From assembly GCA_020721005.1 (NCBI GenBank), contig DYNP01000011.1, positions 56,337-120,336 of the forward strand: a DNA stretch of 64,000 bases, in the 5' to 3' direction. The translations under genes and the position numbers were made by a program. This DNA is from Thiomargarita sp. GTDB lineage: Bacteria; Pseudomonadota; Gammaproteobacteria; Beggiatoales; Beggiatoaceae. Positions 1-64,000 of this stretch are shown here, one piece after another (position 1 is the stretch's first letter; each line of letters opens with the position of its first letter). The notes under the pieces are model-generated. The model saw only the letters and a list, made by a program, of their open reading frames with translations, made no database searches and was not told where the DNA came from.

Positions 1-116
1 AAATTGCAAGGGCTGACCACTGACCGGCTAAAACCTCCAATCCAATGTACCTTCACAAATTGTAAGGGCTGACTGCTGACCGGCTAAAACCTCCAATCCA
101 AGGACTCCACTTTAAT
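1..116. repeat. Partial copy of dispersed repeat family A
   Basis: Two tandem units of about 56 bases, each running from AAATTG(C/T)AAGGGCTGAC through GACCGGCTAAAACCTCCAATCCAA. The same internal motif recurs at 23047-23348 and 37226-37578, where it lies inside an element with AGACCTCTTGCAAA ends. No terminus is visible here, so this copy is either truncated or continues beyond the left edge of the window. Confidence 0.7.
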
Positions 117-140
117 ATACCTTAAATACCTTAAGTGTTT

Positions 141-167
141 ACACTCTCTTAAAAATCAAGAGAGTGT
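141..167 (-). terminator. Hairpin downstream of the rpsP-rplS operon
   Basis: A perfect 10-bp inverted repeat (ACACTCTCTT / AAGAGAGTGT) with a 7-base loop sits 21 bases beyond the rplS stop codon. Its position fits a terminator for the minus-strand ribosomal operon. No clean U-run follows it in that direction, so this is a position-based call. Confidence 0.5.
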
Positions 168-188
168 GTGTTTTCCAAGATTTGAATT

Positions 189-563
189 CTAGTTGGTAGG
201 AGTAGGAGTTTTTTTGGCAGTGATCTTTTCCTTGATACGGGCGGCTTTACCTCTTAGGTCACGCATGTAATAGAGTTTGGCTCGACGCACATCTCCACGG
301 CGTTTGATCTCAATGCTGTCGACAAGGGGACTGTAAGTTTGAAAGACTCTCTCCACTCCCTCACCATGGGAAATTTTACGGACTGTGAAGGCGGAATTGT
401 AGCCTCGGTTGCGTTTGGCAATGACTAAACCTTCAAAGGCTTGTAGACGTTCCCGTTCACCTTCTTTAACTTTGATTTGGACAACGATGGTGTCTCCGGG
501 CCTGAAATGGGGAATTTGTTTGGTCATTTGGGCAGCTTCCCAAGCTTGGACAATATTTTTCAT
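189..563 (-). CDS. rplS: 50S ribosomal protein L19 (bL19)
   Basis: bL19 of the large ribosomal subunit, which sits at the 30S-50S interface. The 124-residue product starts [20 protein letters not shown] and has the family core [20 protein letters not shown] and [12 protein letters not shown]. It is slightly longer than the usual ~115 residues because of a Lys/Thr-rich tail. Its ATG overlaps the trmD stop by 4 bases (ATGA type), so the two are probably translationally coupled. It is the last gene of the conserved rpsP-rimM-trmD-rplS operon. Confidence 0.97.
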
Positions 564-1315
564 TGTGTCGCCTCCTTTTGTATGTCAATGAATTCGTTGA
601 GTAAAATGTGTTCTTCTGGGCTTAGTTGGAGTTGAGCCAGTAGGTCTGGACGTTTCAACCAGGTTCGGCCCAAGGCTTGTTGGTGTCGCCAGCGGGCAAT
701 CTGGGCATGGTTGCCAGAGAGCAGGATGGTAGGGACCGGTTGGCCATCAATTTCTTCTGGACGAGTGTAATGAGGATGGTCTAGGAGACCCTGATAAAAG
801 GAATCGGCAGTTACCGAGTCTTGGTTGCCCAAGGTGCCTGGTAGACAGCGAGCCAGGGCATCTATAATTACCATAGCTGCCAATTCTCCACCACTGAGTA
901 CATAGTCTCCAATTGACCATTCGGTGTCGATGTCGTGTTCAATAAGACGTTCGTCAATCCCCTCATAACGACCTGCTATGAGCAGTAATTGTGGGTAAGT
1001 AAGTAGTAATTGCACTCCTTTTTGGTCAAGACGTCGCCCCTGGGGAGATAGATAAATGACTGGACAGGGATCACTTAGGGTGATTTTAGCGGCCCGAATG
1101 GCGTCGCGTAATGGTTGAACTTGCATGATCATGCCAGGACCGCCACCATAAGGCCGATCGTCCACGCTGCGGTGTTTATTGTGAGTAAATTCTCGAGGAT
1201 TCCATAAGGTCAGACGGAGTTGATCGGTGTGCAGGGCTCGAGCAGTTACGCCCTCACTGGTCAACGCTTGAAACATTTCTGGGAATAAGGTGATGACACC
1301 AATGTGTTTGATCAT
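560..1315 (-). CDS. trmD: tRNA (guanine-N1-)-methyltransferase
   Basis: Methylates N1 of G37 next to the anticodon in tRNAs, using S-adenosylmethionine; this prevents +1 frameshifting. The 251 residues show SPOUT/TrmD hallmarks: [10 protein letters not shown] at the N-terminus, RPYGGGPGM, and the deep-knot cofactor region with [11 protein letters not shown] and [13 protein letters not shown]. Length matches the family (about 250). It lies third in the ribosomal operon, 106 bases after rimM and overlapping rplS by 4 bases. Confidence 0.97.
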
Positions 1316-1421
1316 GGAATCCAGTTGTCTTGGTTTGTCTGTTCCTAAACTTAGTATGGGAATGAGGGGGTGTTTTCAGATGCTTTAAACTATTCCCAAT
1401 TCCTCACTAAAGGGGGCAGGT

Positions 1422-1943
1422 TTAGGAGGTGCTGTCTTCAATTTCCCAATTAACGTAGATAACTCCCTTAGACAGTTGTACTTCGTTTATAGTGATCTGC
1501 CGCACAAAGGGGATTAAATACTCCCTTTCTCCATGGATCACTAAGATGTCGTGAAGTCCGGTTGTCAACAGTTGATCAACCCGTCCCAAGATGATTTGTT
1601 GGTGATTGTAGACGGTTAATCCGATCAGATCCGTCCAGTAATAGTCATCTTCCCCAATGGCGGGAAGTTGTTGACGTTCTACGGCAATTTCGGCGCCAAG
1701 CAGTTGAGCCGCAGTTTCCCGAGTTGTACGATCGACTAGGTACACAATGAGGACTTGACCTTGAGTTCGACCCTTGATGACGTCGACAACTTGCCAGTCT
1801 GGTTGATTCACTAACTTGAGTTGCCAAGGGGTATAATGGAAAATATTGGTGGGGGGGTCAGTGTAGGAGAAAACTTTTAACCCTCCCTGTATACCATATA
1901 ATCCATTGATTTTACCGACAATAATTTTTTGGGGCGTTGTCAT
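1422..1943 (-). CDS. rimM: Ribosome maturation factor RimM
   Basis: 16S rRNA processing factor that assists assembly of the 30S head. It has an N-terminal RimM barrel (KIIVGKINGLYGIQGGLKV) and a C-terminal PRC-barrel (YYWTDLIGLTVYN and EYLIPFV). I place the start at the ATG giving MTTPQKIIVG, 173 residues, close to the usual length. A TTG five codons upstream (1958) is also open and closer to rpsP. Neither start has a strong Shine-Dalgarno, which fits coupling to rpsP, whose stop lies about 25 bases upstream. Confidence 0.95.
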   Translation of the reverse strand: MTTPQKIIVGKINGLYGIQGGLKVFSYTDPPTNIFHYTPWQLKLVNQPDWQVVDVIKGRTQGQVLIVYLVDRTTRETAAQLLGAEIAVERQQLPAIGEDDYYWTDLIGLTVYNHQQIILGRVDQLLTTGLHDILVIHGEREYLIPFVRQITINEVQLSKGVIYVNWEIEDSTS

Positions 1944-1968
1944 GACTTGCCCAACCAAGCTCAGTTCG

Positions 1969-2247
1969 TTATTGGGAAACAGCGGACGGTTGATTTATGG
2001 CTGCGGTTTGAATAGACTTTTTGAGTAAAAATTCAACCCTTTCAGAGGATTTAGCTCCGTGTTGACGCCAATACTCAATACGGTTGAGATCTATCCGTAA
2101 ACCTTCCTCTTTGCCAGTGGCAATTGGGTTAAAAAAGCCTAGACATTCAATGTATCGCCCATCTCTCCGATTACGTGAATCGGTAACTACAATGTGATAA
2201 AAGGGACGCTTTTTGGCCCCGGACCGACTTAGACGAATAGTAACCAT
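1969..2247 (-). CDS. rpsP: 30S ribosomal protein S16 (bS16)
   Basis: Small-subunit protein needed for 30S assembly and first gene of the rpsP-rimM-trmD-rplS operon. The 92 residues begin [20 protein letters not shown], the near-invariant S16 N-terminus, followed by DSRNRRDGR and IECLGFFNP. The C-terminus has the short variable tail usual for this protein. A good sigma70-type promoter lies just upstream (2286-2314). Confidence 0.97.
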
Positions 2248-2285
2248 AACAGTTTGCTGAACCTTAGATAAAGTGAAAATTGTTA

Positions 2286-2314
2286 ATTATGCGTAACTGT
2301 TTGTATAAAGTCAA
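2286..2314 (-). promoter_or_regulatory. Sigma70-type promoter of the rpsP operon
   Basis: Read on the minus strand, TTGACT and CATAAT are separated by exactly 17 bases, ending about 38 bases before the rpsP start codon. Spacing and match are close to the consensus. Confidence 0.65.
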
Positions 2315-2340
2315 CAACCTTCTTGAATTGAGGAATTAGC

Positions 2341-2790
2341 ATGTTTAAAAAAGGTTATTGCCTGATCATGATTTTACTGGGCAGCGGATTATTCCTGAGT
2401 TGTTCACAGGGAAATAAACAAACCCAACCCATTGAGGAGATTAAGCCTTTGGAGGTAGCACCTCCGCCCTCCCTCAATCGGGAACCGGTGATTAAAAATC
2501 TCATCGTCCGCGTGTCTGAAGAGTTTCCAGCGTGGGCCAGTGTAGTTATAGATGTTGAATTGCCGGATAGTTGCAGTGTCGTCGATCAATACTTGGTTAA
2601 CCAACAAGAACGAAATTTTATGATTCAATTGGTGACCAAACAGGAAGGTACTCATTGTAAAAATACGGCTAAACGTTATAATTCTGTCATTCCACTGGAT
2701 ATTATTGGACTCAAAGCAGGAGTTTATACGGTAAAAGTGGGAACGATGGAGGAAAGTTTTGTCCTGATGGTGGATAATCTACTGCCTTAA
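2341..2790 (+). CDS. Putative lipoprotein of unknown function
   Basis: A 149-residue product with a Lys-containing N-terminus, a hydrophobic stretch (LIMILLGSGLFLSC) and a Cys at about residue 21 that fits a lipoprotein signal, although F rather than L occupies position -3. A low-complexity Pro/Glu linker follows, then a small domain with two further Cys (PDSCSVV and GTHCKN) that could form a disulfide. A GAGG motif precedes the ATG. It is transcribed divergently from rpsP. I do not recognise the family. Confidence 0.75.
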   Translation: MFKKGYCLIMILLGSGLFLSCSQGNKQTQPIEEIKPLEVAPPPSLNREPVIKNLIVRVSEEFPAWASVVIDVELPDSCSVVDQYLVNQQERNFMIQLVTKQEGTHCKNTAKRYNSVIPLDIIGLKAGVYTVKVGTMEESFVLMVDNLLP

Positions 2791-2814
2791 TGCTGAGTAA
2801 CTTCCCTATTTTAG

Positions 2815-2997
2815 GGATTAAAAAATAAACCCAGATCAGTTAGAATACTGGGTTACTGGGTCGATTGGCAATCCTTTGCCCCTCAATTGCATAAAGATTG
2901 GCTAAATTTGGATTGTGTGCCAAATGACGCACTTTGGGAGATGTTTCCTGAAGCCAGAAAATTTCTCTCCTTATTAAGGAGGGAAGGAGTTGCTTAG
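2815..2997 (+). pseudogene. Possible coding remnant without a start codon
   Basis: An open stretch of 60 codons between in-frame stops reads like protein: WVDWQSFAPQLHKDWL, then DCVPNDALWEMFPEARKF. It is rich in Trp, Leu and charged residues. There is no ATG and no Shine-Dalgarno near a TTG or GTG. It could be the 3' fragment of a lost gene or simply chance. Its end overlaps a CTCCTT/AAGGAG palindrome at 2967-2981. Confidence 0.25.
2967..2981. repeat. Short palindrome, CTCCTT-ATT-AAGGAG
   Basis: A perfect 6-bp stem with a 3-base loop. Closely related palindromes occur at 18905-18928, 26305-26321 and 45882-45902, all intergenic, so this is a recurring element rather than a single terminator. 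Confidence 0.55.
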
Positions 2998-3062
2998 GGT
3001 CAACAGGCAATTGCGTGATCTCTAGTTTCTATTCAATAAATAACTTGTTGGGAGACCCCCTC

Positions 3063-4454
3063 ATGAAAAAAATTATAATCAGTCTGTGGTTTTGTTGCTG
3101 GCTAATTTCGGTAAGTTATGCTGCAACAGATGCCCCAATGGTAGGTATTTGGAAAATTATCAGTTTTCAAATGGTTGGCTACCCGGAAATGTCGGAATTT
3201 GCAGCCGTCAACTGGATAGGGCGAACTTTGGAATGGACTTCAAGACGGAAGCTAACATTGCGTACAGCTACAGGGGGTACTGCCACGGAGATTCAGGTAT
3301 GTCCAGAAGCTACTTCTCAAGTCAGTATACAAGATGCTTCTGGTTATTTTTCCGTCGGATATCGGATTGAACCTCAACGTATGGGAATCCTGCAAAAAGA
3401 TGTTACGGTGGTCACGGTGGGTTGTAAAACCCCCAGTTGGTTAGGGGAGAAACGGGAATTTGTACTCATTTCAGATCATTTGATGTTGACGGATTGGGAA
3501 GGAATCTTTTTCTTTTTTGCCAAACAAGCGGATAATCTTAATCTGCTTTCTACAACGGAAGGACTGCGAGATTTGGTCGTTACTCCCCACAGCGTCAACA
3601 CGTTAATGCCCAACAGTTTGTTCACCCAACAAACCTTGGTAGAGGCTTTTCCCAATCACCAGATAAGAGAGCTTAACATGCTCAACGATGAGAAAGTGGC
3701 TATTATTCGTGCTTATGAGCTCTATCAAGGAGATCAGTTGAAATTGAAGGTTTATCCCGATGAACGCTATGAAAAAATCAGCTATATCGAGATTTCAGAT
3801 CCTCAGGCTATCATTCCAGGCAATTTTAAATTGGGCAGTCAATTTGCAGATATATTCACCAGTGAACAAACCATTGATTGTCAAGCTGGAATTCAAAATT
3901 ATGCTGGACAAACCATTTGCTTTTTGGAAGGCATGAAAACTATCAAATTCATCTTTAAGCCTAAGGAAGTGGAAGGTCTTTCTCCCATAGAAGCGTTAAA
4001 TCAGGCTCAACTGATAGGCATAATCTGGTATGCCGATCCCAGTTTAAGCACTCAAACTTCGGATAAACGCACTGAGGAGTCTTCCGTCCCAGTTCAAGTT
4101 GCTGCTGCTGATGCCCCTATCGTTCCCCAATCAGTCATCAGCGTCGATCCATCTGAAACCAATTCCCTAAAACCTGAATTGCCTTTTCAACAGCAAGATA
4201 AACGATTGGCGGAAGTCTATCAACAAATCAAAGAAGCTTTGACCAAAGTTTCTCAACAGGAAAATACAGAAGGTCCCATTAATTTAACCGGATTCATTGC
4301 TGCTCAAAAAGCTTGGTTGGAATATCGTAAGGAAAGTTGTCAATGGTTACTTACCGTCGGTGTCACTGACAAAACTGGGCAGTGTCTGGCTAAGGTGACT
4401 CAACAAAGAATTGAAGAGTTGGAACAAATTCTTCAATCATTGCAGCCGGGGTAA
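3063..4454 (+). CDS. Exported protein with C-terminal LprI/DUF1311-like domain
   Basis: About 463 residues from the ATG giving MKKIIISLWFCCWLISVSYA, a clear Sec signal peptide with an A-x-A type end; an upstream in-frame start would bury this signal. The large middle region is unrecognised. The last ~85 residues (DKRLAEVYQQIKEAL, AQKAWLEYRKESCQWL, QCLAKVTQQRIEELEQIL) have the helical, two-Cys pattern of the DUF1311/LprI family, some members of which inhibit lysozyme. An Ala/Pro/Ser linker precedes it. Periplasmic location and a role against lysozyme-like enzymes are inference from the family. Confidence 0.75.
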   Translation: MKKIIISLWFCCWLISVSYAATDAPMVGIWKIISFQMVGYPEMSEFAAVNWIGRTLEWTSRRKLTLRTATGGTATEIQVCPEATSQVSIQDASGYFSVGYRIEPQRMGILQKDVTVVTVGCKTPSWLGEKREFVLISDHLMLTDWEGIFFFFAKQADNLNLLSTTEGLRDLVVTPHSVNTLMPNSLFTQQTLVEAFPNHQIRELNMLNDEKVAIIRAYELYQGDQLKLKVYPDERYEKISYIEISDPQAIIPGNFKLGSQFADIFTSEQTIDCQAGIQNYAGQTICFLEGMKTIKFIFKPKEVEGLSPIEALNQAQLIGIIWYADPSLSTQTSDKRTEESSVPVQVAAADAPIVPQSVISVDPSETNSLKPELPFQQQDKRLAEVYQQIKEALTKVSQQENTEGPINLTGFIAAQKAWLEYRKESCQWLLTVGVTDKTGQCLAKVTQQRIEELEQILQSLQPG

Positions 4455-4506
4455 TCGGGTAAATAAAGATTATTCTCAATTGATGCCCGGGTCACTGGGA
4501 CTTGGG

Positions 4507-4884
4507 TCAAATTTGCTTGGCCAATAAAATTCCCAACCAAGTGGCTGATAAACATAATAACACATTGGCCAACACATTAAAGCCGGCCCTACCCAATTGT
4601 CCATTGCTCAACAATAGAAAAGTTTCTAAGGAAAAAGAAGAGAAGGTGGTCAATCCTCCCAAAAAACCGGCAAAAATCAAGCTACGCCACTCTGGACTCC
4701 ATGCCATTACTTCCAAAGCCACGATGGATAAAAAACCGATTAAGAACGAGCCCACCACATTTACAGTCATCGTTCCCCAAGGAAAGGAATTGCCTGCAAA
4801 TTGATTAATAAAACCAACGGTTAAGAATCTTAACAAGGCACCAAAAGCGCCTCCAATTGCAACAGCTATCATTTGAAAATACAT
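4507..4884 (-). CDS. crcB: Fluoride ion channel CrcB/Fluc
   Basis: Small dual-topology membrane protein that exports fluoride. The 125-residue form starts MYFQMIAVAIGGAFGALLRF. I chose this ATG because GGTGGGG lies about 7 bases upstream and the length then matches the family; the open frame continues upstream into ugd without signal. Family signatures are GTMTVNVVGSFLIG and the phenylalanine-box region TTFSSFSLE. Four hydrophobic segments are visible. The start lies 4 bases after the ugd stop, so the two are probably cotranscribed. Confidence 0.93.
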   Translation of the reverse strand: MYFQMIAVAIGGAFGALLRFLTVGFINQFAGNSFPWGTMTVNVVGSFLIGFLSIVALEVMAWSPEWRSLIFAGFLGGLTTFSSFSLETFLLLSNGQLGRAGFNVLANVLLCLSATWLGILLAKQI

Positions 4885-4888
4885 AAGA

Positions 4889-6223
4889 TTACCCCACCAG
4901 TCTGGCGCCTCGCCCAACCCCATAATAGGTAAATCCCAATTTAGCCATTTGTTGCGGATCATACAGGTTACGACCATCAAAAATCAACGGTTGTTTCAAC
5001 AGGGAATGTATCCTCTTAAAATCTGGACTCCGAAACAATTTCCATTCAGTCATAATGATCAACGCATCCGCTTCTATCAAAGCGGTTTCTGGAGTTGGGC
5101 ATAATTGCAAATCAGATCGTTGACCATAGCGATGATCAGCTTCGGACATGGCTTGAGGATCATAAGCTTGTACTAAGGCACCGGCTTGCCATAAAGCTTC
5201 CATGAGGAAACCACTGGGCGCTTCTCGCATGTCACTGGTATTTGGCTTAAAAGCCAATCCCCACAGAGCGAAACGCCGACCCTGCAGGTTTGGAAAATGA
5301 TGTTGAATTTTGGCCAGCAGTCGATAAGGTTGTTGGGTGTTTACCATTTCCACGGCATGTAAAATACTTAAAGGTTGCTGCACATTTTGAGCGGTATGTT
5401 GTAAGGCGCGCACGTCTTTGGGAAAACAGGAGCCTCCATAACCACAACCGGGATAAATAAAGTCAAAACCGATGCGAGGATCAGATCCAAGTCCCAAGCG
5501 CACTTGTTCAATATCTGCCCCCACTCGCTCTGCTAAATTGGCCATTTCATTCATAAAACTGATTTTGGTGGCCAATAAAGCATTGGCTGCATATTTGGTT
5601 AATTCCGCGGAACGCACGTCCATAATCAATAACTTATTGCGATTGCGATTGAAGGGAGCATAGAGAGTTCGCATCAATTCGGTTGGATAAGGTTGATCGG
5701 TGCCTACAATGATGCGATCCGGTTTTCTAAAATCGTTGACTGCATCTCCTTCTTTTAAAAATTCTGGATTGGAGACCACATCAAAAGTCAATGCAACTTG
5801 CCGAGATTTCAATTCCTGACTGACAATGGTTCGTACCCATTCTGCAGTACCCACTGGAACGGTGGATTTGTTGATGATTAATTTGTAATCTTCCATAAAA
5901 CGACCCATGGTTTGGGCGACTTGAGAAACTGCATGCAAATCGGCTGAACCATCTTGATTGGCTGGAGTCCCAACTGCGATACATTGCACCTGACCATGAT
6001 GCACGGCGGCTGCCAAGTCGGCAGTAAATTGCAAACGACCAGTTGCCAGTCCTTGCTGAACTAATGCTTCTAAATCCGGTTCATAAATGGGAATGTGACC
6101 AGAATTAAGGGTATTGACTCGCTCAATATCTATGTCGGCACAAAGTACATGGTTGCCCACTTCTGCCAAACAGGCCCCTGTGACTAAACCAACGTACCCA
6201 GAACCGTAAATGGTAATATGCAT
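4889..6223 (-). CDS. ugd: UDP-glucose 6-dehydrogenase
   Basis: Oxidises UDP-glucose to UDP-glucuronate with two NAD+, supplying precursors for capsule or exopolysaccharide. N-terminal Rossmann domain [20 protein letters not shown] (GxGxxG); substrate and dimer region with [13 protein letters not shown]; catalytic Cys in [14 protein letters not shown]-terminal UDP-binding domain with [18 protein letters not shown]. The 444-residue form starts at the ATG preceded by GGGAG about 11 bases upstream; a TTG six codons earlier is also open. A family B inverted repeat lies immediately upstream. Confidence 0.95.
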
Positions 6224-6283
6224 TCTGTTAAAAACTCCCAAATTATATGGCTAACGCATCATGAAAAGAGCCCTTGTAGACCG

Positions 6284-6441
6284 TGTAGGATGTGCTGAGC
6301 GTTGTTTGCGAAGTGCATCAATTGAGGAAAGCAATATTCGGGTTTTCATAATCTTAAATGGTGCGCGGTGTTCATTGGGTAGATTGGGGAAGAATCAACG
6401 CGACAGATGCGCTTCGCAAACAACGCTCAGCACATCCTACA
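6284..6441. repeat. Repeat family B: 36-base inverted repeat
   Basis: The left arm (6284-6319, starting TGTAGGATGTGCTGAGCG) and the right arm (6406-6441) are inverted copies differing at one of 36 positions, around an 86-base centre. Each arm also folds on itself (GATGTGCT / AGCGCATC). A single related arm is at 56696-56731 and a shorter piece at 39378-39400. This is a REP/MITE-like element of the type scattered between genes in many proteobacteria. Confidence 0.8.
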
Positions 6442-6447
6442 TGGAAT

Positions 6448-7362
6448 TCAGTTCTTATGGCTTAAGAATGGGATAATTTCGGTCTCAAGTTTATGGTCGA
6501 TATTTGCCCATTCTTCCTTGGCAACTTCTTGCAAAGGGGGGCGTACGAAGGTTGGAAAACCTTTGATTCGGTAACGAAGCGCGGCTTTGCTCATGGGAAT
6601 TTCACCCAGTGGACATTGTTTTCTAAAGGCATTCCAGAGGTTGAGGGCAGATTGTCTTTCCTCAGCCCGGGGCAATTGCCCTTTTTGATAGGCTTCGGTG
6701 ATCGCCAATAGGAATTCTGGGAACGGATTTCCACCGCCGGTTATTGAGCCATTGAGACCGTTTTGTAATACTTTTAATACCAGTCCATCTCCTCCTACAA
6801 AAACTTCAAAATTTCCCTCTTTCAAGGTTTTAAATTCCTTAGCCTTGGCCAAATTTCCCTCGGAGTCTTTAATTCCCATGATCTGTGGGCAATCTTGCAG
6901 TAAATTGTTGATCAACTGTGGGCTCAATTGATTTTGGGTGTGTTTGGGGAAGTTGTAGATGTAACTGGGTAAATTGGCAGTGGATAAAATGGTTAGGAAG
7001 AATTTTAACAGCCCTTGTTCCGGACTTTGGGCATAGTAGAAAGGCGGCAGTAATATTATTCCTTCGGCTTGATTTTGGGAATCTGCCTTCAATTCTAAAC
7101 AGTCTTCTATACAACAATTGCTGATATGATTTAAAATGGTGCCTTGAAAATGGGTGCGACAGTGTTTTAGCAAAGCTTTTCTTTCTTGCAGCGACAATGA
7201 AGGAAATTCGGCTGTTGTCCCATTCGTGATCAGGGACTTTACCCCTTTTTCCTGTAGGAAATGTAAGTAATCAGTTAAGGCTCCAAAATCGATCTGTCCA
7301 TTGGCTTGGAAGGGCGTCAAAATTGCGAAAATGGGGGGGGTTATGGAGGGAATGCTAAGCAA
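6448..7362 (-). CDS. DHDPS/NAL-superfamily aldolase, KDG-aldolase-like
   Basis: A class I TIM-barrel lyase of the DapA superfamily, 304 residues. The Schiff-base Lys lies in MGIKDSEGN and the barrel-entry motif reads NGTTAEFPSLS where DapA has GTTGES. The YNVPxRT motif of DapA is YNFPKHT here, so the carboxylate-binding Arg is missing. NGTT-PSLS near the N-terminus and FVRPPL near the C-terminus resemble archaeal-type 2-keto-3-deoxygluconate aldolases. A canonical dapA is at 30118, so this is a paralog with another 2-keto acid substrate (inference). It starts at TTG with AAGGAA about 11 bases upstream, and follows thiD by 71 bases. Confidence 0.8.
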   Translation of the reverse strand: MLSIPSITPPIFAILTPFQANGQIDFGALTDYLHFLQEKGVKSLITNGTTAEFPSLSLQERKALLKHCRTHFQGTILNHISNCCIEDCLELKADSQNQAEGIILLPPFYYAQSPEQGLLKFFLTILSTANLPSYIYNFPKHTQNQLSPQLINNLLQDCPQIMGIKDSEGNLAKAKEFKTLKEGNFEVFVGGDGLVLKVLQNGLNGSITGGGNPFPEFLLAITEAYQKGQLPRAEERQSALNLWNAFRKQCPLGEIPMSKAALRYRIKGFPTFVRPPLQEVAKEEWANIDHKLETEIIPFLSHKN

Positions 7363-7433
7363 GGGAAATTGTTTCCTTCATTTTAGGGGGAAAGCTATTT
7401 GGTGTGAGGAAAAGTTGGGAAGTTGGATAATGT

Positions 7434-8222
7434 TTAAAAGCGGCGCGGAAAAGCTTGTCCGGTACTCGCTTGATAACCTTGTTGTAAGGTTTGCCAAGTG
7501 TATTGTTGCGCATCATAAACAGCAGTTATCATTTCCTTGCCTTTCGCCAATGCTCCCGCTAAACTGGCTGCAAAAGTGCAGCCTGAACCATGATAGGTAT
7601 CCGGCAGACGTGACCATTCCCATTGTTGTAGGTAATGTCCCCCTCCATACAGTTGATTGATCACTTGGGGGGTATTTTCGTGGCTGCCTGTAATGCACAC
7701 ATACTGACATCCCCAATCCATCAGTTGTTGGGCGGCTAGGGGCAAAGAGTCTTGACCAGTTAAACGACGAGCTTCTTGGGAATTGGGGGTTAAAATCTGG
7801 ACCAACGGCAACAGTTTTTGAATCATGGCTTGGCGTAGATGAGCTTGAGTTAAGGGGTGTCCACCGCCTGCAGATAGAATTGGATCGAGTACTGTCGGTA
7901 ATCGGTATCGAGTCAGCAATTCTTGAATGGTCTCTAGGATTTCTAAGTTTCCAATCAGGCCAATTTTACACAGGGTAACTGGAAGGTCGGTCAGCACTGC
8001 CTCTGCTTGAGCTTTGATATAATGCGTGGGAAGCGGAAAATTATCCATCACATCGTGAGTATTTTGAGGCGTGATGCAGGTGATTATGGGTGCAGTATGA
8101 CAGCCTTGGTGAGTAAGGGCTTGGATATCGGCACACAGACCTGCACCTCCCGTAGGATCATTGCCTCCAAACACGAGGACTATCGGAGGATGTTGGAAAG
8201 AGGGGTATTGAATTTGTAACAT
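7434..8222 (-). CDS. thiD: Hydroxymethylpyrimidine (phosphate) kinase
   Basis: Phosphorylates hydroxymethylpyrimidine and its monophosphate to HMP-PP for thiamine biosynthesis. It is a ribokinase-fold enzyme of 262 residues. The N-terminus VLVFGGNDPTGGAGLCADIQ matches the ThiD substrate motif, and the C-terminal anion-hole motif TYHGSGCTFAASLAGAL contains the catalytic Cys/Gly region. Length is typical. No other thi gene is in the window. It is upstream of, and probably cotranscribed with, the aldolase paralog at 6448. Confidence 0.93.
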   Translation of the reverse strand: MLQIQYPSFQHPPIVLVFGGNDPTGGAGLCADIQALTHQGCHTAPIITCITPQNTHDVMDNFPLPTHYIKAQAEAVLTDLPVTLCKIGLIGNLEILETIQELLTRYRLPTVLDPILSAGGGHPLTQAHLRQAMIQKLLPLVQILTPNSQEARRLTGQDSLPLAAQQLMDWGCQYVCITGSHENTPQVINQLYGGGHYLQQWEWSRLPDTYHGSGCTFAASLAGALAKGKEMITAVYDAQQYTWQTLQQGYQASTGQAFPRRF

Positions 8223-8354
8223 AGAGGTTACTTCAAATCCGAAGGGGGAAAGTTTATAGGGGGTTAAGGAATTATTTTCACCTTTATAAGGGAGATATCA
8301 GAATTGTCGGACAACTCATCCCCCTTAATATATTATCTATTGTGGAGAAATGAC

Positions 8355-8537
8355 ATGTCAAACCCAATTTATTATCAATATATGTGTGTCGTATGTGGAT
8401 TTGTTTATGATGAGGCTAAGGGGTTTCCGGAAAAGGGTATTCCTCATTATACATTATGGAAGGATGTTCCGGAATACTGGTTATGTCCAGATTGTAAGGT
8501 TGGTAAGGGGGAATTTGAGAGGGTAGAGCCGAAATAA
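8355..8537 (+). CDS. Rubredoxin
   Basis: A small iron electron carrier of 60 residues with the two metal-binding knuckles CVVCGFVYDEAKG and WLCPDCKVGK, which give an Fe(Cys)4 site. Conserved Tyr, Trp and acidic residues flank them. I start at the ATG giving MSNPIYYQYMC, preceded by GGAG about 8 bases upstream; the open frame extends 17 codons further upstream without a ribosome-binding site. It is monocistronic here, divergent from thiD. The redox partner is not evident. Confidence 0.95.
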   Translation: MSNPIYYQYMCVVCGFVYDEAKGFPEKGIPHYTLWKDVPEYWLCPDCKVGKGEFERVEPK

Positions 8538-8594
8538 TCAGGGAGGGGGAAAAAATTATCAATCTGAATGGAAGGGGTGTAGCAGAAAAGGATT

Positions 8595-8610
8595 CCCCCC
8601 ATTTGGGGGG
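8595..8610. terminator. Hairpin between convergent genes
   Basis: CCCCCC-ATTT-GGGGGG lies between the rubredoxin stop (8537) and the stop of the minus-strand sugar transferase (8627). A short T-rich stretch follows on the minus side only after a few bases. A bidirectional terminator role is inferred from position. Confidence 0.45.
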
Positions 8611-8626
8611 ACTTGGTGGCATCGGT

Positions 8627-9481
8627 TCAGTAAGCGCCTTTTCCCTTGAGAACAGCCGGTATAGTCTTAAATAACAAGAGAATATCTTTGGAGAAAGATT
8701 GGGTGGCAATATATTGTAAATCCAGTTCTACTTGTTGTTGAAAAGGAATTTCTGAGCGCCCAGAGACTTGCCAAATGCAAGTGATTCCGGGAGTTATCCC
8801 TAAACGTTGTCGTTGGTAAGGTGTGTATTTTTCAACTTCATTAGGTAGCGGAGGGCGGGGACCAACTAAGGACATGTCCCCTATCAGCACATTCCAAAAT
8901 TGAGGCAGCTCATCAATGGAGAATTTACGGATGAATTTGCCCATACGAGTGATGCGTGGATCATTTTTCATTTTGAATGAGACTCCCCCTTTCATTTCAT
9001 TGTATCTCATTAGGGAAGCTTTACGTTGTTCTGCATCTGAATACATGGAACGGAATTTCCACATCACAAAAGCCTTACCATCCTTGCCAATCCGTTTTTG
9101 AGAGAACAACAGAGGTCCTGAGGAATCCAGTCGAATCAGTAAACAGATGACCAAAAAGAAAGGCAGGAGCATAAGCAGGATGATCGCCGACATGACAACA
9201 TCAAATGCTCGCTTGCCTAACAATCCGAAATGACGGACTTTAAAACAGTCCCATTGTTGTTTGTAAAGATGCAATACTCTCTGCAAAATGGAAAGTAAAA
9301 TGGAAAAATAACCTTTTATAGTATAATTTTGCGGCAATTTTTCTTTATCAGTAATTGTTGTATGATAATAATGATCAAATGACCACTCATGATTCCCCCC
9401 ATTATTTTTGAAGGTGGGGTAAGAAAGGGTAGTTAAGGTTTTTAGAGGTTTGATGGTTTCAATAGGTCTTGAGATGATCAT
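8627..9481 (-). CDS. Undecaprenyl-phosphate sugar phosphotransferase (WcaJ/RfbP type)
   Basis: Transfers a sugar-1-phosphate to undecaprenyl phosphate to begin exopolysaccharide or O-antigen repeat synthesis. The 284-residue form starts at the ATG preceded by AAAGGAA. After ~90 hydrophilic residues comes KRAFDVVMSAIILLMLLPFF (reentrant membrane helix), then the catalytic domain: GKAFVMWKFRSM, FIRKFSIDELPQFWNVL, GDMSLVGPRPP and ITPGITCIWQVSGRSE. It lacks the multi-spanning N-terminal region of full WcaJ proteins. Its neighbour is a hexapeptide acyltransferase, also common in polysaccharide loci, but no glycosyltransferases follow. Confidence 0.9.
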   Translation of the reverse strand: MIISRPIETIKPLKTLTTLSYPTFKNNGGNHEWSFDHYYHTTITDKEKLPQNYTIKGYFSILLSILQRVLHLYKQQWDCFKVRHFGLLGKRAFDVVMSAIILLMLLPFFLVICLLIRLDSSGPLLFSQKRIGKDGKAFVMWKFRSMYSDAEQRKASLMRYNEMKGGVSFKMKNDPRITRMGKFIRKFSIDELPQFWNVLIGDMSLVGPRPPLPNEVEKYTPYQRQRLGITPGITCIWQVSGRSEIPFQQQVELDLQYIATQSFSKDILLLFKTIPAVLKGKGAY

Positions 9482-9777
9482 GGGGATTCCTTTGCACAGT
9501 TTATTCGTTATCAACGTAGCTTGCAGAAGTCCTAATTTAAAGTAGGATCTTGACTAGCGGAAGCTGACGTTTAGAGTTGATTAAATACTATGCAAAAAAT
9601 AAGCCATTCATTGTAAAAACACTGCCTCCCGGATCATGAAGTAGACAACCTTAAAAGAATATCCGTTTGACTGAGCTGTATAAGGAAGTAAAAGCTGCTT
9701 AGAAGTAGCGGGAATTATTACCCACAGTGGAGTTTCCCTTATCCTCAAGAATTACAGGAGTCAGGAATTGTCAAATC

Positions 9778-10290
9778 TTAAAGAGTATTTACTGAACGAG
9801 AAATTACTCTTGCAGGCACTCCAACTGCTATAGAAAAGGAGGGAATGTCGGTAATAACCACTGCATTGGCTCCTACGGCAACATCATCTCCTACTTTAAT
9901 TGGACCCAGCAATTTAGCTCCCGCACCAATATCGACTCGATTGCCGATAATTGGAGAACCTCGTATTCCCGTATGTCGTAAGCCCACTGTCACACCATTA
10001 CGGATAATGACATCGTCTCCAAATACGGCATCTCCGCTGATGATGATGTCACCAAAATGTTCTATCCTAAAACGGCGACCAATTTTAGCTTCACAAGGTA
10101 GCTCAATGCCGGTTATAATTTGAATGAACACAAATAGTATTTTATAAAGTAGGGAAAAAGGCATCCTTATCCAACGAGTTTTAAGCGTGTATCTCCAACG
10201 TCCAAAGCGGTATATCCACATAACCCATAGACCTTGTCGAGTTATATCTCCTTGATAGGTATTCCAATCTTCACGAATATTTTCAAACAT
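9778..10290 (-). CDS. Serine O-acetyltransferase-like hexapeptide acyltransferase
   Basis: A left-handed beta-helix acyltransferase, 170 residues. N-terminal helical part (MFENIREDWNTYQGD), a hydrophobic segment (LLYKILFVFIQIITGIELP), then hexapeptide coils RRFRIEHFGDIIISGDAVFGDD, VTVGLRH and IGAGAKLLGPIKVGDDVAVGANAVV. The His of IEHFGDI and the coil pattern match CysE-like enzymes. It is much shorter than cysteine-biosynthetic CysE (about 270) and sits near a sugar phosphotransferase, so polysaccharide O-acetylation is a reasonable alternative (inference). Confidence 0.85.
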   Translation of the reverse strand: MFENIREDWNTYQGDITRQGLWVMWIYRFGRWRYTLKTRWIRMPFSLLYKILFVFIQIITGIELPCEAKIGRRFRIEHFGDIIISGDAVFGDDVIIRNGVTVGLRHTGIRGSPIIGNRVDIGAGAKLLGPIKVGDDVAVGANAVVITDIPSFSIAVGVPARVISRSVNTL

Positions 10291-10370
10291 ATTATCCTGT
10301 AATAAAGTCTATTCTACCGTCAGTTACATCCCATTTGAGATAGGAGGGATGTATTTATTTTTAAGACGGA

Positions 10371-10434
10371 GTGTTGATTTTCAACACCATTGCTGTTTTT
10401 CAGCAGGTCCAGTTTTCTACTTTTAACAAGTAGA
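10371..10434. other. Three consecutive perfect hairpins in a 498-base spacer
   Basis: GTGTTGA/TCAACAC (3-base loop), TGCTG/CAGCA (5-base loop) and TCTACTT/AAGTAGA (5-base loop) follow each other within 64 bases. Further CTACT/AGTAG pairing is present near 10542-10556. The spacer between the minus-strand acyltransferase and the plus-strand GNAT gene (10291-10788) has no ORF I can support. The hairpins could form part of the acyltransferase 5' leader. Confidence 0.55.
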
Positions 10435-10650
10435 ACGCTCTTTAAAAGTATTATAAACTCACAGTTATTGTATAAAAATAGAGTCAGTATTGTCAAAAAG
10501 CGCCCTTATACTTGAAATAATGAGCTCCTCCATTTTTCTACTATAAAGTAGGATTAATCTTATGCACTTTTCCCCAGTTTTTTCCCAGGAGCTAAAAGTA
10601 GAGAATGTTGAGTAGGACGCGCCCTAGGCTTACTTGAAAAGGTAGAGTTC

Positions 10651-10735
10651 TTTGCATGACTTCCTAAAATGACGCGATTGATGGGCTTCCCATTGCTCAG
10701 TCCATCCTCCCAAACTTTAAAGGAAGTCATGCAAA
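10651..10735. repeat. 15-bp perfect inverted repeat, MITE-like
   Basis: TTTGCATGACTTCCT (10651-10665) and its exact inverse (10721-10735) enclose 55 bases. The outward context resembles AGACTTTTGCA, similar in style to the AGACCTCTTGCA ends of family A, so it may be a very short miniature element. No target duplication is obvious. Confidence 0.5.
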
Positions 10736-10788
10736 AGTCTCAGGTAATATTTTACAATTGATAACAGGTAATCTAAGGATAATATCAT

Positions 10789-11901
10789 TTGGCTATGATC
10801 CGTTTTGCAAAAGTAGAAGACATTACTCACTTATTAAAAATTGAACAAAGCTGTTTCGTCACCGATCAACTTTCAAGACGTAATTTCCGTTATTTATTAA
10901 CCAAAGCACATTCCCAAACTTTAATTTATGAGGCAGAAGGTGTTGTGAAGGGTTATGCCTTACTGTTATTCAGTCGTGGTACTTCAATGGCTCGTCTCTA
11001 TTCCTTTGCTGTGGCACCAGCTTTCCGCAAACAAGGTATTGCTCAAGCCCTTCTCAAAGCTGTGGAAGATTGTGCCACTGACTATGATTGTGTATCTTTG
11101 CGCTTAGAAACTCGACAAGACAATATAGCTATGCAACACTTAGTCAAAAAAAATGGCTATAAAAAGTTTGGAATTATTGCCAATTATTATGAAGATCACA
11201 TGGAGGCCTTGCGTTTTGAAAAATCTTTAGCCCCGCAACTCGATCGGTCCTTGGTAAAAGTACCTTATTATCAACAAAGTTTGGATTTTACCTGTGGTCC
11301 TTCTGCACTGATGATGGCCATGCACGCTTTGGATAACAATGTCAAGTTGGATCGCCGCATGGAATTGCGAATCTGGCGAGAATCGACCACTATTTTCATG
11401 ACCTCCGGTCATGGAGGCTGTAGTCCATATGGACTGGCCCTGTCTGCTCATCAACGTGGTTTTGAAGTGGAAATTTATGTCAATGATCTTGGCACCTTAT
11501 TCATTGATTCAGTTAGAAATCCTCAGAAAAAAGAAGTTATCAAATTGGTACAAGAAGATTTCCTTTCCAATATTCAACAAAGATCCATCACTGTCCTGCA
11601 TAGCAGCTTAAAAGTGGCAGATATTCGAGTTAAATTTGAACAAGGGGCTATTCCTCTAGTTTTGATCAGTTCCTATCGTATTTACCGTGAAAAATTTCCC
11701 CATTGGGTGGTCGTGACCGGTTTTGATGATAAATACATCTACGTTCACGATCCCTTTGTGGATGATAAGGAGGAAGAGACTTACACTGATTGTATCAACA
11801 TGCCTATTTTACAAAAAGATTTTGAATATATGGCCCGTTATGGCAAATCTGCTCAAAAAGCGGTTTTAATTATTAAACTTCGACAAACCGTCCCATCCTA
11901 A
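10789..11901 (+). CDS. GNAT acetyltransferase fused to C39-like cysteine peptidase
   Basis: A two-domain cytoplasmic protein of 370 residues. Residues ~1-145 are a GNAT fold (YSFAVAPAFRKQGIAQALL is the acetyl-CoA loop). Residues ~150-370 are papain/C39-like, with Cys in LDFTCGPSALMMAMH, His in FPHWVVVTGF and Asp in YVHDPFVDD. The start is either TTG at 10789, with AAGGA 9 bases upstream, or ATG at 10795. The next gene, a RimK-like ATP-grasp ligase, begins 4 bases after the stop, so they form an operon. Such pairs are known in comparative genomics of ATP-grasp peptide ligases; the product or modified target is not established to my knowledge. Confidence 0.88.
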   Translation: MAMIRFAKVEDITHLLKIEQSCFVTDQLSRRNFRYLLTKAHSQTLIYEAEGVVKGYALLLFSRGTSMARLYSFAVAPAFRKQGIAQALLKAVEDCATDYDCVSLRLETRQDNIAMQHLVKKNGYKKFGIIANYYEDHMEALRFEKSLAPQLDRSLVKVPYYQQSLDFTCGPSALMMAMHALDNNVKLDRRMELRIWRESTTIFMTSGHGGCSPYGLALSAHQRGFEVEIYVNDLGTLFIDSVRNPQKKEVIKLVQEDFLSNIQQRSITVLHSSLKVADIRVKFEQGAIPLVLISSYRIYREKFPHWVVVTGFDDKYIYVHDPFVDDKEEETYTDCINMPILQKDFEYMARYGKSAQKAVLIIKLRQTVPS

Positions 11902-11905
11902 CTTT

Positions 11906-13381
11906 ATGTCTACACACCTTGTTATTGTTGAAAACCTCAGTGATTGGAAACCCAACTATCCTAATATGCAAGTGGTCACTGCCAAGGACTACTTATCTCA
12001 GACGGAATATTTTGCCTTAAAAAATGCCAAAGTGATCAATTTGTGTCGAAGCTACCGATATTTGAGCAGAGGCTATTACTGTTCATTGCTGGCCGAAGCG
12101 CGCCATCATCGAGTCATTCCCACGGTAAGAACTTTGCGAGATTTGAGCAGTAAGTCTATTTACAGTTTGGATATTGACAGTTTAGATGAATTATTGCAAA
12201 AAATCCTAGAAAAAAATGCCAACCCAGCCGAAATCCAAACTTTGGAGATTACCATTTTATTTGGTTTCTGCGACAAACCCGCTCTGAAAAAAATTGCTCG
12301 TCAAATGTTCTCAACCTTCAGTTGTCCGCTCATGAAAGTAGAGTTTCGCCACCAAGGCAACTGGCATGTCTCCTCGATCAAACCTATTTTTCTAAACAAT
12401 GTTAAAGACAATCAAGATTTCCTATTTATCGAGGGCCTGGAAAATTACGCCCGTAAACGCTGGTTGAATACCAAAACCAAGCAAGTTTATCGTTACGATA
12501 TGGCCATTCTGCACAACCCTCAGGAGCAATTGGCGCCTTCAAATCCGGAAGCTTTGGCCAAATTTGTAGACATCGGTAAAAAAATGGGCGTGGACGTCGA
12601 CTTGATCACCAAAAAAGACTATGCTAAACTGGCTGAATATGATGCCTTGTTCATCCGGGAGACCACTAACATTGACCATCACACTTATCGATTTTCTAAA
12701 AAAGCAGAAAGTGAAGGATTGGTAGTCATTGACGATCCCGACTCAATTTTGCGTTGTACCAACAAAGTCTATTTGGCAGAATTGCTAAAAGCCAATAACA
12801 TTCCCACTCCTAAAAGCATGGTATTACAACAAGATCAACTCTCTAAACTGGAAAATGAAATTCCCTATCCCATTGTGTTAAAAATTCCAGATGGTTCCTT
12901 TTCTCGAGGCGTATTTAAAGCCCATAACCCTCAAGAATTGTCTGATATCAGCGCCAAACTATTCAAGGATTCTGACATCATTCTTGCTCAAGAATACCTA
13001 TACACCCCCTATGACTGGCGCATTGGCGTTCTCAATCGACAACCCATTTTTGCCAGCCAATACTTCATGTATGAGGAACATTGGCAAATTGTCCAACACG
13101 ACGATTCTGGACAACATGATGAAGGAGGATTTCGGACCTTTTTAGTGGAAGACGTTCCCAAAGAAATCATTCGAGTCGCCTTAAAAGCCGCCCGCTTGAT
13201 GGGAGATGGTCTGTATGGAGTAGACTTAAAATCCATTCATAACAACGTATTTGTGATCGAAGTCAATGACAATCCCAATATTGATGAGGGCGTAGAAAAT
13301 GCCCTACTGAGAGATGAACTTTACCGAATCATCATGCGAGAATTCATCCGTCGACTAGATGAGAGAACTCGTCAACGTTAA
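11906..13381 (+). CDS. RimK-like ATP-grasp ligase with RLAN-type N-terminal domain
   Basis: A 491-residue amidoligase. The N-terminal ~170 residues (HLVIVENLSDWKPNYPNMQV, RSYRYLSRGYYCSLLAEA) match the RimK-like N-terminal domain type. The C-terminal ~210 residues are an ATP-grasp: KVYLAELLKANNIPTPKS, PIVLKIPDGSFSRGVF and the metal-binding VIEVNDNPNIDEG. RimK relatives ligate amino acids to peptides or proteins through an acyl-phosphate. With the upstream GNAT/C39 protein, the pair could make, acetylate and trim a peptide (inference). Confidence 0.9.
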   Translation: MSTHLVIVENLSDWKPNYPNMQVVTAKDYLSQTEYFALKNAKVINLCRSYRYLSRGYYCSLLAEARHHRVIPTVRTLRDLSSKSIYSLDIDSLDELLQKILEKNANPAEIQTLEITILFGFCDKPALKKIARQMFSTFSCPLMKVEFRHQGNWHVSSIKPIFLNNVKDNQDFLFIEGLENYARKRWLNTKTKQVYRYDMAILHNPQEQLAPSNPEALAKFVDIGKKMGVDVDLITKKDYAKLAEYDALFIRETTNIDHHTYRFSKKAESEGLVVIDDPDSILRCTNKVYLAELLKANNIPTPKSMVLQQDQLSKLENEIPYPIVLKIPDGSFSRGVFKAHNPQELSDISAKLFKDSDIILAQEYLYTPYDWRIGVLNRQPIFASQYFMYEEHWQIVQHDDSGQHDEGGFRTFLVEDVPKEIIRVALKAARLMGDGLYGVDLKSIHNNVFVIEVNDNPNIDEGVENALLRDELYRIIMREFIRRLDERTRQR

Positions 13382-13499
13382 ACCTGGCAATATCTAACAC
13401 CGGGAAATCCTTGCCTGCGTCAAACATCCAAAATGGCAGGGCTACTTTTGCCCAAGCTCATAACAAATAATGTTGCTAGAATTAAAATTTTCAATAAAA

Positions 13500-13513
13500 T
13501 TGACATCGATCAA
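13500..13513. promoter_or_regulatory. FNR/Anr-like palindrome upstream of tkt
   Basis: TTGAC-ATCG-ATCAA differs from the FNR/Anr consensus TTGAT-N4-ATCAA at one position. It lies 133 bases before the tkt start in a 264-base intergenic region. TTGACA could instead serve as a -35 element, but the -10 match downstream is poor. Oxygen control of tkt-gap is inference. Confidence 0.35.
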
Positions 13514-13645
13514 AGTTTCCTTAACCTATTGCTGAATCACCACAATTAAGCGACAATGATCATTTAAGTCATCCTACCACTGGACATTTAGAGGACGGGT
13601 ATACTCTTAAATGCACATTCTTAACTAACCATCAGGGAGAAATCA

Positions 13646-15640
13646 ATGCCTTCGCGTAGAGAACTTGCCAATGCCATCCGTGCTTTAAGCATGGATGCGG
13701 TACAAAAAGCCAATTCTGGCCATCCAGGTGCGCCAATGGGGATGGCGGATATTGCAGAAGTATTATGGAACAGCTACCTCAAACACAGTCCTACTAACCC
13801 AAACTGGCCCAACCGCGACCGCTTCATCCTATCCAATGGTCACGGCTCCATGCTTATCTACTCCTTGTTACATTTAACTGGCTATCCAGTATCCATTGAC
13901 GACCTGAAAAATTTCCGACAACTCCACTCCAAAACCCCAGGTCACCCTGAATATGGATATACTTCGGGTGTAGAAACCACTACGGGACCTCTGGGACAAG
14001 GCATAACCAATGCAGTGGGTATGGCCATTGCGGAAAAAGTATTAGCCGCCCAATTCAATCGCCCCGGTCACACCATCATCGACCATCGTACCTACGTATT
14101 TTTAGGAGATGGTTGCATGATGGAAGGCATTTCTCATGAAGCCTGCTCACTTGCTGGTACCCTCGGACTCAACAAACTCATCGCCTTCTATGACGACAAC
14201 GGCATTTCTATTGACGGAGAAGTTGAAGGCTGGTTCACCGACAACACCCCCCAACGCTTCGCTGCCTACGGTTGGCATGTCATCGAAAAAGTCGACGGTC
14301 ATGACGCCAATGCCATTCAAAAGTCCATTGAACAAGCCCGGTCCCATCAAGACAAACCCACCCTTATCTGCTGTAAAACTATCATTGGTTGGGGATCTCC
14401 GAACAAACAAGGCAAAGAAGAATGCCATGGTGCTCCCTTAGGTGCCGAAGAAATTGCCCTCGTCCGCAAAAATATCGGCTGGGAACACCCTCCTTTTGAA
14501 CTGCCACAATCCATCTACCAAGGCTGGGACGCCAAAACAAAGGGCACCCAACTCGAAGCCGACTGGAATCAAACCTTTGCCGCCTACCAAACTGCCCATC
14601 CTGAACTTGCTGCCGAATTGAAACGCCGGTTAGCAGGAGAACTCCCCGCTCACTTCTCCGAAAAAGCCAACACCTTCATCTCCAGCGTAGATGCCAAACA
14701 AGAAAAAATTGCCACCCGCAAAGCCTCCCAAAATGCACTCAATGGCTATGGTCCCTTACTTCCAGAATTCCTCGGAGGCTCAGCTGACCTAGCCGGCTCC
14801 AACCTCACCCTCTGGTCTGGCTGCAAAGGCATTCAAGAACACTCTGCGGGCAATTACGTCTATTACGGTGTACGAGAATTCGGCATGTCTGCCATCATGA
14901 ACGGCATTGCTCTCCACGGCGGCTTTATCCCCTACGGCGCAACCTTCCTCATCTTCTCTGAATACGCTCGCAATGCCCTGCGCATGGCAGCCCTCATGAA
15001 GATACGATCCATCTTCGTATACACCCATGACTCCATCGGTCTTGGAGAAGATGGTCCCACTCACCAACCCATTGAACAAACCGCCACCCTGCGACTCATT
15101 CCCAACATGTCCGTATGGAGACCCTGTGACGCAGTAGAATCTGCTGTCGCCTGGAAAATGGCCATTCAACGCAAAACCGGTCCCAGCAGCCTCATCTTCT
15201 CCCGACAAAATCTACCCCATCAAGCACGCACCATCGAACAAATCGAACTCATCGAACGTGGTGGCTACATTCTCCTTGATAGCCAAGGCACCCCTGACAT
15301 CATTCTCATCGCCACTGGATCAGAAATTGAACTCGTGGTTGGGGCTGCAGAAAAATTAACCCAACAAGGCAAAAAAGTTCGTGTGGTCTCCATGCCCAGC
15401 ACCGACACTTTCGACGCCCAAGAAGCCCACTACCGGGAAACAGTTCTACCCAAAAGCGTATCAGTCAGAGTGGCTGTAGAAGCCGGCGTCTCTGGCACCT
15501 GGTACAAATATGTCGGTTGCCAAGGCAAAATCATCGGTCTCGACCGCTTTGGAGAATCAGCACCTGCTGGAGAACTCTTCAAACAATTCGGATTTACCAT
15601 TGACAACGTTGTAAAAACAGCCCTATCCATTCTTAACTAA
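13646..15640 (+). CDS. tkt: Transketolase
   Basis: Thiamine-diphosphate enzyme moving two-carbon ketol units in the pentose phosphate and Calvin cycles. The 664 residues have [19 protein letters not shown] and [10 protein letters not shown] at the start, ThDP/Mg motif [18 protein letters not shown], pyrimidine-binding domain with the [15 protein letters not shown] motif, and a C-terminal domain ([21 protein letters not shown]). GGGAG precedes the ATG. GAPDH follows after 29 bases, an arrangement found in Calvin-cycle operons of sulfur oxidisers, although no RuBisCO or phosphoribulokinase is in the window. Confidence 0.96.
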
Positions 15641-15669
15641 ACTACACACCAAACAAGGGAGAACCCATA

Positions 15670-16680
15670 ATGGCAATTAAAGTTGCAATCAACGGCTATG
15701 GTCGTATTGGACGTAACGTATTGAAAGCACTCTATGAATCCGGCCGCAAAGACATCCAAATTGTCGCCATCAACGACCTGGGTGACGTCAAAATCAACGC
15801 CCATCTCACCAAACACGACACCGTCCATGGCAAATTCAAAGGCCAAGTCAGCATCGAAGGCGACTATCTCAACGTCAATGGTGACAAAGTCCGAGTATGT
15901 TCCGAACGTGACCCTTCCAAACTGCCCTGGGGTGAAATGGGCATCGATGTCGTCATGGAATGCACCGGCATTTTCCGCACCAAAGCCAAATGCACTCCCC
16001 ATATTTCCGCTGGCGCCAAAAAAGTCATCATCTCAGCACCCGCTGACAAAAATGAATGCGATGCCACCATAGTTTACGGAGTCAACCACTCCATTCTAAA
16101 AGCCAGCGACACTGTCATCTCCAACGCCTCTTGCACCACCAACTGCTTAGCCCCTCTGGTCAAGCCCCTCAACGACCAACTGGGCATCGTCCATGGACTC
16201 ATGACCACCGTCCACTCTTACACCAATGACCAAGTACTGACCGACGTCTATCACAGCGACCTTTATCGGGCTCGTGCTGCTGCTCTCAACATGATTCCGA
16301 CCAAAACTGGCGCTGCCCAAGCCGTGGGACTGGTGTTGCCTGAACTCAATGGCAAACTCTCTGGATTTGCCATCCGCGTTCCCACCGTCAATGTTTCCGT
16401 CGTCGACCTCACCTTTGTCGCCAAAAAAGAAACTAACAAAGACCAAGTCAACGGCATTCTCAAAGCTGCTTCTGAAGGAGAATTGAAAGGCATTCTCAGC
16501 TACAACGAAGAACCTTTGGTCTCCAGCGACTTTAACCACACCACGTTTTCTTCCAACTACGATTCCACCCAAACCACCGTAATTGGCAACCTGGTCAAAG
16601 TCCTATCTTGGTATGACAACGAATGGGGATTCTCCAACCGCATGTTGGACACCACCATAGCCCTTATGAATGCCAAATAA
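15670..16680 (+). CDS. gap: Glyceraldehyde-3-phosphate dehydrogenase, type I
   Basis: Interconverts glyceraldehyde-3-phosphate and 1,3-bisphosphoglycerate. The 336-residue protein has the NAD-binding start [18 protein letters not shown] with an acidic residue after the second strand (INDLGD), which favours NAD. The catalytic Cys is in [13 protein letters not shown] and the C-terminal signature is [21 protein letters not shown] precedes the ATG. It is in operon with tkt. Confidence 0.97.
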
Positions 16681-16854
16681 CAACCTTTTATCTTACCACC
16701 TGTTCGCACCTCGATCAGGCTAACTTCTAATCGGACACTTGGGCCAGCAATTCTCGAAAAATTGCCACGCCCAAGTTCCCACCAAAGTAACTACCACATT
16801 TCCCGTATAACCTCCTCAATAATATCATCTCACCAACACTCAGGAAACCTAACC

Positions 16855-17322
16855 ATGTCTATTCAACACCTCTGTGATCTACTCGAAGAAAAAAAACAAG
16901 AACTCCAAAAACACTACCAACAACTCGCTATTGACACCGAATATTGGAATGAAGAAGTCATCGGCTTCTATTCCAAGGTAAGGGAATGGTTGAAACCCCT
17001 GGCTCAACAAAGCCTTATCTCCTTTGAACAACATTCAGAAAGCAGCGCTGACAACGTTGGCATGGTCACCACTGAATTCTTCACCATCAAATTTTTCAAC
17101 GGCGAAACCATCGAATTCAAAGACGCAGGCATTCGAACTGGAGGCGCCTTTGGCCGAATCGACATGTGTTTTGGCAACCGTTACATCGAGGTCATTCTCG
17201 AAACTCAACACGGCAACTGGAGTCTAGTGGAACAAAAGTATTACCTAGAAAAACCAGAAGTCCATGAATTTACTCAAGAAAACTTTGAGAAAATTGTCAC
17301 CTCTTTTGCCAAGACCTTCTAA
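16855..17322 (+). CDS. Hypothetical protein, 155 residues
   Basis: A soluble protein without signal or membrane segment. A helical N-terminal third (LCDLLEEKKQELQKHYQQLA) is followed by an alpha/beta region (VTTEFFTIKFFNGETIEFKD, GRIDMCFGNRYIEVILE). I start at the ATG preceded by AGGAAA; an upstream in-frame ATG at 16762 has no ribosome-binding site. It lies between gap and guaB on the same strand, 174 bases after gap and 31 bases before guaB. I do not recognise the family. Confidence 0.75.
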   Translation: MSIQHLCDLLEEKKQELQKHYQQLAIDTEYWNEEVIGFYSKVREWLKPLAQQSLISFEQHSESSADNVGMVTTEFFTIKFFNGETIEFKDAGIRTGGAFGRIDMCFGNRYIEVILETQHGNWSLVEQKYYLEKPEVHEFTQENFEKIVTSFAKTF

Positions 17323-17341
17323 ACCGATCTCCAGATAGTAA

Positions 17342-18820
<1,479 letters not shown>

Positions 18821-18904
18821 CCTTCAACAATTGACCAATTCTCAACCCTCAACTGCAAGAAAAACCGCCTTTTTTTCTATCCATTTGGGAATAAACTTTC
18901 GTTC

Positions 18905-18928
18905 CCCCTCCTTTTCACCAAGGAGGGG
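18905..18928. repeat. CCCCTCCTT/AAGGAGGGG palindrome between guaB and guaA
   Basis: A 9-bp stem with 6-base loop. No U-run follows on the plus strand. It may cause partial termination between guaB and guaA, and belongs to the same short palindrome family as 2967, 26305 and 45882. Confidence 0.55.
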
Positions 18929-19032
18929 CAAAAATTCACCCAACTGAACTCAGTATCCAACTGATCCCAAAACTTTCAACCGACTGTTCCCATTCTTCCC
19001 TTCACTCTTGACCTCTCACCCTTAATATTCCC

Positions 19033-20619
19033 ATGCACAACATTCATGCTCACCGCATTCTCATCCTAGATTTTGGTTCCCAGTATACCCAACTGATTGC
19101 CCGCCGAGTACGTGAAATTGGCGTTTACTGTGAAATCCACCCCTATAACACCACAGAATCCTCCATTCAACAATTCCAACCCAAAGGCATCATCCTATCT
19201 GGCAGTCCCGAATCAGTCAACAACACCGAACTCAACCTACAAGCCCCCCCGGGCATCTTTACCCTCAACATTCCTATCTTGGGAATCTGCTATGGCATGC
19301 AAACCATGGCTCGTCAACTGGGAGGCACCGTAGAAGCTGCCTCCTCCCAAGAATTCGGCCATGCCCAACTCTCCATTCAAGCCCCCTGTCAACTGCTCAA
19401 CAACCTTGCAGACCACATCAATCCCAATGGCCAAGCCCTATTAGACGTTTGGATGAGTCATGGAGACCAAGTCACCCAACTTCCCCCCCACTTCACAACC
19501 ATTGCCTCCACTTCTAATACCCCTATTGCCGTCATGGCTGACCCTCATCGCCACTTTTATGGACTCCAATTTCACCCCGAAGTTACACACACACCTCAAG
19601 GACAACACATTCTCCAACATTTTGTCCAAGAAATTTGCCAATGTGACACCCTATGGACACCCAACAACATCATTGAAGACAGTCTCCAACAACTTCGCCA
19701 ACAAATTGGGACTCAACCCGTGCTCCTCGCCCTGTCCGGTGGAGTTGACTCCTCAGTAGTCGCGTTACTGTTACACCAAGCCATTGGCGACCAATTGACC
19801 TGTGTATTCGTGGACAACGGACTATTGCGCCTCAATGAGGCCGATCAAGTCATGGCCACCTTTGCCCAACACCTGGGCATTCAAGTCATCCAAGTCGCTG
19901 CGGAAGACCGCTTCCTACATGCTTTACAAGGCATCACGGACCCCGAACAAAAACGCAAAATCATCGGCAATCTCTTTATCCAACTATTTGAAGAACAAGC
20001 ACTTCAAACCAATTCCCAACTAAAAAGCAGTTTCCTAGCCCAAGGCACCATTTACCCGGACGTTATCGAATCTGCCGGTGCCAAATCCAGCAAAGCCCAC
20101 GTCATCAAATCCCATCATAACGTAGGTGGACTCCCCGAAAATATGCAATTGCAACTTGTGGAACCCTTACGAGAACTATTCAAAGACGAAGTGCGCAAAC
20201 TTGGCATTGCATTGGGACTCCCTTCGGAAATGGTCTATCGTCACCCCTTTCCTGGACCTGGATTGGCAGTCAGAATTTTAGGAGAAGTCAAAAAAGAATA
20301 TGCCGATATCTTAAGACAAGCCGATGCCATTTTCATCGAAGAATTGCGTAAACAAGGCTGGTATGATAAAATCAGCCAAGCATTTGCCGTTTTTTTACCA
20401 GTTAAATCCGTAGGAGTCATGGGAGATGCCCGACGTTATGATTATGTCATTGCCTTGCGAGCCGTTGAAACCATTGACTTTATGACTGCACGCTGGGCCC
20501 AACTGCCCTATTCTCTCCTCGAAACCCTATCCAATCGCATCATCAACGAAGTCAGAGGAATATCCCGAGTTTGCTACGACATTTCTGGAAAACCACCAGC
20601 CACCATTGAATGGGAATGA
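19033..20619 (+). CDS. guaA: GMP synthase (glutamine-hydrolysing)
   Basis: Converts XMP, glutamine and ATP to GMP. Residues 1-200 are a class I glutamine amidotransferase ([18 protein letters not shown], catalytic Cys in [10 protein letters not shown], His-Glu in FHPEVTHT). Then the PP-loop ATP pyrophosphatase domain ([17 protein letters not shown]) and a dimerisation domain ending [15 protein letters not shown], the invariant GuaA terminus. 528 residues is the normal length. I see no clear Shine-Dalgarno before the ATG. Confidence 0.97.
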
Positions 20620-20702
20620 AATTTAATGATGAAACGAATTGCCTTATTTAATCACAAGAGCCGAACTGGAAAAACAATTACAACCTTCAATCTTAGCAAT
20701 AT

Positions 20703-20860
20703 GGGGCGCAATGGCGTTAGCGTATTGCGCCGTATGAAAACACGATAGACCAGGCAATCCCTCCAATCCTCGAATTTGTTATGGGTGAACGAGATTAAGA
20801 GAATGCTGTAAATTTGGGGCCAACATGCGGCGCAATATGCTCACGCCATTGCGCCCTATG
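20703..20860. repeat. Long inverted repeat built from GGCGCAAT/ATTGCGCC palindromes
   Basis: The left arm (about 20703-20736) and right arm (about 20824-20860) are imperfect inverted copies. Each arm is itself palindromic, GGCGCAAT facing ATTGCGCC. It lies in the 389-base gap between guaA and the aldolase/SDR gene, which holds no ORF I can support. REP/MITE-like structure; no related copy elsewhere in the window. Confidence 0.7.
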
Positions 20861-21008
20861 TTAACTATATTAACTGATCAATTTTATTGAAAAAATTGTG
20901 GAAGCAATTTATCAAATATTCATCTCCTCATCAACAATAAGTCCCAATTCAAATATATCATAACTAACTGATAACTAAAATTTAATCCCCAAGGACAATT
21001 CAATATTT

Positions 21009-23000
21009 ATGCGCAATTTATGGAATGATAATATTGCCGAACAATACCGTGATGACCTACTGGCACTGCGAGTTTACAGCTCTCGTTTACTCGGTCAAGA
21101 CCCCAATTTAGTACTCCATGGAGGAGGAAACACCTCAGTTAAATTAACGACCACTGACTATTTTGGCGAACCAGAATCCCTGCTGTATGTCAAAGGAAGC
21201 GGTTGGGACTTGGGCAACATCGAAGCGGCCGGTTTTGCTCCAGTAAAGTTAGAAACCTTGCAAAAAATGGCTCGTTTGCCCCATTTGAGCGATTCTGACA
21301 TGGTCAAATTACAACGTGCCGCCATGACCGATCCTGCTGCCCCAAATCCTTCTGTAGAGGCAATTTTACATGCCCTCATTCCCTTCACCTATGTTGACCA
21401 TACTCATGCCGATGCAGTGGTAGCCCTGACCAACACTGAAAATGGTAGAGAACGAGTCTACACAATTTATGGAGACCGGGTGCTGATTGTTCCATACGTT
21501 ATGCCTGGCTTTATTTTGGCCAAGAAAATTGCCGATCTAACCCGCGCTATTAACTGGGAAAATTTAGAAGGCATAATTTTACTCAACCACGGTGTTTTCA
21601 GTTTTGGCCCCACCGCAAAATCCAGTTACGAACGCATGATTCGCTTAGTCACCGCAGCAGAAGATTATTTACAGGCTCACGCTGCCCTTCCCCCTGCTGC
21701 TGCTTCTCCCATTCTGCAAAAATCACCTCTCGATTTGGAAAACAGCCTGTTTTTGGCTAAACTTCGTAAAGCAGTGGCAGAAATTAAACAATCTCCGGTC
21801 ATTGCCCACTGGGACTCCACTCCTTTGGCTCTACAATTCTCCCAGTTGCCCACCGTGGACAACCTTGCCACCCAAGGTCCCTTAACCCCCGATCATGTCA
21901 TCCGGACCAAGGCTAAACCATTGATTTTAAATTCAGATTTTAGACATGACATTGCTGAATATATTGCAAATTATGAAGATTATTTTAAACGCCACGCCAC
22001 AGCCCAACTGATCCAGCTAAATGCAGCGCCTTGTTGGGCTGTGTGGTTAAATAATGGTTTGATCAGCTTTGGGAACTCGGTACAAGAAGCTCAAATTGTG
22101 TCCGATATTAAGGATCATACCATATGGTCTATTCAAGTGGCTCAACGACTGGGAGGATGGCGAGCATTGCCAGAAAAGGATATTTTTGAAATGGAATATT
22201 GGGAACTGGAACAGGCTAAACTGAAAAAATCCTCTCAATCTCCAGTTTTACAAGGTAAAATTATCTTGGTCACTGGAGCTGCCAGTGGCATTGGCCAAGC
22301 CTGTGTTAAAGTGCTATTGCAACAGGGAGCAGCAGTTATAGCCTTGGATATCGATCCCAAAATCACTCATTTGTTTGCCACTCAACAAGTATTGGGAATA
22401 GCCTGTGATGTCACCCTGGAATCTGCCATTCAAGCCGCGGTCATCGAAGGCGTGAGTCGATTTGGAGGGCTGGATGGGGTGATCAGCAATGCCGGGACAT
22501 TCCCAATCAGTGAAAGTTTAGCCCAGTTACAAATGGGCACTTGGGAAAAGAGTTTGGCAGTGAATTTGACCAGTCATCAACGTTTGTTAAAAGTGTGTAT
22601 TCCCTATCTGGCTGAGGGCATTGAACCTGCAGTTGTGATGATGGGCTCTAAAAATGTACCTGCTCCCGGTCCCGGGGCTGCTGCTTACTCGGTGGCCAAG
22701 GCTGGACAAACTCAGTTGGCTCGCGTGGCGGCTTTGGAGTTGGCACCCTTGGGTATTCGCGTCAATGTGTTGCATCCCAATGCGGTTTTTGACACAGGCA
22801 TTTGGACGCCAGAGGTGTTGGAAAAACGGGCTCAACATTATGGAGTGACAGTAGAGGAATATAAGAAAAACAATCTGTTAAGGACTGAGATCACTTCCCA
22901 ATCGGTGGCCACTTTGGCTTGTGCCATGTTAGGTCCCTTGTTCGCAAAGACCACTGGAGCCCAAATTCCCATTGATGGCGGAAATGAACGAGTGATCTAG
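21009..23000 (+). CDS. Bifunctional class II aldolase / short-chain dehydrogenase
   Basis: A 663-residue fusion of the YuxG type. Residues ~1-400 are a class II aldolase/adducin domain with HGGGNTSVK and metal ligands in VDHTHADAVVAL and LNHGVFSFG. Residues ~415-663 are an SDR with cofactor motif LVTGAASGIGQA, NAG motif, catalytic Ser in MMGSKN and YxxxK in AAYSVAKAG. Characterised relatives cleave rhamnulose-1-phosphate and oxidise the lactaldehyde produced, but no rhamnose genes are nearby, so the sugar is uncertain. It ends 46 bases before a family A element. Confidence 0.92.
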   Translation: MRNLWNDNIAEQYRDDLLALRVYSSRLLGQDPNLVLHGGGNTSVKLTTTDYFGEPESLLYVKGSGWDLGNIEAAGFAPVKLETLQKMARLPHLSDSDMVKLQRAAMTDPAAPNPSVEAILHALIPFTYVDHTHADAVVALTNTENGRERVYTIYGDRVLIVPYVMPGFILAKKIADLTRAINWENLEGIILLNHGVFSFGPTAKSSYERMIRLVTAAEDYLQAHAALPPAAASPILQKSPLDLENSLFLAKLRKAVAEIKQSPVIAHWDSTPLALQFSQLPTVDNLATQGPLTPDHVIRTKAKPLILNSDFRHDIAEYIANYEDYFKRHATAQLIQLNAAPCWAVWLNNGLISFGNSVQEAQIVSDIKDHTIWSIQVAQRLGGWRALPEKDIFEMEYWELEQAKLKKSSQSPVLQGKIILVTGAASGIGQACVKVLLQQGAAVIALDIDPKITHLFATQQVLGIACDVTLESAIQAAVIEGVSRFGGLDGVISNAGTFPISESLAQLQMGTWEKSLAVNLTSHQRLLKVCIPYLAEGIEPAVVMMGSKNVPAPGPGAAAYSVAKAGQTQLARVAALELAPLGIRVNVLHPNAVFDTGIWTPEVLEKRAQHYGVTVEEYKKNNLLRTEITSQSVATLACAMLGPLFAKTTGAQIPIDGGNERVI

Positions 23001-23046
23001 TTGCAATGAGTTTAAAATTGCCAGTTGACAGGTGTAATTAATTATT

Positions 23047-23348
23047 AGACCTCTTGCAAAAGTAAATGATGCAATGAAAATGAGATACGAAAAAATAAAA
23101 GGAAAATCCCCGTTGAAGTGGAAGCTTTAGCCAGTCAGCAGTTGGCCCCTTGGAGTGGAGGCTTTAGCCGGTCGGGCTTTGCAATTTGTGTATGTGGGAT
23201 GATGCCTACGACTAACCGGCTAAAGCCTCCACTCCAAGGACAGACCGCTGACCGGCTAAAGCCTCCACTCCAAGAACTCCACTCCAACGTATCTTAACTG
23301 AGGAGCAACTCTCATTTTTTTATGATCGCATACCTTTGCAAGAGGTCT
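23047..23348. mobile_element. Family A miniature element with terminal inverted repeats
   Basis: A 302-base element begins AGACCTCTTGCAAA and ends with the exact inverse, flanked on both sides by ATT, a possible 3-base target duplication. No coding capacity. The interior holds inverted GGAGTGGAGGCTTTAGCCGG / CCGGCTAAAGCCTCCACTCC copies. Termini and a 3-base ANT-type duplication resemble IS5-family (ISL2-like) elements, so it is probably a MITE mobilised by such a transposase (inference). Related copies: 1-116 and 37226-37578. Confidence 0.75.
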
Positions 23349-23404
23349 ATTGTAACAGTTATTGTACTTTATATCTTGGGTGGTTATTTTTGAAAGCGTT
23401 ATCG

Positions 23405-24892
23405 ATGTCTGGAAAATTAGGAGACTTTGTGGCCTTGGGTGCAGGGGCCTGCCTGCCCTTGGCTTTTGCTCCACTTTCATTGTTCCCCATTGCCATTTTT
23501 TCGTTGTCCATTCTGCTATGGTCTTGGCAGAATGTGACGGCAAAACGTGGAATGTGGCGAGGTTTCTTGTTCGGTCTGGGCTCATTTGGCGTTGGTATTT
23601 CCTGGGTTTATGTGAGTTTAAGCCAATTTGGGAATTTACCAATTGTAGGGGCTGTGTTACTGACAGCCGGTCTCATTGGGCTGATGTCTCTATATCCTGC
23701 GTTACTGGCTGGCTTATGGATCCACTTGTTCCCAGAAAAAAGTCGAGTGACTTTAATCTTTGTTATACCAGCCACTTGGGTTTTGTTTGAATGGTTGCGA
23801 GGTTGGCTATTTACTGGTTTTCCTTGGCTGAGTTTAGGATACAGTCAAATCGCGTCCCCATTGGGCAATTTTGCCCCCATTTTTGGGGTGTATGGAGTCA
23901 GTGGTTTGGTGGTATTGTCAGCTGCCTTATTGCTGATTATTTGGCAGTGGCGTCGGGGTTGGATCTTGGGAATGTTTGGAATTGCTATTTGGATAGGAGG
24001 TTGGGCATTGTCTCATTGGCAATGGACATATCCCTTGGATGAGCCTGTGCAGGTCGCCTTGATTCAAGGCAATATTCCTCAAGATTTCAAATGGTTACCC
24101 AGTTATCAAGTGCCAACTATGGAGCGTTATTTTGAACTGAGTCAGCGTCATTATGAACAGGCTGAGTTGATCATTTGGCCGGAAACTGCCATTCCCTTAT
24201 TTTATCATCAGTCCATTCCCCATTTGGTAAAATTATTTCAGCAACATGGTCAACATGAGGTGGATTTTATTGTGGGAATTCCCATCATGAATCGGGAAGA
24301 GCAATATTTCAATGGCGTATTTGGTATCGGAGAACAACCTGAGTTTTATTACAAGCGCCATTTGGTACCATTTGGGGAATATGTGCCTTTTGCACAACAG
24401 TTTGAGGAATTGCTACATTACCTGGCAGTGCCAATGTCAAATTTTTCCTCGGGACCGGATCATCAATCTCCTTTCCACAGTGCAGGTCAAGTAATTGGGG
24501 TCTCCATTTGTTATGAGGATGTGTTTGGGGAACTGATTCGGCGCAGTTTGCCGGAAGTGACTTTGTTGGTCAATGTCAGTAATGATGCTTGGTTTGGTCA
24601 TTCCATAGCGCCACATCAGCATTTGGAAATTGCCCAAATGCGAGCGTTGGAGATGGGGCGTTATTTATTGCGGGCGACCAATACGGGCATTTCCGCTGTG
24701 ATTGATGTGCGAGGGAAAGTGGTGGCGCGGTCGCCTCAATTTGAAGTGGCAAGTTTAGAAGCCACAGCTCAGCCTTATCAGGGCTCTACACCTTATGTTT
24801 GGTTTGGAGATCAATTGGTATTGACGTTGTCATTAATGAGTTTGGGCATGGGTGGTTTGATCAGAGGTTATCGTCGTAAACTACTCTCTTGA
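23405..24892 (+). CDS. lnt: Apolipoprotein N-acyltransferase
   Basis: Adds the third acyl chain to the N-terminal Cys of lipoproteins at the periplasmic face of the inner membrane. About 495 residues: several N-terminal membrane segments (AGACLPLAFAPLSLFPIAIF onward), then a nitrilase-like domain with Glu in IIWPETAIPLF, Lys in YYKRHLVPFGEY and Cys in GVSICYEDVFGEL. The start is ATG at 23405; TTG at 23390 after GGGTGG is an alternative. The frame continues upstream into the family A element, so that insertion may have replaced the original promoter. Confidence 0.94.
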   Translation: MSGKLGDFVALGAGACLPLAFAPLSLFPIAIFSLSILLWSWQNVTAKRGMWRGFLFGLGSFGVGISWVYVSLSQFGNLPIVGAVLLTAGLIGLMSLYPALLAGLWIHLFPEKSRVTLIFVIPATWVLFEWLRGWLFTGFPWLSLGYSQIASPLGNFAPIFGVYGVSGLVVLSAALLLIIWQWRRGWILGMFGIAIWIGGWALSHWQWTYPLDEPVQVALIQGNIPQDFKWLPSYQVPTMERYFELSQRHYEQAELIIWPETAIPLFYHQSIPHLVKLFQQHGQHEVDFIVGIPIMNREEQYFNGVFGIGEQPEFYYKRHLVPFGEYVPFAQQFEELLHYLAVPMSNFSSGPDHQSPFHSAGQVIGVSICYEDVFGELIRRSLPEVTLLVNVSNDAWFGHSIAPHQHLEIAQMRALEMGRYLLRATNTGISAVIDVRGKVVARSPQFEVASLEATAQPYQGSTPYVWFGDQLVLTLSLMSLGMGGLIRGYRRKLLS

Positions 24893-25367
24893 ATAAAGTG
24901 GCGCCACAGTTGGGACAGGCGGGAATGTAATCTGGTTGGTGGAAATGTAATAATTTGCCACATTGGATGCAGACTAGGGTGCCAGGTCCGGTAATTTCTC
25001 CACTGTACCATTCGCTGGCCAAACGGGCTTGCTCAGCCAAATTGTCCAATTCTAAGCGGGTGTGATCGACTAAAATGCTGAATTTTTCAAGCAGTTGTTC
25101 TTCAATCAGGCTGAGATCGAAGCGCATCCAGTCAGCCAATTCCTGTTCAGTCTCGCTGATGAATTGGGCGGCATCTTGTAAGTCTCGTTGTAAATATTGT
25201 CCGACTCGTTCCGCTTCTTCTAGGGTCAATTCTTCAAGAATAATGGCTTTTTCTTGAACTGCTTGTATGCGTTCCCCTAAAGATTGAGAACGAGTGTGTT
25301 GGAAGGTATCTTTGAGCCGATTGAGCATTTGATGATAGGCAGAGATCAGTTTTTCAGAGGCATTCAT
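24861..25367 (-). CDS. Zinc-ribbon protein, DUF1451/YbeL family
   Basis: 168 residues from MNASEKLISAYHQML. A long charged, coiled-coil-prone helical region is followed by a C-terminal zinc ribbon with CIQCGKLLHF and PACPNCG. The architecture matches the DUF1451 family, whose function is unknown. It is convergent with lnt, sharing 32 bases at the 3' ends. The open frame extends upstream over the start of cnoX, but the family start is the ATG chosen here. Confidence 0.85.
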   Translation of the reverse strand: MNASEKLISAYHQMLNRLKDTFQHTRSQSLGERIQAVQEKAIILEELTLEEAERVGQYLQRDLQDAAQFISETEQELADWMRFDLSLIEEQLLEKFSILVDHTRLELDNLAEQARLASEWYSGEITGPGTLVCIQCGKLLHFHQPDYIPACPNCGATLFKRVVYDDNL

Positions 25368-25415
25368 AATGGGTGCTCGTTGTTTAAAAATTAATGAGTT
25401 AAGAGGAAGGTAAAT

Positions 25416-26282
25416 ATGAGTAATTCGCCTTATATCCAGGCGGTTGATGTTGAAAATTTTGAGAAAGTGGTGATTCAATCATCCTTTCAGGTACCGGTGT
25501 TGGTGGACTTTTGGGCAGAATGGTGTGCCCCTTGTAAGGCTTTGATTCCCGTGTTGGAAAAGTTGGTGGCTGAATATCAGGGCCAGTTTATTTTGGCCAA
25601 GGTCAATACTGATGAACAACAGGAATTGGCTATGGAATATGGTATTCGCAGCATTCCCACGCTCAAATTGTTTCGACAAGGTCAGATGGTTGAGGAAATG
25701 ACCGGGGCTCAGCCCGAATCGGTGTTGAGAACGATAATAGATCGACATAGAGACCGGAAAGCTGATCATTTGCGATTTGAGGCTATTGAGTTGTATCGTC
25801 AAGGTAAGGTTGATCAGGCTTTGTTGTTGCTGGAAAGGGCTGAGCATATTGAGCCCGATTATTTTCCAGTGATCTTGGATAAGGCAAAAATGTTGTTGGA
25901 TCAAAAACGATTTGCAGAAGTTACGCAATTATTGCAGAATTTGCCGGCAAATGTGCAAACTGACCCAGCAACTGAAGAGTTACAAGTTCAATTGAATTTT
26001 GCCCAAGTGGCTGATCGATCTCCGTCAGTACTTCAATTACGCCAAATTCTGGCAGACAATCCCCTGCATTATGAAGCACGTCATCAGTTGGGGGCACAGT
26101 TGGTTCTAGCTGGAGAGTATCCAGAAGCGCTGGAGCAGTTCTTAGAGTTAATGCGTCAAAATCGTCAATTTGGCGAAGATGCCGGACGGAAAAGCATATT
26201 GGGAGTATTTATGCTGTTGGGGAATTCTGGGGAATTAGTAAGCCGTTATCGGAGTAAAATGTCCTCTTTATTGTTGGCATAA
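25416..26282 (+). CDS. cnoX: Thioredoxin-domain co-chaperone CnoX/YbbN
   Basis: Residues 1-110 form a thioredoxin domain with an intact WCAPC active site, and residues 115-288 are TPR-like helices (LYRQGKVDQALLLLERAEHI, GEYPEALEQFLELMRQN). This is the CnoX architecture, a holdase that passes substrates to GroEL and DnaK. Enterobacterial CnoX lacks the catalytic CXXC pair, so this version may retain redox activity (inference). AGGAAGG precedes the ATG. It is divergent from the zinc-ribbon gene. Confidence 0.92.
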   Translation: MSNSPYIQAVDVENFEKVVIQSSFQVPVLVDFWAEWCAPCKALIPVLEKLVAEYQGQFILAKVNTDEQQELAMEYGIRSIPTLKLFRQGQMVEEMTGAQPESVLRTIIDRHRDRKADHLRFEAIELYRQGKVDQALLLLERAEHIEPDYFPVILDKAKMLLDQKRFAEVTQLLQNLPANVQTDPATEELQVQLNFAQVADRSPSVLQLRQILADNPLHYEARHQLGAQLVLAGEYPEALEQFLELMRQNRQFGEDAGRKSILGVFMLLGNSGELVSRYRSKMSSLLLA

Positions 26283-26304
26283 TTGACTGCAATCGAACAC
26301 TCAT

Positions 26305-26321
26305 CCCTCCTTATTGGAGGG
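26305..26321. terminator. CCCTCC/GGAGGG hairpin between convergent cnoX and dksA
   Basis: A 6-bp stem with a TTATT loop, 23 bases after the cnoX stop, followed by TTAGATT. It also resembles the short palindrome family at 2967, 18905 and 45882. Terminator activity is inferred from position. Confidence 0.4.
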
Positions 26322-26373
26322 TTAGATTCTGAGAATTGTGTGAATTGTTGACTTTATTGCTCAGTTAGTCAGG

Positions 26374-26799
26374 TTATTCCAAAGTTTGTTTCTCACGAAT
26401 TTCATCCAAAGTTTTGCAATCAATACATTTAGTTGCCGTAGGTCTGGCCTCCAAACGTCGTAATCCAATTTCAATACCACAAGATTCACAATACCCATAA
26501 TCGCCAGATTCAAGGGCTTGTAAAGAATCATCAATTTTTCTGATCAAATTACGTTCACGCTCCCGAGTACGTAACTCTATAGTAAACTCCTCTTCTTGAC
26601 TGGCTCGGTCATTGGGATCGGCAAAATTAGTGGCCTCATCACGCATATAGTTAACCGTCCGTTCCATTTCCTTGAATAAATCTTCCTTCCATTGCAGTAG
26701 AATCTTTCGAAAATGCTCCAGTTGTTGAGGATTCATGTATTCTTCTCCCTCACCCAATTGGTAGGGAGCAAATTGTGGTTCAATGCTGGGTTTGGCCAT
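26374..26799 (-). CDS. dksA: RNA polymerase-binding transcription factor DksA
   Basis: Acts with ppGpp at the RNA polymerase secondary channel to tune rRNA and amino-acid promoters. The 141 residues contain a coiled coil whose tip reads FADPNDRASQEEEF, keeping the Asp/Asp/Ala tip residues, and a four-Cys zinc finger (YCESCGIEIG and CIDCKTLDE). The closing helix LDEIREKQ is typical. It is a full-length canonical DksA on its own transcript. Confidence 0.96.
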   Translation of the reverse strand: MAKPSIEPQFAPYQLGEGEEYMNPQQLEHFRKILLQWKEDLFKEMERTVNYMRDEATNFADPNDRASQEEEFTIELRTRERERNLIRKIDDSLQALESGDYGYCESCGIEIGLRRLEARPTATKCIDCKTLDEIREKQTLE

Positions 26800-27051
26800 T
26801 ATTTAAACTCCTGTAAAAATAAAAACGCTATCTATACCAGAAAGCTCGGAAATCTGCAAGAATTTAGTGGGTTGTTTTAAAGAAATTTTTAAACTCCCTC
26901 GGACTTTATGAGCGACAGTTTATCCCCCATAATCCCCCAGTTTTAATCTTAGAAGCCATTCCACTTGACTTGACATCTAAATTGGCGTTGAATTTGCCTA
27001 ACTATTTCACGTCTACTTATCGATCCCTTTTACCCTATTTTTGAGAAGGTT

Positions 27052-29325
27052 ATGTTCAATTTATTTAACAAGAATCAAGAAACTATTCCTGACCCCAAAA
27101 CTCCAGTTTTTTTGTTAAAATCCCTGCAAGTCCAAGCTGTCAATTTTGATGGTTTTACCAGAGGAATTGACAATGTGCATGTGGATGTGCATTTAAGTTC
27201 CCATTTCATTCAATTATCCCAAAGTTTGATTAAAGATCTGCTAGAGGAACGCAGCAGCACCAAAAGGCGTTTTTCAGATAAACCCTCGGCAGTTTTGTGC
27301 GAACAATTGGAGGCTTTTAATGGCAGTTATGCTTCTATGCTGACTGCCGCTTTACACAGAGCAAGAGAAGATAAGGCCTTGCAATTTATTCAACTTTTTC
27401 AATTGTCCGTGATGAAATTTGTGTTGAATACGGTGCAAACCAAAGCGGAACAATTGCTGTATGAATTGAGGAAGTTGGGCAATCAGGAAGACAAAAAATC
27501 TCTGGAATTGAGTGAACGCATTCGTTGGATTCACAGAAACTATAACAATTTGATTTATCAAGTTAATTATGAGTTGTTTGAACAGTTACATTGGGTAGAA
27601 ATGGGTCCCCTAAAAAGTCTTAGAGAGTCATTGTTGGGCGTCAGTTGGTCAATTTCTGAAGAAATGATGTTTAATCCTCTATTATATACTCCGGATATTC
27701 ATCATCATGAAGTGGTGATGAGATATTATGTACTGCTGTCTCAAGACCCGGACAGCAGTTATGGTTTTGATCGGTTAAGCAGTTGGGTCGATATGTTATT
27801 GGAAGATATTGGCACATTATGCCCGATTCAATTGATTGCCAGTTCAGATCATATTTTAGTTTCGGATAACCAAAATCCTGAACTTTCCTTGTCTTGGAAA
27901 GATGTTACTGACAATGTGAATGAATTGCTTGATGCGGGCACTACTCAGCGGACTCTTGAAGAATTGTCCACTCCAAATCCTGAGTTATCAGCCAAACTGC
28001 AATGTCAACAAAAAGCTTATAAATTGTTTGAACAACAATTGCGTCAAGCTCAATTGCTCCCCTTTATTTTAGCCGCTTACAGCACTCCACAATTGTATGA
28101 GCACTATGCCAAATTGCTTAAACCTTACCTGATCTTCCAAACTTTATGTGGAGAGCTGGAAATCAAAGATTTTGCCGTCACCTTACAAAATCAGCAAAAA
28201 TTAAGACCTTTGCGTCGTCAAGGAGACAAACAGTTGAGCGCAGATGATTTGATTCGGGTCAAAAAACAACTGCAAAAATTGGCTAAACAACCGATTTCAA
28301 ACAAGGTCTTGGAGTTTCTCAAAGGGTTTATCGCTTATCGTAGAGACAAGAAATTTCACCAGTTGATTCAAGAGGGAATTGCCGATATTCATTTGGTCAA
28401 TGAAGAGGCTGATGTTCAATTGTCCAGGGCTAATGGGTTATTGCATGAATTTTTGGAACAAAATGAATATACCAATTCTACTGATTCCATTCGTTGCCAT
28501 GTCATTCTCAAAGCAGATTTGAGGGGCTCTACGACTATTACCGCAGAATTGTGCAAACGAGGCTTAAATCCAGCCACCCATTTCAGTCGCAATTTTTTCA
28601 ATCCCATTCGTCAATTAATTGAGGATTTTGGGGCAGAAAAAGTATTTATTGAAGGTGATGCGGTTATTCTGAGCATTTTCGAATATCACAATGCCCCGGA
28701 ACAATGGTTGGCCACGGCACGAGCTTGTGGATTGGCGCAAAGCATGTTGCAGGTGGTGCAAGTTCAAAATCAATTTTGTCGAGCTTATAATTTGCCCATT
28801 TTGGAATTGGGCATTGGTATTTGTTATGCCCCCCACCCTCCTCAATTTTTATATGATGGTAATCAACGCATTATGATCTCTCCAGCCATTGGAGATGCTG
28901 ATCGACTGTCTTCTTGTTCCTGGAAATTGCGACAAAAATATGCCAATTCTCCTCATTTGTTGACCAATGTAATGGTATTTCAACAACCTCCGACTGATCA
29001 TTTTAAAGGGGAAAAGGGCATGACCACCTTTCGTTATAATTTAAACGGCATTGAATTGGATGCAGCCGCTTTCAAAAAATTACAAAAAGAAATTGCTTTG
29101 CGCCAAATTGATTTGACTTTGACTGGGGACAGTTATCCCACTGCTTTTTACTTGGGTAATTACTCTAATGCTAAGGGAGAAACTCAAGAGGTGATTATAC
29201 GTGAAGGTCGGATTCAAATTTGGCAGGATCAAGACAATTACTATCCTCCTACAGATACTTTTTACTACGAAGTGGTAAGCCATAAAGAGATCCTTAACTT
29301 GATCAAACATGCTTTTTTGAAATAA
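27052..29325 (+). CDS. Large protein with class III nucleotidyl-cyclase-like domain
   Basis: 757 residues, no signal peptide. Residues 1-480 are helical and unrecognised. Residues ~485-640 read like a class III cyclase: VILKADLRGST at ~489 (first metal Asp), FIEGDAVILSIFE at ~532 (second metal Asp), LGIGICYAP, and SPAIGDADRLSS at ~608. Two canonical positions differ: the base-specifying Lys before GD is Phe, and the transition-state Asn of VNxAARL is Gly, while the Arg is kept. A ~100-residue tail follows. Activity could be altered or lost; a sensor or pseudo-cyclase is possible. AGAAGG precedes the ATG. Monocistronic. Confidence 0.75.
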   Translation: MFNLFNKNQETIPDPKTPVFLLKSLQVQAVNFDGFTRGIDNVHVDVHLSSHFIQLSQSLIKDLLEERSSTKRRFSDKPSAVLCEQLEAFNGSYASMLTAALHRAREDKALQFIQLFQLSVMKFVLNTVQTKAEQLLYELRKLGNQEDKKSLELSERIRWIHRNYNNLIYQVNYELFEQLHWVEMGPLKSLRESLLGVSWSISEEMMFNPLLYTPDIHHHEVVMRYYVLLSQDPDSSYGFDRLSSWVDMLLEDIGTLCPIQLIASSDHILVSDNQNPELSLSWKDVTDNVNELLDAGTTQRTLEELSTPNPELSAKLQCQQKAYKLFEQQLRQAQLLPFILAAYSTPQLYEHYAKLLKPYLIFQTLCGELEIKDFAVTLQNQQKLRPLRRQGDKQLSADDLIRVKKQLQKLAKQPISNKVLEFLKGFIAYRRDKKFHQLIQEGIADIHLVNEEADVQLSRANGLLHEFLEQNEYTNSTDSIRCHVILKADLRGSTTITAELCKRGLNPATHFSRNFFNPIRQLIEDFGAEKVFIEGDAVILSIFEYHNAPEQWLATARACGLAQSMLQVVQVQNQFCRAYNLPILELGIGICYAPHPPQFLYDGNQRIMISPAIGDADRLSSCSWKLRQKYANSPHLLTNVMVFQQPPTDHFKGEKGMTTFRYNLNGIELDAAAFKKLQKEIALRQIDLTLTGDSYPTAFYLGNYSNAKGETQEVIIREGRIQIWQDQDNYYPPTDTFYYEVVSHKEILNLIKHAFLK

Positions 29326-29541
29326 TCCAAAATAGTCACTTTTTAATAAAAATATTTGATTTCATTGATAATAATGAGCAACTACTTTCCTTAGCATTTG
29401 TAATTTTTGCCACTTAATGTTTTTTACTTTACTTTAACCCAAAATTATGCTATTTTAATAATACTGTCACTGTGAGTTATTTCACAATCAGTGGCTTTGA
29501 CTGTCTGTTATTTTAATCATTTTATTGAAAGGTAGTTCCGT

Positions 29542-29889
29542 ATGCAAAAAATCATTTTAGGTTTGACCGCAGTTGTACTTAGTTTAGGCTTATCCATGTC
29601 AACTTATGCTGCTGAAGAAGCCGTAGCCGCAGAAGCAACAAAAGAAGCCGCAGCAGCTCCTGCTGCTGACGCTAAAGCCGCCACTGCTGCAGATGCTCCC
29701 GCTATGGTAGTTACCATGACCGATGGCAAATGTATGGCCACCCCTAAAGACGCTGACAAAGCTGTCGTAGTCACTGTCAGCAAGTCCGAAACCGAAGGCA
29801 AATTCGACGTTAAAGGCGAAGATGGCGCAGTTGTCACCACCGTTGATAGCTTAGATGTCGTGGCTGAAGAGTGCAAACCTAAGGAATAA
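29542..29889 (+). CDS. Small secreted Ala-rich protein
   Basis: 115 residues with a clear signal peptide (MQKIILGLTAVVLSLGLSMS followed by TYAA), an Ala/Glu-rich linker of low complexity, then a compact segment of ~65 residues with two Cys (GKCMAT and EECKPKE) that could close a disulfide. AAAGG precedes the ATG. A strong terminator follows at 29929. The gene stands alone and looks highly expressed (strong signals on both sides), but I do not recognise the family. Confidence 0.85.
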   Translation: MQKIILGLTAVVLSLGLSMSTYAAEEAVAAEATKEAAAAPAADAKAATAADAPAMVVTMTDGKCMATPKDADKAVVVTVSKSETEGKFDVKGEDGAVVTTVDSLDVVAEECKPKE

Positions 29890-29928
29890 CCTAGAACAAA
29901 TAATATTATCGGCGTGAAGTAACATCTT

Positions 29929-29965
29929 GAAAATGGGGGAACTTACAGTTTCCCCATTTTCTTTT
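29929..29965 (+). terminator. Rho-independent terminator
   Basis: A 14-bp stem (GAAAATGGGGGAAC against GTTTCCCCATTTTC, one G-U pair) with a 5-base loop and a trailing CTTTT, 40 bases after the small secreted protein gene. Confidence 0.85.
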
Positions 29966-30117
29966 CAGCCTACAATTTCCCCTCTTGCTAAGTTCTAACC
30001 TATACTGGTTTAAGCCCAAATCAGGCTTCCCCTCAATCCTCCCTCTTGACTACTTGCTATTCTTCAACAAAACAAGTACTATTCACCCATCACAATTTAG
30101 GATTCGGAGTCGTATAC

Positions 30118-30993
30118 ATGTTTCAAGGCAGTATCGTGGCATTGGTCACCCCAATGTTGGAAGATGGCAGTTTAGATGAAGTATCATTGCGCCAACTGGT
30201 CGATTATCACATCGCGCAACAAACCGACGGTATCGTAGCCGTAGGTACTACTGGAGAGTCAGCTACTCTCAATCACGATGAACACTGTGAAGTTATCCGT
30301 ATTGTCGTAGAGCAAGCCGCAGGTCGCGTGCCAGTGATTGGAGGTACTGGTTCCAATTCCACTGCAGAGGCCATAGAGTATACCCGTTGTGCCCAAAAAA
30401 TAGGCGCAGACGCCTGTTTACTCGTCACTCCCTACTATAATAAACCCACTCAAGAAGGTCTCTATCGGCACTACAAAGCCATTGCCGAAGCAGTAGACAT
30501 TCCCCAATTTCTCTACAACGTTCCCGGCCGAACGGGTTGCGACTTGCTCCCTGAGACCGTAAAACGGTTGGTCCACATCGACAATATTGTTGGCATCAAA
30601 GAAGCCGTGGGTGACCTCAAACGTATCCATGCCCTTATTGAATTGGCCAGCGACCAATTTGTTATTTTCAGCGGAGATGATGCCACCGCCATGGAGCTGA
30701 TCTTAGCCGGTGGCAAAGGCACCATCTCTGTCACTGCCAACGTTGCCCCCCAAGCCATGCACCAAATGTGTCAACTGGCCTTACAAGGAAATCGGGCAGG
30801 TGCAGAAGCCATCAATCAACGTCTGATGGGACTTCACAAAAACTTATTCATTGAACCCAATCCCATTCCAGTCAAATGGGCAGTTCACACTCAGGGACTT
30901 ATTCCTTCTGGCATTCGACTTCCTTTAACCCCTTTATCCAGTATATATTACTCCACCGTTAAACAAGCCATGAAAGAAGCGGGAGTCATTTAA
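30118..30993 (+). CDS. dapA: 4-hydroxy-tetrahydrodipicolinate synthase
   Basis: Condenses pyruvate with aspartate semialdehyde in the lysine and diaminopimelate pathway. 291 residues from MFQGSIVALVTPM, with GTTGESATL, YNVPGRTGCDLLP (catalytic Tyr and carboxylate-binding Arg) and Schiff-base Lys in VGIKEAVGDL. I start at the ATG preceded by GGAG; the frame continues upstream without signal. It heads the dapA-lipoprotein-bamC-yggU-adk cluster, and dapA-bamC adjacency is conserved in gammaproteobacteria. Confidence 0.97.
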   Translation: MFQGSIVALVTPMLEDGSLDEVSLRQLVDYHIAQQTDGIVAVGTTGESATLNHDEHCEVIRIVVEQAAGRVPVIGGTGSNSTAEAIEYTRCAQKIGADACLLVTPYYNKPTQEGLYRHYKAIAEAVDIPQFLYNVPGRTGCDLLPETVKRLVHIDNIVGIKEAVGDLKRIHALIELASDQFVIFSGDDATAMELILAGGKGTISVTANVAPQAMHQMCQLALQGNRAGAEAINQRLMGLHKNLFIEPNPIPVKWAVHTQGLIPSGIRLPLTPLSSIYYSTVKQAMKEAGVI

Positions 30994-31017
30994 CATTTCC
31001 AACTGACTGGTGAGCCC

Positions 31018-31191
31018 ATGCCTTCTCTCAAAATTATTATTAGCCTTGCACTGATATTACAACTGATCACAGGATGTGGAATAGCCACCCGTTTCCTAGA
31101 CCAAACCTGGGTTGACAAGAGAACCGTTTATCCTAAACCGCACCCCTTGCCCCCATTAGAGATTCCCCCTGAATTGGGCACCTCCAATTGA
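31018..31191 (+). CDS. 57-residue lipoprotein resembling only the BamC N-terminal tail
   Basis: A short gene between dapA and bamC. MPSLKIIISLALILQLITGC is a lipoprotein signal with lipobox ITGC. The mature part is ~38 residues and contains YPKPHPLPPLEIPPEL, nearly the same as NDTLPPLELPPTL in the neighbouring BamC. In BamC this unstructured segment binds BamD. GGTGAG precedes the ATG, 24 bases after the dapA stop. Signal, spacing and the shared motif argue that it is real; a role at the BAM complex is inference. Confidence 0.75.
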   Translation: MPSLKIIISLALILQLITGCGIATRFLDQTWVDKRTVYPKPHPLPPLEIPPELGTSN

Positions 31192-31439
31192 GCTATAACA
31201 AGTTTCACCCCTGCTCCGCCCAATTTCTGGTTCCAATTCTCCCAGCCAGCTATTCCCCAATCTTCCTTGGCAGAAACTTAAACCAGTCAGTTTCCTTGAA
31301 AACTGACTCGTTTTATTCCAAACTCATTTTAAACACCTTCGTTTGCAAACTCGTCAGATTTTAAAAACCTGGCAGACTTTACGATTAAATGCCCACCCCA
31401 TTCTTTACCAAACGACTCCATAAACGAGATCACAAAACC

Positions 31440-32150
31440 ATGTTGAAATTACCCCACCTGTTGCTATTTAGCCTAGTCACCGGATCAATACTCATGGGAT
31501 GTGCCACACAATCAATCAGTTACCCTCCCAATTATCGAAAAAATGACACACTTCCCCCCTTAGAACTGCCCCCCACACTCTCTCCCACCAAAGCTGAAGA
31601 ACAACTGGTCATTCCCCAAGTCGCCTCCTCAAAAAATACCACAGAATCAGTACCTTCCTCTGGCAATTCCAAACTGTTGCCTACTTTCAAACACGTTAAA
31701 ATCCAACAACAAGCCAACTCCCGAACACTACTTATTACCAGTCCTGTGGAACAACTCTGGCCAAAAATTCAAGAATTCTGGAAAACTCAAGGCTTTACTT
31801 TCAGCGTGATCGATGCTGAAACCGGTATTTTAGAAACGGATTGGCAAGAAAATCGGCCAGTAATTCCAGAAGGGGGATTGCGTGGCCTCATTGGCAAAGT
31901 ACTCAACAATGCCCATTCTGCCTCCACCCGCGACAAATTCCGAACTCGATTGGCCCGTGGCTCTCAACCAGACACCACTGAATTATATTTAACCCACAAA
32001 GGCATGGAAGAAGTCTCTCAACACGACAGTTTCGTATGGCAATCCCGTCCCACTGACCCAGAATTGGAAATGGAATTTCTGAACCGACTCATGACATTCC
32101 TTGGAAATACTCTGTCTTCACTGACTCCCAATTCCCACTTAACCAACTGA
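31440..32150 (+). CDS. bamC: Outer membrane assembly lipoprotein BamC
   Basis: Accessory lipoprotein of the BAM complex. 236 residues from MLKLPHLLLFSLVTGSILMGC, with lipobox LMGC, a Pro-rich BamD-binding tail, then two helix-grip domains (LLITSPVEQLWPKIQEFWKT, ILETDWQENRPVIPEG; FRTRLARG, TELYLTHKGMEEV). It is shorter than the enterobacterial protein (about 340), suggesting a reduced second domain. An upstream in-frame ATG at 31389 would spoil the lipoprotein signal. It lies 248 bases after the small paralogous lipoprotein. Confidence 0.9.
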   Translation: MLKLPHLLLFSLVTGSILMGCATQSISYPPNYRKNDTLPPLELPPTLSPTKAEEQLVIPQVASSKNTTESVPSSGNSKLLPTFKHVKIQQQANSRTLLITSPVEQLWPKIQEFWKTQGFTFSVIDAETGILETDWQENRPVIPEGGLRGLIGKVLNNAHSASTRDKFRTRLARGSQPDTTELYLTHKGMEEVSQHDSFVWQSRPTDPELEMEFLNRLMTFLGNTLSSLTPNSHLTN

Positions 32151-32154
32151 ATTT

Positions 32155-33193
<1,039 letters not shown>

Positions 33194-33241
33194 CCAAACT
33201 TAACGATTAAAAACTTTGAATAAGTGGTAGTGATCAGACTT

Positions 33242-33299
33242 CCTCATTCCCTTTCTTAAAAATTCTGGGTAAACCAATGATTTAAGATTGGGAATGAGG
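33242..33299. repeat. Small inverted repeat downstream of adk
   Basis: CCTCATTCCC (33242-33251) faces GGGAATGAGG (33290-33299) across 38 bases. It may serve as a terminator-like structure or a miniature repeat. The 273-base gap to mltF holds no gene I can support. Confidence 0.4.
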
Positions 33300-33466
33300 G
33301 GAAAATTGAGGACAGCAAAATTCCCTTTTGTTCGATCTTCAAACAGGTAGATAGATAAATACACCCAATGACCCTCCCCATCGATTCTCCTAGATTCTTG
33401 AAAAGTATTCCCTCCAACACCCCCTAGGCGAATCATCTGCTCTATTTAAACAAGGAGATGATGTGA

Positions 33467-34885
33467 GTGAAAATTTTGACAACATTACTCTTGGGACTTA
33501 TCACCCTCTTCTACACTCAACAACCTACCATACTGGAACAAATTTTAGCCAACAAGGAATTACGAGCCGTCACCCGTTACAATCCCACCACCTATTACGA
33601 TGGTCCCACTGGAAAAGCGGGTTTGGAATACGATTTACTTAAACGTTTCACCAAAGAATTGGACGTCAAACTGACCCTTGTGGTCGTGGATAATTTTGAA
33701 GCAGTGTTGGAGAACATTATCCAACAAGAAGTGCACCTGGCTGCAGCTGGACTGGCCATTGACGACACCCAAAGACCTTCCATTCGCTTCGGTCCCCCGT
33801 ATCAACACATCAGCCACCAACTCATTTTCCGCAAAGGTGTCCTTCCATTACCCACAAAATTGGCTGAATTCACTCCCAACCACGTTTTAAACATCATCGC
33901 CGCCGGCAACCAAATTTCCCTTGTTCACCAACTCAAAAATCAATATCCTCAACTGGTTTGGCGAATTCTCCCCGACGTTGAACCCGGTGAAATGTTGGAA
34001 CAAATCTGGGAAGGGGAAATCAACTATGCAGTTGTAGATTCCAATGAAATTGCCCAAATTCGCCGTTTTTATCCGGAATTGGAAGTCGCCATGGAATTGC
34101 CCCAACGTCAAAAATTAGCCTGGGCTTTTCCACAAACCACAGACAACAGCCTCTATTTGGCCGTGGTCAAATTCTTCCACAAATTGCGTCGCAAAGGAGA
34201 ACTTGCCCAACTGATAGAACGTTACTATGGGCATATTGACCAAAAAGAACAATTTGATTACGTTAATATTCGAGTATTTCATCGCCACATTGTGGAACGC
34301 TTGCCCAAATACAGGGAACAATTTGAAAAAATAGCCGCCCGTTACCATCTGGATTGGCGCCTTCTGGCTGCACTTGGCTATGAAGAGTCCAAATGGGACC
34401 CAACTGCAGTCTCTATGACTGGAGTTCGTGGACTGATGATGCTGACCCAATCCACGGCTAAGGAAATGGGGGTAACTAACCGCGATGATCCGTTACAAAG
34501 TATTGAGGGAGGAACCCGTTACCTCTTGTCTTTAAAGGACAAAATTGATTCTCATATTCCAGAGCCTGATCGCACTTGGTTTGCACTGGCTGCCTATAAT
34601 GTGGGACTTGGTCACCTAAGAGATGCCATGAAAATTACCGTTTGGCAAGGAGGCAACCCTCATCGATGGGTGGATGTCAAAAAACACCTTCCCAAATTGA
34701 GCGAAGAAATTTGGTATAAAAAAACCCCACATGGTCAAGCCCGTGGTTATGAACCTGTTAAAATGGTAAAAAATGTTCGAAAATTTTATGACATTTTAGT
34801 TCGTTATGATACCAAAACTAAAAAAGATTTACCTAAATATTACCCTCCCAATCCCCCTTATCTTTTCGACCTTCCCCCCTTGTAA
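33467..34885 (+). CDS. mltF: Membrane-bound lytic transglycosylase F
   Basis: Cleaves peptidoglycan to 1,6-anhydromuropeptides. 472 residues starting at GTG, with AAGGAG 9 bases upstream. A short N-terminal hydrophobic segment (ILTTLLLGLITLFY) serves as signal or anchor. Residues ~28-260 are a periplasmic-binding-protein-like domain (LRAVTRYNPTTYYDGP). From ~285 comes the SLT domain with catalytic Glu in ALGYEESKWDPTAVS, then GLMMLTQSTAKEMG and FALAAYNVGLGHL. This domain order defines MltF. Confidence 0.93.
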   Translation: MKILTTLLLGLITLFYTQQPTILEQILANKELRAVTRYNPTTYYDGPTGKAGLEYDLLKRFTKELDVKLTLVVVDNFEAVLENIIQQEVHLAAAGLAIDDTQRPSIRFGPPYQHISHQLIFRKGVLPLPTKLAEFTPNHVLNIIAAGNQISLVHQLKNQYPQLVWRILPDVEPGEMLEQIWEGEINYAVVDSNEIAQIRRFYPELEVAMELPQRQKLAWAFPQTTDNSLYLAVVKFFHKLRRKGELAQLIERYYGHIDQKEQFDYVNIRVFHRHIVERLPKYREQFEKIAARYHLDWRLLAALGYEESKWDPTAVSMTGVRGLMMLTQSTAKEMGVTNRDDPLQSIEGGTRYLLSLKDKIDSHIPEPDRTWFALAAYNVGLGHLRDAMKITVWQGGNPHRWVDVKKHLPKLSEEIWYKKTPHGQARGYEPVKMVKNVRKFYDILVRYDTKTKKDLPKYYPPNPPYLFDLPPL

Positions 34886-34931
34886 AATCAGCATTCACCC
34901 GCTGATTACTACTCACACCTGATTATTAATC

Positions 34932-37172
34932 ATGATTATGATGGTTCGCCTGTTTAGCCACATTTTGGTAGGAATCCTTTTACTTCTCATTCACCCTATT
35001 GCACCCGTTCATTCCCAAGAGCCCTCTCATCCACGACTCAAAGTGGGCCTTGCCCTTTCCGGAGGAGGTGCTCGAGGAATTGCTCATATTGGAGTATTAG
35101 AAGCTCTAGAAGAATTACAAGTTCCCATCGATTACATTGCTGGGACCAGTATGGGCAGCATTGTTGGGGGACTGTATGCCAGCGGTATGAGTATTCAAGA
35201 ATTGCGTAAAGCGGTTGAAGATATGAACTGGGAACATGTTTTACAACTCAAAGCCAATCGAGACCAACTGTCCTATCGGGAAAAACAGAATCAACGTCGT
35301 TACTTTAATTTTGAATTTGGACTCAATGCCCACGGTCAACTCAATGCCCCTTCTGGATTTATTGCCAGTCAAGAATTATTTCTGGAACTCAAAAAATTAA
35401 CTAAAAACTTAACCATAGACGACTTTGGAAAATTACCCATCCCATTTAAAGCCGTGGCCACTGACTTGGCAAATCCCAAAGCTCCTTACCTGTTAGAAAA
35501 GGGGGAATTAGCCTTGGCAATGCGCGCTTCCATGGCAATTCCCTTTGCATTTTCTCCCATTACAATAGAAGGCCATTTATTAGTTGATGGGGGAATTGTC
35601 AACAACATTCCCGTAGATATTGTACGAAACATGGGCGCTGATATTGTCATTGCAGTTGACATTGCCACTCCGGTCTCTAGTCAAATTGACTCTGGCAGTT
35701 CCCTACTGACCGTAGCCAAACAATCCCTAGATATTGCTTTGATTCAAAACGCAATTAGAATTTTAAAGGAAGCAGATATCATTGTGGAACCTGTATTGGG
35801 CGACCTGACCATCACCGATTTTGACAAAAGTGCTGACATGATTCAACGCGGGCGAGAAGCCATTTTCAGTCGACAAGCCGCTTTCAGCCCCTTGCGCATG
35901 AATATTCAAGACTATCGGCGCTATCGCCATCAACAACAACAGCGCCAACCGATATCTCCCCAAACTACCCTAACTCCCCGCTTTATCGAAATTGTCGGGG
36001 AACAGCGCACTTCTCGCTCCACCATTTTGCACCAAGTGGAAAATTTGAAAAATCGAACACTCGTTTTTCCAGAAGAAGTGGAAGAAGCTGTTTACCGAAT
36101 CATGACCCTTAAAGAATTTGAACATGTCAATTACAGTTTAACCCATGATCTTAAGGGACAAAAAGGACTGCTATTCCAAGTTCGCGAAAAATCTTGGGGA
36201 CCCCATTATTTTCAACTGGGTTTAAATGCCTCCACCTCTTTTGACAACAAAATTGAATTCACCCTGTTGGGTCGTTATGAACGACTGAACTTGAATTCTT
36301 TGGGAGGAGAATGGATCAATGAATTGGAAGTGGGAACTGGTTACCTTTTGCGCACTGAATTTTATCAACCCTTGGATTATAATCGTCGTTTTTTTATAGC
36401 CCCTTTTGCTGGTTTTGAACGAGCTTTCCCAGAAATTTTCCGAGAAGGTAAGGGAATTGCAGAATATGATGTACAAAGTCTGCGTGTGGGATTGGAATTG
36501 GGCATGAATTTTTCCAATGTAGCCGAATTACGAGTGGGACTGCAACGTAATGAAGTCGATGCCAACTTGCGAATAGGCGATCAAGAAGTCTTACCCACTG
36601 GGAAAACTCAAGAAAATTTATTAACTTTTAAATGGGGTTATGACAATCTAGATGATCGGATTTTTGCCACTCAGGGACTCAAACTTTCCTTAGAAGGCAA
36701 CGTGTATAAACGAGGCATTGGTTCCGATTTAAACTATCAACAAATCCTGTTATATGGACGGCAATACTATCCAGTCCATGCTCAAATCACCCTATTGGGA
36801 GAAATGACCTTAGCCACCGCTTTTAACTCATCCCCCCCAGAATATCAACGTTTCTCCATCGGTGGATTTGACAGTTTGGCCGGTTATCCAGAAGGAGAAA
36901 TGCGCGGCAAACATGCCTTAGTTATACGAGGAGGAAGCCTATTCCAATCGCCCTATTTACCCTTCTCTAAGACCATAGCCACCCGTTTGGCCACATTGTT
37001 CCATGTTGGTGAGGCTTGGGACTATTATGCCGATTTCAAACTGCCTGACTTGCACTATGGAGGCTCTATGTCCTTGATTTGGGACACTCGTTTTGGAACC
37101 TTACTCATGGGCTTGGGTTATACAGAAGGTGGCAGTTTGCGATATCAACTGTCTTTGGGAAGTGTATTTTAA
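34932..37172 (+). CDS. Patatin-like phospholipase with POTRA and outer-membrane barrel (type Vd)
   Basis: 746 residues. Signal peptide (MVRLFSHILVGILLLLIHPI, ending near VHSQ). Patatin domain with oxyanion motif SGGGARGIAHIG, nucleophile Ser at ~73 in GTSMGS and Asp in LLVDGGIVNN. A single POTRA-like segment (FIEIVGEQRTSRSTILHQV) precedes an Omp85-type barrel ending LSLGSVF with a terminal Phe. This matches PlpD/FplA-type autotransporters, which place the lipase at or beyond the outer membrane. It starts 46 bases after mltF. Confidence 0.92.
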   Translation: MIMMVRLFSHILVGILLLLIHPIAPVHSQEPSHPRLKVGLALSGGGARGIAHIGVLEALEELQVPIDYIAGTSMGSIVGGLYASGMSIQELRKAVEDMNWEHVLQLKANRDQLSYREKQNQRRYFNFEFGLNAHGQLNAPSGFIASQELFLELKKLTKNLTIDDFGKLPIPFKAVATDLANPKAPYLLEKGELALAMRASMAIPFAFSPITIEGHLLVDGGIVNNIPVDIVRNMGADIVIAVDIATPVSSQIDSGSSLLTVAKQSLDIALIQNAIRILKEADIIVEPVLGDLTITDFDKSADMIQRGREAIFSRQAAFSPLRMNIQDYRRYRHQQQQRQPISPQTTLTPRFIEIVGEQRTSRSTILHQVENLKNRTLVFPEEVEEAVYRIMTLKEFEHVNYSLTHDLKGQKGLLFQVREKSWGPHYFQLGLNASTSFDNKIEFTLLGRYERLNLNSLGGEWINELEVGTGYLLRTEFYQPLDYNRRFFIAPFAGFERAFPEIFREGKGIAEYDVQSLRVGLELGMNFSNVAELRVGLQRNEVDANLRIGDQEVLPTGKTQENLLTFKWGYDNLDDRIFATQGLKLSLEGNVYKRGIGSDLNYQQILLYGRQYYPVHAQITLLGEMTLATAFNSSPPEYQRFSIGGFDSLAGYPEGEMRGKHALVIRGGSLFQSPYLPFSKTIATRLATLFHVGEAWDYYADFKLPDLHYGGSMSLIWDTRFGTLLMGLGYTEGGSLRYQLSLGSVF

Positions 37173-37225
37173 TTCCCATATGATCTACGAACGTTCCTTT
37201 AAGATATGTTGGACTGGAAGTCCTT

Positions 37226-37578
37226 GGAGTGGAAGTTTTAGCCGGTTAGCCGTAGGCATCCCCCTACATACACAAATTGCAAGGGCCGACCGCTGGCCGG
37301 CTAAAGCCTCCACTCCAACCTATCTTCTAGAGCCTCCACTCTAACGAGGATTTTCTTTTTATTTTTTCGTATCTCACCTTTATTTACTTTTGCAATCAGC
37401 CGGAGTGGAGGCTTTAGCCGGTTAGCCGTAGGCATCCCCCCACATACACAAATTGCAAGGGCCGACCGCTGGCCGGCTAAAGCCTCCACTCCAATCTATC
37501 TTCTAAAGCCTCCACTCTAACGAGGATTTTCTTTTTATTTTTTCGTATCTCACCTTTATTTACTTTTGTAAGAGGTCT
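37226..37578. repeat. Family A element, tandemly duplicated
   Basis: Two direct units with a period of 176 bases (starting 37226 and 37402), each from GGAGTGG through CCGGCTAAAGCCTCCACTCC and ATTTTTTCGTATCTCACC. The right end (TTTGTAAGAGGTCT) is the same terminus as in the 23047 element; the left terminus is missing. It fills most of the 414-base gap between the phospholipase and tcdA, which holds no gene. Confidence 0.75.
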
Positions 37579-37586
37579 ATTGACCA

Positions 37587-38330
37587 TCAATTCTCTAAAC
37601 TGACCTCTGACAACAAATGTTCGACCACCAAGCCAGCCAACATCAGTCCAAATAAACCAGGCAGATAGGCAATGCTGCCATTCACTGCTCGCGGCCGCCC
37701 ACTGGGACCTTCACCCTCCAAAGGTTGATGAGGCAAAGGCGCCCGCGGCACCTCTTGGGAATAAATGACCGGATAATTAGTTCTCATGCCCATTTTACGC
37801 AGTTGAGCCCGCAATTCCCGGGCTAAGGCACAACCTTGAGTCTGGTTAAGTTGCGTAATTTTGACCTGTCGCACATCCAATCGATTGCCCGCTCCGAGAC
37901 TGGAAGCAACTGGGACTGATTGTTGCAAACAGGCCGCCACCAAGGCCGCTTTACAAGCAATCGAATCGATACAATCCACCACAAAATCAAATTGTCCTTG
38001 CTGTACAAAGTGATAGGCCTGTTCCTTTTGCAAAAATTCATTGTGTATTACCAATTCAATATCGGGATTAATATCCCGCAATCGCTCTGCCATCACCATA
38101 ACCTTAGGCTGTCCCAAAGTCGAATGCAAAGCTGGCAACTGACGATTGAGATTGGAAACACTGACTTTGTCATGGTCCAACAAAGTCAATTTACTCAAGC
38201 CAACGCGGCCCAAAGCCTCTGCCACAAAACTGCCCACTCCCCCAAGACCTGCAATTAACACATGATGTTCGCGCAGGCGGTCCAAAGTGGGTTTACCCAA
38301 CATAATTTCAGTGCGTGCAGTAAAAGTCAT
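37587..38330 (-). CDS. tcdA: tRNA threonylcarbamoyladenosine dehydratase
   Basis: An E1/ThiF-like ATP-dependent enzyme that cyclises t6A37 to ct6A in tRNAs. 247 residues with nucleotide-binding HVLIAGLGGVGSFVAEALGR, LLDHDKVSVSNLNRQ, VVDCIDSIACKAAL, and the TcdA-type KMGMRTNYPVIYSQEVP. The C-terminal hydrophobic segment (YLPGLFGLMLAGLVVEHLL) is usual. The start overlaps the tatD stop by 4 bases. Confidence 0.93.
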   Translation of the reverse strand: MTFTARTEIMLGKPTLDRLREHHVLIAGLGGVGSFVAEALGRVGLSKLTLLDHDKVSVSNLNRQLPALHSTLGQPKVMVMAERLRDINPDIELVIHNEFLQKEQAYHFVQQGQFDFVVDCIDSIACKAALVAACLQQSVPVASSLGAGNRLDVRQVKITQLNQTQGCALARELRAQLRKMGMRTNYPVIYSQEVPRAPLPHQPLEGEGPSGRPRAVNGSIAYLPGLFGLMLAGLVVEHLLSEVSLEN

Positions 38331-39079
38331 AACTTGAACAAATCCCGAGTGTTACGAGTGGCGATAGCCGCAATTTCCAAAGGATCTTGGCCTCGCAACT
38401 CTGCAAAAATTTCTAAAATTTCAACTAAATAAGCAGGCTCATTGCGTTCCCCACGATGGTTGGACAAAGGTTGATCCGGTGCATCAGTCTCCAATAACAA
38501 ACGATCAAGAGGCAATTGCTTGACCAATTCCCGCAATTTATGAGCTCGAGGATAAGTAATCGGTCCCCCAAAACCGAGATAAAATCCCAATTTCAACACC
38601 TGATGAGCTTGCTGTAAACTGCCCGCAAAACTGTGAATAACGCCTTGAATACCCGGCACCTTTCGCAAACAATGGAGCACATCTTCCACCGACCGACGAG
38701 CATGAACAATAACTGGCAATTGGGCATCCCTAGCCAAATACAATTGCGACATAAATAATTGAATTTGTTGTTGTTTATCCAGCTCTTCTATATAATAATC
38801 CAACCCACATTCTCCCACTGCCACAGCCTCTGACAACCAAGTTCCCAATTCGATAAGGTGAGCGGGACGATGTTCAGCAAGATAAATCGGATGTAAACCA
38901 TAAGCGGGATATAATCCGGGGTAATTTTGGCAAATAGTTTGAAGTCGAGACCAGTAACAGGCAGCGATGGCAGGCACCACTTGCGCTGTGACCCCGGCGG
39001 CTGTGGCCCGAGTTAAAACGGCTTCTCGGTCACTTGAAAAACTGTCGTCATCAAAATGAGAATGGCTATCTATCAACAT
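38327..39079 (-). CDS. TatD family metal-dependent hydrolase
   Basis: A TIM-barrel hydrolase of 250 residues. Metal ligands: DSHSHFDDD, Glu in GECGLDYYIEE, His in VIVHARRSVEDV, His in VIHSFAGSLQQA and Asp in LLLETDAPDQPL. TatD-family proteins are 3'-5' exonucleases or D-aminoacyl-tRNA-type hydrolases; I cannot tell which of the YcfH, YjjV or TatD types this is. In operon with tcdA. Confidence 0.92.
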   Translation of the reverse strand: MLIDSHSHFDDDSFSSDREAVLTRATAAGVTAQVVPAIAACYWSRLQTICQNYPGLYPAYGLHPIYLAEHRPAHLIELGTWLSEAVAVGECGLDYYIEELDKQQQIQLFMSQLYLARDAQLPVIVHARRSVEDVLHCLRKVPGIQGVIHSFAGSLQQAHQVLKLGFYLGFGGPITYPRAHKLRELVKQLPLDRLLLETDAPDQPLSNHRGERNEPAYLVEILEIFAELRGQDPLEIAAIATRNTRDLFKL

Positions 39080-39099
39080 GATTAAAAATTACCCTCTTA

Positions 39100-39794
39100 C
39101 CCTCGTTCCCAAGTGTCACTTAGGAATGCAGTCTCGACCGCGTCGCGGTTCGTACAAACAACAGGACACAATCATCACCAAACCCATGAAAACCAAGTCC
39201 CCCACTTTTAACCTATACCATCATTAACTGGATGCCCTCATTTGCGTGACAACAGACACTGATTCCTATCCATTCAGGGGAGAAAACTGATGAATAACTA
39301 ACCGCGGAGCGGTCAAGACTGCATTCCCAAGTGGAACTTGGGAACGAGGGTAAATCGAATTGTGTAGTAAGATACTCGAGCGTTTTTTGCGAAGCGCATC
39401 AGTTGGGTTGAATAAACTGGATACGCTGTTATCTTGCTCAAAGGGCATCTTATTGGACCGAACCCTCGTTCCCAAGTGTCACTTGGGAATGCAGTCTCGA
39501 CCGCGTCGCGGTCCGTACAAACAACAGGACACAATCATCACCAAACCCACGAAAACCAAGTCCCCCACTTTCAACCTATACCATCATTAACTGGATGCCC
39601 TCATTTACGCGACAACAGACACTGATTCCTATTCACCCAGGGGAGAAAATTGATGAATAACTAACCGCGGCGCGGTCAAGACTGCATTCCCAAGTAGCAC
39701 TTGGGAACGAGGGTAAACGAGGGTAAAGCGCATCAGTTGGGTTGAATAAACTGGATACGCTGCTATCTTGCTCAAAGGGTATTTTATTGGACCA
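39100..39794. repeat. Tandem 363-base repeat between tatD and btuB
   Basis: Copy 1 is 39100-39462; copy 2 is 39463-39794 and lacks ~35 bases near its end. Each unit begins CCCTCGTTCCCAAGTG and contains the inverse CACTTGGGAACGAGGG, so the first ~260 bases form a large palindromic element. Fragments of family B (GAAGCGCATC) follow. Copy 2 runs into the btuB 3' end and includes its stop codon. Similar reading frames in the two copies are shadows, not genes. Confidence 0.8.
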
Positions 39795-41592
39795 ATGGAG
39801 TTTTAGGCTGGTAATGCAAGCTGATAAAAAATGAGCGGCCAGGATTGTGGTAAAAAGCCGCTGTTTCATAGTCTTTGTCAAACAAATTGCCCACCCGTGC
39901 TTTTAGGGACCAATAGGGATTGAGCTGATATTCTCCTGCCAAATTGATGAGAAAATAGCCATCCAGCTGGCGGGTATTGGCGACATCATCATAACGATCA
40001 CTTTGTAGCAAGGTGTTGATGGCAAAGCGCATCGGTTTACGGTTTTCTGCAATTTCCAGGAACAAAGTTCGTTCCGCACGTCTGGGCAGTCTCTTGCCTG
40101 TGAGTTTATTTTCGGGGTTTAGCCAAGTGGCATTAGCTTTAAATTCCCAGTTATTTTTTTGCCAATCTACAAAACCATCCATGCCGGTGATTTCGGCTTC
40201 ATCAATGTTTTCAGCGGGATAGCCACCAATGGCATTCTCAATTTGGGTTCGGAATAGATGCAAAGACCAGTCATAATCGGGTTGCCGACCTTTTAAACCC
40301 ACTTCGAGACTACTGGCTTCTTCGGGTTTTAAATGGGGATTACCATAGCCAGGATAACCCTCAAATCCTGGATAGTAGAGTTCGTTGAAAGTCGGCGCTT
40401 TAAAAGCAGTCCCATATGAGACTGAAAGTTTGGTAGAAGCAGTGATCGGGTAGCTGAGAGTGCTGTTATAGGTGATCTGTTGACCAAATTGTTCATTGTC
40501 ATCTTGACGAATTCCCAATAGGATGGAGGGACTTTGATATTGGATAAAATAGCCGTGATTGGTTCGGGAATCGACTGTGTAAGCCACGTTGCTCTCGATA
40601 GTATCTTCTTGATAATCATAGCCAATATTCCACATTCGGTCAGCTTGGGTAGAAAAATTATTTTGCACTGAAAGGCTGCGTCTTTTGGTGTTATAGTGGT
40701 CGTTGGGAAGTTGAGAATGACCAGAATGAGTTTGTTCCTCTTGATCTTCTCCCACATTCATATTTAAGTCCCATTGGTCATTCATGATCATGGTACTTTG
40801 TAAGCCGATGATTTGTTGGGTAAAATCGGCTTGATTGTTGCCGGGGGAATCATAATCGGCTTGACTGTCAATGCGCAAAAATTGACCATCAACGCTGAGG
40901 CGATCGGTCAGGTCTTGTCCCAATTGCAGCCCAACTGAGGTGTTTTGATAGCTGTCTTCATCGGGCTCTAGGGTGAAACATCCCCCTTCTAAACTGCCTC
41001 GACAGCTGTTGATGCCATCGCTTTGGAAATGTTCTGCGGACAAGGCATAACGGGTTTTTTTAGCAGCACCAGTAAGAGTGGCAGTGGCTTGGTAAGTGGC
41101 TTGATTGCCCATCCCCACGCTGGCGGTCATTGTTGGGGTTGTTTTGCCTTTGTGAGTGAAAATTTGAATGACTCCCCCGATGGCTTCTGAGCCGTATAAA
41201 CTGGCTCGGGGACCGCGAACGATTTCTATGCGTTCAATGTGAGCCAAGGGCAGCTGTTCAAAGAGACTGAGTCCCAAGCTGGCTGAGCCAACTTTGACGC
41301 CATCGACCAGGAGCAGAACATGGTTAGCTCCAGTCCCACGTATGAATATAGAGCTGGGTTGACCGTAACTGCCACTGCTAACTACGTCCAAGCCGGACAC
41401 GCCTTGTAACAGTTCCGGTAAAGTGGAGACTTGGGACTGGAGAATTTCTTGGCGAGTGATAATGGTGACTGAAGCCATGCTGGCCGCTGTGGATTGTGGG
41501 CTGCGGGTGGCAGTGACCACCACTTCTGGCAGTGTGGTTTGAGCCAGTAGGGTTGGGGATAAGAGCGTAAGAATGAGGAAAATAAGTCGCAA
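39784..41592 (-). CDS. btuB: TonB-dependent vitamin B12 receptor BtuB
   Basis: 602 residues. Signal peptide (MRLIFLILTLLSPTLLAQ), TonB-box region TLPEVVVTATR, plug domain (FIRGTGANHVLLLVDGVKVG, RIEIVRGPRASLYGSEAIGG), then a 22-strand-type barrel (KLSVSYGTAFKAPTFNELYYPG). A cobalamin riboswitch upstream supports B12 as substrate. The last barrel strand appears to be RSFFISLHYQP; the extra KTPLVQ tail with the stop codon comes from the adjacent repeat, so the usual terminal aromatic residue is missing from the very end. Confidence 0.93.
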   Translation of the reverse strand: MRLIFLILTLLSPTLLAQTTLPEVVVTATRSPQSTAASMASVTIITRQEILQSQVSTLPELLQGVSGLDVVSSGSYGQPSSIFIRGTGANHVLLLVDGVKVGSASLGLSLFEQLPLAHIERIEIVRGPRASLYGSEAIGGVIQIFTHKGKTTPTMTASVGMGNQATYQATATLTGAAKKTRYALSAEHFQSDGINSCRGSLEGGCFTLEPDEDSYQNTSVGLQLGQDLTDRLSVDGQFLRIDSQADYDSPGNNQADFTQQIIGLQSTMIMNDQWDLNMNVGEDQEEQTHSGHSQLPNDHYNTKRRSLSVQNNFSTQADRMWNIGYDYQEDTIESNVAYTVDSRTNHGYFIQYQSPSILLGIRQDDNEQFGQQITYNSTLSYPITASTKLSVSYGTAFKAPTFNELYYPGFEGYPGYGNPHLKPEEASSLEVGLKGRQPDYDWSLHLFRTQIENAIGGYPAENIDEAEITGMDGFVDWQKNNWEFKANATWLNPENKLTGKRLPRRAERTLFLEIAENRKPMRFAINTLLQSDRYDDVANTRQLDGYFLINLAGEYQLNPYWSLKARVGNLFDKDYETAAFYHNPGRSFFISLHYQPKTPLVQ

Positions 41593-41709
41593 AGTAGGTG
41601 TTCTCCACAGGTATAAGGTTCAAAATTACGGAGGAGAACGGGTGGAATTCAAGAATAGTTTGGTCATTCCATAGGCCATTCGTTGCCCTCCGCAACGTTA
41701 GTTAGGTAT

Positions 41710-41970
41710 TAATTAGGCCGGTCTCCGGGCTGATAAGTGAATGCAGGCAGTTAATTACCAGCATTCTCAATCCAAGGTCTTCCCACGTCTTAACGCAGTG
41801 ACCCATTGCCAATCAGGCAATTGAGAGACAGTCGTATATTTGCAAAAGTAGTTATTTTTCAATAGGCTACGAGCAGTCTCTAAGGATTGTGAGCTTATTT
41901 ACCGTTGCGGGGGCAGCATTGGTTTTTCACCAATTTCCCGTTTCATTGATGAGGGGATTCATCAACACCT
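41710..41970 (-). promoter_or_regulatory. Cobalamin riboswitch upstream of btuB
   Basis: On the minus strand the leader contains ACGGGAAATTGGTG, the near-invariant core GCTGCCCCCGCAACGGTAA (41899-41917), GTCACTGCG, and the B12 box AGCCCGGAGACCGGCC (41716-41733). Order and spacing match the cobalamin riboswitch. It should reduce btuB expression when adenosylcobalamin is plentiful. The rest of the 41593-42145 gap holds no gene I can support. Confidence 0.93.
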
Positions 41971-42145
41971 AAGTAATGGAAACGAATATAACAAAATAGG
42001 GGGGGAAATTCAAGGGGGAGATGGAGGGGAAGGTCAGGAATTTTGGAGGGAGGATGGTTTTTAGGCATCCCTCAACTGATTTTGCAACGATCAATTGAGG
42101 GGCAAATGCTCACCGGTGAGCCCTGTTAAATGGTCAATCTACTGG

Positions 42146-42898
42146 TTAATTGGAGGATAATACTTTGCGGTCTCCCACAGGTTGTAGAGGACGTGCAGTG
42201 TTGGGATAGACTTCTTGGAATTTGGCAAATTGTTCTTTAGAGATGGTTACGGGCTCTTTGAGAATGATCCATTTTACTCCCTCAGTGCATGGAGGCCAAG
42301 TTAAAGAACCGTCGTAGGAGAAGTAATTTAAATCCTTGGGTAACAATTGGTTGAGATCGATTTTAATTTCGTCATGTTTTTCAGGATCTCCTGGTTTAGC
42401 GGGTAATGCTTTGGCCAAAGTTTCCAGGACTGGATTATTGCCATCTGCGGCCACAGTTAAGAAAACTGTGAGGCCCAAACTTTGTCCAGCTGCGCTTTTA
42501 TGGGAAAGATGAACTGCCATATCAGTGCGTTTGCCATTGACTGCCTCATCGCTGGGAACGTGAGTGTGGAAGTGCATGAGTTTGTAAGCGTCATCTCCCA
42601 CGGTCAAACTGCCTGCCTCTTCTGCAGAAACGTTCATCGTGAATTCCTTGTTTTGAATCACCAAGGACATGGGTTTGTAATCAAACTTCAAAGCCGGTAA
42701 ATCAGACTTTACAGCCGCAGATTCTACAATATCGATAGGGGATTGATTTTTGCCTTCCTTACACAAGGCATTATCCGGAGATAAGTGTGCCCAATGTTCA
42801 GGTCCAGTATCCCCAGCGTAACTCCATTTTTGATCGGCTGCATACGCTGCTTGCAAACTGAATAAAGTTAAGGCTGCAATGGCGAGTTTTTGATACAT
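42146..42898 (-). CDS. Alpha-type carbonic anhydrase, divergent
   Basis: Periplasmic zinc enzyme hydrating CO2. 250 residues with signal peptide (MYQKLAIAALTLFSLQAAYA), NQSPIDI, zinc His pair in LMHFHTH, third His in MAVHLSHK and SLTWPPCTEGVKW. Two second-shell acids usually conserved differ: the SEH Glu reads SDE with a two-residue insertion, and the Glu before HLVH is Ala. The zinc ligands and the gatekeeper Thr remain. Activity may be changed (inference). Carbon supply to a Calvin cycle is one possible role. Confidence 0.9.
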   Translation of the reverse strand: MYQKLAIAALTLFSLQAAYAADQKWSYAGDTGPEHWAHLSPDNALCKEGKNQSPIDIVESAAVKSDLPALKFDYKPMSLVIQNKEFTMNVSAEEAGSLTVGDDAYKLMHFHTHVPSDEAVNGKRTDMAVHLSHKSAAGQSLGLTVFLTVAADGNNPVLETLAKALPAKPGDPEKHDEIKIDLNQLLPKDLNYFSYDGSLTWPPCTEGVKWIILKEPVTISKEQFAKFQEVYPNTARPLQPVGDRKVLSSN

Positions 42899-43155
42899 AA
42901 GCTATCCTCTTTATTAGTTTCCTACACAATAATTACTTCATCACGGGTTCCGAACAGTCTTCCATAGATAAGACTCATACAATGATAACATTATTTTATC
43001 GTTTGCAAGCCAATTTTAATAATAAATTTTTTTAAATTCAGTAAGTTAACATATAATAATATAATCACATAAATCCAGTAGAATATAATTAAATACTTTT
43101 AGAATGCCCAGCTTGGCAAACTGGCTCACTGAATTCTTAACACACGGAGAACCCC

Positions 43156-43371
43156 ATGCTCATCCTACTCAAACAGTATCTTCAACGTCAAAAAAGAAGT
43201 TCCCTGCTGGAATTGGCGGCTCATTTTGAAGTCACGCCTCAGGCAATGCAGGGTATGCTGACGCATTGGATACGCAATGGCAAAGTACGCATTTTATCTG
43301 AACGTCCTTGTGGTAAAAGTTGCTGTCAATGTAACGTTGAGCAATTGGAAATTTACGAGTGGATCGAATAA
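43156..43371 (+). CDS. FeoC-like winged-helix regulator
   Basis: 71 residues. Winged-helix part LKQYLQRQKRSSLLELAAHF, VTPQAMQGMLTHWIRNGKV, then a Cys cluster CGKSCCQC typical of FeoC, which in some species binds an Fe-S cluster and protects or regulates FeoB. No feoA or feoB is in the window, so it is an orphan here. GGAGA precedes the ATG. Confidence 0.85.
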   Translation: MLILLKQYLQRQKRSSLLELAAHFEVTPQAMQGMLTHWIRNGKVRILSERPCGKSCCQCNVEQLEIYEWIE

Positions 43372-43455
43372 CTTTTTTGCTGATTGGACAGCTGATGATG
43401 TTCTAAGTTGATCCACCAGTACCAGACATGCGTGGTGATTTTTCATGATTTTTCT

Positions 43456-43530
43456 GTCTGAATCAGGATTTACAGGATTAAAGGATGAACAGGATGTTTT
43501 TGCCTTTATCCTGAAAATCCTAATTCAGAC
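43456..43530. repeat. GTCTGAATC inverted repeat, copy 1
   Basis: The left arm (43456-43478) and right arm (43508-43530) are 23-base inverted copies with two mismatches, around a 29-base centre. The right arm overlaps the last codon and stop of the HicB-like gene. A degenerate relative is at 44006-44093. Confidence 0.75.
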
Positions 43531-43743
43531 TATTTCTTTTAAGAATTTAGGGTGACGTGGTTGAGGAATGGGATTGCCAATGGCTGTAGCCGCTTCAAGC
43601 CATAATTCTATGGCGATATGGACTTCTTCAATCGCTTGTGCTTCAGTTTCGCCGCCCGCTGAACAGCCTGATAAATCGGGCACCACTGCGATATAGGCGT
43701 TATCTTCATCACTCCAGAATACGATAATGGGGTAACTTATCAT
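43525..43743 (-). CDS. HicB-like antitoxin
   Basis: 72 residues with the partial RNase H-like HicB fold: YPIIVFWSDEDNAYIAVVPDLSGCSAGGETEAQAIEEV, then an amphipathic helix. There is no DNA-binding C-terminal domain and no HicA toxin beside it. The stop codon (TGA in GTCTGAATT) is supplied by the adjacent repeat, so the original C-terminus may have been lost. It is 19 bases downstream of another small gene on the same strand. Confidence 0.8.
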   Translation of the reverse strand: MISYPIIVFWSDEDNAYIAVVPDLSGCSAGGETEAQAIEEVHIAIELWLEAATAIGNPIPQPRHPKFLKEIV

Positions 43744-43762
43744 TTTTTAATCTCTAGGACGA

Positions 43763-43984
43763 TCATCTGAGGTCTTGCCAATCTTCTGTAGGGATAATGG
43801 GTTGCACTATATCTACTGAGATTTGTGCTTTACCTGCGATCTCTACAGCGGGTTTTCTTTTAGGTGATAATGACTTTTCTAATACAAGAATAATAACTTC
43901 TACTTTACTATTGGGTGGTAAGTGTGGCTGTTGTTTAAAATAGCCTTGATCATCTGTTTCCAGAATAAGTTTCTCTGCATACAT
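43763..43984 (-). CDS. Small antitoxin-like protein
   Basis: 73 residues. N-terminal strand region (MYAEKLILETDDQGYFKQQP, LPPNSKVEVIILVLEK), a basic linker (SPKRKP) and an acidic, Trp-containing tail (PIIPTEDWQDLR). This layout is seen in small genes that precede toxin or HicB-like genes in cyanobacteria and Beggiatoaceae, but I cannot name a family with certainty. It is cotranscribed with the HicB-like gene and bracketed by repeats. Confidence 0.65.
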   Translation of the reverse strand: MYAEKLILETDDQGYFKQQPHLPPNSKVEVIILVLEKSLSPKRKPAVEIAGKAQISVDIVQPIIPTEDWQDLR

Positions 43985-44005
43985 TGTTTTTTTTCTCAGT
44001 GTGTT

Positions 44006-44093
44006 GTCTGAATCTGAATTCTCAAAATGAAAGAATCAACAGAATTTAAAGCCATTCTGGAAATTCTAACATTCGGTAAATCCTGATTCAGAC
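44006..44093. repeat. GTCTGAATC inverted repeat, copy 2 (degenerate)
   Basis: Begins GTCTGAATCTGAATTCTC and ends with the inverse of GTCTGAATCAGGATTTACC. The outer 9 bases match perfectly and the inner parts less well. It lies just upstream of the small antitoxin-like gene and its far end supplies the stop codon of the TPR remnant. Confidence 0.6.
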
Positions 44094-44216
44094 CATTTTT
44101 TCTAGCAACGCCGCGTAGCTTTTTTCACAGTCTTGTCGCCAATGGTGGTCAGGGGGTAATTTTTGGCGAAAGATGGCTAAAGCCTGTTCAAGCAGCCTTC
44201 GTAGTGAAATCACACT
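44088..44216 (-). pseudogene. C-terminal remnant of a TPR-repeat protein
   Basis: 42 codons with no start, ending at a TGA inside the GTCTGAATC repeat. The reading LEQALAIFRQKLPPDHHW, then DCEKSYAALLEK, is the usual last repeat of kinesin-light-chain-type TPR arrays, often the sensor part of caspase or NB-ARC proteins. An in-frame TAG closes it upstream. It lies directly downstream of the caspase gene. Confidence 0.5.
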
Positions 44217-44246
44217 CTATTTGAAAGTCGGCAAAGGGTTGCCGAT

Positions 44247-45821
44247 CTACCTAGCTGGAGAGTGAGAATAATTAGCAAAATTTTCAACAATGCGAGATAC
44301 AACAGCTTCTTTAAAAACTTCAGTAATTTTAAAGCTTACGTTGTCGTAAAGTTCTTGATCAACTGCTTTATAAATATTCTTTGAAACTTTGTTTGAAAAA
44401 GAGTTTTTAAATGTTACAGCCTTGTATGCAATGATAAGAGCAATAACTGGGATCAAAAACGTTGTAATTACTCCCACTTTCGCACTCAAACCAACGACTA
44501 TGAGGCTTGACACAGTTGCAGTGACTGTTGCTGTAGTAATAACTTCTGTACGGAGTTCATTTAACACTTGTGACATTGATTCCTGAAATGAATTTGATAC
44601 CACGACATCTCGAACGAATTTGGTGATGTCTTCTTCTAAAATAGAACTCAAAGCGAAAGTGACCTTTTGACGATCAGAAACAGGCATCTGAGAGATAATA
44701 TTTTGGTTAATTCTAACAAATTCTTTTTTGAGCCGCTCAGATAATCTGTTTATTACTAAGTCAGATGAGAAAAATTCTTTGAATTTAAATTTCACTTTAT
44801 GGATAATATAAGGTGAAGCATAACTATCAACGAATTCACCTTCAAACTTGTTTCTTTTCATATAACAATGCAATGCCTTTGCGTATCTCAAACTTGGAGA
44901 CGGATCGATCTTTTCATTGTTAATAGTCAGTGCCAACGTATCCATCGTGTTCAGTTTTTCTATTTCATATTTAACAGCCTGTTCAATAGAAGATAGAAAC
45001 TTGGTTTTTTCAGACTTAAACGCATCTGTAAGAACTTTACTGTCTATAAGGTCAATCAATTTTTTATATAACTGATCGGGTTGTAGCTCATCTACATTGA
45101 AATTACACTCCGGTAACTCATAATAAGCGCAATTTTTGAAAAAATGTATCTCACCCATCTGATGCTTATAAGATGGTTTAGGATGTCCTTGATTAACAAG
45201 CCGTTTTTCTAATTCTTCATACAGAATTCGTGGTGTTAAAAAGGCTGGTTCATTGCCATAACCCTGTTCTAATAACTGAATCAGACAGTTAGTAAAAGGC
45301 GTGAGGGATTGACCGGGTAACACTTTTGCATTGTCTGTAGGCAACGAAGCCGTTAGCAACACAACGTTCTTGCTCCCTAAAGGCTTTAGCGAAGCCATAC
45401 CACTGCGGCAACAATCTAAAATATACAACACATTATGAGTTGCTCTGTTACAGGTTTCCTCCCATAATTGATTAAAAGCGATGCTCCCCTTTTCTGGATG
45501 ATCTTTTTCACTATTCGTTGCCGCCAAGTAAACATCGTTTTTATGAGGGAAACCATGTCCACTGTAGTAAACCAACAAAGTTTCTACTAATTTCGGTAAT
45601 TGCTCTAATTTTGCTATCAACTGAGGATACAAATTCCCTTCATTTTTAATTTCAAGAATCTGCGCCGGCGAAATCCCAACAATATTCTTGTCAATCAATA
45701 CCCGCCGCATCGCCGCGAGATTATTCTCAACCGCTGGAATGGCAGGCAAATTGGGATCGTGAAACGTCCCCGTCCCAATAAGAATGACCCAAGTCTCTTG
45801 TACGTTAATTGAAATCATCAT
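44247..45821 (-). CDS. Caspase-like (C14) protease with helical, membrane-associated C-terminus
   Basis: 524 residues from MMISINVQETWVILIG, the ATG with AGGAA about 11 bases upstream. Residues ~8-245 are a caspase/metacaspase domain with catalytic His at ~89 in VYYSGHGFPHKND and Cys at ~138 in YILDCCRSG. The C-terminal ~280 residues are charged helices ending in two adjacent hydrophobic segments (LIVVGLSAKVGVITTFLIPV and following), then an amphipathic stretch. The EACC1-like gene lies 129 bases upstream on the same strand. Family knowledge suggests a proteolytic effector of a conflict or programmed-death system; a pore-like C-terminus is inference. Confidence 0.85.
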   Translation of the reverse strand: MMISINVQETWVILIGTGTFHDPNLPAIPAVENNLAAMRRVLIDKNIVGISPAQILEIKNEGNLYPQLIAKLEQLPKLVETLLVYYSGHGFPHKNDVYLAATNSEKDHPEKGSIAFNQLWEETCNRATHNVLYILDCCRSGMASLKPLGSKNVVLLTASLPTDNAKVLPGQSLTPFTNCLIQLLEQGYGNEPAFLTPRILYEELEKRLVNQGHPKPSYKHQMGEIHFFKNCAYYELPECNFNVDELQPDQLYKKLIDLIDSKVLTDAFKSEKTKFLSSIEQAVKYEIEKLNTMDTLALTINNEKIDPSPSLRYAKALHCYMKRNKFEGEFVDSYASPYIIHKVKFKFKEFFSSDLVINRLSERLKKEFVRINQNIISQMPVSDRQKVTFALSSILEEDITKFVRDVVVSNSFQESMSQVLNELRTEVITTATVTATVSSLIVVGLSAKVGVITTFLIPVIALIIAYKAVTFKNSFSNKVSKNIYKAVDQELYDNVSFKITEVFKEAVVSRIVENFANYSHSPAR

Positions 45822-45881
45822 AGTAGCTATGTTCCTATGCAAAACGAATCTAGTATTTCGTTCCAGCAACCACCCCTCACT

Positions 45882-45902
45882 CCCCTCCTTATCAAGGAGG
45901 GG
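45882..45902. repeat. CCCCTCCTT-ATC-AAGGAGGGG palindrome
   Basis: A 9-bp stem with 3-base loop between the EACC1-like gene and the caspase gene. It is the cleanest copy of the short palindrome family and may attenuate transcription into the caspase gene. Confidence 0.55.
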
Positions 45903-45950
45903 GAGAGGGTGGTTTTCCCTGATTGATTATGCTCAGGTACTTATTTTCCA

Positions 45951-46361
45951 TTAACCCTTTTTCAAAGGCGGTTTGGGCGGCGGCGCAATCACGGGTTGTT
46001 TAATCTCCTTTAAAGGGGGTTCAGGCTCACGCAAGTGAATATGCAAATTCCCATGTTGAATCTGTTCTCGAATCGGCTCATCCGGTTGCGGCTGTCCAGT
46101 CAAATGTAACACCGCTTGCGCTTTGCTATGATGTTGTTGCCACACATCCACTTCATGTAATGCTTCACTGATAGATTCATTCAACAAACTACAAATCAAA
46201 ATGACAGCCACGGCTTTACCGCCCAACTCCTCCTCAGTCGGCGGCAACCGCTCCAATTCAACTCGAATCCCGGCCTGTTGCAACCATTGTTGCAATTCAA
46301 CCAACGCAACTTCAGGAGAATCAATCCCTTCTAAACTCAATTTCAACTCTACAACGTCCAC
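45951..46361 (-). CDS. EACC1-like effector-associated protein
   Basis: 136 residues starting at GTG with a perfect AAAGGAGGT just upstream. The N-terminal ~95 residues alternate strands and helices (VVELKLSLEGIDSPEVALVE, LQQWLQQAGIRVELERLPP, GGKAVAVILICSLLNESISE), resembling the effector-associated constant component EACC1 described in NTP-dependent conflict systems. The tail is Pro/Lys-rich (QPVIAPPPKPPLKKG). It directly precedes the caspase gene, the partner expected for EACC1. The assignment is by pattern only. Confidence 0.6.
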   Translation of the reverse strand: MDVVELKLSLEGIDSPEVALVELQQWLQQAGIRVELERLPPTEEELGGKAVAVILICSLLNESISEALHEVDVWQQHHSKAQAVLHLTGQPQPDEPIREQIQHGNLHIHLREPEPPLKEIKQPVIAPPPKPPLKKG

Positions 46362-46528
46362 AAAGACCTCCTTTCAATCAAAAGATAATTATGATATGAT
46401 TCAGTGCTAAGTACACGACAAAAAGCAGCGCGATTTCCATAAAAACGACACAATTCCCGCACCATTTCCACATAATCACCACACCCCCATTTACCCTTAT
46501 GAAACTTCTCAATCAAAGGATTCTCGAT
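46349..46528 (-). other. Protein-like open stretch upstream of the EACC1-like gene
   Basis: 59 codons between stops read like protein (PLIEKFHKGKWGCGDYVEMV, RELCRFYGNRAAFCRVL, ending LLIERRSLWTL). There is no convincing start (a GTG and an ATG occur mid-way). It overlaps the EACC1-like start, whose Shine-Dalgarno lies within it. It may be a decayed gene or a leader; chance is not excluded. Confidence 0.25.
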
Positions 46529-46577
46529 TCATGCGCTTTGCAGCCTCATGTACTTTATTCCCAAATGGCACTGATTA

Positions 46578-47249
46578 TCACTTCAAATCCGAAATTTCCA
46601 ACAAAGCAGATAACTTATCCACAGTTCCCAACATCTGATAATTTGCTTTCTTAATCAATTGAGAAATCGCAATGGGCTCCACTTCTGCCAACTTCACCAA
46701 ATACTCATTGGCTAAAATATCTGACAACTGATCAATCGTATTCATCTGATGAGCCAGAGAATGCTGCAAATTATAAGCTATGGTCTGTGCCACACTCAAC
46801 AACCGCTCATTTTTCTGCTGCAAATCCCGATTTTTCTGCTCCAACTCCTTTTGCAACCGCTTCAAATTCAAATGCGTGGTGATACGAACCAACACCTCTT
46901 CATGATGAATGGGTTTAGTAATATAATCCACCCCTCCCATCTCAAACCCTTTGACTTTATTGATATTATCATCCAAGGCGGTCATAAAAATAACTGGAAT
47001 ATCACGGGTTTCCGGATTAATTTTCAAACGGCGACAAGTCTCAAAACCGTCTATTTTGGGCATCAATACATCCAATAAAATCAAATCCGGTTTACTGTGC
47101 ACCAATTGTTGCAACGCCTCCTCCCCATGAGTTGCAACTCGCACCTCAAAATTCAAACCATGTAAATAAGTTAACAGCGCTTTTAAATTAGTGGGAATAT
47201 CATCCACCAACAAAAGCACTCCCTTGCTAGGATTGTGAACAGTGGTCAT
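46578..47249 (-). CDS. Response regulator with coiled-coil output region
   Basis: 223 residues. Receiver domain at ~10-125 with acidic pocket LLLVDD, phospho-acceptor Asp in LILLDVLMPKIDG, Thr in VIFMTALDD and Lys in YITKPIHHEE. A coiled coil follows (LKRLQKELEQKNRDLQQKNE) and then a helical tail of unknown type, with no DNA-binding domain. It overlaps the upstream sensor gene by 23 bases and is the third gene of a phosphorelay operon. The tail suggests protein-protein output. Confidence 0.9.
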   Translation of the reverse strand: MTTVHNPSKGVLLLVDDIPTNLKALLTYLHGLNFEVRVATHGEEALQQLVHSKPDLILLDVLMPKIDGFETCRRLKINPETRDIPVIFMTALDDNINKVKGFEMGGVDYITKPIHHEEVLVRITTHLNLKRLQKELEQKNRDLQQKNERLLSVAQTIAYNLQHSLAHQMNTIDQLSDILANEYLVKLAEVEPIAISQLIKKANYQMLGTVDKLSALLEISDLK

Positions 47250-49152
47250 GATCTAAAAAAGGCTCTATTAATTGAATCAACTGCTTTAATTGAAAAGACT
47301 CCGCCAATCGGCGTATTTCAATCGCCAATGCTAAAAACTGTGGGTAACTCTGTTCAAAATAATGTGAATACTCAATCACTTCAATAATATTTCCAATCAA
47401 CGCCAGTTGATGAAATCGGGCGATAACAGTTGCTGGCGGCCGTTCCAAAAACTCTGAAATTTCCCTGGGGACCGATTTTGGAGAAACTGTCTCACATAAC
47501 CAGTCTAATTTTAAATGAACTTGTAATTTCTTTAATAATTGCTCAATAACGATGGGTTTTGTCAAAAAATCATGGCAACCACAATCCAAACTGGCTGACC
47601 GATGTTGAGGAGTGGCAGAATTGGCAATAATGATCATATGAGCTAACTCCTTGTAAGTGCACATTTTTTTAACCACTTCCAAACCATTTAACTTAGGCAT
47701 GAGAATATCCAATAACACCACATCCGGTAAATAAGTTAATGCCGCTTCCAAACCACTCTGCCCATCTTCAGCCTGATAAACAATAAAATTCAAAGGTGTC
47801 AAAACACTTGTCAATAAAGTTCGATTCACCACCTCATCATCAATCACCAATACCCGACAACTTTGACCTTGTTTCAAACCAACAATCCTACCCAAATGAA
47901 TCGGGCTATTGAAACTAGAAGAATGATGATAAACCACAGGCAAATTAACCATAAACTCAAAACAAATACCGTGTGAAGAAATTTTCCGAATAACCAACTC
48001 ACTTTCCATCACCGTCAATAATCGTTGACTGATCGTTAAATTCAAACCGTTTTGCCGAGCCCATTCTTGAATTGCCTTCACGCCAAAAACAACTGAGTCT
48101 TCCCCTGATGACAAAGTAGATTTAAACAATGTGGACTCCAAACCTGAAAGCCTTTGTTTAACCTGAAAATAAAATCGTTTATCCTGTATGGAAATCACCC
48201 ATCCAATTGCCCCTTGCTCAGTCAATTTTATCATGTTACTGAACAAATTCATGAGGACTTGTCGCAAACGATTTGCATCTCCCATCACCACTGTCGGAGC
48301 AACCGTGGGAATTTCATAAAATAATTCCAAACCCTTTTGTTGACATTGAATTTGATTCATATTAACAATATCTTTTAAAAATACTCCCAACTCAAATTCA
48401 GCTGCTTGCAATTTCAACTCCCCGGTTTCTATTTTAGAAATAGTCAATAAATCATTGATTAACAATAATAAATGTTCTCCTGATTGCTCAATTATTTGCA
48501 CATATTCCCTTTGGAGACTCGTCAACATTTGATCCCGTTTTAACAACTGACTAAATCCCAGAATACCATTCAACGGAGTTTTTAATTCATGACTGATATT
48601 GGACAGAAATTCACTGTGACTGGAGTATGGCAGAGTGCATGATTGAGCCTCACTTTTTGCCAAAGCCATCTCAAGATGTTTACGCTCTGTGATATCCACT
48701 ATCGTAGCGACAAACATGGGAACACATAAATTCCGTTTTTTTTGAACTCGAAACAATGATTTAATGGGAGAGACCGAAGACCTAGACCATGAGCAGCAGA
48801 AAGTTTTTTTTAGCCGACGATCAATACAACAAATACTTTGGAAAAACTCAATGTTGATTTGCACCCAAATAATCTGCCCACCTTTACATTGATAACGCTG
48901 CTCTTGTTGATGAGTGGTCTGAGAACCAGTTTGCAATAAAGTTAATAAAGTGTGGTAAGCCTCTAAATCTTCAGGATAAATCAGTTGTTCCAAGGAGAGA
49001 CGATTTAACTCATGGGGTCCATACCCTAAAAGTTGTTCAAATTTCCGATTGGTTTGTAAAATATGTCCCTTAAGATCACCCAAAACCACACCCACCTGGA
49101 CCAAATCAAGGCATTCTTGAAAACTACACCTACAGATTGAAATTGAGGCCAT
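47227..49152 (-). CDS. Hybrid sensor kinase with degenerate ATP-binding domain
   Basis: 641 residues: PAS (~12-150, with a Cys/Arg-rich insertion), HisKA with intact His in FLSNISHELKTPLNGILGF (~185), an HATPase-like region, and a receiver with Asp in VVLLDILMPKLNG. The N-box remains (LRQVLMNLFSNMIKLTEQG), but the DxGxG and GTGLGL boxes of the neighbouring paralog are replaced by unrelated sequence. It probably cannot bind ATP as a kinase; the His and receiver Asp could still relay phosphate (inference). It starts 2 bases after the larger kinase. Confidence 0.88.
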   Translation of the reverse strand: MASISICRCSFQECLDLVQVGVVLGDLKGHILQTNRKFEQLLGYGPHELNRLSLEQLIYPEDLEAYHTLLTLLQTGSQTTHQQEQRYQCKGGQIIWVQINIEFFQSICCIDRRLKKTFCCSWSRSSVSPIKSLFRVQKKRNLCVPMFVATIVDITERKHLEMALAKSEAQSCTLPYSSHSEFLSNISHELKTPLNGILGFSQLLKRDQMLTSLQREYVQIIEQSGEHLLLLINDLLTISKIETGELKLQAAEFELGVFLKDIVNMNQIQCQQKGLELFYEIPTVAPTVVMGDANRLRQVLMNLFSNMIKLTEQGAIGWVISIQDKRFYFQVKQRLSGLESTLFKSTLSSGEDSVVFGVKAIQEWARQNGLNLTISQRLLTVMESELVIRKISSHGICFEFMVNLPVVYHHSSSFNSPIHLGRIVGLKQGQSCRVLVIDDEVVNRTLLTSVLTPLNFIVYQAEDGQSGLEAALTYLPDVVLLDILMPKLNGLEVVKKMCTYKELAHMIIIANSATPQHRSASLDCGCHDFLTKPIVIEQLLKKLQVHLKLDWLCETVSPKSVPREISEFLERPPATVIARFHQLALIGNIIEVIEYSHYFEQSYPQFLALAIEIRRLAESFQLKQLIQLIEPFLDHDHCSQS

Positions 49153-49154
49153 TA

Positions 49155-52100
49155 TTATTGATCCTGTTGCACATAACTTTGAATAAGCTCGGTCAGTTGC
49201 TGCTCTTCAAAATTTCTGGCCAATTGTTGAACTTTTTGCACAAAAGGCAATAACGCCTGATTAGACTGTCCCATCTCATCGGCAAATTCAATAATGCCCC
49301 CAATATCCCCCATCATAGCCAAATCCAATAAACTCGTCAATTGTTTTTGCGTCGGTTTGACTGTGATTTCTACTTTTTCAGCAGAGGGAAAAGTTTCATT
49401 TTCCGTTAACTCAGAATTTATGTTATTTTCTTCATAAATCCAAGTTAATTGTAGATTTTTTTGTAGGGACTTCAACAATAAATCAGCTCGAATGGGTTTG
49501 GCAATAAAATCATTACAACCCACATCTAAACTTTGTTGCTGATCATCTTCAAAAACACTGGCAGAAGCGGCAATAATCGGCAAATGGTCCCATTGTGACA
49601 GTTTTCTGATTTGGCGAACCATTTCAAACCCATCCATAATGGGCATTACCAAATCCGTGATAATCATATCGGGATTGGATTTTGGCAATTGTTCCAAACA
49701 TTCTTTACCATTGTGCACTTCATCCACGACAAAGCCCAACGGAGTGAGCAAATTGACCAATACCGAGCGATTTTCCCAACGATCATCAACTATTAAAATT
49801 TTTCGAGGTTTGCCAATGAAACCCACGATCACCGGGTCTTGCACTTTCTGATGGCGAATGATCAAGTTGGAAACGTCAGGCAATTTCAAATGGAACCAAA
49901 AGGTGCTGCCTTCTTCCAAAACACTTTTAACTTGTAATTTTCCGCCCATCATTTCGATCAATTTTTGGGTAATAGATAGACCCAATCCCGTTCCCTCATG
50001 ATGATAATTTGAGTTTCCAACTTGTTGAAAAGGCAGAAAAATCTTTTCAGTTTGATCTTCTGGAATCCCAATTCCGGTATCTTCAATTTGAAACAGGACT
50101 TGTCCATCATGATAAGAAACTTTCAAATTTACTCCCCCTTTTTCTGTAAATTTGACTGCATTTCCAATCAAGTTGATCAAAATTTGCCGCAATCGTTTTT
50201 CATCCCCACGAATGCCCGTGGGCAAGTAAGAAAGGGGCTCATAGATAAAGGCAATACCTTTTTGTTGGGTGCGCATTTTAAAGAGATCGGTAATTCCTTG
50301 TAAAAAATCGCCGAAATTAAAGTCTGTGGGATAAATTTCCACTTTACCAGCTTCAATTTTAGACAGATCGAGAATATCATTGATCAAAGTTAATAAATAT
50401 TCCCCGCTGCGTTCAATGACTTGAACTCCTTGTAACTGTTTGTCAGTTAAGGTTTTATCTCGGTTTAAAATTTGGGCATAACCCAAGATTCCATTCAACG
50501 GAGTGCGCAATTCATGACTCATATTGGCAAGAAAAGCACTTTTGGCTTGATTGGCCATTTCTGCTTCTTCTTTGGCTCTTAACAGCGCTTCTTCTGCTTG
50601 TTTGCGTTCCGTGATGTTGCGCACGATGCCAATGAAGCGGCTATTTTGATAAGGTATTTCTATGTATTGCAGAGAAACTTCTATGGGAACAAATTGGCCA
50701 TCCTTGCGTTTATGAACAGTCTCAAAGGTCCTTGAAGTTTGGGGATGATCCCGAATATCTGCCAGTAATTGGGACAGATATTCAGGAGTGACTTGGGGAT
50801 TGAGATCTTCCAAGTTCAACCGGGAAAATTCTTCTTCTGTGTAACCCAATAATTCTAAAATGCCCCGATTTACATAAGACAGTTTTAAGGTTTTTGCTTC
50901 TCGAATAAATACCCCATCTAAAGTTAAATCTAAGGTGGTTTTAAACTGTTTTAATTGCAAAGTGGCTTGTCTTTCTGCTTCCCGACTTTTTTGCAATTCA
51001 ATCTCTGCCTCTTTTTGGGCGGTCACATCTTCGTAGGTTACCAATATGCCCATGACTTCTCCACTGGCTTCATGCAAGGGAATACGACTGGTATCGATCC
51101 AACGAATTTCTCCCGATGAAGTCTGAATTTTTTGGATAAGATGATACTCCGGCAGATCCGTTTCTATCACTCTTCTGTCAATTGCATCAAAGACTTGTGG
51201 ATTTTTCCACGGCAGTTTAAGTTCTTTTTTACCAATGATTTCCTGAGGGGAATTCAATCCCACTGCCAGAGCAAAACGATGATTGCATCCCAAATAGATA
51301 TGGCGTAAATCTTTCCAGAAAATAGATTGGGGAATGCTGTCAATGATCAGACGCAAAATTTCCTCTCGATTGCGCAATCTTTCTTCAATTCCTCTGCGAT
51401 GGGTAATTTCTATTTGTAAACGGCTGTTAAATTGTTGTGCAGTGGACAACGACCAAGTCAATCCAAATAACAGCAGGCTGACAAATAAGCCTCCAAACAG
51501 TAAAAAATCAGGGGAATGTTGGTCGGTGTCTTTGTCAAATTTAGGCAAACTGATGAATTGTAATGTCCATGGATGTTGGGCAATGTTGAGGGCGACAGTT
51601 TTGGTAAATTGAGGTTGATATTGAGAGTTGGGACTGTCATTAAAAGTTGGTTCATCATACAGTAAATGATTACCAATTAGTTTATCACCATCATAAATTC
51701 TAAAATCAATATCTTGCTCATCCATTTCACCCAATACATTGTGCATGACTTCCTCAATACGAAAGCCACTGGACACAAATCCCACTAAGGCTTCCCGTCG
51801 ATTTTGAATGGTGTCTAATGGTTTATTATTTTGATAAATAGGGAGATACATGACAAAACCTTCCAATGGTTTGCCATTTTCTTGAAGAATAAGGTTAATT
51901 TTATCAGTGATAGTGGCTTTTCCAGTGTCACAGGCTAATTGAGCTGCCTGGCGGCGTTTGGGATCACTGTAGGCATCAAATCCCAAAGCATTTTGGTATC
52001 CTGCAATCCATGGTTCCAGATAGGTCACTGGCATGTATTCATCCCGATTGTATGGGGTGGGATAAATGTGATAACTGGGGAAACCTTCTTGTTGCATTTG

Positions 52101-52475
52101 AGTAACATGCTGATTTATTTGGTTATGAAAAATCCGTTGGCTAAAGCCAATGGCTCTTACGCCTGGAAAATATTCGTGGGTTTTTAAATTCCGCACATAC
52201 TCTTTCCAATCTTGGCGGGTCACATTCCCTATGGCGGCAAATAAAGATTCTCCTCCTCTTAACACATGCTCATAAGCAATCATGCGACTTTCTATGGCAA
52301 ATTTCAGTCTTTCCACTCTTAAATCAAATTGTTCATAAGTGGTTTTATAGGCACTGGTATTGAGACTGTGCCAACCCCAAATAGTGGCAGAGAGGGCAAT
52401 GATCAGTAAAAATAAGGGAAACAGGAAATTTGGCAAAGTTTGTTCATTAGAATGGTTCATCACATAACTCTTCAT
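49155..52475 (-). CDS. CHASE-PAS-PAS hybrid histidine kinase
   Basis: 1106 residues, with AAGGAA before the ATG. Membrane segment ~17-38, periplasmic CHASE domain (RVERLKFAIESRMIAYEHVL, LRGGESLFAA), second membrane segment near 330, two PAS/PAC units, HisKA His in FLANMSHELRTPLNGILGY (~651), complete HATPase (NLIGNAVKFTEKGG, IEDTGIGIPEDQ, GTGLGLSI) and receiver with Asp in MIITDLVMPIMDG. A helical tail ends the protein. CHASE domains bind small extracellular ligands; the ligand is unknown. It heads the three-gene operon. Confidence 0.93.
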   Translation of the reverse strand: MKSYVMNHSNEQTLPNFLFPLFLLIIALSATIWGWHSLNTSAYKTTYEQFDLRVERLKFAIESRMIAYEHVLRGGESLFAAIGNVTRQDWKEYVRNLKTHEYFPGVRAIGFSQRIFHNQINQHVTQMQQEGFPSYHIYPTPYNRDEYMPVTYLEPWIAGYQNALGFDAYSDPKRRQAAQLACDTGKATITDKINLILQENGKPLEGFVMYLPIYQNNKPLDTIQNRREALVGFVSSGFRIEEVMHNVLGEMDEQDIDFRIYDGDKLIGNHLLYDEPTFNDSPNSQYQPQFTKTVALNIAQHPWTLQFISLPKFDKDTDQHSPDFLLFGGLFVSLLLFGLTWSLSTAQQFNSRLQIEITHRRGIEERLRNREEILRLIIDSIPQSIFWKDLRHIYLGCNHRFALAVGLNSPQEIIGKKELKLPWKNPQVFDAIDRRVIETDLPEYHLIQKIQTSSGEIRWIDTSRIPLHEASGEVMGILVTYEDVTAQKEAEIELQKSREAERQATLQLKQFKTTLDLTLDGVFIREAKTLKLSYVNRGILELLGYTEEEFSRLNLEDLNPQVTPEYLSQLLADIRDHPQTSRTFETVHKRKDGQFVPIEVSLQYIEIPYQNSRFIGIVRNITERKQAEEALLRAKEEAEMANQAKSAFLANMSHELRTPLNGILGYAQILNRDKTLTDKQLQGVQVIERSGEYLLTLINDILDLSKIEAGKVEIYPTDFNFGDFLQGITDLFKMRTQQKGIAFIYEPLSYLPTGIRGDEKRLRQILINLIGNAVKFTEKGGVNLKVSYHDGQVLFQIEDTGIGIPEDQTEKIFLPFQQVGNSNYHHEGTGLGLSITQKLIEMMGGKLQVKSVLEEGSTFWFHLKLPDVSNLIIRHQKVQDPVIVGFIGKPRKILIVDDRWENRSVLVNLLTPLGFVVDEVHNGKECLEQLPKSNPDMIITDLVMPIMDGFEMVRQIRKLSQWDHLPIIAASASVFEDDQQQSLDVGCNDFIAKPIRADLLLKSLQKNLQLTWIYEENNINSELTENETFPSAEKVEITVKPTQKQLTSLLDLAMMGDIGGIIEFADEMGQSNQALLPFVQKVQQLARNFEEQQLTELIQSYVQQDQ

Positions 52476-52534
52476 GGAAGGTTCCTTATGAAGAAAAAAG
52501 GTTTAAATCAGAAAACTGTCTTAAAATCAGGGGG

Positions 52535-53647
52535 TCATTTGCGTTTAAAAATATGCCTGAAAAACTTTGAGAATCGTGAAATAGAAGCTTGCTCTCCTCC
52601 ACGAATGGGTTGAGAATAAAGATTGGAAGCAAAAGGGGAATTGTATGCACCCTGTTGTTTTTGAATGAATCTAGCTACTTCTTGGTGTAAAGTAGTGCCC
52701 CATTGTTCGGCAGTGGGTCGTAAGTCTGGTTTTTGATGTCCTCCTTCAAAAGCGCTTAAGAACAGCATTTTGAGTGGGTGAGGTACTTTTTTAAAGTTAA
52801 AATGAGGTTTAGGGAGTGGTTGTTGAATGTGTAATTCGGCTTTGGCTCCGTGTACAAACAGGCCGTTGCGAATTTTTGATTCAATGGTGGTGTGATGAGC
52901 ATAGGGGCCCTGAGCTGTGGCGGTAAATGGATGAATACCAAAGATAATTTCGTAGAGAATAACAGCTAGGGAAAAACGGTCCCATGATTCTGGAATATAG
53001 TCTTGAGCAGGATTTAATAGATTGCCTTCCGGGGGAATATATTCTGGGGTGGCCATTTGACCGGGATGAACAATATGGGTTGGATTGGCAATTTGAATAG
53101 AATCCAGATCAATAAGGGAAACTTTGCCGGTATTGGTAACTAGCATATTTTGGGGTTTCATGTCAACCAAGGTGTAATTTTTTAGGGTGTGAATGTTATG
53201 AATGGCAATGGCAATATTTACACACAGTTTTAAACGATTGGCCAGTCCCTCTCCTTTTCCTCGATCAAATTTATTGGACCAGTCTTCTCCTATTCTATTG
53301 GCATTTATTTGAACTTGGCAAAGTTCATACAGCTGGGTGCTGTTTGGGAAGGCACGAGGCATTAAAAAGCCCAAAAAATTGTTTTTATTTTTGTGCTCAT
53401 AAATTAGTTCCAAAGGCCAACAGATTTGATAGGTGGATGTTTTTAGGTTTTTGGGCGGAAATTTGATCATGTAGGTGATTTTTTGAATTCGTTTTTCATT
53501 GCGCAAGTGAGAGTGAAAAAGTTTAACGCAGCAATCTTGATGGGAATAAGAGGAAAGAGCGTAAACACTGCCTTCTGCTCCGGGAGTACCCAAGCGTTCA
53601 CCCAGTCTGATTTTTCTGCCTTTTGAGGTATAACAAGTAGTCGACAT
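52535..53647 (-). CDS. Serine/threonine kinase-like protein of a TerY-P-type triad
   Basis: 370 residues. Protein kinase fold with Lys in CCVKLFHSH, catalytic loop TLVDMKPQNMLV in place of HRDLKPEN, metal-binding SLIDLDSIQI in place of DFG, and APE-like ATPEYIPPE. This form (DMKPxN with DLDS) is typical of the kinases paired with PP2C and vWA proteins. The C-terminal ~90 residues are helical and basic (ending RHIFKRK). It follows the phosphatase by 176 bases. Confidence 0.88.
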   Translation of the reverse strand: MSTTCYTSKGRKIRLGERLGTPGAEGSVYALSSYSHQDCCVKLFHSHLRNEKRIQKITYMIKFPPKNLKTSTYQICWPLELIYEHKNKNNFLGFLMPRAFPNSTQLYELCQVQINANRIGEDWSNKFDRGKGEGLANRLKLCVNIAIAIHNIHTLKNYTLVDMKPQNMLVTNTGKVSLIDLDSIQIANPTHIVHPGQMATPEYIPPEGNLLNPAQDYIPESWDRFSLAVILYEIIFGIHPFTATAQGPYAHHTTIESKIRNGLFVHGAKAELHIQQPLPKPHFNFKKVPHPLKMLFLSAFEGGHQKPDLRPTAEQWGTTLHQEVARFIQKQQGAYNSPFASNLYSQPIRGGEQASISRFSKFFRHIFKRK

Positions 53648-53823
53648 GAGGGATTGGCGGTTTATTATTGGGAATGGAGTTAGTTGCGCAAGATGGCTGA
53701 TTATAAGGGAAAATTGGGGTAGGATGCAAGTCCTGGGTCAGCAAATGGTAGAGTTTCAATTTGGCGGACATAATGAATCCGTATTTTATAGAATGTCTAT
53801 GGAGGAGTCATTTGTAGGAGAGT

Positions 53824-55605
53824 TCACGAATTTTCAGATAGGAGAATACCAATAACCATAGTTTTGTCATCTTCTTCCTGTTTAAGTTTATCGTTGCCTT
53901 GCTCTAGGAATTTTTGCCAACGCTGGGCAATTTCGATTTCGGAGAGTCCAAGTTGTTGCATTTCAAGGAGTTTCTGAGTGATGGGTTGAAAGAATTTTTC
54001 AAATGGTTTGTTGGGATCATGCCATTTTTGAGTATGGGTGTCAAATTGGCTACATTCAAAAGAAGATTTTTCACAGCCATCGGTGAGGAGAGCAAAGGCT
54101 GAAGCGGGCTCTAGGATAAGATGACTCTCTATAAATGAGGGATCTTGCCAAATGTCTTGAGAGGTGATGAAAAGAGTGCTGTTGGCCTCTTCTCCTCTCC
54201 AAGGAGTCATCATGGCTTTCCAGAGTCCTTGCTGATCGCGGTAAGCAGCGCGTCCATCCCCTATGTGAGTGAACAAAAGTCCGTGAGGGGTATAGATGAG
54301 AACGATGACTGTGCAGGCAAATAGCTTGGGAGAGGAGACGCCCCATTTTAGGGTTTCCCTTTGTAATTGGCGGGCAGCTTTGTGTAAAATGGTTTTAGCA
54401 ATAGATTCCCAATGAGAACGTTTGGGCAATTGTTGGGTTGTTTGTAAATTGTGCAGGGTGAAGATTTCAAATAATCGGGTGACTTCTTGGGTGATGAAGT
54501 GGGCGCCCAGTTCTGAGTAACGAGCAGAGCCTGCCCCGTCAGCCACTACCACGATGCCCCAACCTTGGCCTAAGTCTTTGTAATGATAGCGGTCTTGGCA
54601 AGGGGTATTGCTGATTTGGTGGGAGAGACCGGTGGCTGAGGCACCAATGATCAGCCAATTTGAGTTTGAAGAAATAGCCAAAGGAGAATAGGTCGTTTGG
54701 GCAGTTGGGACAGCAGGCATGCTTGTGTTTCCTTGCTGGGAATCTGGAGTGGGATTGGAATTGTCCAGGTGAATAGTAGGCTCGTTATTCATTGGCTTTG
54801 TCAAGGGTGTATTTAAAGGTAAGGTCGAACTATTGGGAAGTTTGGGAATTGACTTAGGAACGATAATAAATTGAGAATGAGTGTTGTGAAGTTGTTTTTT
54901 TAGGATCAGGAGTCGAATTTGCAGGTGATTAAGATAACGATTGGTGTAAATGGTAAGACGTTGTAGTGCCGATAAACAAGAGAGTAAACAGGCAGTTACA
55001 TGAAGTTGGAGGGGGGTGATTTTCAGGGCCAGCCCGGTTAAAAATAGGGTTAGGGCAAATAGGAGAAGAATGACCAGTGGGGTTGATGATTGAGATTGAG
55101 GGAAGGTGGCCAGATGAGTTAAGTGCTGTTCCAGAGCAGTGGGAGAACGACAGTGATCGGGGGTGTAGGAATAGTTTTTAAGTAGGATGCGTTTTTCTCT
55201 AACCAAGGTCATGATTGTTGGTAGAGAGTGTTTGGGTGAATTGGAAGTTTGTTTATAACTTTCAATCGTTTGGATAATATTCCTGAGGTTATCATAGCCT
55301 TTACCAGGATAATATTCGCGCAGGAACTGAGTCAATTCCCCATGGTCTTTGAGTTCCTGTAACCGTTTGTTGGGGGGATTGCGAGTATCTCTAGTAAGTA
55401 CAAAACATTGGAGCAGAGTGAGGTTAAATGCATCCAAAATTTGTTCACGAGGGCTATGGGAAGCACAGTGGGTCAATAGCAGGGCGAACAATAGGAGGCA
55501 GAGGGGGGAACGGTAGGCAATAATGTTCCCCTTTGAGCAAATAAGATTAGACCTCAAAACCCTCCATCCAATCTGTAGCATGTTGTTTAAGATTGACTTT
55601 TTCAC
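53824..55605 (-). CDS. Membrane-anchored PP2C phosphatase
   Basis: 593 residues if translation begins at GTG 55605; an ATG eight codons later and a TTG at codon 17 are alternatives. Membrane segment ~33-46, a ~125-residue probably periplasmic region with two Cys, then membrane segments near 175-195 and 200-215, a Pro/Asn/Thr-rich linker, and a PP2C domain from ~318: CQDRYHYKDLG, VVADGAGSARYSELGA, FTHIGDGRAAY, LLTDGCEKSS and DDKTMVIGIL, so the metal-binding Asp set is complete. It overlaps the vWA gene by 59 bases. TerY-P phosphatases are usually described as soluble, so the anchor is notable. Confidence 0.87.
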   Translation of the reverse strand: MKKSILNNMLQIGWRVLRSNLICSKGNIIAYRSPLCLLLFALLLTHCASHSPREQILDAFNLTLLQCFVLTRDTRNPPNKRLQELKDHGELTQFLREYYPGKGYDNLRNIIQTIESYKQTSNSPKHSLPTIMTLVREKRILLKNYSYTPDHCRSPTALEQHLTHLATFPQSQSSTPLVILLLFALTLFLTGLALKITPLQLHVTACLLSCLSALQRLTIYTNRYLNHLQIRLLILKKQLHNTHSQFIIVPKSIPKLPNSSTLPLNTPLTKPMNNEPTIHLDNSNPTPDSQQGNTSMPAVPTAQTTYSPLAISSNSNWLIIGASATGLSHQISNTPCQDRYHYKDLGQGWGIVVVADGAGSARYSELGAHFITQEVTRLFEIFTLHNLQTTQQLPKRSHWESIAKTILHKAARQLQRETLKWGVSSPKLFACTVIVLIYTPHGLLFTHIGDGRAAYRDQQGLWKAMMTPWRGEEANSTLFITSQDIWQDPSFIESHLILEPASAFALLTDGCEKSSFECSQFDTHTQKWHDPNKPFEKFFQPITQKLLEMQQLGLSEIEIAQRWQKFLEQGNDKLKQEEDDKTMVIGILLSENS

Positions 55606-56242
55606 CTTCTTTGGAACTGGTAATGGTGGTCATGCTGGCGCTTAACCATTTGAAGAATTCTTTGAACTTGAGACCGCCCAATTTTTGGGGAAGCATTTGG
55701 GGACTGGAGATTTTTTTCAAAATATCCATATTAGCTCCTTGCACTCCCACAGCAAAAAAAACGAATTTTCGTCCTTGGTTGGCGTCATTACTGGTTGCCA
55801 GATGAATTTCTTGCGCTAAGGCTTCGATATCTTGCTCGCTGTCAGGCTCACCATCGGTCATGAGGATAATCCAAGGGCGATAGTAGGGTTGTCCAGTTTC
55901 TTTATACCACCCTTTTCGAGCCTCCACGGTGGCCATTGCTTCGCGAACGGCGTCGACCATTTTTGTAGAACCACTGGCATTCAGAGTAGGGACAGTGAGC
56001 TTTTCTACAAGAGCGGGTTCCGTAACGCATTCTATGTAACTGTTGAAAGTTAAAATACAAATTTCCAAGCGATTGGCAGCCGTTGGATCGATTTTCACTT
56101 GTTCGTAAAATTCAGTAAGTCCTTGATTTAATTGTTGAATAGGAGGACCAGACATAGAGCCAGAGGTGTCAATAACCAGTACACATAAACATTTTTGTTC
56201 ATAATTGGTGGGGGATTCCGCAGCGAAATCATTGTGGGCCAT
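55547..56242 (-). CDS. TerY-like von Willebrand factor A domain protein
   Basis: 231 residues, almost entirely one vWA domain: MIDAS motif VLVIDTSGSMSG, Thr in ASGSTKMVDAV and Asp in ILMTDGEPDSEQ, all three metal-coordinating elements present. No signal peptide. AAAGG precedes the ATG. It overlaps the PP2C gene by 59 bases and is first in the vWA-PP2C-kinase operon, the TerY-P arrangement. No terD or terC genes are in the window. Confidence 0.9.
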   Translation of the reverse strand: MAHNDFAAESPTNYEQKCLCVLVIDTSGSMSGPPIQQLNQGLTEFYEQVKIDPTAANRLEICILTFNSYIECVTEPALVEKLTVPTLNASGSTKMVDAVREAMATVEARKGWYKETGQPYYRPWIILMTDGEPDSEQDIEALAQEIHLATSNDANQGRKFVFFAVGVQGANMDILKKISSPQMLPQKLGGLKFKEFFKWLSASMTTITSSKEGEKVNLKQHATDWMEGFEV

Positions 56243-56785
56243 TTGGGATACCTTTCAAGTCGTTGAAATAGGTAGTGAGTGATAATTATTATTGTAGCGC
56301 GTAATGGAACGGGTGGCAAGTTTTTGTGAAGGAGGGGATATCTTTTGAGTAAGAAACTCAACTTTAAGAAGGAGGGAGTAAAGTAAAATCCAGCACCGAT
56401 CCGTCTTGATTTTCAGGCAGCTATTTACTTTTTAAATTATAAAATGTTACACTGAACAAATAGACTGGGGAAATCAAATATTTTTGGGAATTTGTCATAT
56501 ATTGAGACTGATGACTCCCTAATGAATGATCAATCTCAGATGCCATTCATTTTTATGGGGAACAACGGTTAAATTCCCAATATAGCTAACGAACCATAAA
56601 GTGAATCCGTCGAGTTGCTTATATGTTTCCAATCTACCGGATAAACCCTTTGCGCCATAAAACTATGGAAATTCAAATATTTGCTTTGCTTAATTGATGC
56701 GCTTCACAAAAAACGCTCAGCACATCCTACAGAAAACATACGGTTTTTCTTTAGAATTCGTCAGCTCTACTTTCTTCCAACAACA
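56243..56785. other. Intergenic stretch with a single family B arm
   Basis: 543 bases between two minus-strand genes. The only structure I see is a single arm of repeat family B at 56696-56731 (GATGCGCTTCACAAAAAACG then CTCAGCACATCCTACA). No ORF I can support. Confidence 0.6.
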
Positions 56786-57082
56786 TCAGTGAATTTGAGG
56801 GCTGCTCTGCAAATGGGGCAGGCCGCGGAGCAAACTGCCTGAGGGATTTTTGACCAGTAACCGATAACGATTGGCTAACGGTCTCTTATGAGCACCAAAT
56901 CGATACTCAATTTTGAGACAACCCTTATCAACTAATTCCCTTAAAGCACGTCTTACAGTGGGGAGAGAATAACCCGATCTTTTCACCAATCGTGTTAATT
57001 TCTCTTGACAGGTATTATCGTACCCCACATACAGCCGAATGGTATCATAAAGATCATAAGCGGATTCTGAAAGCCTGATCAT
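56786..57082 (-). CDS. Small winged-helix DNA-binding protein
   Basis: 98 residues. Helix-turn-helix pattern EKLTRLVKRSGYSLPTVRRA followed by LRELVDKGCLKIEYRFG and a wing with basic residues (AHKRPLANRYRLL). It resembles the winged-helix domains of GntR or replication-initiator type regulators. The last ~18 residues look unstructured. It is divergent from the alpha-2-macroglobulin gene and could regulate it (inference). Confidence 0.7.
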   Translation of the reverse strand: MIRLSESAYDLYDTIRLYVGYDNTCQEKLTRLVKRSGYSLPTVRRALRELVDKGCLKIEYRFGAHKRPLANRYRLLVKNPSGSLLRGLPHLQSSPQIH

Positions 57083-57348
57083 AATGCAACTTCCTCTTTA
57101 TCTATCCTTCAATAAGCTATAATCAATTGTCTTTGGGAATGAATAGTGACTTCATATGCTCTATAGGAATTTAGGCCCATTGCATTGTTAAGGTTTCCAG
57201 ATTAAAGGTTGATAATCGCTGATAAACGGTCTAAATACTTTTTTTAAATACTGTCCCAACTGACAACAAAAATTGCTGTTCCCATTTTTAACACCAACCC
57301 TTATTGTTAATCATCCGCCTACTCTTTACCATAAAGAGGCCATCTTGT

Positions 57349-60300
57349 ATGCTCATTGCCCACGCTTTCCCACGCTTTTTTTTATGCCTCCTGCTTAGCT
57401 TATCTACACTGAAAGTTCTGGCTAACCCATTGGAAGTTCTTGAAATTTCAGAACGCACCTTTGACAATAGCCCAGCTCTAACCCTCATCTTTTCGCATCC
57501 CCTAGACGCTACCCAACTTTACAATGATTTCCTCACCGTTCATATCGAGGATCAGGGACAATCCATTGCAGGTTCCTGGGTGGTGGCAGAAAATCCCCAT
57601 CAACTCTACTTTCTCAACACCTTACCTGAGACCACTTATATTGTTACCGTTCTCGCTGGTTTACCGGCTGCCAATGGACAAAAATTACCCCAACCAGTTA
57701 CCAAAACCATAACCACAGAGCCACTTCCTCCCGCTTTTGGCTTTGCCAGTCAAGGTCTCATTCTGCCTGCGGAATTGAGCAGTGGTCTGCCCATCATCAC
57801 GGTCAATGTTGAAGCTGTTGATTTGGAATTCTTCCAGGTTTTGCCAGATAAACTGGTCTCATTTGTCACTGCCATTGGTCGCAACTCTTCCAAATCTTAT
57901 TGGGAACTGGATGAATTTCATCCCTTTGCAGACAGTGTCTACCTAGGTCGTTTCAACACCAATGCGCAACCTAATAAACGGACTGTTACCCATATTCCCG
58001 TGGAAACCATCAAAGAGTTGACGAAGCCTGGTCTCTATGTAACAGTGATGAAATTGCCTGGCCGCTATGATGACCAGTACCAAACGGCTTTCTTCTTCAT
58101 CAGTGATATCGGTCTCCATGCTCGTCGTTATCAACAACGCTTTGAAATCTATGCCACTTCTTTACGCACTGGCCAACCGCTTGCCAATGTCACCTTGACT
58201 TTATACACTGCAGAATCGACTCAACAAGGTCCCTTTGCCAAAACTTTTACCAATGCTCAAGGTCATAGTTTCTTTGAATTTTTTCCAGACAATGCCCATC
58301 TGCTCACCGCTCAACACAACAATCATATTTCCTTTCTCTTCCTCAACGATCCAGCCTTAGATCTTTCCGAATTTACATTGGCTGGCGCCCGTTCCCAAGC
58401 TCTGGAATTGTTCGTCTACATGCCCAGAAACCTCTATCGTCCAGGGGAACAATTGCAATTTTCAGCTTTGCTGCGTGATGAAGATGGACAAACAGTCACC
58501 AATCTGCCCTTACATGCCAAATTAAAACGACCCGATGGCCGAGAAGTTCATGAATTCATTTGGCAGTCCCAATCTTCTGGTTATTACAGTAAAACCTTTG
58601 ATTTGCCTAAAGATGCCTCGACTGGCAATTGGTCCTTAGAAGTTTACACCGATCCCACTGCCAGCTTACCCACGCAAGTACACCGTTTTAAAGTTGAGAC
58701 CTTTTTGCCTGAGCGTCTTAAACTCAATTTACACACTGAACAAGCCACACTCGCTCCCAAAGAGAATTTTAACATTCAAGTCATGGGCGAATACCTGTAT
58801 GGTTCTCCGGCAGCGGGTAATCGCATTACGGCCAATTTGCAGATTGTTCCGGAACCACATCCTCTTGAGTTATTTCCTGATTTTCACTTTGGGCGGGAAG
58901 ATGCGTTGGAAAAATATCAGGAGAATTGGTTGGAAAACAGTTTGGATGGTCAAGGACTTTTAGAAATCCAAGCCAATCCCTTGGCAGATGCGGAAACTGC
59001 CATCGCTCCGTTGAATGTAAAGGCCAGTGTTAGCATTTATGAGACTGGAGGGCGCCCTGTGACTCGTTCCCTACAACGCAATTTATGGCCAGCGACTCAG
59101 CTGATAGGAATTCATCCCTTATTCGAACTGCAAGAAGCTCCAGAAGGAGGAACCTTGGAATTTGAGGTGATTAAGACCAATCCTCAAGGAGAATTGTTAG
59201 CAGCCAACGATTTGCAGGTTAAATTGGTGCATGAAGATCGGGACTATTACTGGCGCTACACTCAACATGAGGGTTGGCAAATTGACTTTCAGACCAAAGA
59301 ATATCCATTGCATCGATTGAATTTGAACATTCCCATAGGTCAGAAAGGTCATCTGAGTTTACCAGTTCAATTTGGGAACTATCGATTGGAAATTCTCGAT
59401 CCAGACACGCAGTTGACCACTCAATTGCGTTTTAAAACAGCCTGGTATGGCGATGAGAATACCAAAGGGGTCAGTCGTCCCGATAAAGTCTCGTTGCGCT
59501 TGAATCAGGCAGCCTATCGTCCTGGAGATACGATTGAATTGACCATATTGCCTCCCCATGCTGGTTATGGGTTGGTGACTGTGGAAAATCGGGAACGGGC
59601 ACTGTGGAGCAATCGATTGCCCATTGCTGCCGAAGGGACCGTGGTTAAAATTCCCGTGGCAGCCGATTGGCAGTCCCATGATCTTTATGTCAGCGCAGTG
59701 GTATTTCGGCCAGGGGACACGGAGGAAAAAATGACACCCAAACGGGCAGTGGGAATTGTGCATTTGCCCTTGGATCGAAAGGATCGTCAGTTGGCTTTAC
59801 AGGTGGCTGCACCGTCTAAAATTGAGCCAGAAACTCAGTTGCCAGTTAAAATTTCAGTCGGTAATAAATTGCCGGGGGAAACGGTGAAGGTGACAGTGGC
59901 TGCAGTGGATGTTGGAGTGTTGAATATTACGGATTTTGTCAGCCCCGATCCCTATGCTTATTTTTTCGCAAAGCGTCGTTATGGAATAGATATGTATGAT
60001 TTGTATGGACAGGTGATTGAGAATTTGCCTGGGGTAACTGCCAAGTTGCGATTTGGGGGAGATGCTGCGCTCAATTCCGGTCGGTTGGCTGAGGCTAAAA
60101 TTACCATTGTGTCCTTATTCACGGGACCTGTGACTGTCGATCAACAGGGTCAAGCAGAAGTGTTGTTGGATATTCCCGACTTCAATGGACGGTTGCGAAT
60201 CATGGCCGTTGCATTCAGTGAGCAACGGTTTGCAGGGGCTGAGACTGAAGTTACCGTGGTGGCGCCGATTGTCGCGGAGCCGGCTTTTCCACGATTCTTG

Positions 60301-62265
60301 GCAGCTGGGGACCAGTCTACTTTGACTTTGGATGTGCATAATTTAAGTGGTCAAACTCAAGCTGTGCAATTGCACATGCGAGCCACGCCGCCATTGGTGA
60401 TGGATGAATTTGGCCAGCCTTTGACCTTGGTTGATCAGCAAAAGTTGACTTTGAGACTGCCGTTGGGTGCACAGCAAGCATTTGGAGTGGGGAAATTGCA
60501 ATTGCAGATTAAAGGCGATGTGAATTTGCAACGAACTTGGGAATTGTCGGTGCGGCCTCCTTATCCCAGTGAGCGTCGGGTGTGGCGTCAACAATTACTA
60601 AAGGGAACGCCTTGGAAATGGGAGAAGGACTGGATTAAAGATTTAATTCCCAGTAGTGTGCAAGTCGGGGTGGTGTTGGCAGAAACGCCTCCTATCAACA
60701 CTCAAGAATTATTTGGATCTTTGCTTCGTTATCCCTACGGTTGTTTGGAACAGACGACCAGTCGAGCTTATCCTTTGCTTTATGTGACTGAAGAAATAGC
60801 CAAACATTTGAAATTGGAGACTTGGTCACCTGAGAAACGCCAAGCGGCTTTGGAATCGGCATTTACGCGTTTGGCTGGCATGCAAAAGACCAATGGTGGT
60901 TTTGGATTGTGGGACAGCCAGTCTCCAGAAGAATTGTGGTTGACGCCTTACGTGCTCAATTTCCTATTGGATGCTCAGGAACAAGGTATTGATATTCCTG
61001 AACATGTGTTGGAACGAGGTTTAAAACGCATTTTGGAATCATTGCAGTCCAGTCCCAGTCAATTCGAAATACAATATGAATCGGGAGAGCACAGTCCCCA
61101 TGCTCAATTGGCTGCCAAAGCGTTTGCTGGATATGTGTTGGCACGCTTGAATCGGGCGCCTTTGGGCAGTTTGAGAACTTTGTATGAGCAACAGGCTAAG
61201 CAGGCTATTTCACCGTTGCCATGGGCTCATTTGGGACTGGCATTGTATCTACAGGGAGATAAGACACGGGGTTTGGCCGCTTTGGAAAAGGCGCTTGGGC
61301 AACCGTTTGTCCACAATTCAGGTTATCGAGGAGACTATGGCAGTTATTTGCGCGATATTGCATGGTTGCTACATAGTGTGAACAAACATGCTATCTCAAT
61401 CAAAGGGTTGGAAAATGTGTGGTGGAAGATTGATGAGCAGTTGAATCGCACCAATTGGTTGAGCACACAGGAGCAAAATGCTTTGTTGTTGGCCAGTTTA
61501 CCCTTATTGATTCCCAAGGAGTCTGCCACTGAGCAAGCAGTGGAATTGAGTTTGGAGGGGAAGCATCGGGTGGTGCGTTTTAAGCAGCGTTGGCAGGCGG
61601 TTTTTGACGAGACTTTTATACGATTGGGAATGGAGTTGTCTTCAAAACAGTCTTTGTACAGTGAGTTGATTGTGAGTGGTTATCCTCGGCAGGCGCCCGC
61701 TGTGACTCAGGAAAAAGGATGGCGTTTGCAGCGGCATTTTTACACTTTAAAGGGCCAGAAATTGGCGGCTTACAGTCATTTGCCAGAGGAAAATGGTTTG
61801 TTGATGGAAACGGATGAGCCATCTTCTGCACAGGATCGTCAGGCGACTGGACCTGTACAACAGATCAAATCTGGGGAATTGGTGGTGGCTATGTTGACTT
61901 TGAAAACTGGAGACCGAGGCGTGGAGCAAGGGTTATTGATAGATTGGTTGCCCGCGGGTTTAGAGTTGGAGAATCCTCATCTGGTCCACAGTGAGACCTT
62001 GGAAGGTCTGAAAATTGAAGAGGTTGAGGTGCAAAAAGTGTTGGAAGAGTTGCCAGATGAGGTTCAGCATCAGGAATATTTGGAAGATCGTTTTGTGACT
62101 GCATTGCGTTTGGGACCGAAACAAGTGGTTCAGTTGTTTTATCTAGCTAGAGCGGTGACTCCGGGAACTTATAAAGTGCCACCGCCTTATTTTGAAGATA
62201 TGTATCAGCCCAGTTTGCGCGTGGTTGGTGAAGGGGCTGGGCAGTTGCAAGTTGATTTTCCATAG
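57349..62265 (+). CDS. Bacterial alpha-2-macroglobulin with thioester
   Basis: About 1638 residues from the ATG after AAGAGG; an upstream TTG frame would lengthen the signal peptide oddly. Signal MLIAHAFPRFFLCLLLSLST ending near VLA, without a lipobox. Repeated MG-type beta domains (YRPGEQLQFSALLRDEDG), then an alpha-2-macroglobulin core with thioester motif YPYGCLEQTTSRAYPLL (Cys ~1132) in an alpha-alpha barrel, then C-terminal receptor-like domains. Enterobacterial ECAM is a lipoprotein encoded with PbpC; here there is no anchor Cys and no pbpC, so it may be soluble in the periplasm. It traps proteases. Confidence 0.94.
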   Translation: MLIAHAFPRFFLCLLLSLSTLKVLANPLEVLEISERTFDNSPALTLIFSHPLDATQLYNDFLTVHIEDQGQSIAGSWVVAENPHQLYFLNTLPETTYIVTVLAGLPAANGQKLPQPVTKTITTEPLPPAFGFASQGLILPAELSSGLPIITVNVEAVDLEFFQVLPDKLVSFVTAIGRNSSKSYWELDEFHPFADSVYLGRFNTNAQPNKRTVTHIPVETIKELTKPGLYVTVMKLPGRYDDQYQTAFFFISDIGLHARRYQQRFEIYATSLRTGQPLANVTLTLYTAESTQQGPFAKTFTNAQGHSFFEFFPDNAHLLTAQHNNHISFLFLNDPALDLSEFTLAGARSQALELFVYMPRNLYRPGEQLQFSALLRDEDGQTVTNLPLHAKLKRPDGREVHEFIWQSQSSGYYSKTFDLPKDASTGNWSLEVYTDPTASLPTQVHRFKVETFLPERLKLNLHTEQATLAPKENFNIQVMGEYLYGSPAAGNRITANLQIVPEPHPLELFPDFHFGREDALEKYQENWLENSLDGQGLLEIQANPLADAETAIAPLNVKASVSIYETGGRPVTRSLQRNLWPATQLIGIHPLFELQEAPEGGTLEFEVIKTNPQGELLAANDLQVKLVHEDRDYYWRYTQHEGWQIDFQTKEYPLHRLNLNIPIGQKGHLSLPVQFGNYRLEILDPDTQLTTQLRFKTAWYGDENTKGVSRPDKVSLRLNQAAYRPGDTIELTILPPHAGYGLVTVENRERALWSNRLPIAAEGTVVKIPVAADWQSHDLYVSAVVFRPGDTEEKMTPKRAVGIVHLPLDRKDRQLALQVAAPSKIEPETQLPVKISVGNKLPGETVKVTVAAVDVGVLNITDFVSPDPYAYFFAKRRYGIDMYDLYGQVIENLPGVTAKLRFGGDAALNSGRLAEAKITIVSLFTGPVTVDQQGQAEVLLDIPDFNGRLRIMAVAFSEQRFAGAETEVTVVAPIVAEPAFPRFLAAGDQSTLTLDVHNLSGQTQAVQLHMRATPPLVMDEFGQPLTLVDQQKLTLRLPLGAQQAFGVGKLQLQIKGDVNLQRTWELSVRPPYPSERRVWRQQLLKGTPWKWEKDWIKDLIPSSVQVGVVLAETPPINTQELFGSLLRYPYGCLEQTTSRAYPLLYVTEEIAKHLKLETWSPEKRQAALESAFTRLAGMQKTNGGFGLWDSQSPEELWLTPYVLNFLLDAQEQGIDIPEHVLERGLKRILESLQSSPSQFEIQYESGEHSPHAQLAAKAFAGYVLARLNRAPLGSLRTLYEQQAKQAISPLPWAHLGLALYLQGDKTRGLAALEKALGQPFVHNSGYRGDYGSYLRDIAWLLHSVNKHAISIKGLENVWWKIDEQLNRTNWLSTQEQNALLLASLPLLIPKESATEQAVELSLEGKHRVVRFKQRWQAVFDETFIRLGMELSSKQSLYSELIVSGYPRQAPAVTQEKGWRLQRHFYTLKGQKLAAYSHLPEENGLLMETDEPSSAQDRQATGPVQQIKSGELVVAMLTLKTGDRGVEQGLLIDWLPAGLELENPHLVHSETLEGLKIEEVEVQKVLEELPDEVQHQEYLEDRFVTALRLGPKQVVQLFYLARAVTPGTYKVPPPYFEDMYQPSLRVVGEGAGQLQVDFP

Positions 62266-62274
62266 AAGAAATAG

Positions 62275-62292
62275 CACCCCCTTCAAGGGGTG
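62275..62292. terminator. CACCCC/GGGGTG hairpin after the alpha-2-macroglobulin gene
   Basis: A 6-bp stem with 6-base loop (CTTCAA), 9 bases after the stop codon, followed by TTAT. A second palindrome (ATGGGA-GAC-TCCCAT, 62325-62339) comes next. Together they separate the plus-strand gene from a convergent small ORF. Confidence 0.45.
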
Positions 62293-62344
62293 TTATCGAA
62301 TGGTTAAGTGGATTGGAAATGTAGATGGGAGACTCCCATGATGA

Positions 62345-62500
62345 CTAATGATGATGTTTCCAAGGTTTCAACAACAGCGCCGCCACCAGTGCTCCAATCG
62401 CAGCTCCGGTCCACTCGTAACCATGAAAAACATAGTGAGCGAATGCAACTCCATAATAGGAGGCAAAAAGTATTTCTAATAGTTCGAGTCTTCCTTGCAT
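62345..62500 (-). CDS. Probable 51-residue membrane protein
   Basis: A small minus-strand ORF that reads like a genuine protein: MQGRLELLEILFASYYGVAF, AHYVFHGYEWTG, then a hydrophobic AAIGALVAALLLKPWK and three terminal His. It would give one or two membrane helices. The plus-strand frame over the same bases is low-complexity and unconvincing. No clear Shine-Dalgarno precedes this ATG, which lowers confidence. Family unknown. Confidence 0.45.
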   Translation of the reverse strand: MQGRLELLEILFASYYGVAFAHYVFHGYEWTGAAIGALVAALLLKPWKHHH

Positions 62501-62695
62501 TTTGAGGTTTTGTCGAACATTATCATACGTTCCCTCTGCTTGGACAGAAGCGCCTATAGTATTTTATTTTTATATTGATTTGTTATAATAAGCATAATTA
62601 CTTAAAAATAAGGAGGAAAATTAGTTAAAATTGCGATGTTCAGAGGAAATCGGCAAAGAATAACCAACTGACAATTCAATAAGGAAGGCAATCTA

Positions 62696-62773
62696 ATGGA
62701 TACACTCTCTCAATTTTTTATGCCTCTAAAGGCGGACTTTTATGAACCTCGAACAACGTATTCAGTTTATTAA
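62696..62773 (+). CDS. 25-codon leader ORF overlapping the STAND gene start
   Basis: MDTLSQFFMPLKADFYEPRT followed by TYSVY and TAA. AAGGAAGG lies ~8 bases upstream of its ATG, the strongest ribosome-binding site in this stretch. It overlaps the first 32 bases of the next gene in another frame, so the ribosome could reinitiate at 62742. Either a coupling leader or the frameshifted original N-terminus. Confidence 0.35.
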   Translation: MDTLSQFFMPLKADFYEPRTTYSVY

Positions 62774-64000
62774 AGAAAAACTACTCAGCCTGGGCGATAT
62801 GTACGCTTGTACGATGGCGGCCCGTGATTGCTTATTAATTATCGAAGTCGCCTTTCGTGAGTTGTTGCGTCGTCATGCGGATAAACTCTTACCATCAGAC
62901 CGCCAAAAATTACAGCAATTAATTGAGGGGGCAATTAAAGGTAGTCGTGCCAAAGGAATTGATGATTTTACCTTGGGGCAACTGGTGGGCATTATCCGTG
63001 ACTCTAAGTTTTTTGATGCGTGGTCAAAGGCAACCGGCAAACCCTTGACGGGGATTCGTTGGATTGAACTGAATAATCTTACCAGTTATCGCAACGAACG
63101 ACTGGTGCATGTCAATAGTTTAGAGGAATTACTAAACCCCGATTTGCAAGTTACGTCTTCAGAAGCCTATTTTCTACTGTATTGTTTGAATATCATTCTC
63201 GAAACCTTTGGTATCGAGAGTTTAGAAAATCCGCCTGTAACGGTGGATGAGAAAACTTTACCCAGTACCTTATCTAAACTGTTACCCAATCCCTATCGCG
63301 GTTTAGAACCCTTTCGTGAGCAAGATGCTGCCTACTTCTTTGGGCGTACTGCGAAAATTGCAGATTTAAAGGATTTGGTCACGCAACGCCGATTTATCGC
63401 GGTGATTGGCAACAGTGGCAGTGGTAAATCGTCTTTAGTGTTTGCCGGATTGATCCCAGCGTTACGTCACTCTCAACAATGGTTCATTGCCAGTTGTCGT
63501 CCTAAAAATGAACCTTTACGTCAGTTGTCTTCAGTTCTGATTGATACGTTGTATCAAACTGAATTGAATGAAGTTACCCGCTTAAGTGAAATCACAGCGT
63601 TGTCGCGCAGTTTAGAACAACAAGAGTTTGCAATTGCTGAGGTGATTAAACGGATTTTTGATAAACATCCCACTCATTCGCGGTTTTTGTTGATCATTGA
63701 CCAATTTGAAGAATTATATACCCTCGCGCCTGAACCCGCGCAACAGTCTTTTATCGCCTTGTTATGGTCATTGTGTACAGAAGCCACGTTAGCCCAATTA
63801 ACGGTGTTGATCACGATTCGCGCCGATTTCATGGGTTATGCGTTAAGTCATGCAGGATTGGCTCAATTACTCGATGCGGATCGGCATAAAATGTTAGGTG
63901 ATTTGGGTGAAGCGGGGTTATTGGCCGCGATAACGCATCCAGCGCAGGCATTGGGTGTGAAATTTGAGGAAGGCTTGGCAGAGCGCATTGTGCAGGATGT
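62742..64000 (+). CDS. HEPN-like domain fused to STAND NTPase (partial, cut by window edge)
   Basis: At least 419 residues. Residues 1-165 are all-helical (ARDCLLIIEVAFRELLRRH) and contain RNERLVH at 117-123, matching the Rx4-6H motif of HEPN ribonucleases. From ~190 comes an nSTAND1-type NTPase: NPYRGLEPFREQDAAYFFGR, Walker A GNSGSGKSS at ~223, Walker B LLIIDQFEELY at ~320, and TIRADFMG. WD40 or other repeats usually follow beyond what is visible. Such proteins are threat sensors with a toxic effector; here the effector would be an RNase (inference). Confidence 0.8.
   Translation, partial: MNLEQRIQFIKEKLLSLGDMYACTMAARDCLLIIEVAFRELLRRHADKLLPSDRQKLQQLIEGAIKGSRAKGIDDFTLGQLVGIIRDSKFFDAWSKATGKPLTGIRWIELNNLTSYRNERLVHVNSLEELLNPDLQVTSSEAYFLLYCLNIILETFGIESLENPPVTVDEKTLPSTLSKLLPNPYRGLEPFREQDAAYFFGRTAKIADLKDLVTQRRFIAVIGNSGSGKSSLVFAGLIPALRHSQQWFIASCRPKNEPLRQLSSVLIDTLYQTELNEVTRLSEITALSRSLEQQEFAIAEVIKRIFDKHPTHSRFLLIIDQFEELYTLAPEPAQQSFIALLWSLCTEATLAQLTVLITIRADFMGYALSHAGLAQLLDADRHKMLGDLGEAGLLAAITHPAQALGVKFEEGLAERIVQD

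Follow-up and report, generated by a model that had tools for sequence, protein, structure and literature searches.

A small gene located between dapA and bamC in Thiomargarita sp. encodes an extra, lasso-only paralogue of BamC that has kept the first half of the lasso, a conclusion that follows from homology, distribution, selection and synteny taken together. The gene lies in a 64,000-nucleotide stretch of contig DYNP01000011.1 (hereafter the window; Table 1). We consider it probable that it arose as a partial tandem copy of bamC with a single early origin, and that its product is an outer-membrane lipoprotein likely to dock in the groove of BamD used by BamC. Deletion of bamC has little effect in E. 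coli. Within BAM, the machinery for inserting proteins into the outer membrane, BamC has been termed the most mysterious subunit (PMC13067283); it stimulates BamADE (PMC11130730). In E. coli its lasso contacts BamD (PMC5056442, PMC13067283, PMC3359395), and this contact is extensive, the globular domains being mobile (PMC5056442, PMC13067283).

Table 1. Features of the dapA-bamC region, in window positions
Feature	Position	Strand	Basis
dapA	30118..30993	+	TIGR00674, E=8.3e-115
Gene of the 57-aa small lipoprotein, a BamC paralogue with the lasso only	31018..31191	+	ORF, conservation, purifying selection, profile matches with BamC tails
Signal peptide and lipobox ITGC (residues 17-20); lipidated Cys20 at 31075-31077	31018..31077	+	Sequence reading
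YPKPHPLPPLEIPPEL, lasso segment common to the small protein and BamC	31129..31176	+	Alignments, mature-only profile comparison
Palindrome resembling a bidirectional terminator, in the gap before bamC	31285..31308	.	Consensus scan, 2 found vs. 0.3 expected; suggestive only
bamC, 236 aa, lasso and one helix-grip domain, second domain missing	31440..32150	+	PF06804 positions 2-192 of 323; AF2 model
YRKNDTLPPLELPPTL, corresponding lasso segment of BamC	31533..31580	+	Sequence reading

The small protein (MPSLKIIISLALILQLITGCGIATRFLDQTWVDKRTVYPKPHPLPPLEIPPELGTSN, ATG start) has a type II lipoprotein signal peptide, as BamC does, and its lipidated cysteine is invariant in an alignment of 22 rows. In E. 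coli the residue at position +2 after this cysteine governs sorting by the Lol system, Asp being the exception to outer-membrane delivery; sorting to the outer membrane is therefore expected here, as the +2 residue is Gly. The segment LPPLEIPP corresponds to LPPLELPP in the BamC encoded downstream. No Pfam match was obtained at E<=10, and thus neither PF06804 nor DUF3035, and structure prediction gave no fold except for one helix (residues 2-33) that includes the signal peptide. The two helix-grip domains of BamC are lacking, and of the BamD-binding lasso sequence only the first half is present. As it has neither a PF06804 match nor a predicted fold, we classify the protein as a paralogue of the BamC tail and not as BamC. 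The first-pass annotation had described a 57-residue lipoprotein that shares a proline-rich segment with the adjacent BamC and is devoid of a globular domain, and the ORF, shared segment and missing domain were all found as it described them.

The gene starts 24 bp after the end of dapA, an adjacency found in most genomes of the family, with a weak ribosome-binding site (GGTGAG) 3 nt upstream of its ATG, and 248 bp separate its end from the likely start of bamC. A promoter scan directly upstream of the ORF gave nothing exceeding expectation, and no Rfam match indicative of structured RNA was found in 29000-33500. Given the terminator-like palindrome before bamC, the small gene may share the dapA transcript in this genome. 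Further out, reading of the sequence suggests a protein of 757 aa whose C-terminal region is cyclase-like (27052-29325), an MltF-like lytic transglycosylase (33467-34885) and a patatin-like protein that includes an outer-membrane barrel region (34932-37172).

A profile built from the small proteins only (A1, 22 homologues) was searched against 369 gammaproteobacterial genomes and retrieved the N-termini of BamC proteins across the class (best E 4.2e-16); the best 26 loci outside the family are all bamC genes with dapA directly upstream. Because signal peptides could inflate such matches, profiles of the mature sequence, excluding signal peptide and cysteine, were also built. All 29 BamC tails of the family scored 11.9-32.8 bits against the mature profile of the small protein, compared with 10.2 bits at most for 8,700 composition-preserving shuffles, and in the reverse test, with a profile of BamC tails, 21 of the 25 small proteins beat the best of 7,500 shuffles. 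A1 did not reach E. coli BamC in a search of the PDB; the matches there of the BamC-tail profile (A3) arise by construction, since A3 includes that sequence.

Most small proteins have a spacing of 18 residues from Cys to the conserved Tyr, compared with 17-18 for the majority of other gammaproteobacterial BamC proteins, while in BamC proteins of the same family this stretch is mostly shorter and variable. The outgroup BamC of genome G367 (CGTISAKLDEMGQDQRTDYKKSQTLPPLEVPPDL) aligns without gaps to small proteins such as CGAAIKHLDSTWLDDQTVYEKSQPLPPLEISPEL. The small protein is related to BamC along its whole mature sequence, beyond one motif. It terminates at the end of the first lasso motif, and the second (DYAIPV...RPP in E. 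coli BamC) is missing. A conserved LD(S/A)xW segment is peculiar to the small proteins: the D of its LD pair is invariant and the W is common, the latter not being a feature of BamC. The small protein of G023 lacks the conserved aromatic. The shortened distance from anchor to Tyr in BamC (median 14 vs. 18 in the small proteins) was considered as suggestive evidence for a division of labour, and was discarded because lineages devoid of the small gene also have short stretches and some cysteines were misassigned.

In order to trace the gene we used 43 genomes of the GTDB family of the window, which are also all sampled genomes of the order; the group comprises giant sulfur bacteria and relatives, and its name, Beggiatoaceae, is inferred from the named relatives Thiomargarita sp. 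and Candidatus Parabeggiatoa. The gene is single-copy in the genome of the window, and A1 detects it as a small ORF of its own in 33 of the 43. It is absent from six near-complete genomes (G006, G009, G012, G013, G015 and G040) and also missing in four less complete ones (G004, G045, G048 and G055). In a dapA tree 24 carriers are set apart by a branch with support 92/88, and the four non-carriers tested group on another with support 90/94; as carriers were identified beforehand, the tree tests clustering and not detection. The distribution is consistent with one gain and no loss, and the dapA tree behind this reading is moderately supported.

In most genomes of the family the small gene adjoins bamC. 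In G019, G043, G044 and G046, and in genus g20 (L006, L087, L125-L127), bamC has been relocated and the small gene stays by dapA, and in G018 the small gene adjoins bamC although dapA is not adjacent. The gene is thus independent of the positions of its neighbours. A few variant forms were seen. The small proteins of G010 (L118:1099-1575, 158 aa in total) and G041 (L128:1744-2175, 143 aa) have a C-terminal extension rich in Thr, Pro and Ser, a few others end in (E/D/S)PIL, and the gene of G051 (Ca. Parabeggiatoa sp. nov. 1; L095:1293-1514) has no upstream in-frame signal peptide, perhaps due to an assembly error.

We propose that the small gene would have arisen once, early in one Beggiatoaceae clade, as a partial tandem copy of bamC that kept the lipid anchor and the first lasso half (about residues 25-58 of E. 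coli BamC) and no helix-grip domain. One strong BamD was found in 41 of the 43 genomes, the remaining matches being far weaker TPR proteins, so that the small protein and BamC would share one site; a second BamD, considered as a private partner of the small protein, was not found among the 43 family genomes. In G000 BamD is encoded at 32710-33426 of contig C20. Judging from the retained motif, the small protein most likely docks on this single BamD in the groove of BamC. Competition with BamC and a regulatory effect go a step further and are inferred. The outcome could be BAM complexes with a filled groove and devoid of the mobile globular domains of BamC, or complexes in which BamC would be held by its second lasso half only. 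Position 114 of BamD is in contact with BamC within the complex, and in purified BamD it can be crosslinked to substrate (PMC10945584); occupancy of the groove could therefore affect substrate access. The likely role would be to stabilise BamD or BAM, or to tune the number of complexes with BamC domains, and not an enzymatic activity.

The strongest competing explanation, which we regard as unlikely, is that this lasso-derived lipoprotein now serves another partner, its LDxxW segment and tail binding something different from the BamC groove (e.g. the POTRA domains of BamA, another TPR protein or an envelope factor), and neither competes with BamC nor is part of BAM. It would account for the invariant D and the common W, foreign to BamC, in the LD(S/A)xW segment, for the missing second motif and for the genus that keeps the gene by dapA, apart from bamC. 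Its own segment and the absent motif indeed mean that the protein may bind more weakly, differently or elsewhere. Nevertheless, the conserved core is the lasso motif of BamC itself, at a BamC-like distance from the anchor, and the gene sits beside bamC in most genomes, both of which favour docking on BamD.

That the protein is an unrelated small lipoprotein, for example an LptM-like one, with a proline-rich segment resembling BamC by chance or convergence, is largely refuted and seems very improbable. LptM (YifL) acts on LptD. It resembles the small protein in being a very small outer-membrane lipoprotein of an OMP machine with a similar signal peptide, and the proline-rich motif is of low complexity. 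However, the weak NCBIfam match to LptM (NF047847, E=0.19, 11.9 bits vs. a cut-off of 27.7) spans residues 1-21, i.e. the signal peptide only, and leaves the mature sequence unmatched, which led us to reject an LptM identity. Furthermore, what the profile of the small proteins retrieves genome-wide is BamC linked to dapA, and shuffles that preserve the proline content do not attain the real scores.

Selection on the small gene is purifying: synonymous exceeded non-synonymous divergence (pS>pN) in 300 of 300 pairs, and dN/dS in close pairs was 0.08-0.37. The first-pass annotation had named lack of conservation, or of selection for the coding frame, as the outcome that would speak against the ORF, and neither is the case. 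In G049 a group II intron (L124:1403-4090; Rfam RF00029 match; 606-aa ORF) lies inside the small gene after TVY, and the far side carries an exact in-frame continuation, NKSKELPPLEIPSELSY; since the frame continues across both exons, splicing would give a normal small protein. Such an intact frame, the selection figures and retention in most of the family wherever bamC lies leave hardly any room for reading the short, domain-less ORF with its variable C-terminus as the decaying relic of a partly duplicated bamC, or as a leader that is translated but has no protein function.

The BamC proteins of the family have themselves been reduced. In the AF2 model of the window BamC, whose best PDB matches are E. 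coli BamC, residues 1-82 are disordered and one helix-grip domain follows; the next gene starts at 32155, five bases on. The second helix-grip domain is likewise gone in G003, G022 and G049, whereas G016, G056 and G042 retain the second domain alone. G011 BamC has neither, being a 52-aa protein (MLRLLKIVIYCLCLVGCSNNAVPDYKKSTTVPSLEIPPDLLGSIDESSKKDQ) encoded directly 3' of the small gene, so that this genome encodes two consecutive lasso-only lipoproteins. Beggiatoaceae BamC has thus repeatedly lost one or both helix-grip domains and retained the lasso.

Across the class, A3 matches 241 of the 369 genomes, and PF06804 matches 247 at E<=0.01 and 231 above its cut-off. We inspected 30 loci from genomes that have an A3 match and no, or barely any, PF06804 match. 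Lasso-only lipoproteins of 57-120 aa were found at 25 of them, in 17 other gammaproteobacterial families (L141-L158, L161, L163, L165-L169; match near 1501). Most have both lasso motifs and end where the helix-grip domain would start, and dN/dS was 0.07-0.12 in measurable pairs. Directly upstream of 21 of the 25 is dapA, and some are followed by purC; the adjacency to dapA is independent support, since the search made no use of synteny. Three of the 25 (G193, G176 and G138) belong to A3 by construction; A1, in which they are not included, had detected them first, and PF06804 has no match in their genomes at E<=10. G071 has a PF06804 match at E=0.007 only. By sequence and location, lasso-only lipoproteins stand in for BamC in these 17 families, mostly right after dapA. 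No description of a lasso-only BamC was found in the open-access papers searched.

The small protein shares with BamC the lipobox, the Cys-to-Tyr spacing, the Y..(5-8)..LPxLE(I/V)PP(D/E)L segment and the position after dapA. It differs in lacking the helix-grip domains and the second lasso motif (Y..(I/V)P....PP), in its own LD(S/A)xW segment and in coexisting with a BamC. It also resembles the lasso-only BamC proteins of other families in size, architecture and, mostly, location. Those, however, are the sole BamC of their genomes and mostly carry both motifs, whereas in Beggiatoaceae the protein is additional and has retained just the first motif. Within this sample an extra lasso protein beside a BamC occurs in the family of the window only.

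The Alphaproteobacteria provide a known case of an unrelated protein with a BamC-like motif at its N-terminus, BamF (Caulobacter CC0699, DUF3035), which is co-purified with BAM and dissociates under the conditions that also release BamD (PMC3359395). Like BamF, the small protein is a non-BamC lipoprotein with such a motif in a disordered N-terminus near the lipid anchor. BamF differs in its size of about 17.5 kDa, in having a DUF3035 domain and a gene beside signal peptidase II, and in its occurrence in BamC-less lineages (PMC3359395); the small protein has no DUF3035 domain, so that membership of the BamF family was rejected, and coexists with BamC. It extends the BamF precedent in that it consists of no more than motif and anchor and occurs alongside BamC. 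The first-pass annotation knew of no described tail-only BamC; this must be narrowed, given BamF and the lasso-only proteins of many gammaproteobacterial families: what is particular to the family of the window is a lasso-only protein additional to BamC.

The family offers a natural dissection of BamC, in which the first, the second or both domains were lost and the lasso stayed. Together with the lasso-only proteins of 17 families, these losses point to occupancy of the BamD groove as the conserved function, one that could be tested using a peptide of roughly 40 residues. An HMM survey listed 187 BamC matches for 293 gammaproteobacterial genomes (PMC3359395); the existence of lasso-only BamC and the limited reach of PF06804 above its cut-off indicate that domain-based surveys undercount BamC. 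More tentatively, and with less confidence than we place in the docking of the small protein, it is possible that what persists as the functional unit of BamC is the lasso and not its helix-grip domains, that many "BamC-less" gammaproteobacteria carry a lasso-only BamC, and that in Beggiatoaceae the second lasso lipoprotein alternates with BamC on the single BamD and so sets the share of BAM with BamC domains. The extra copy in Beggiatoaceae represents a natural case of a possible BamC competitor.
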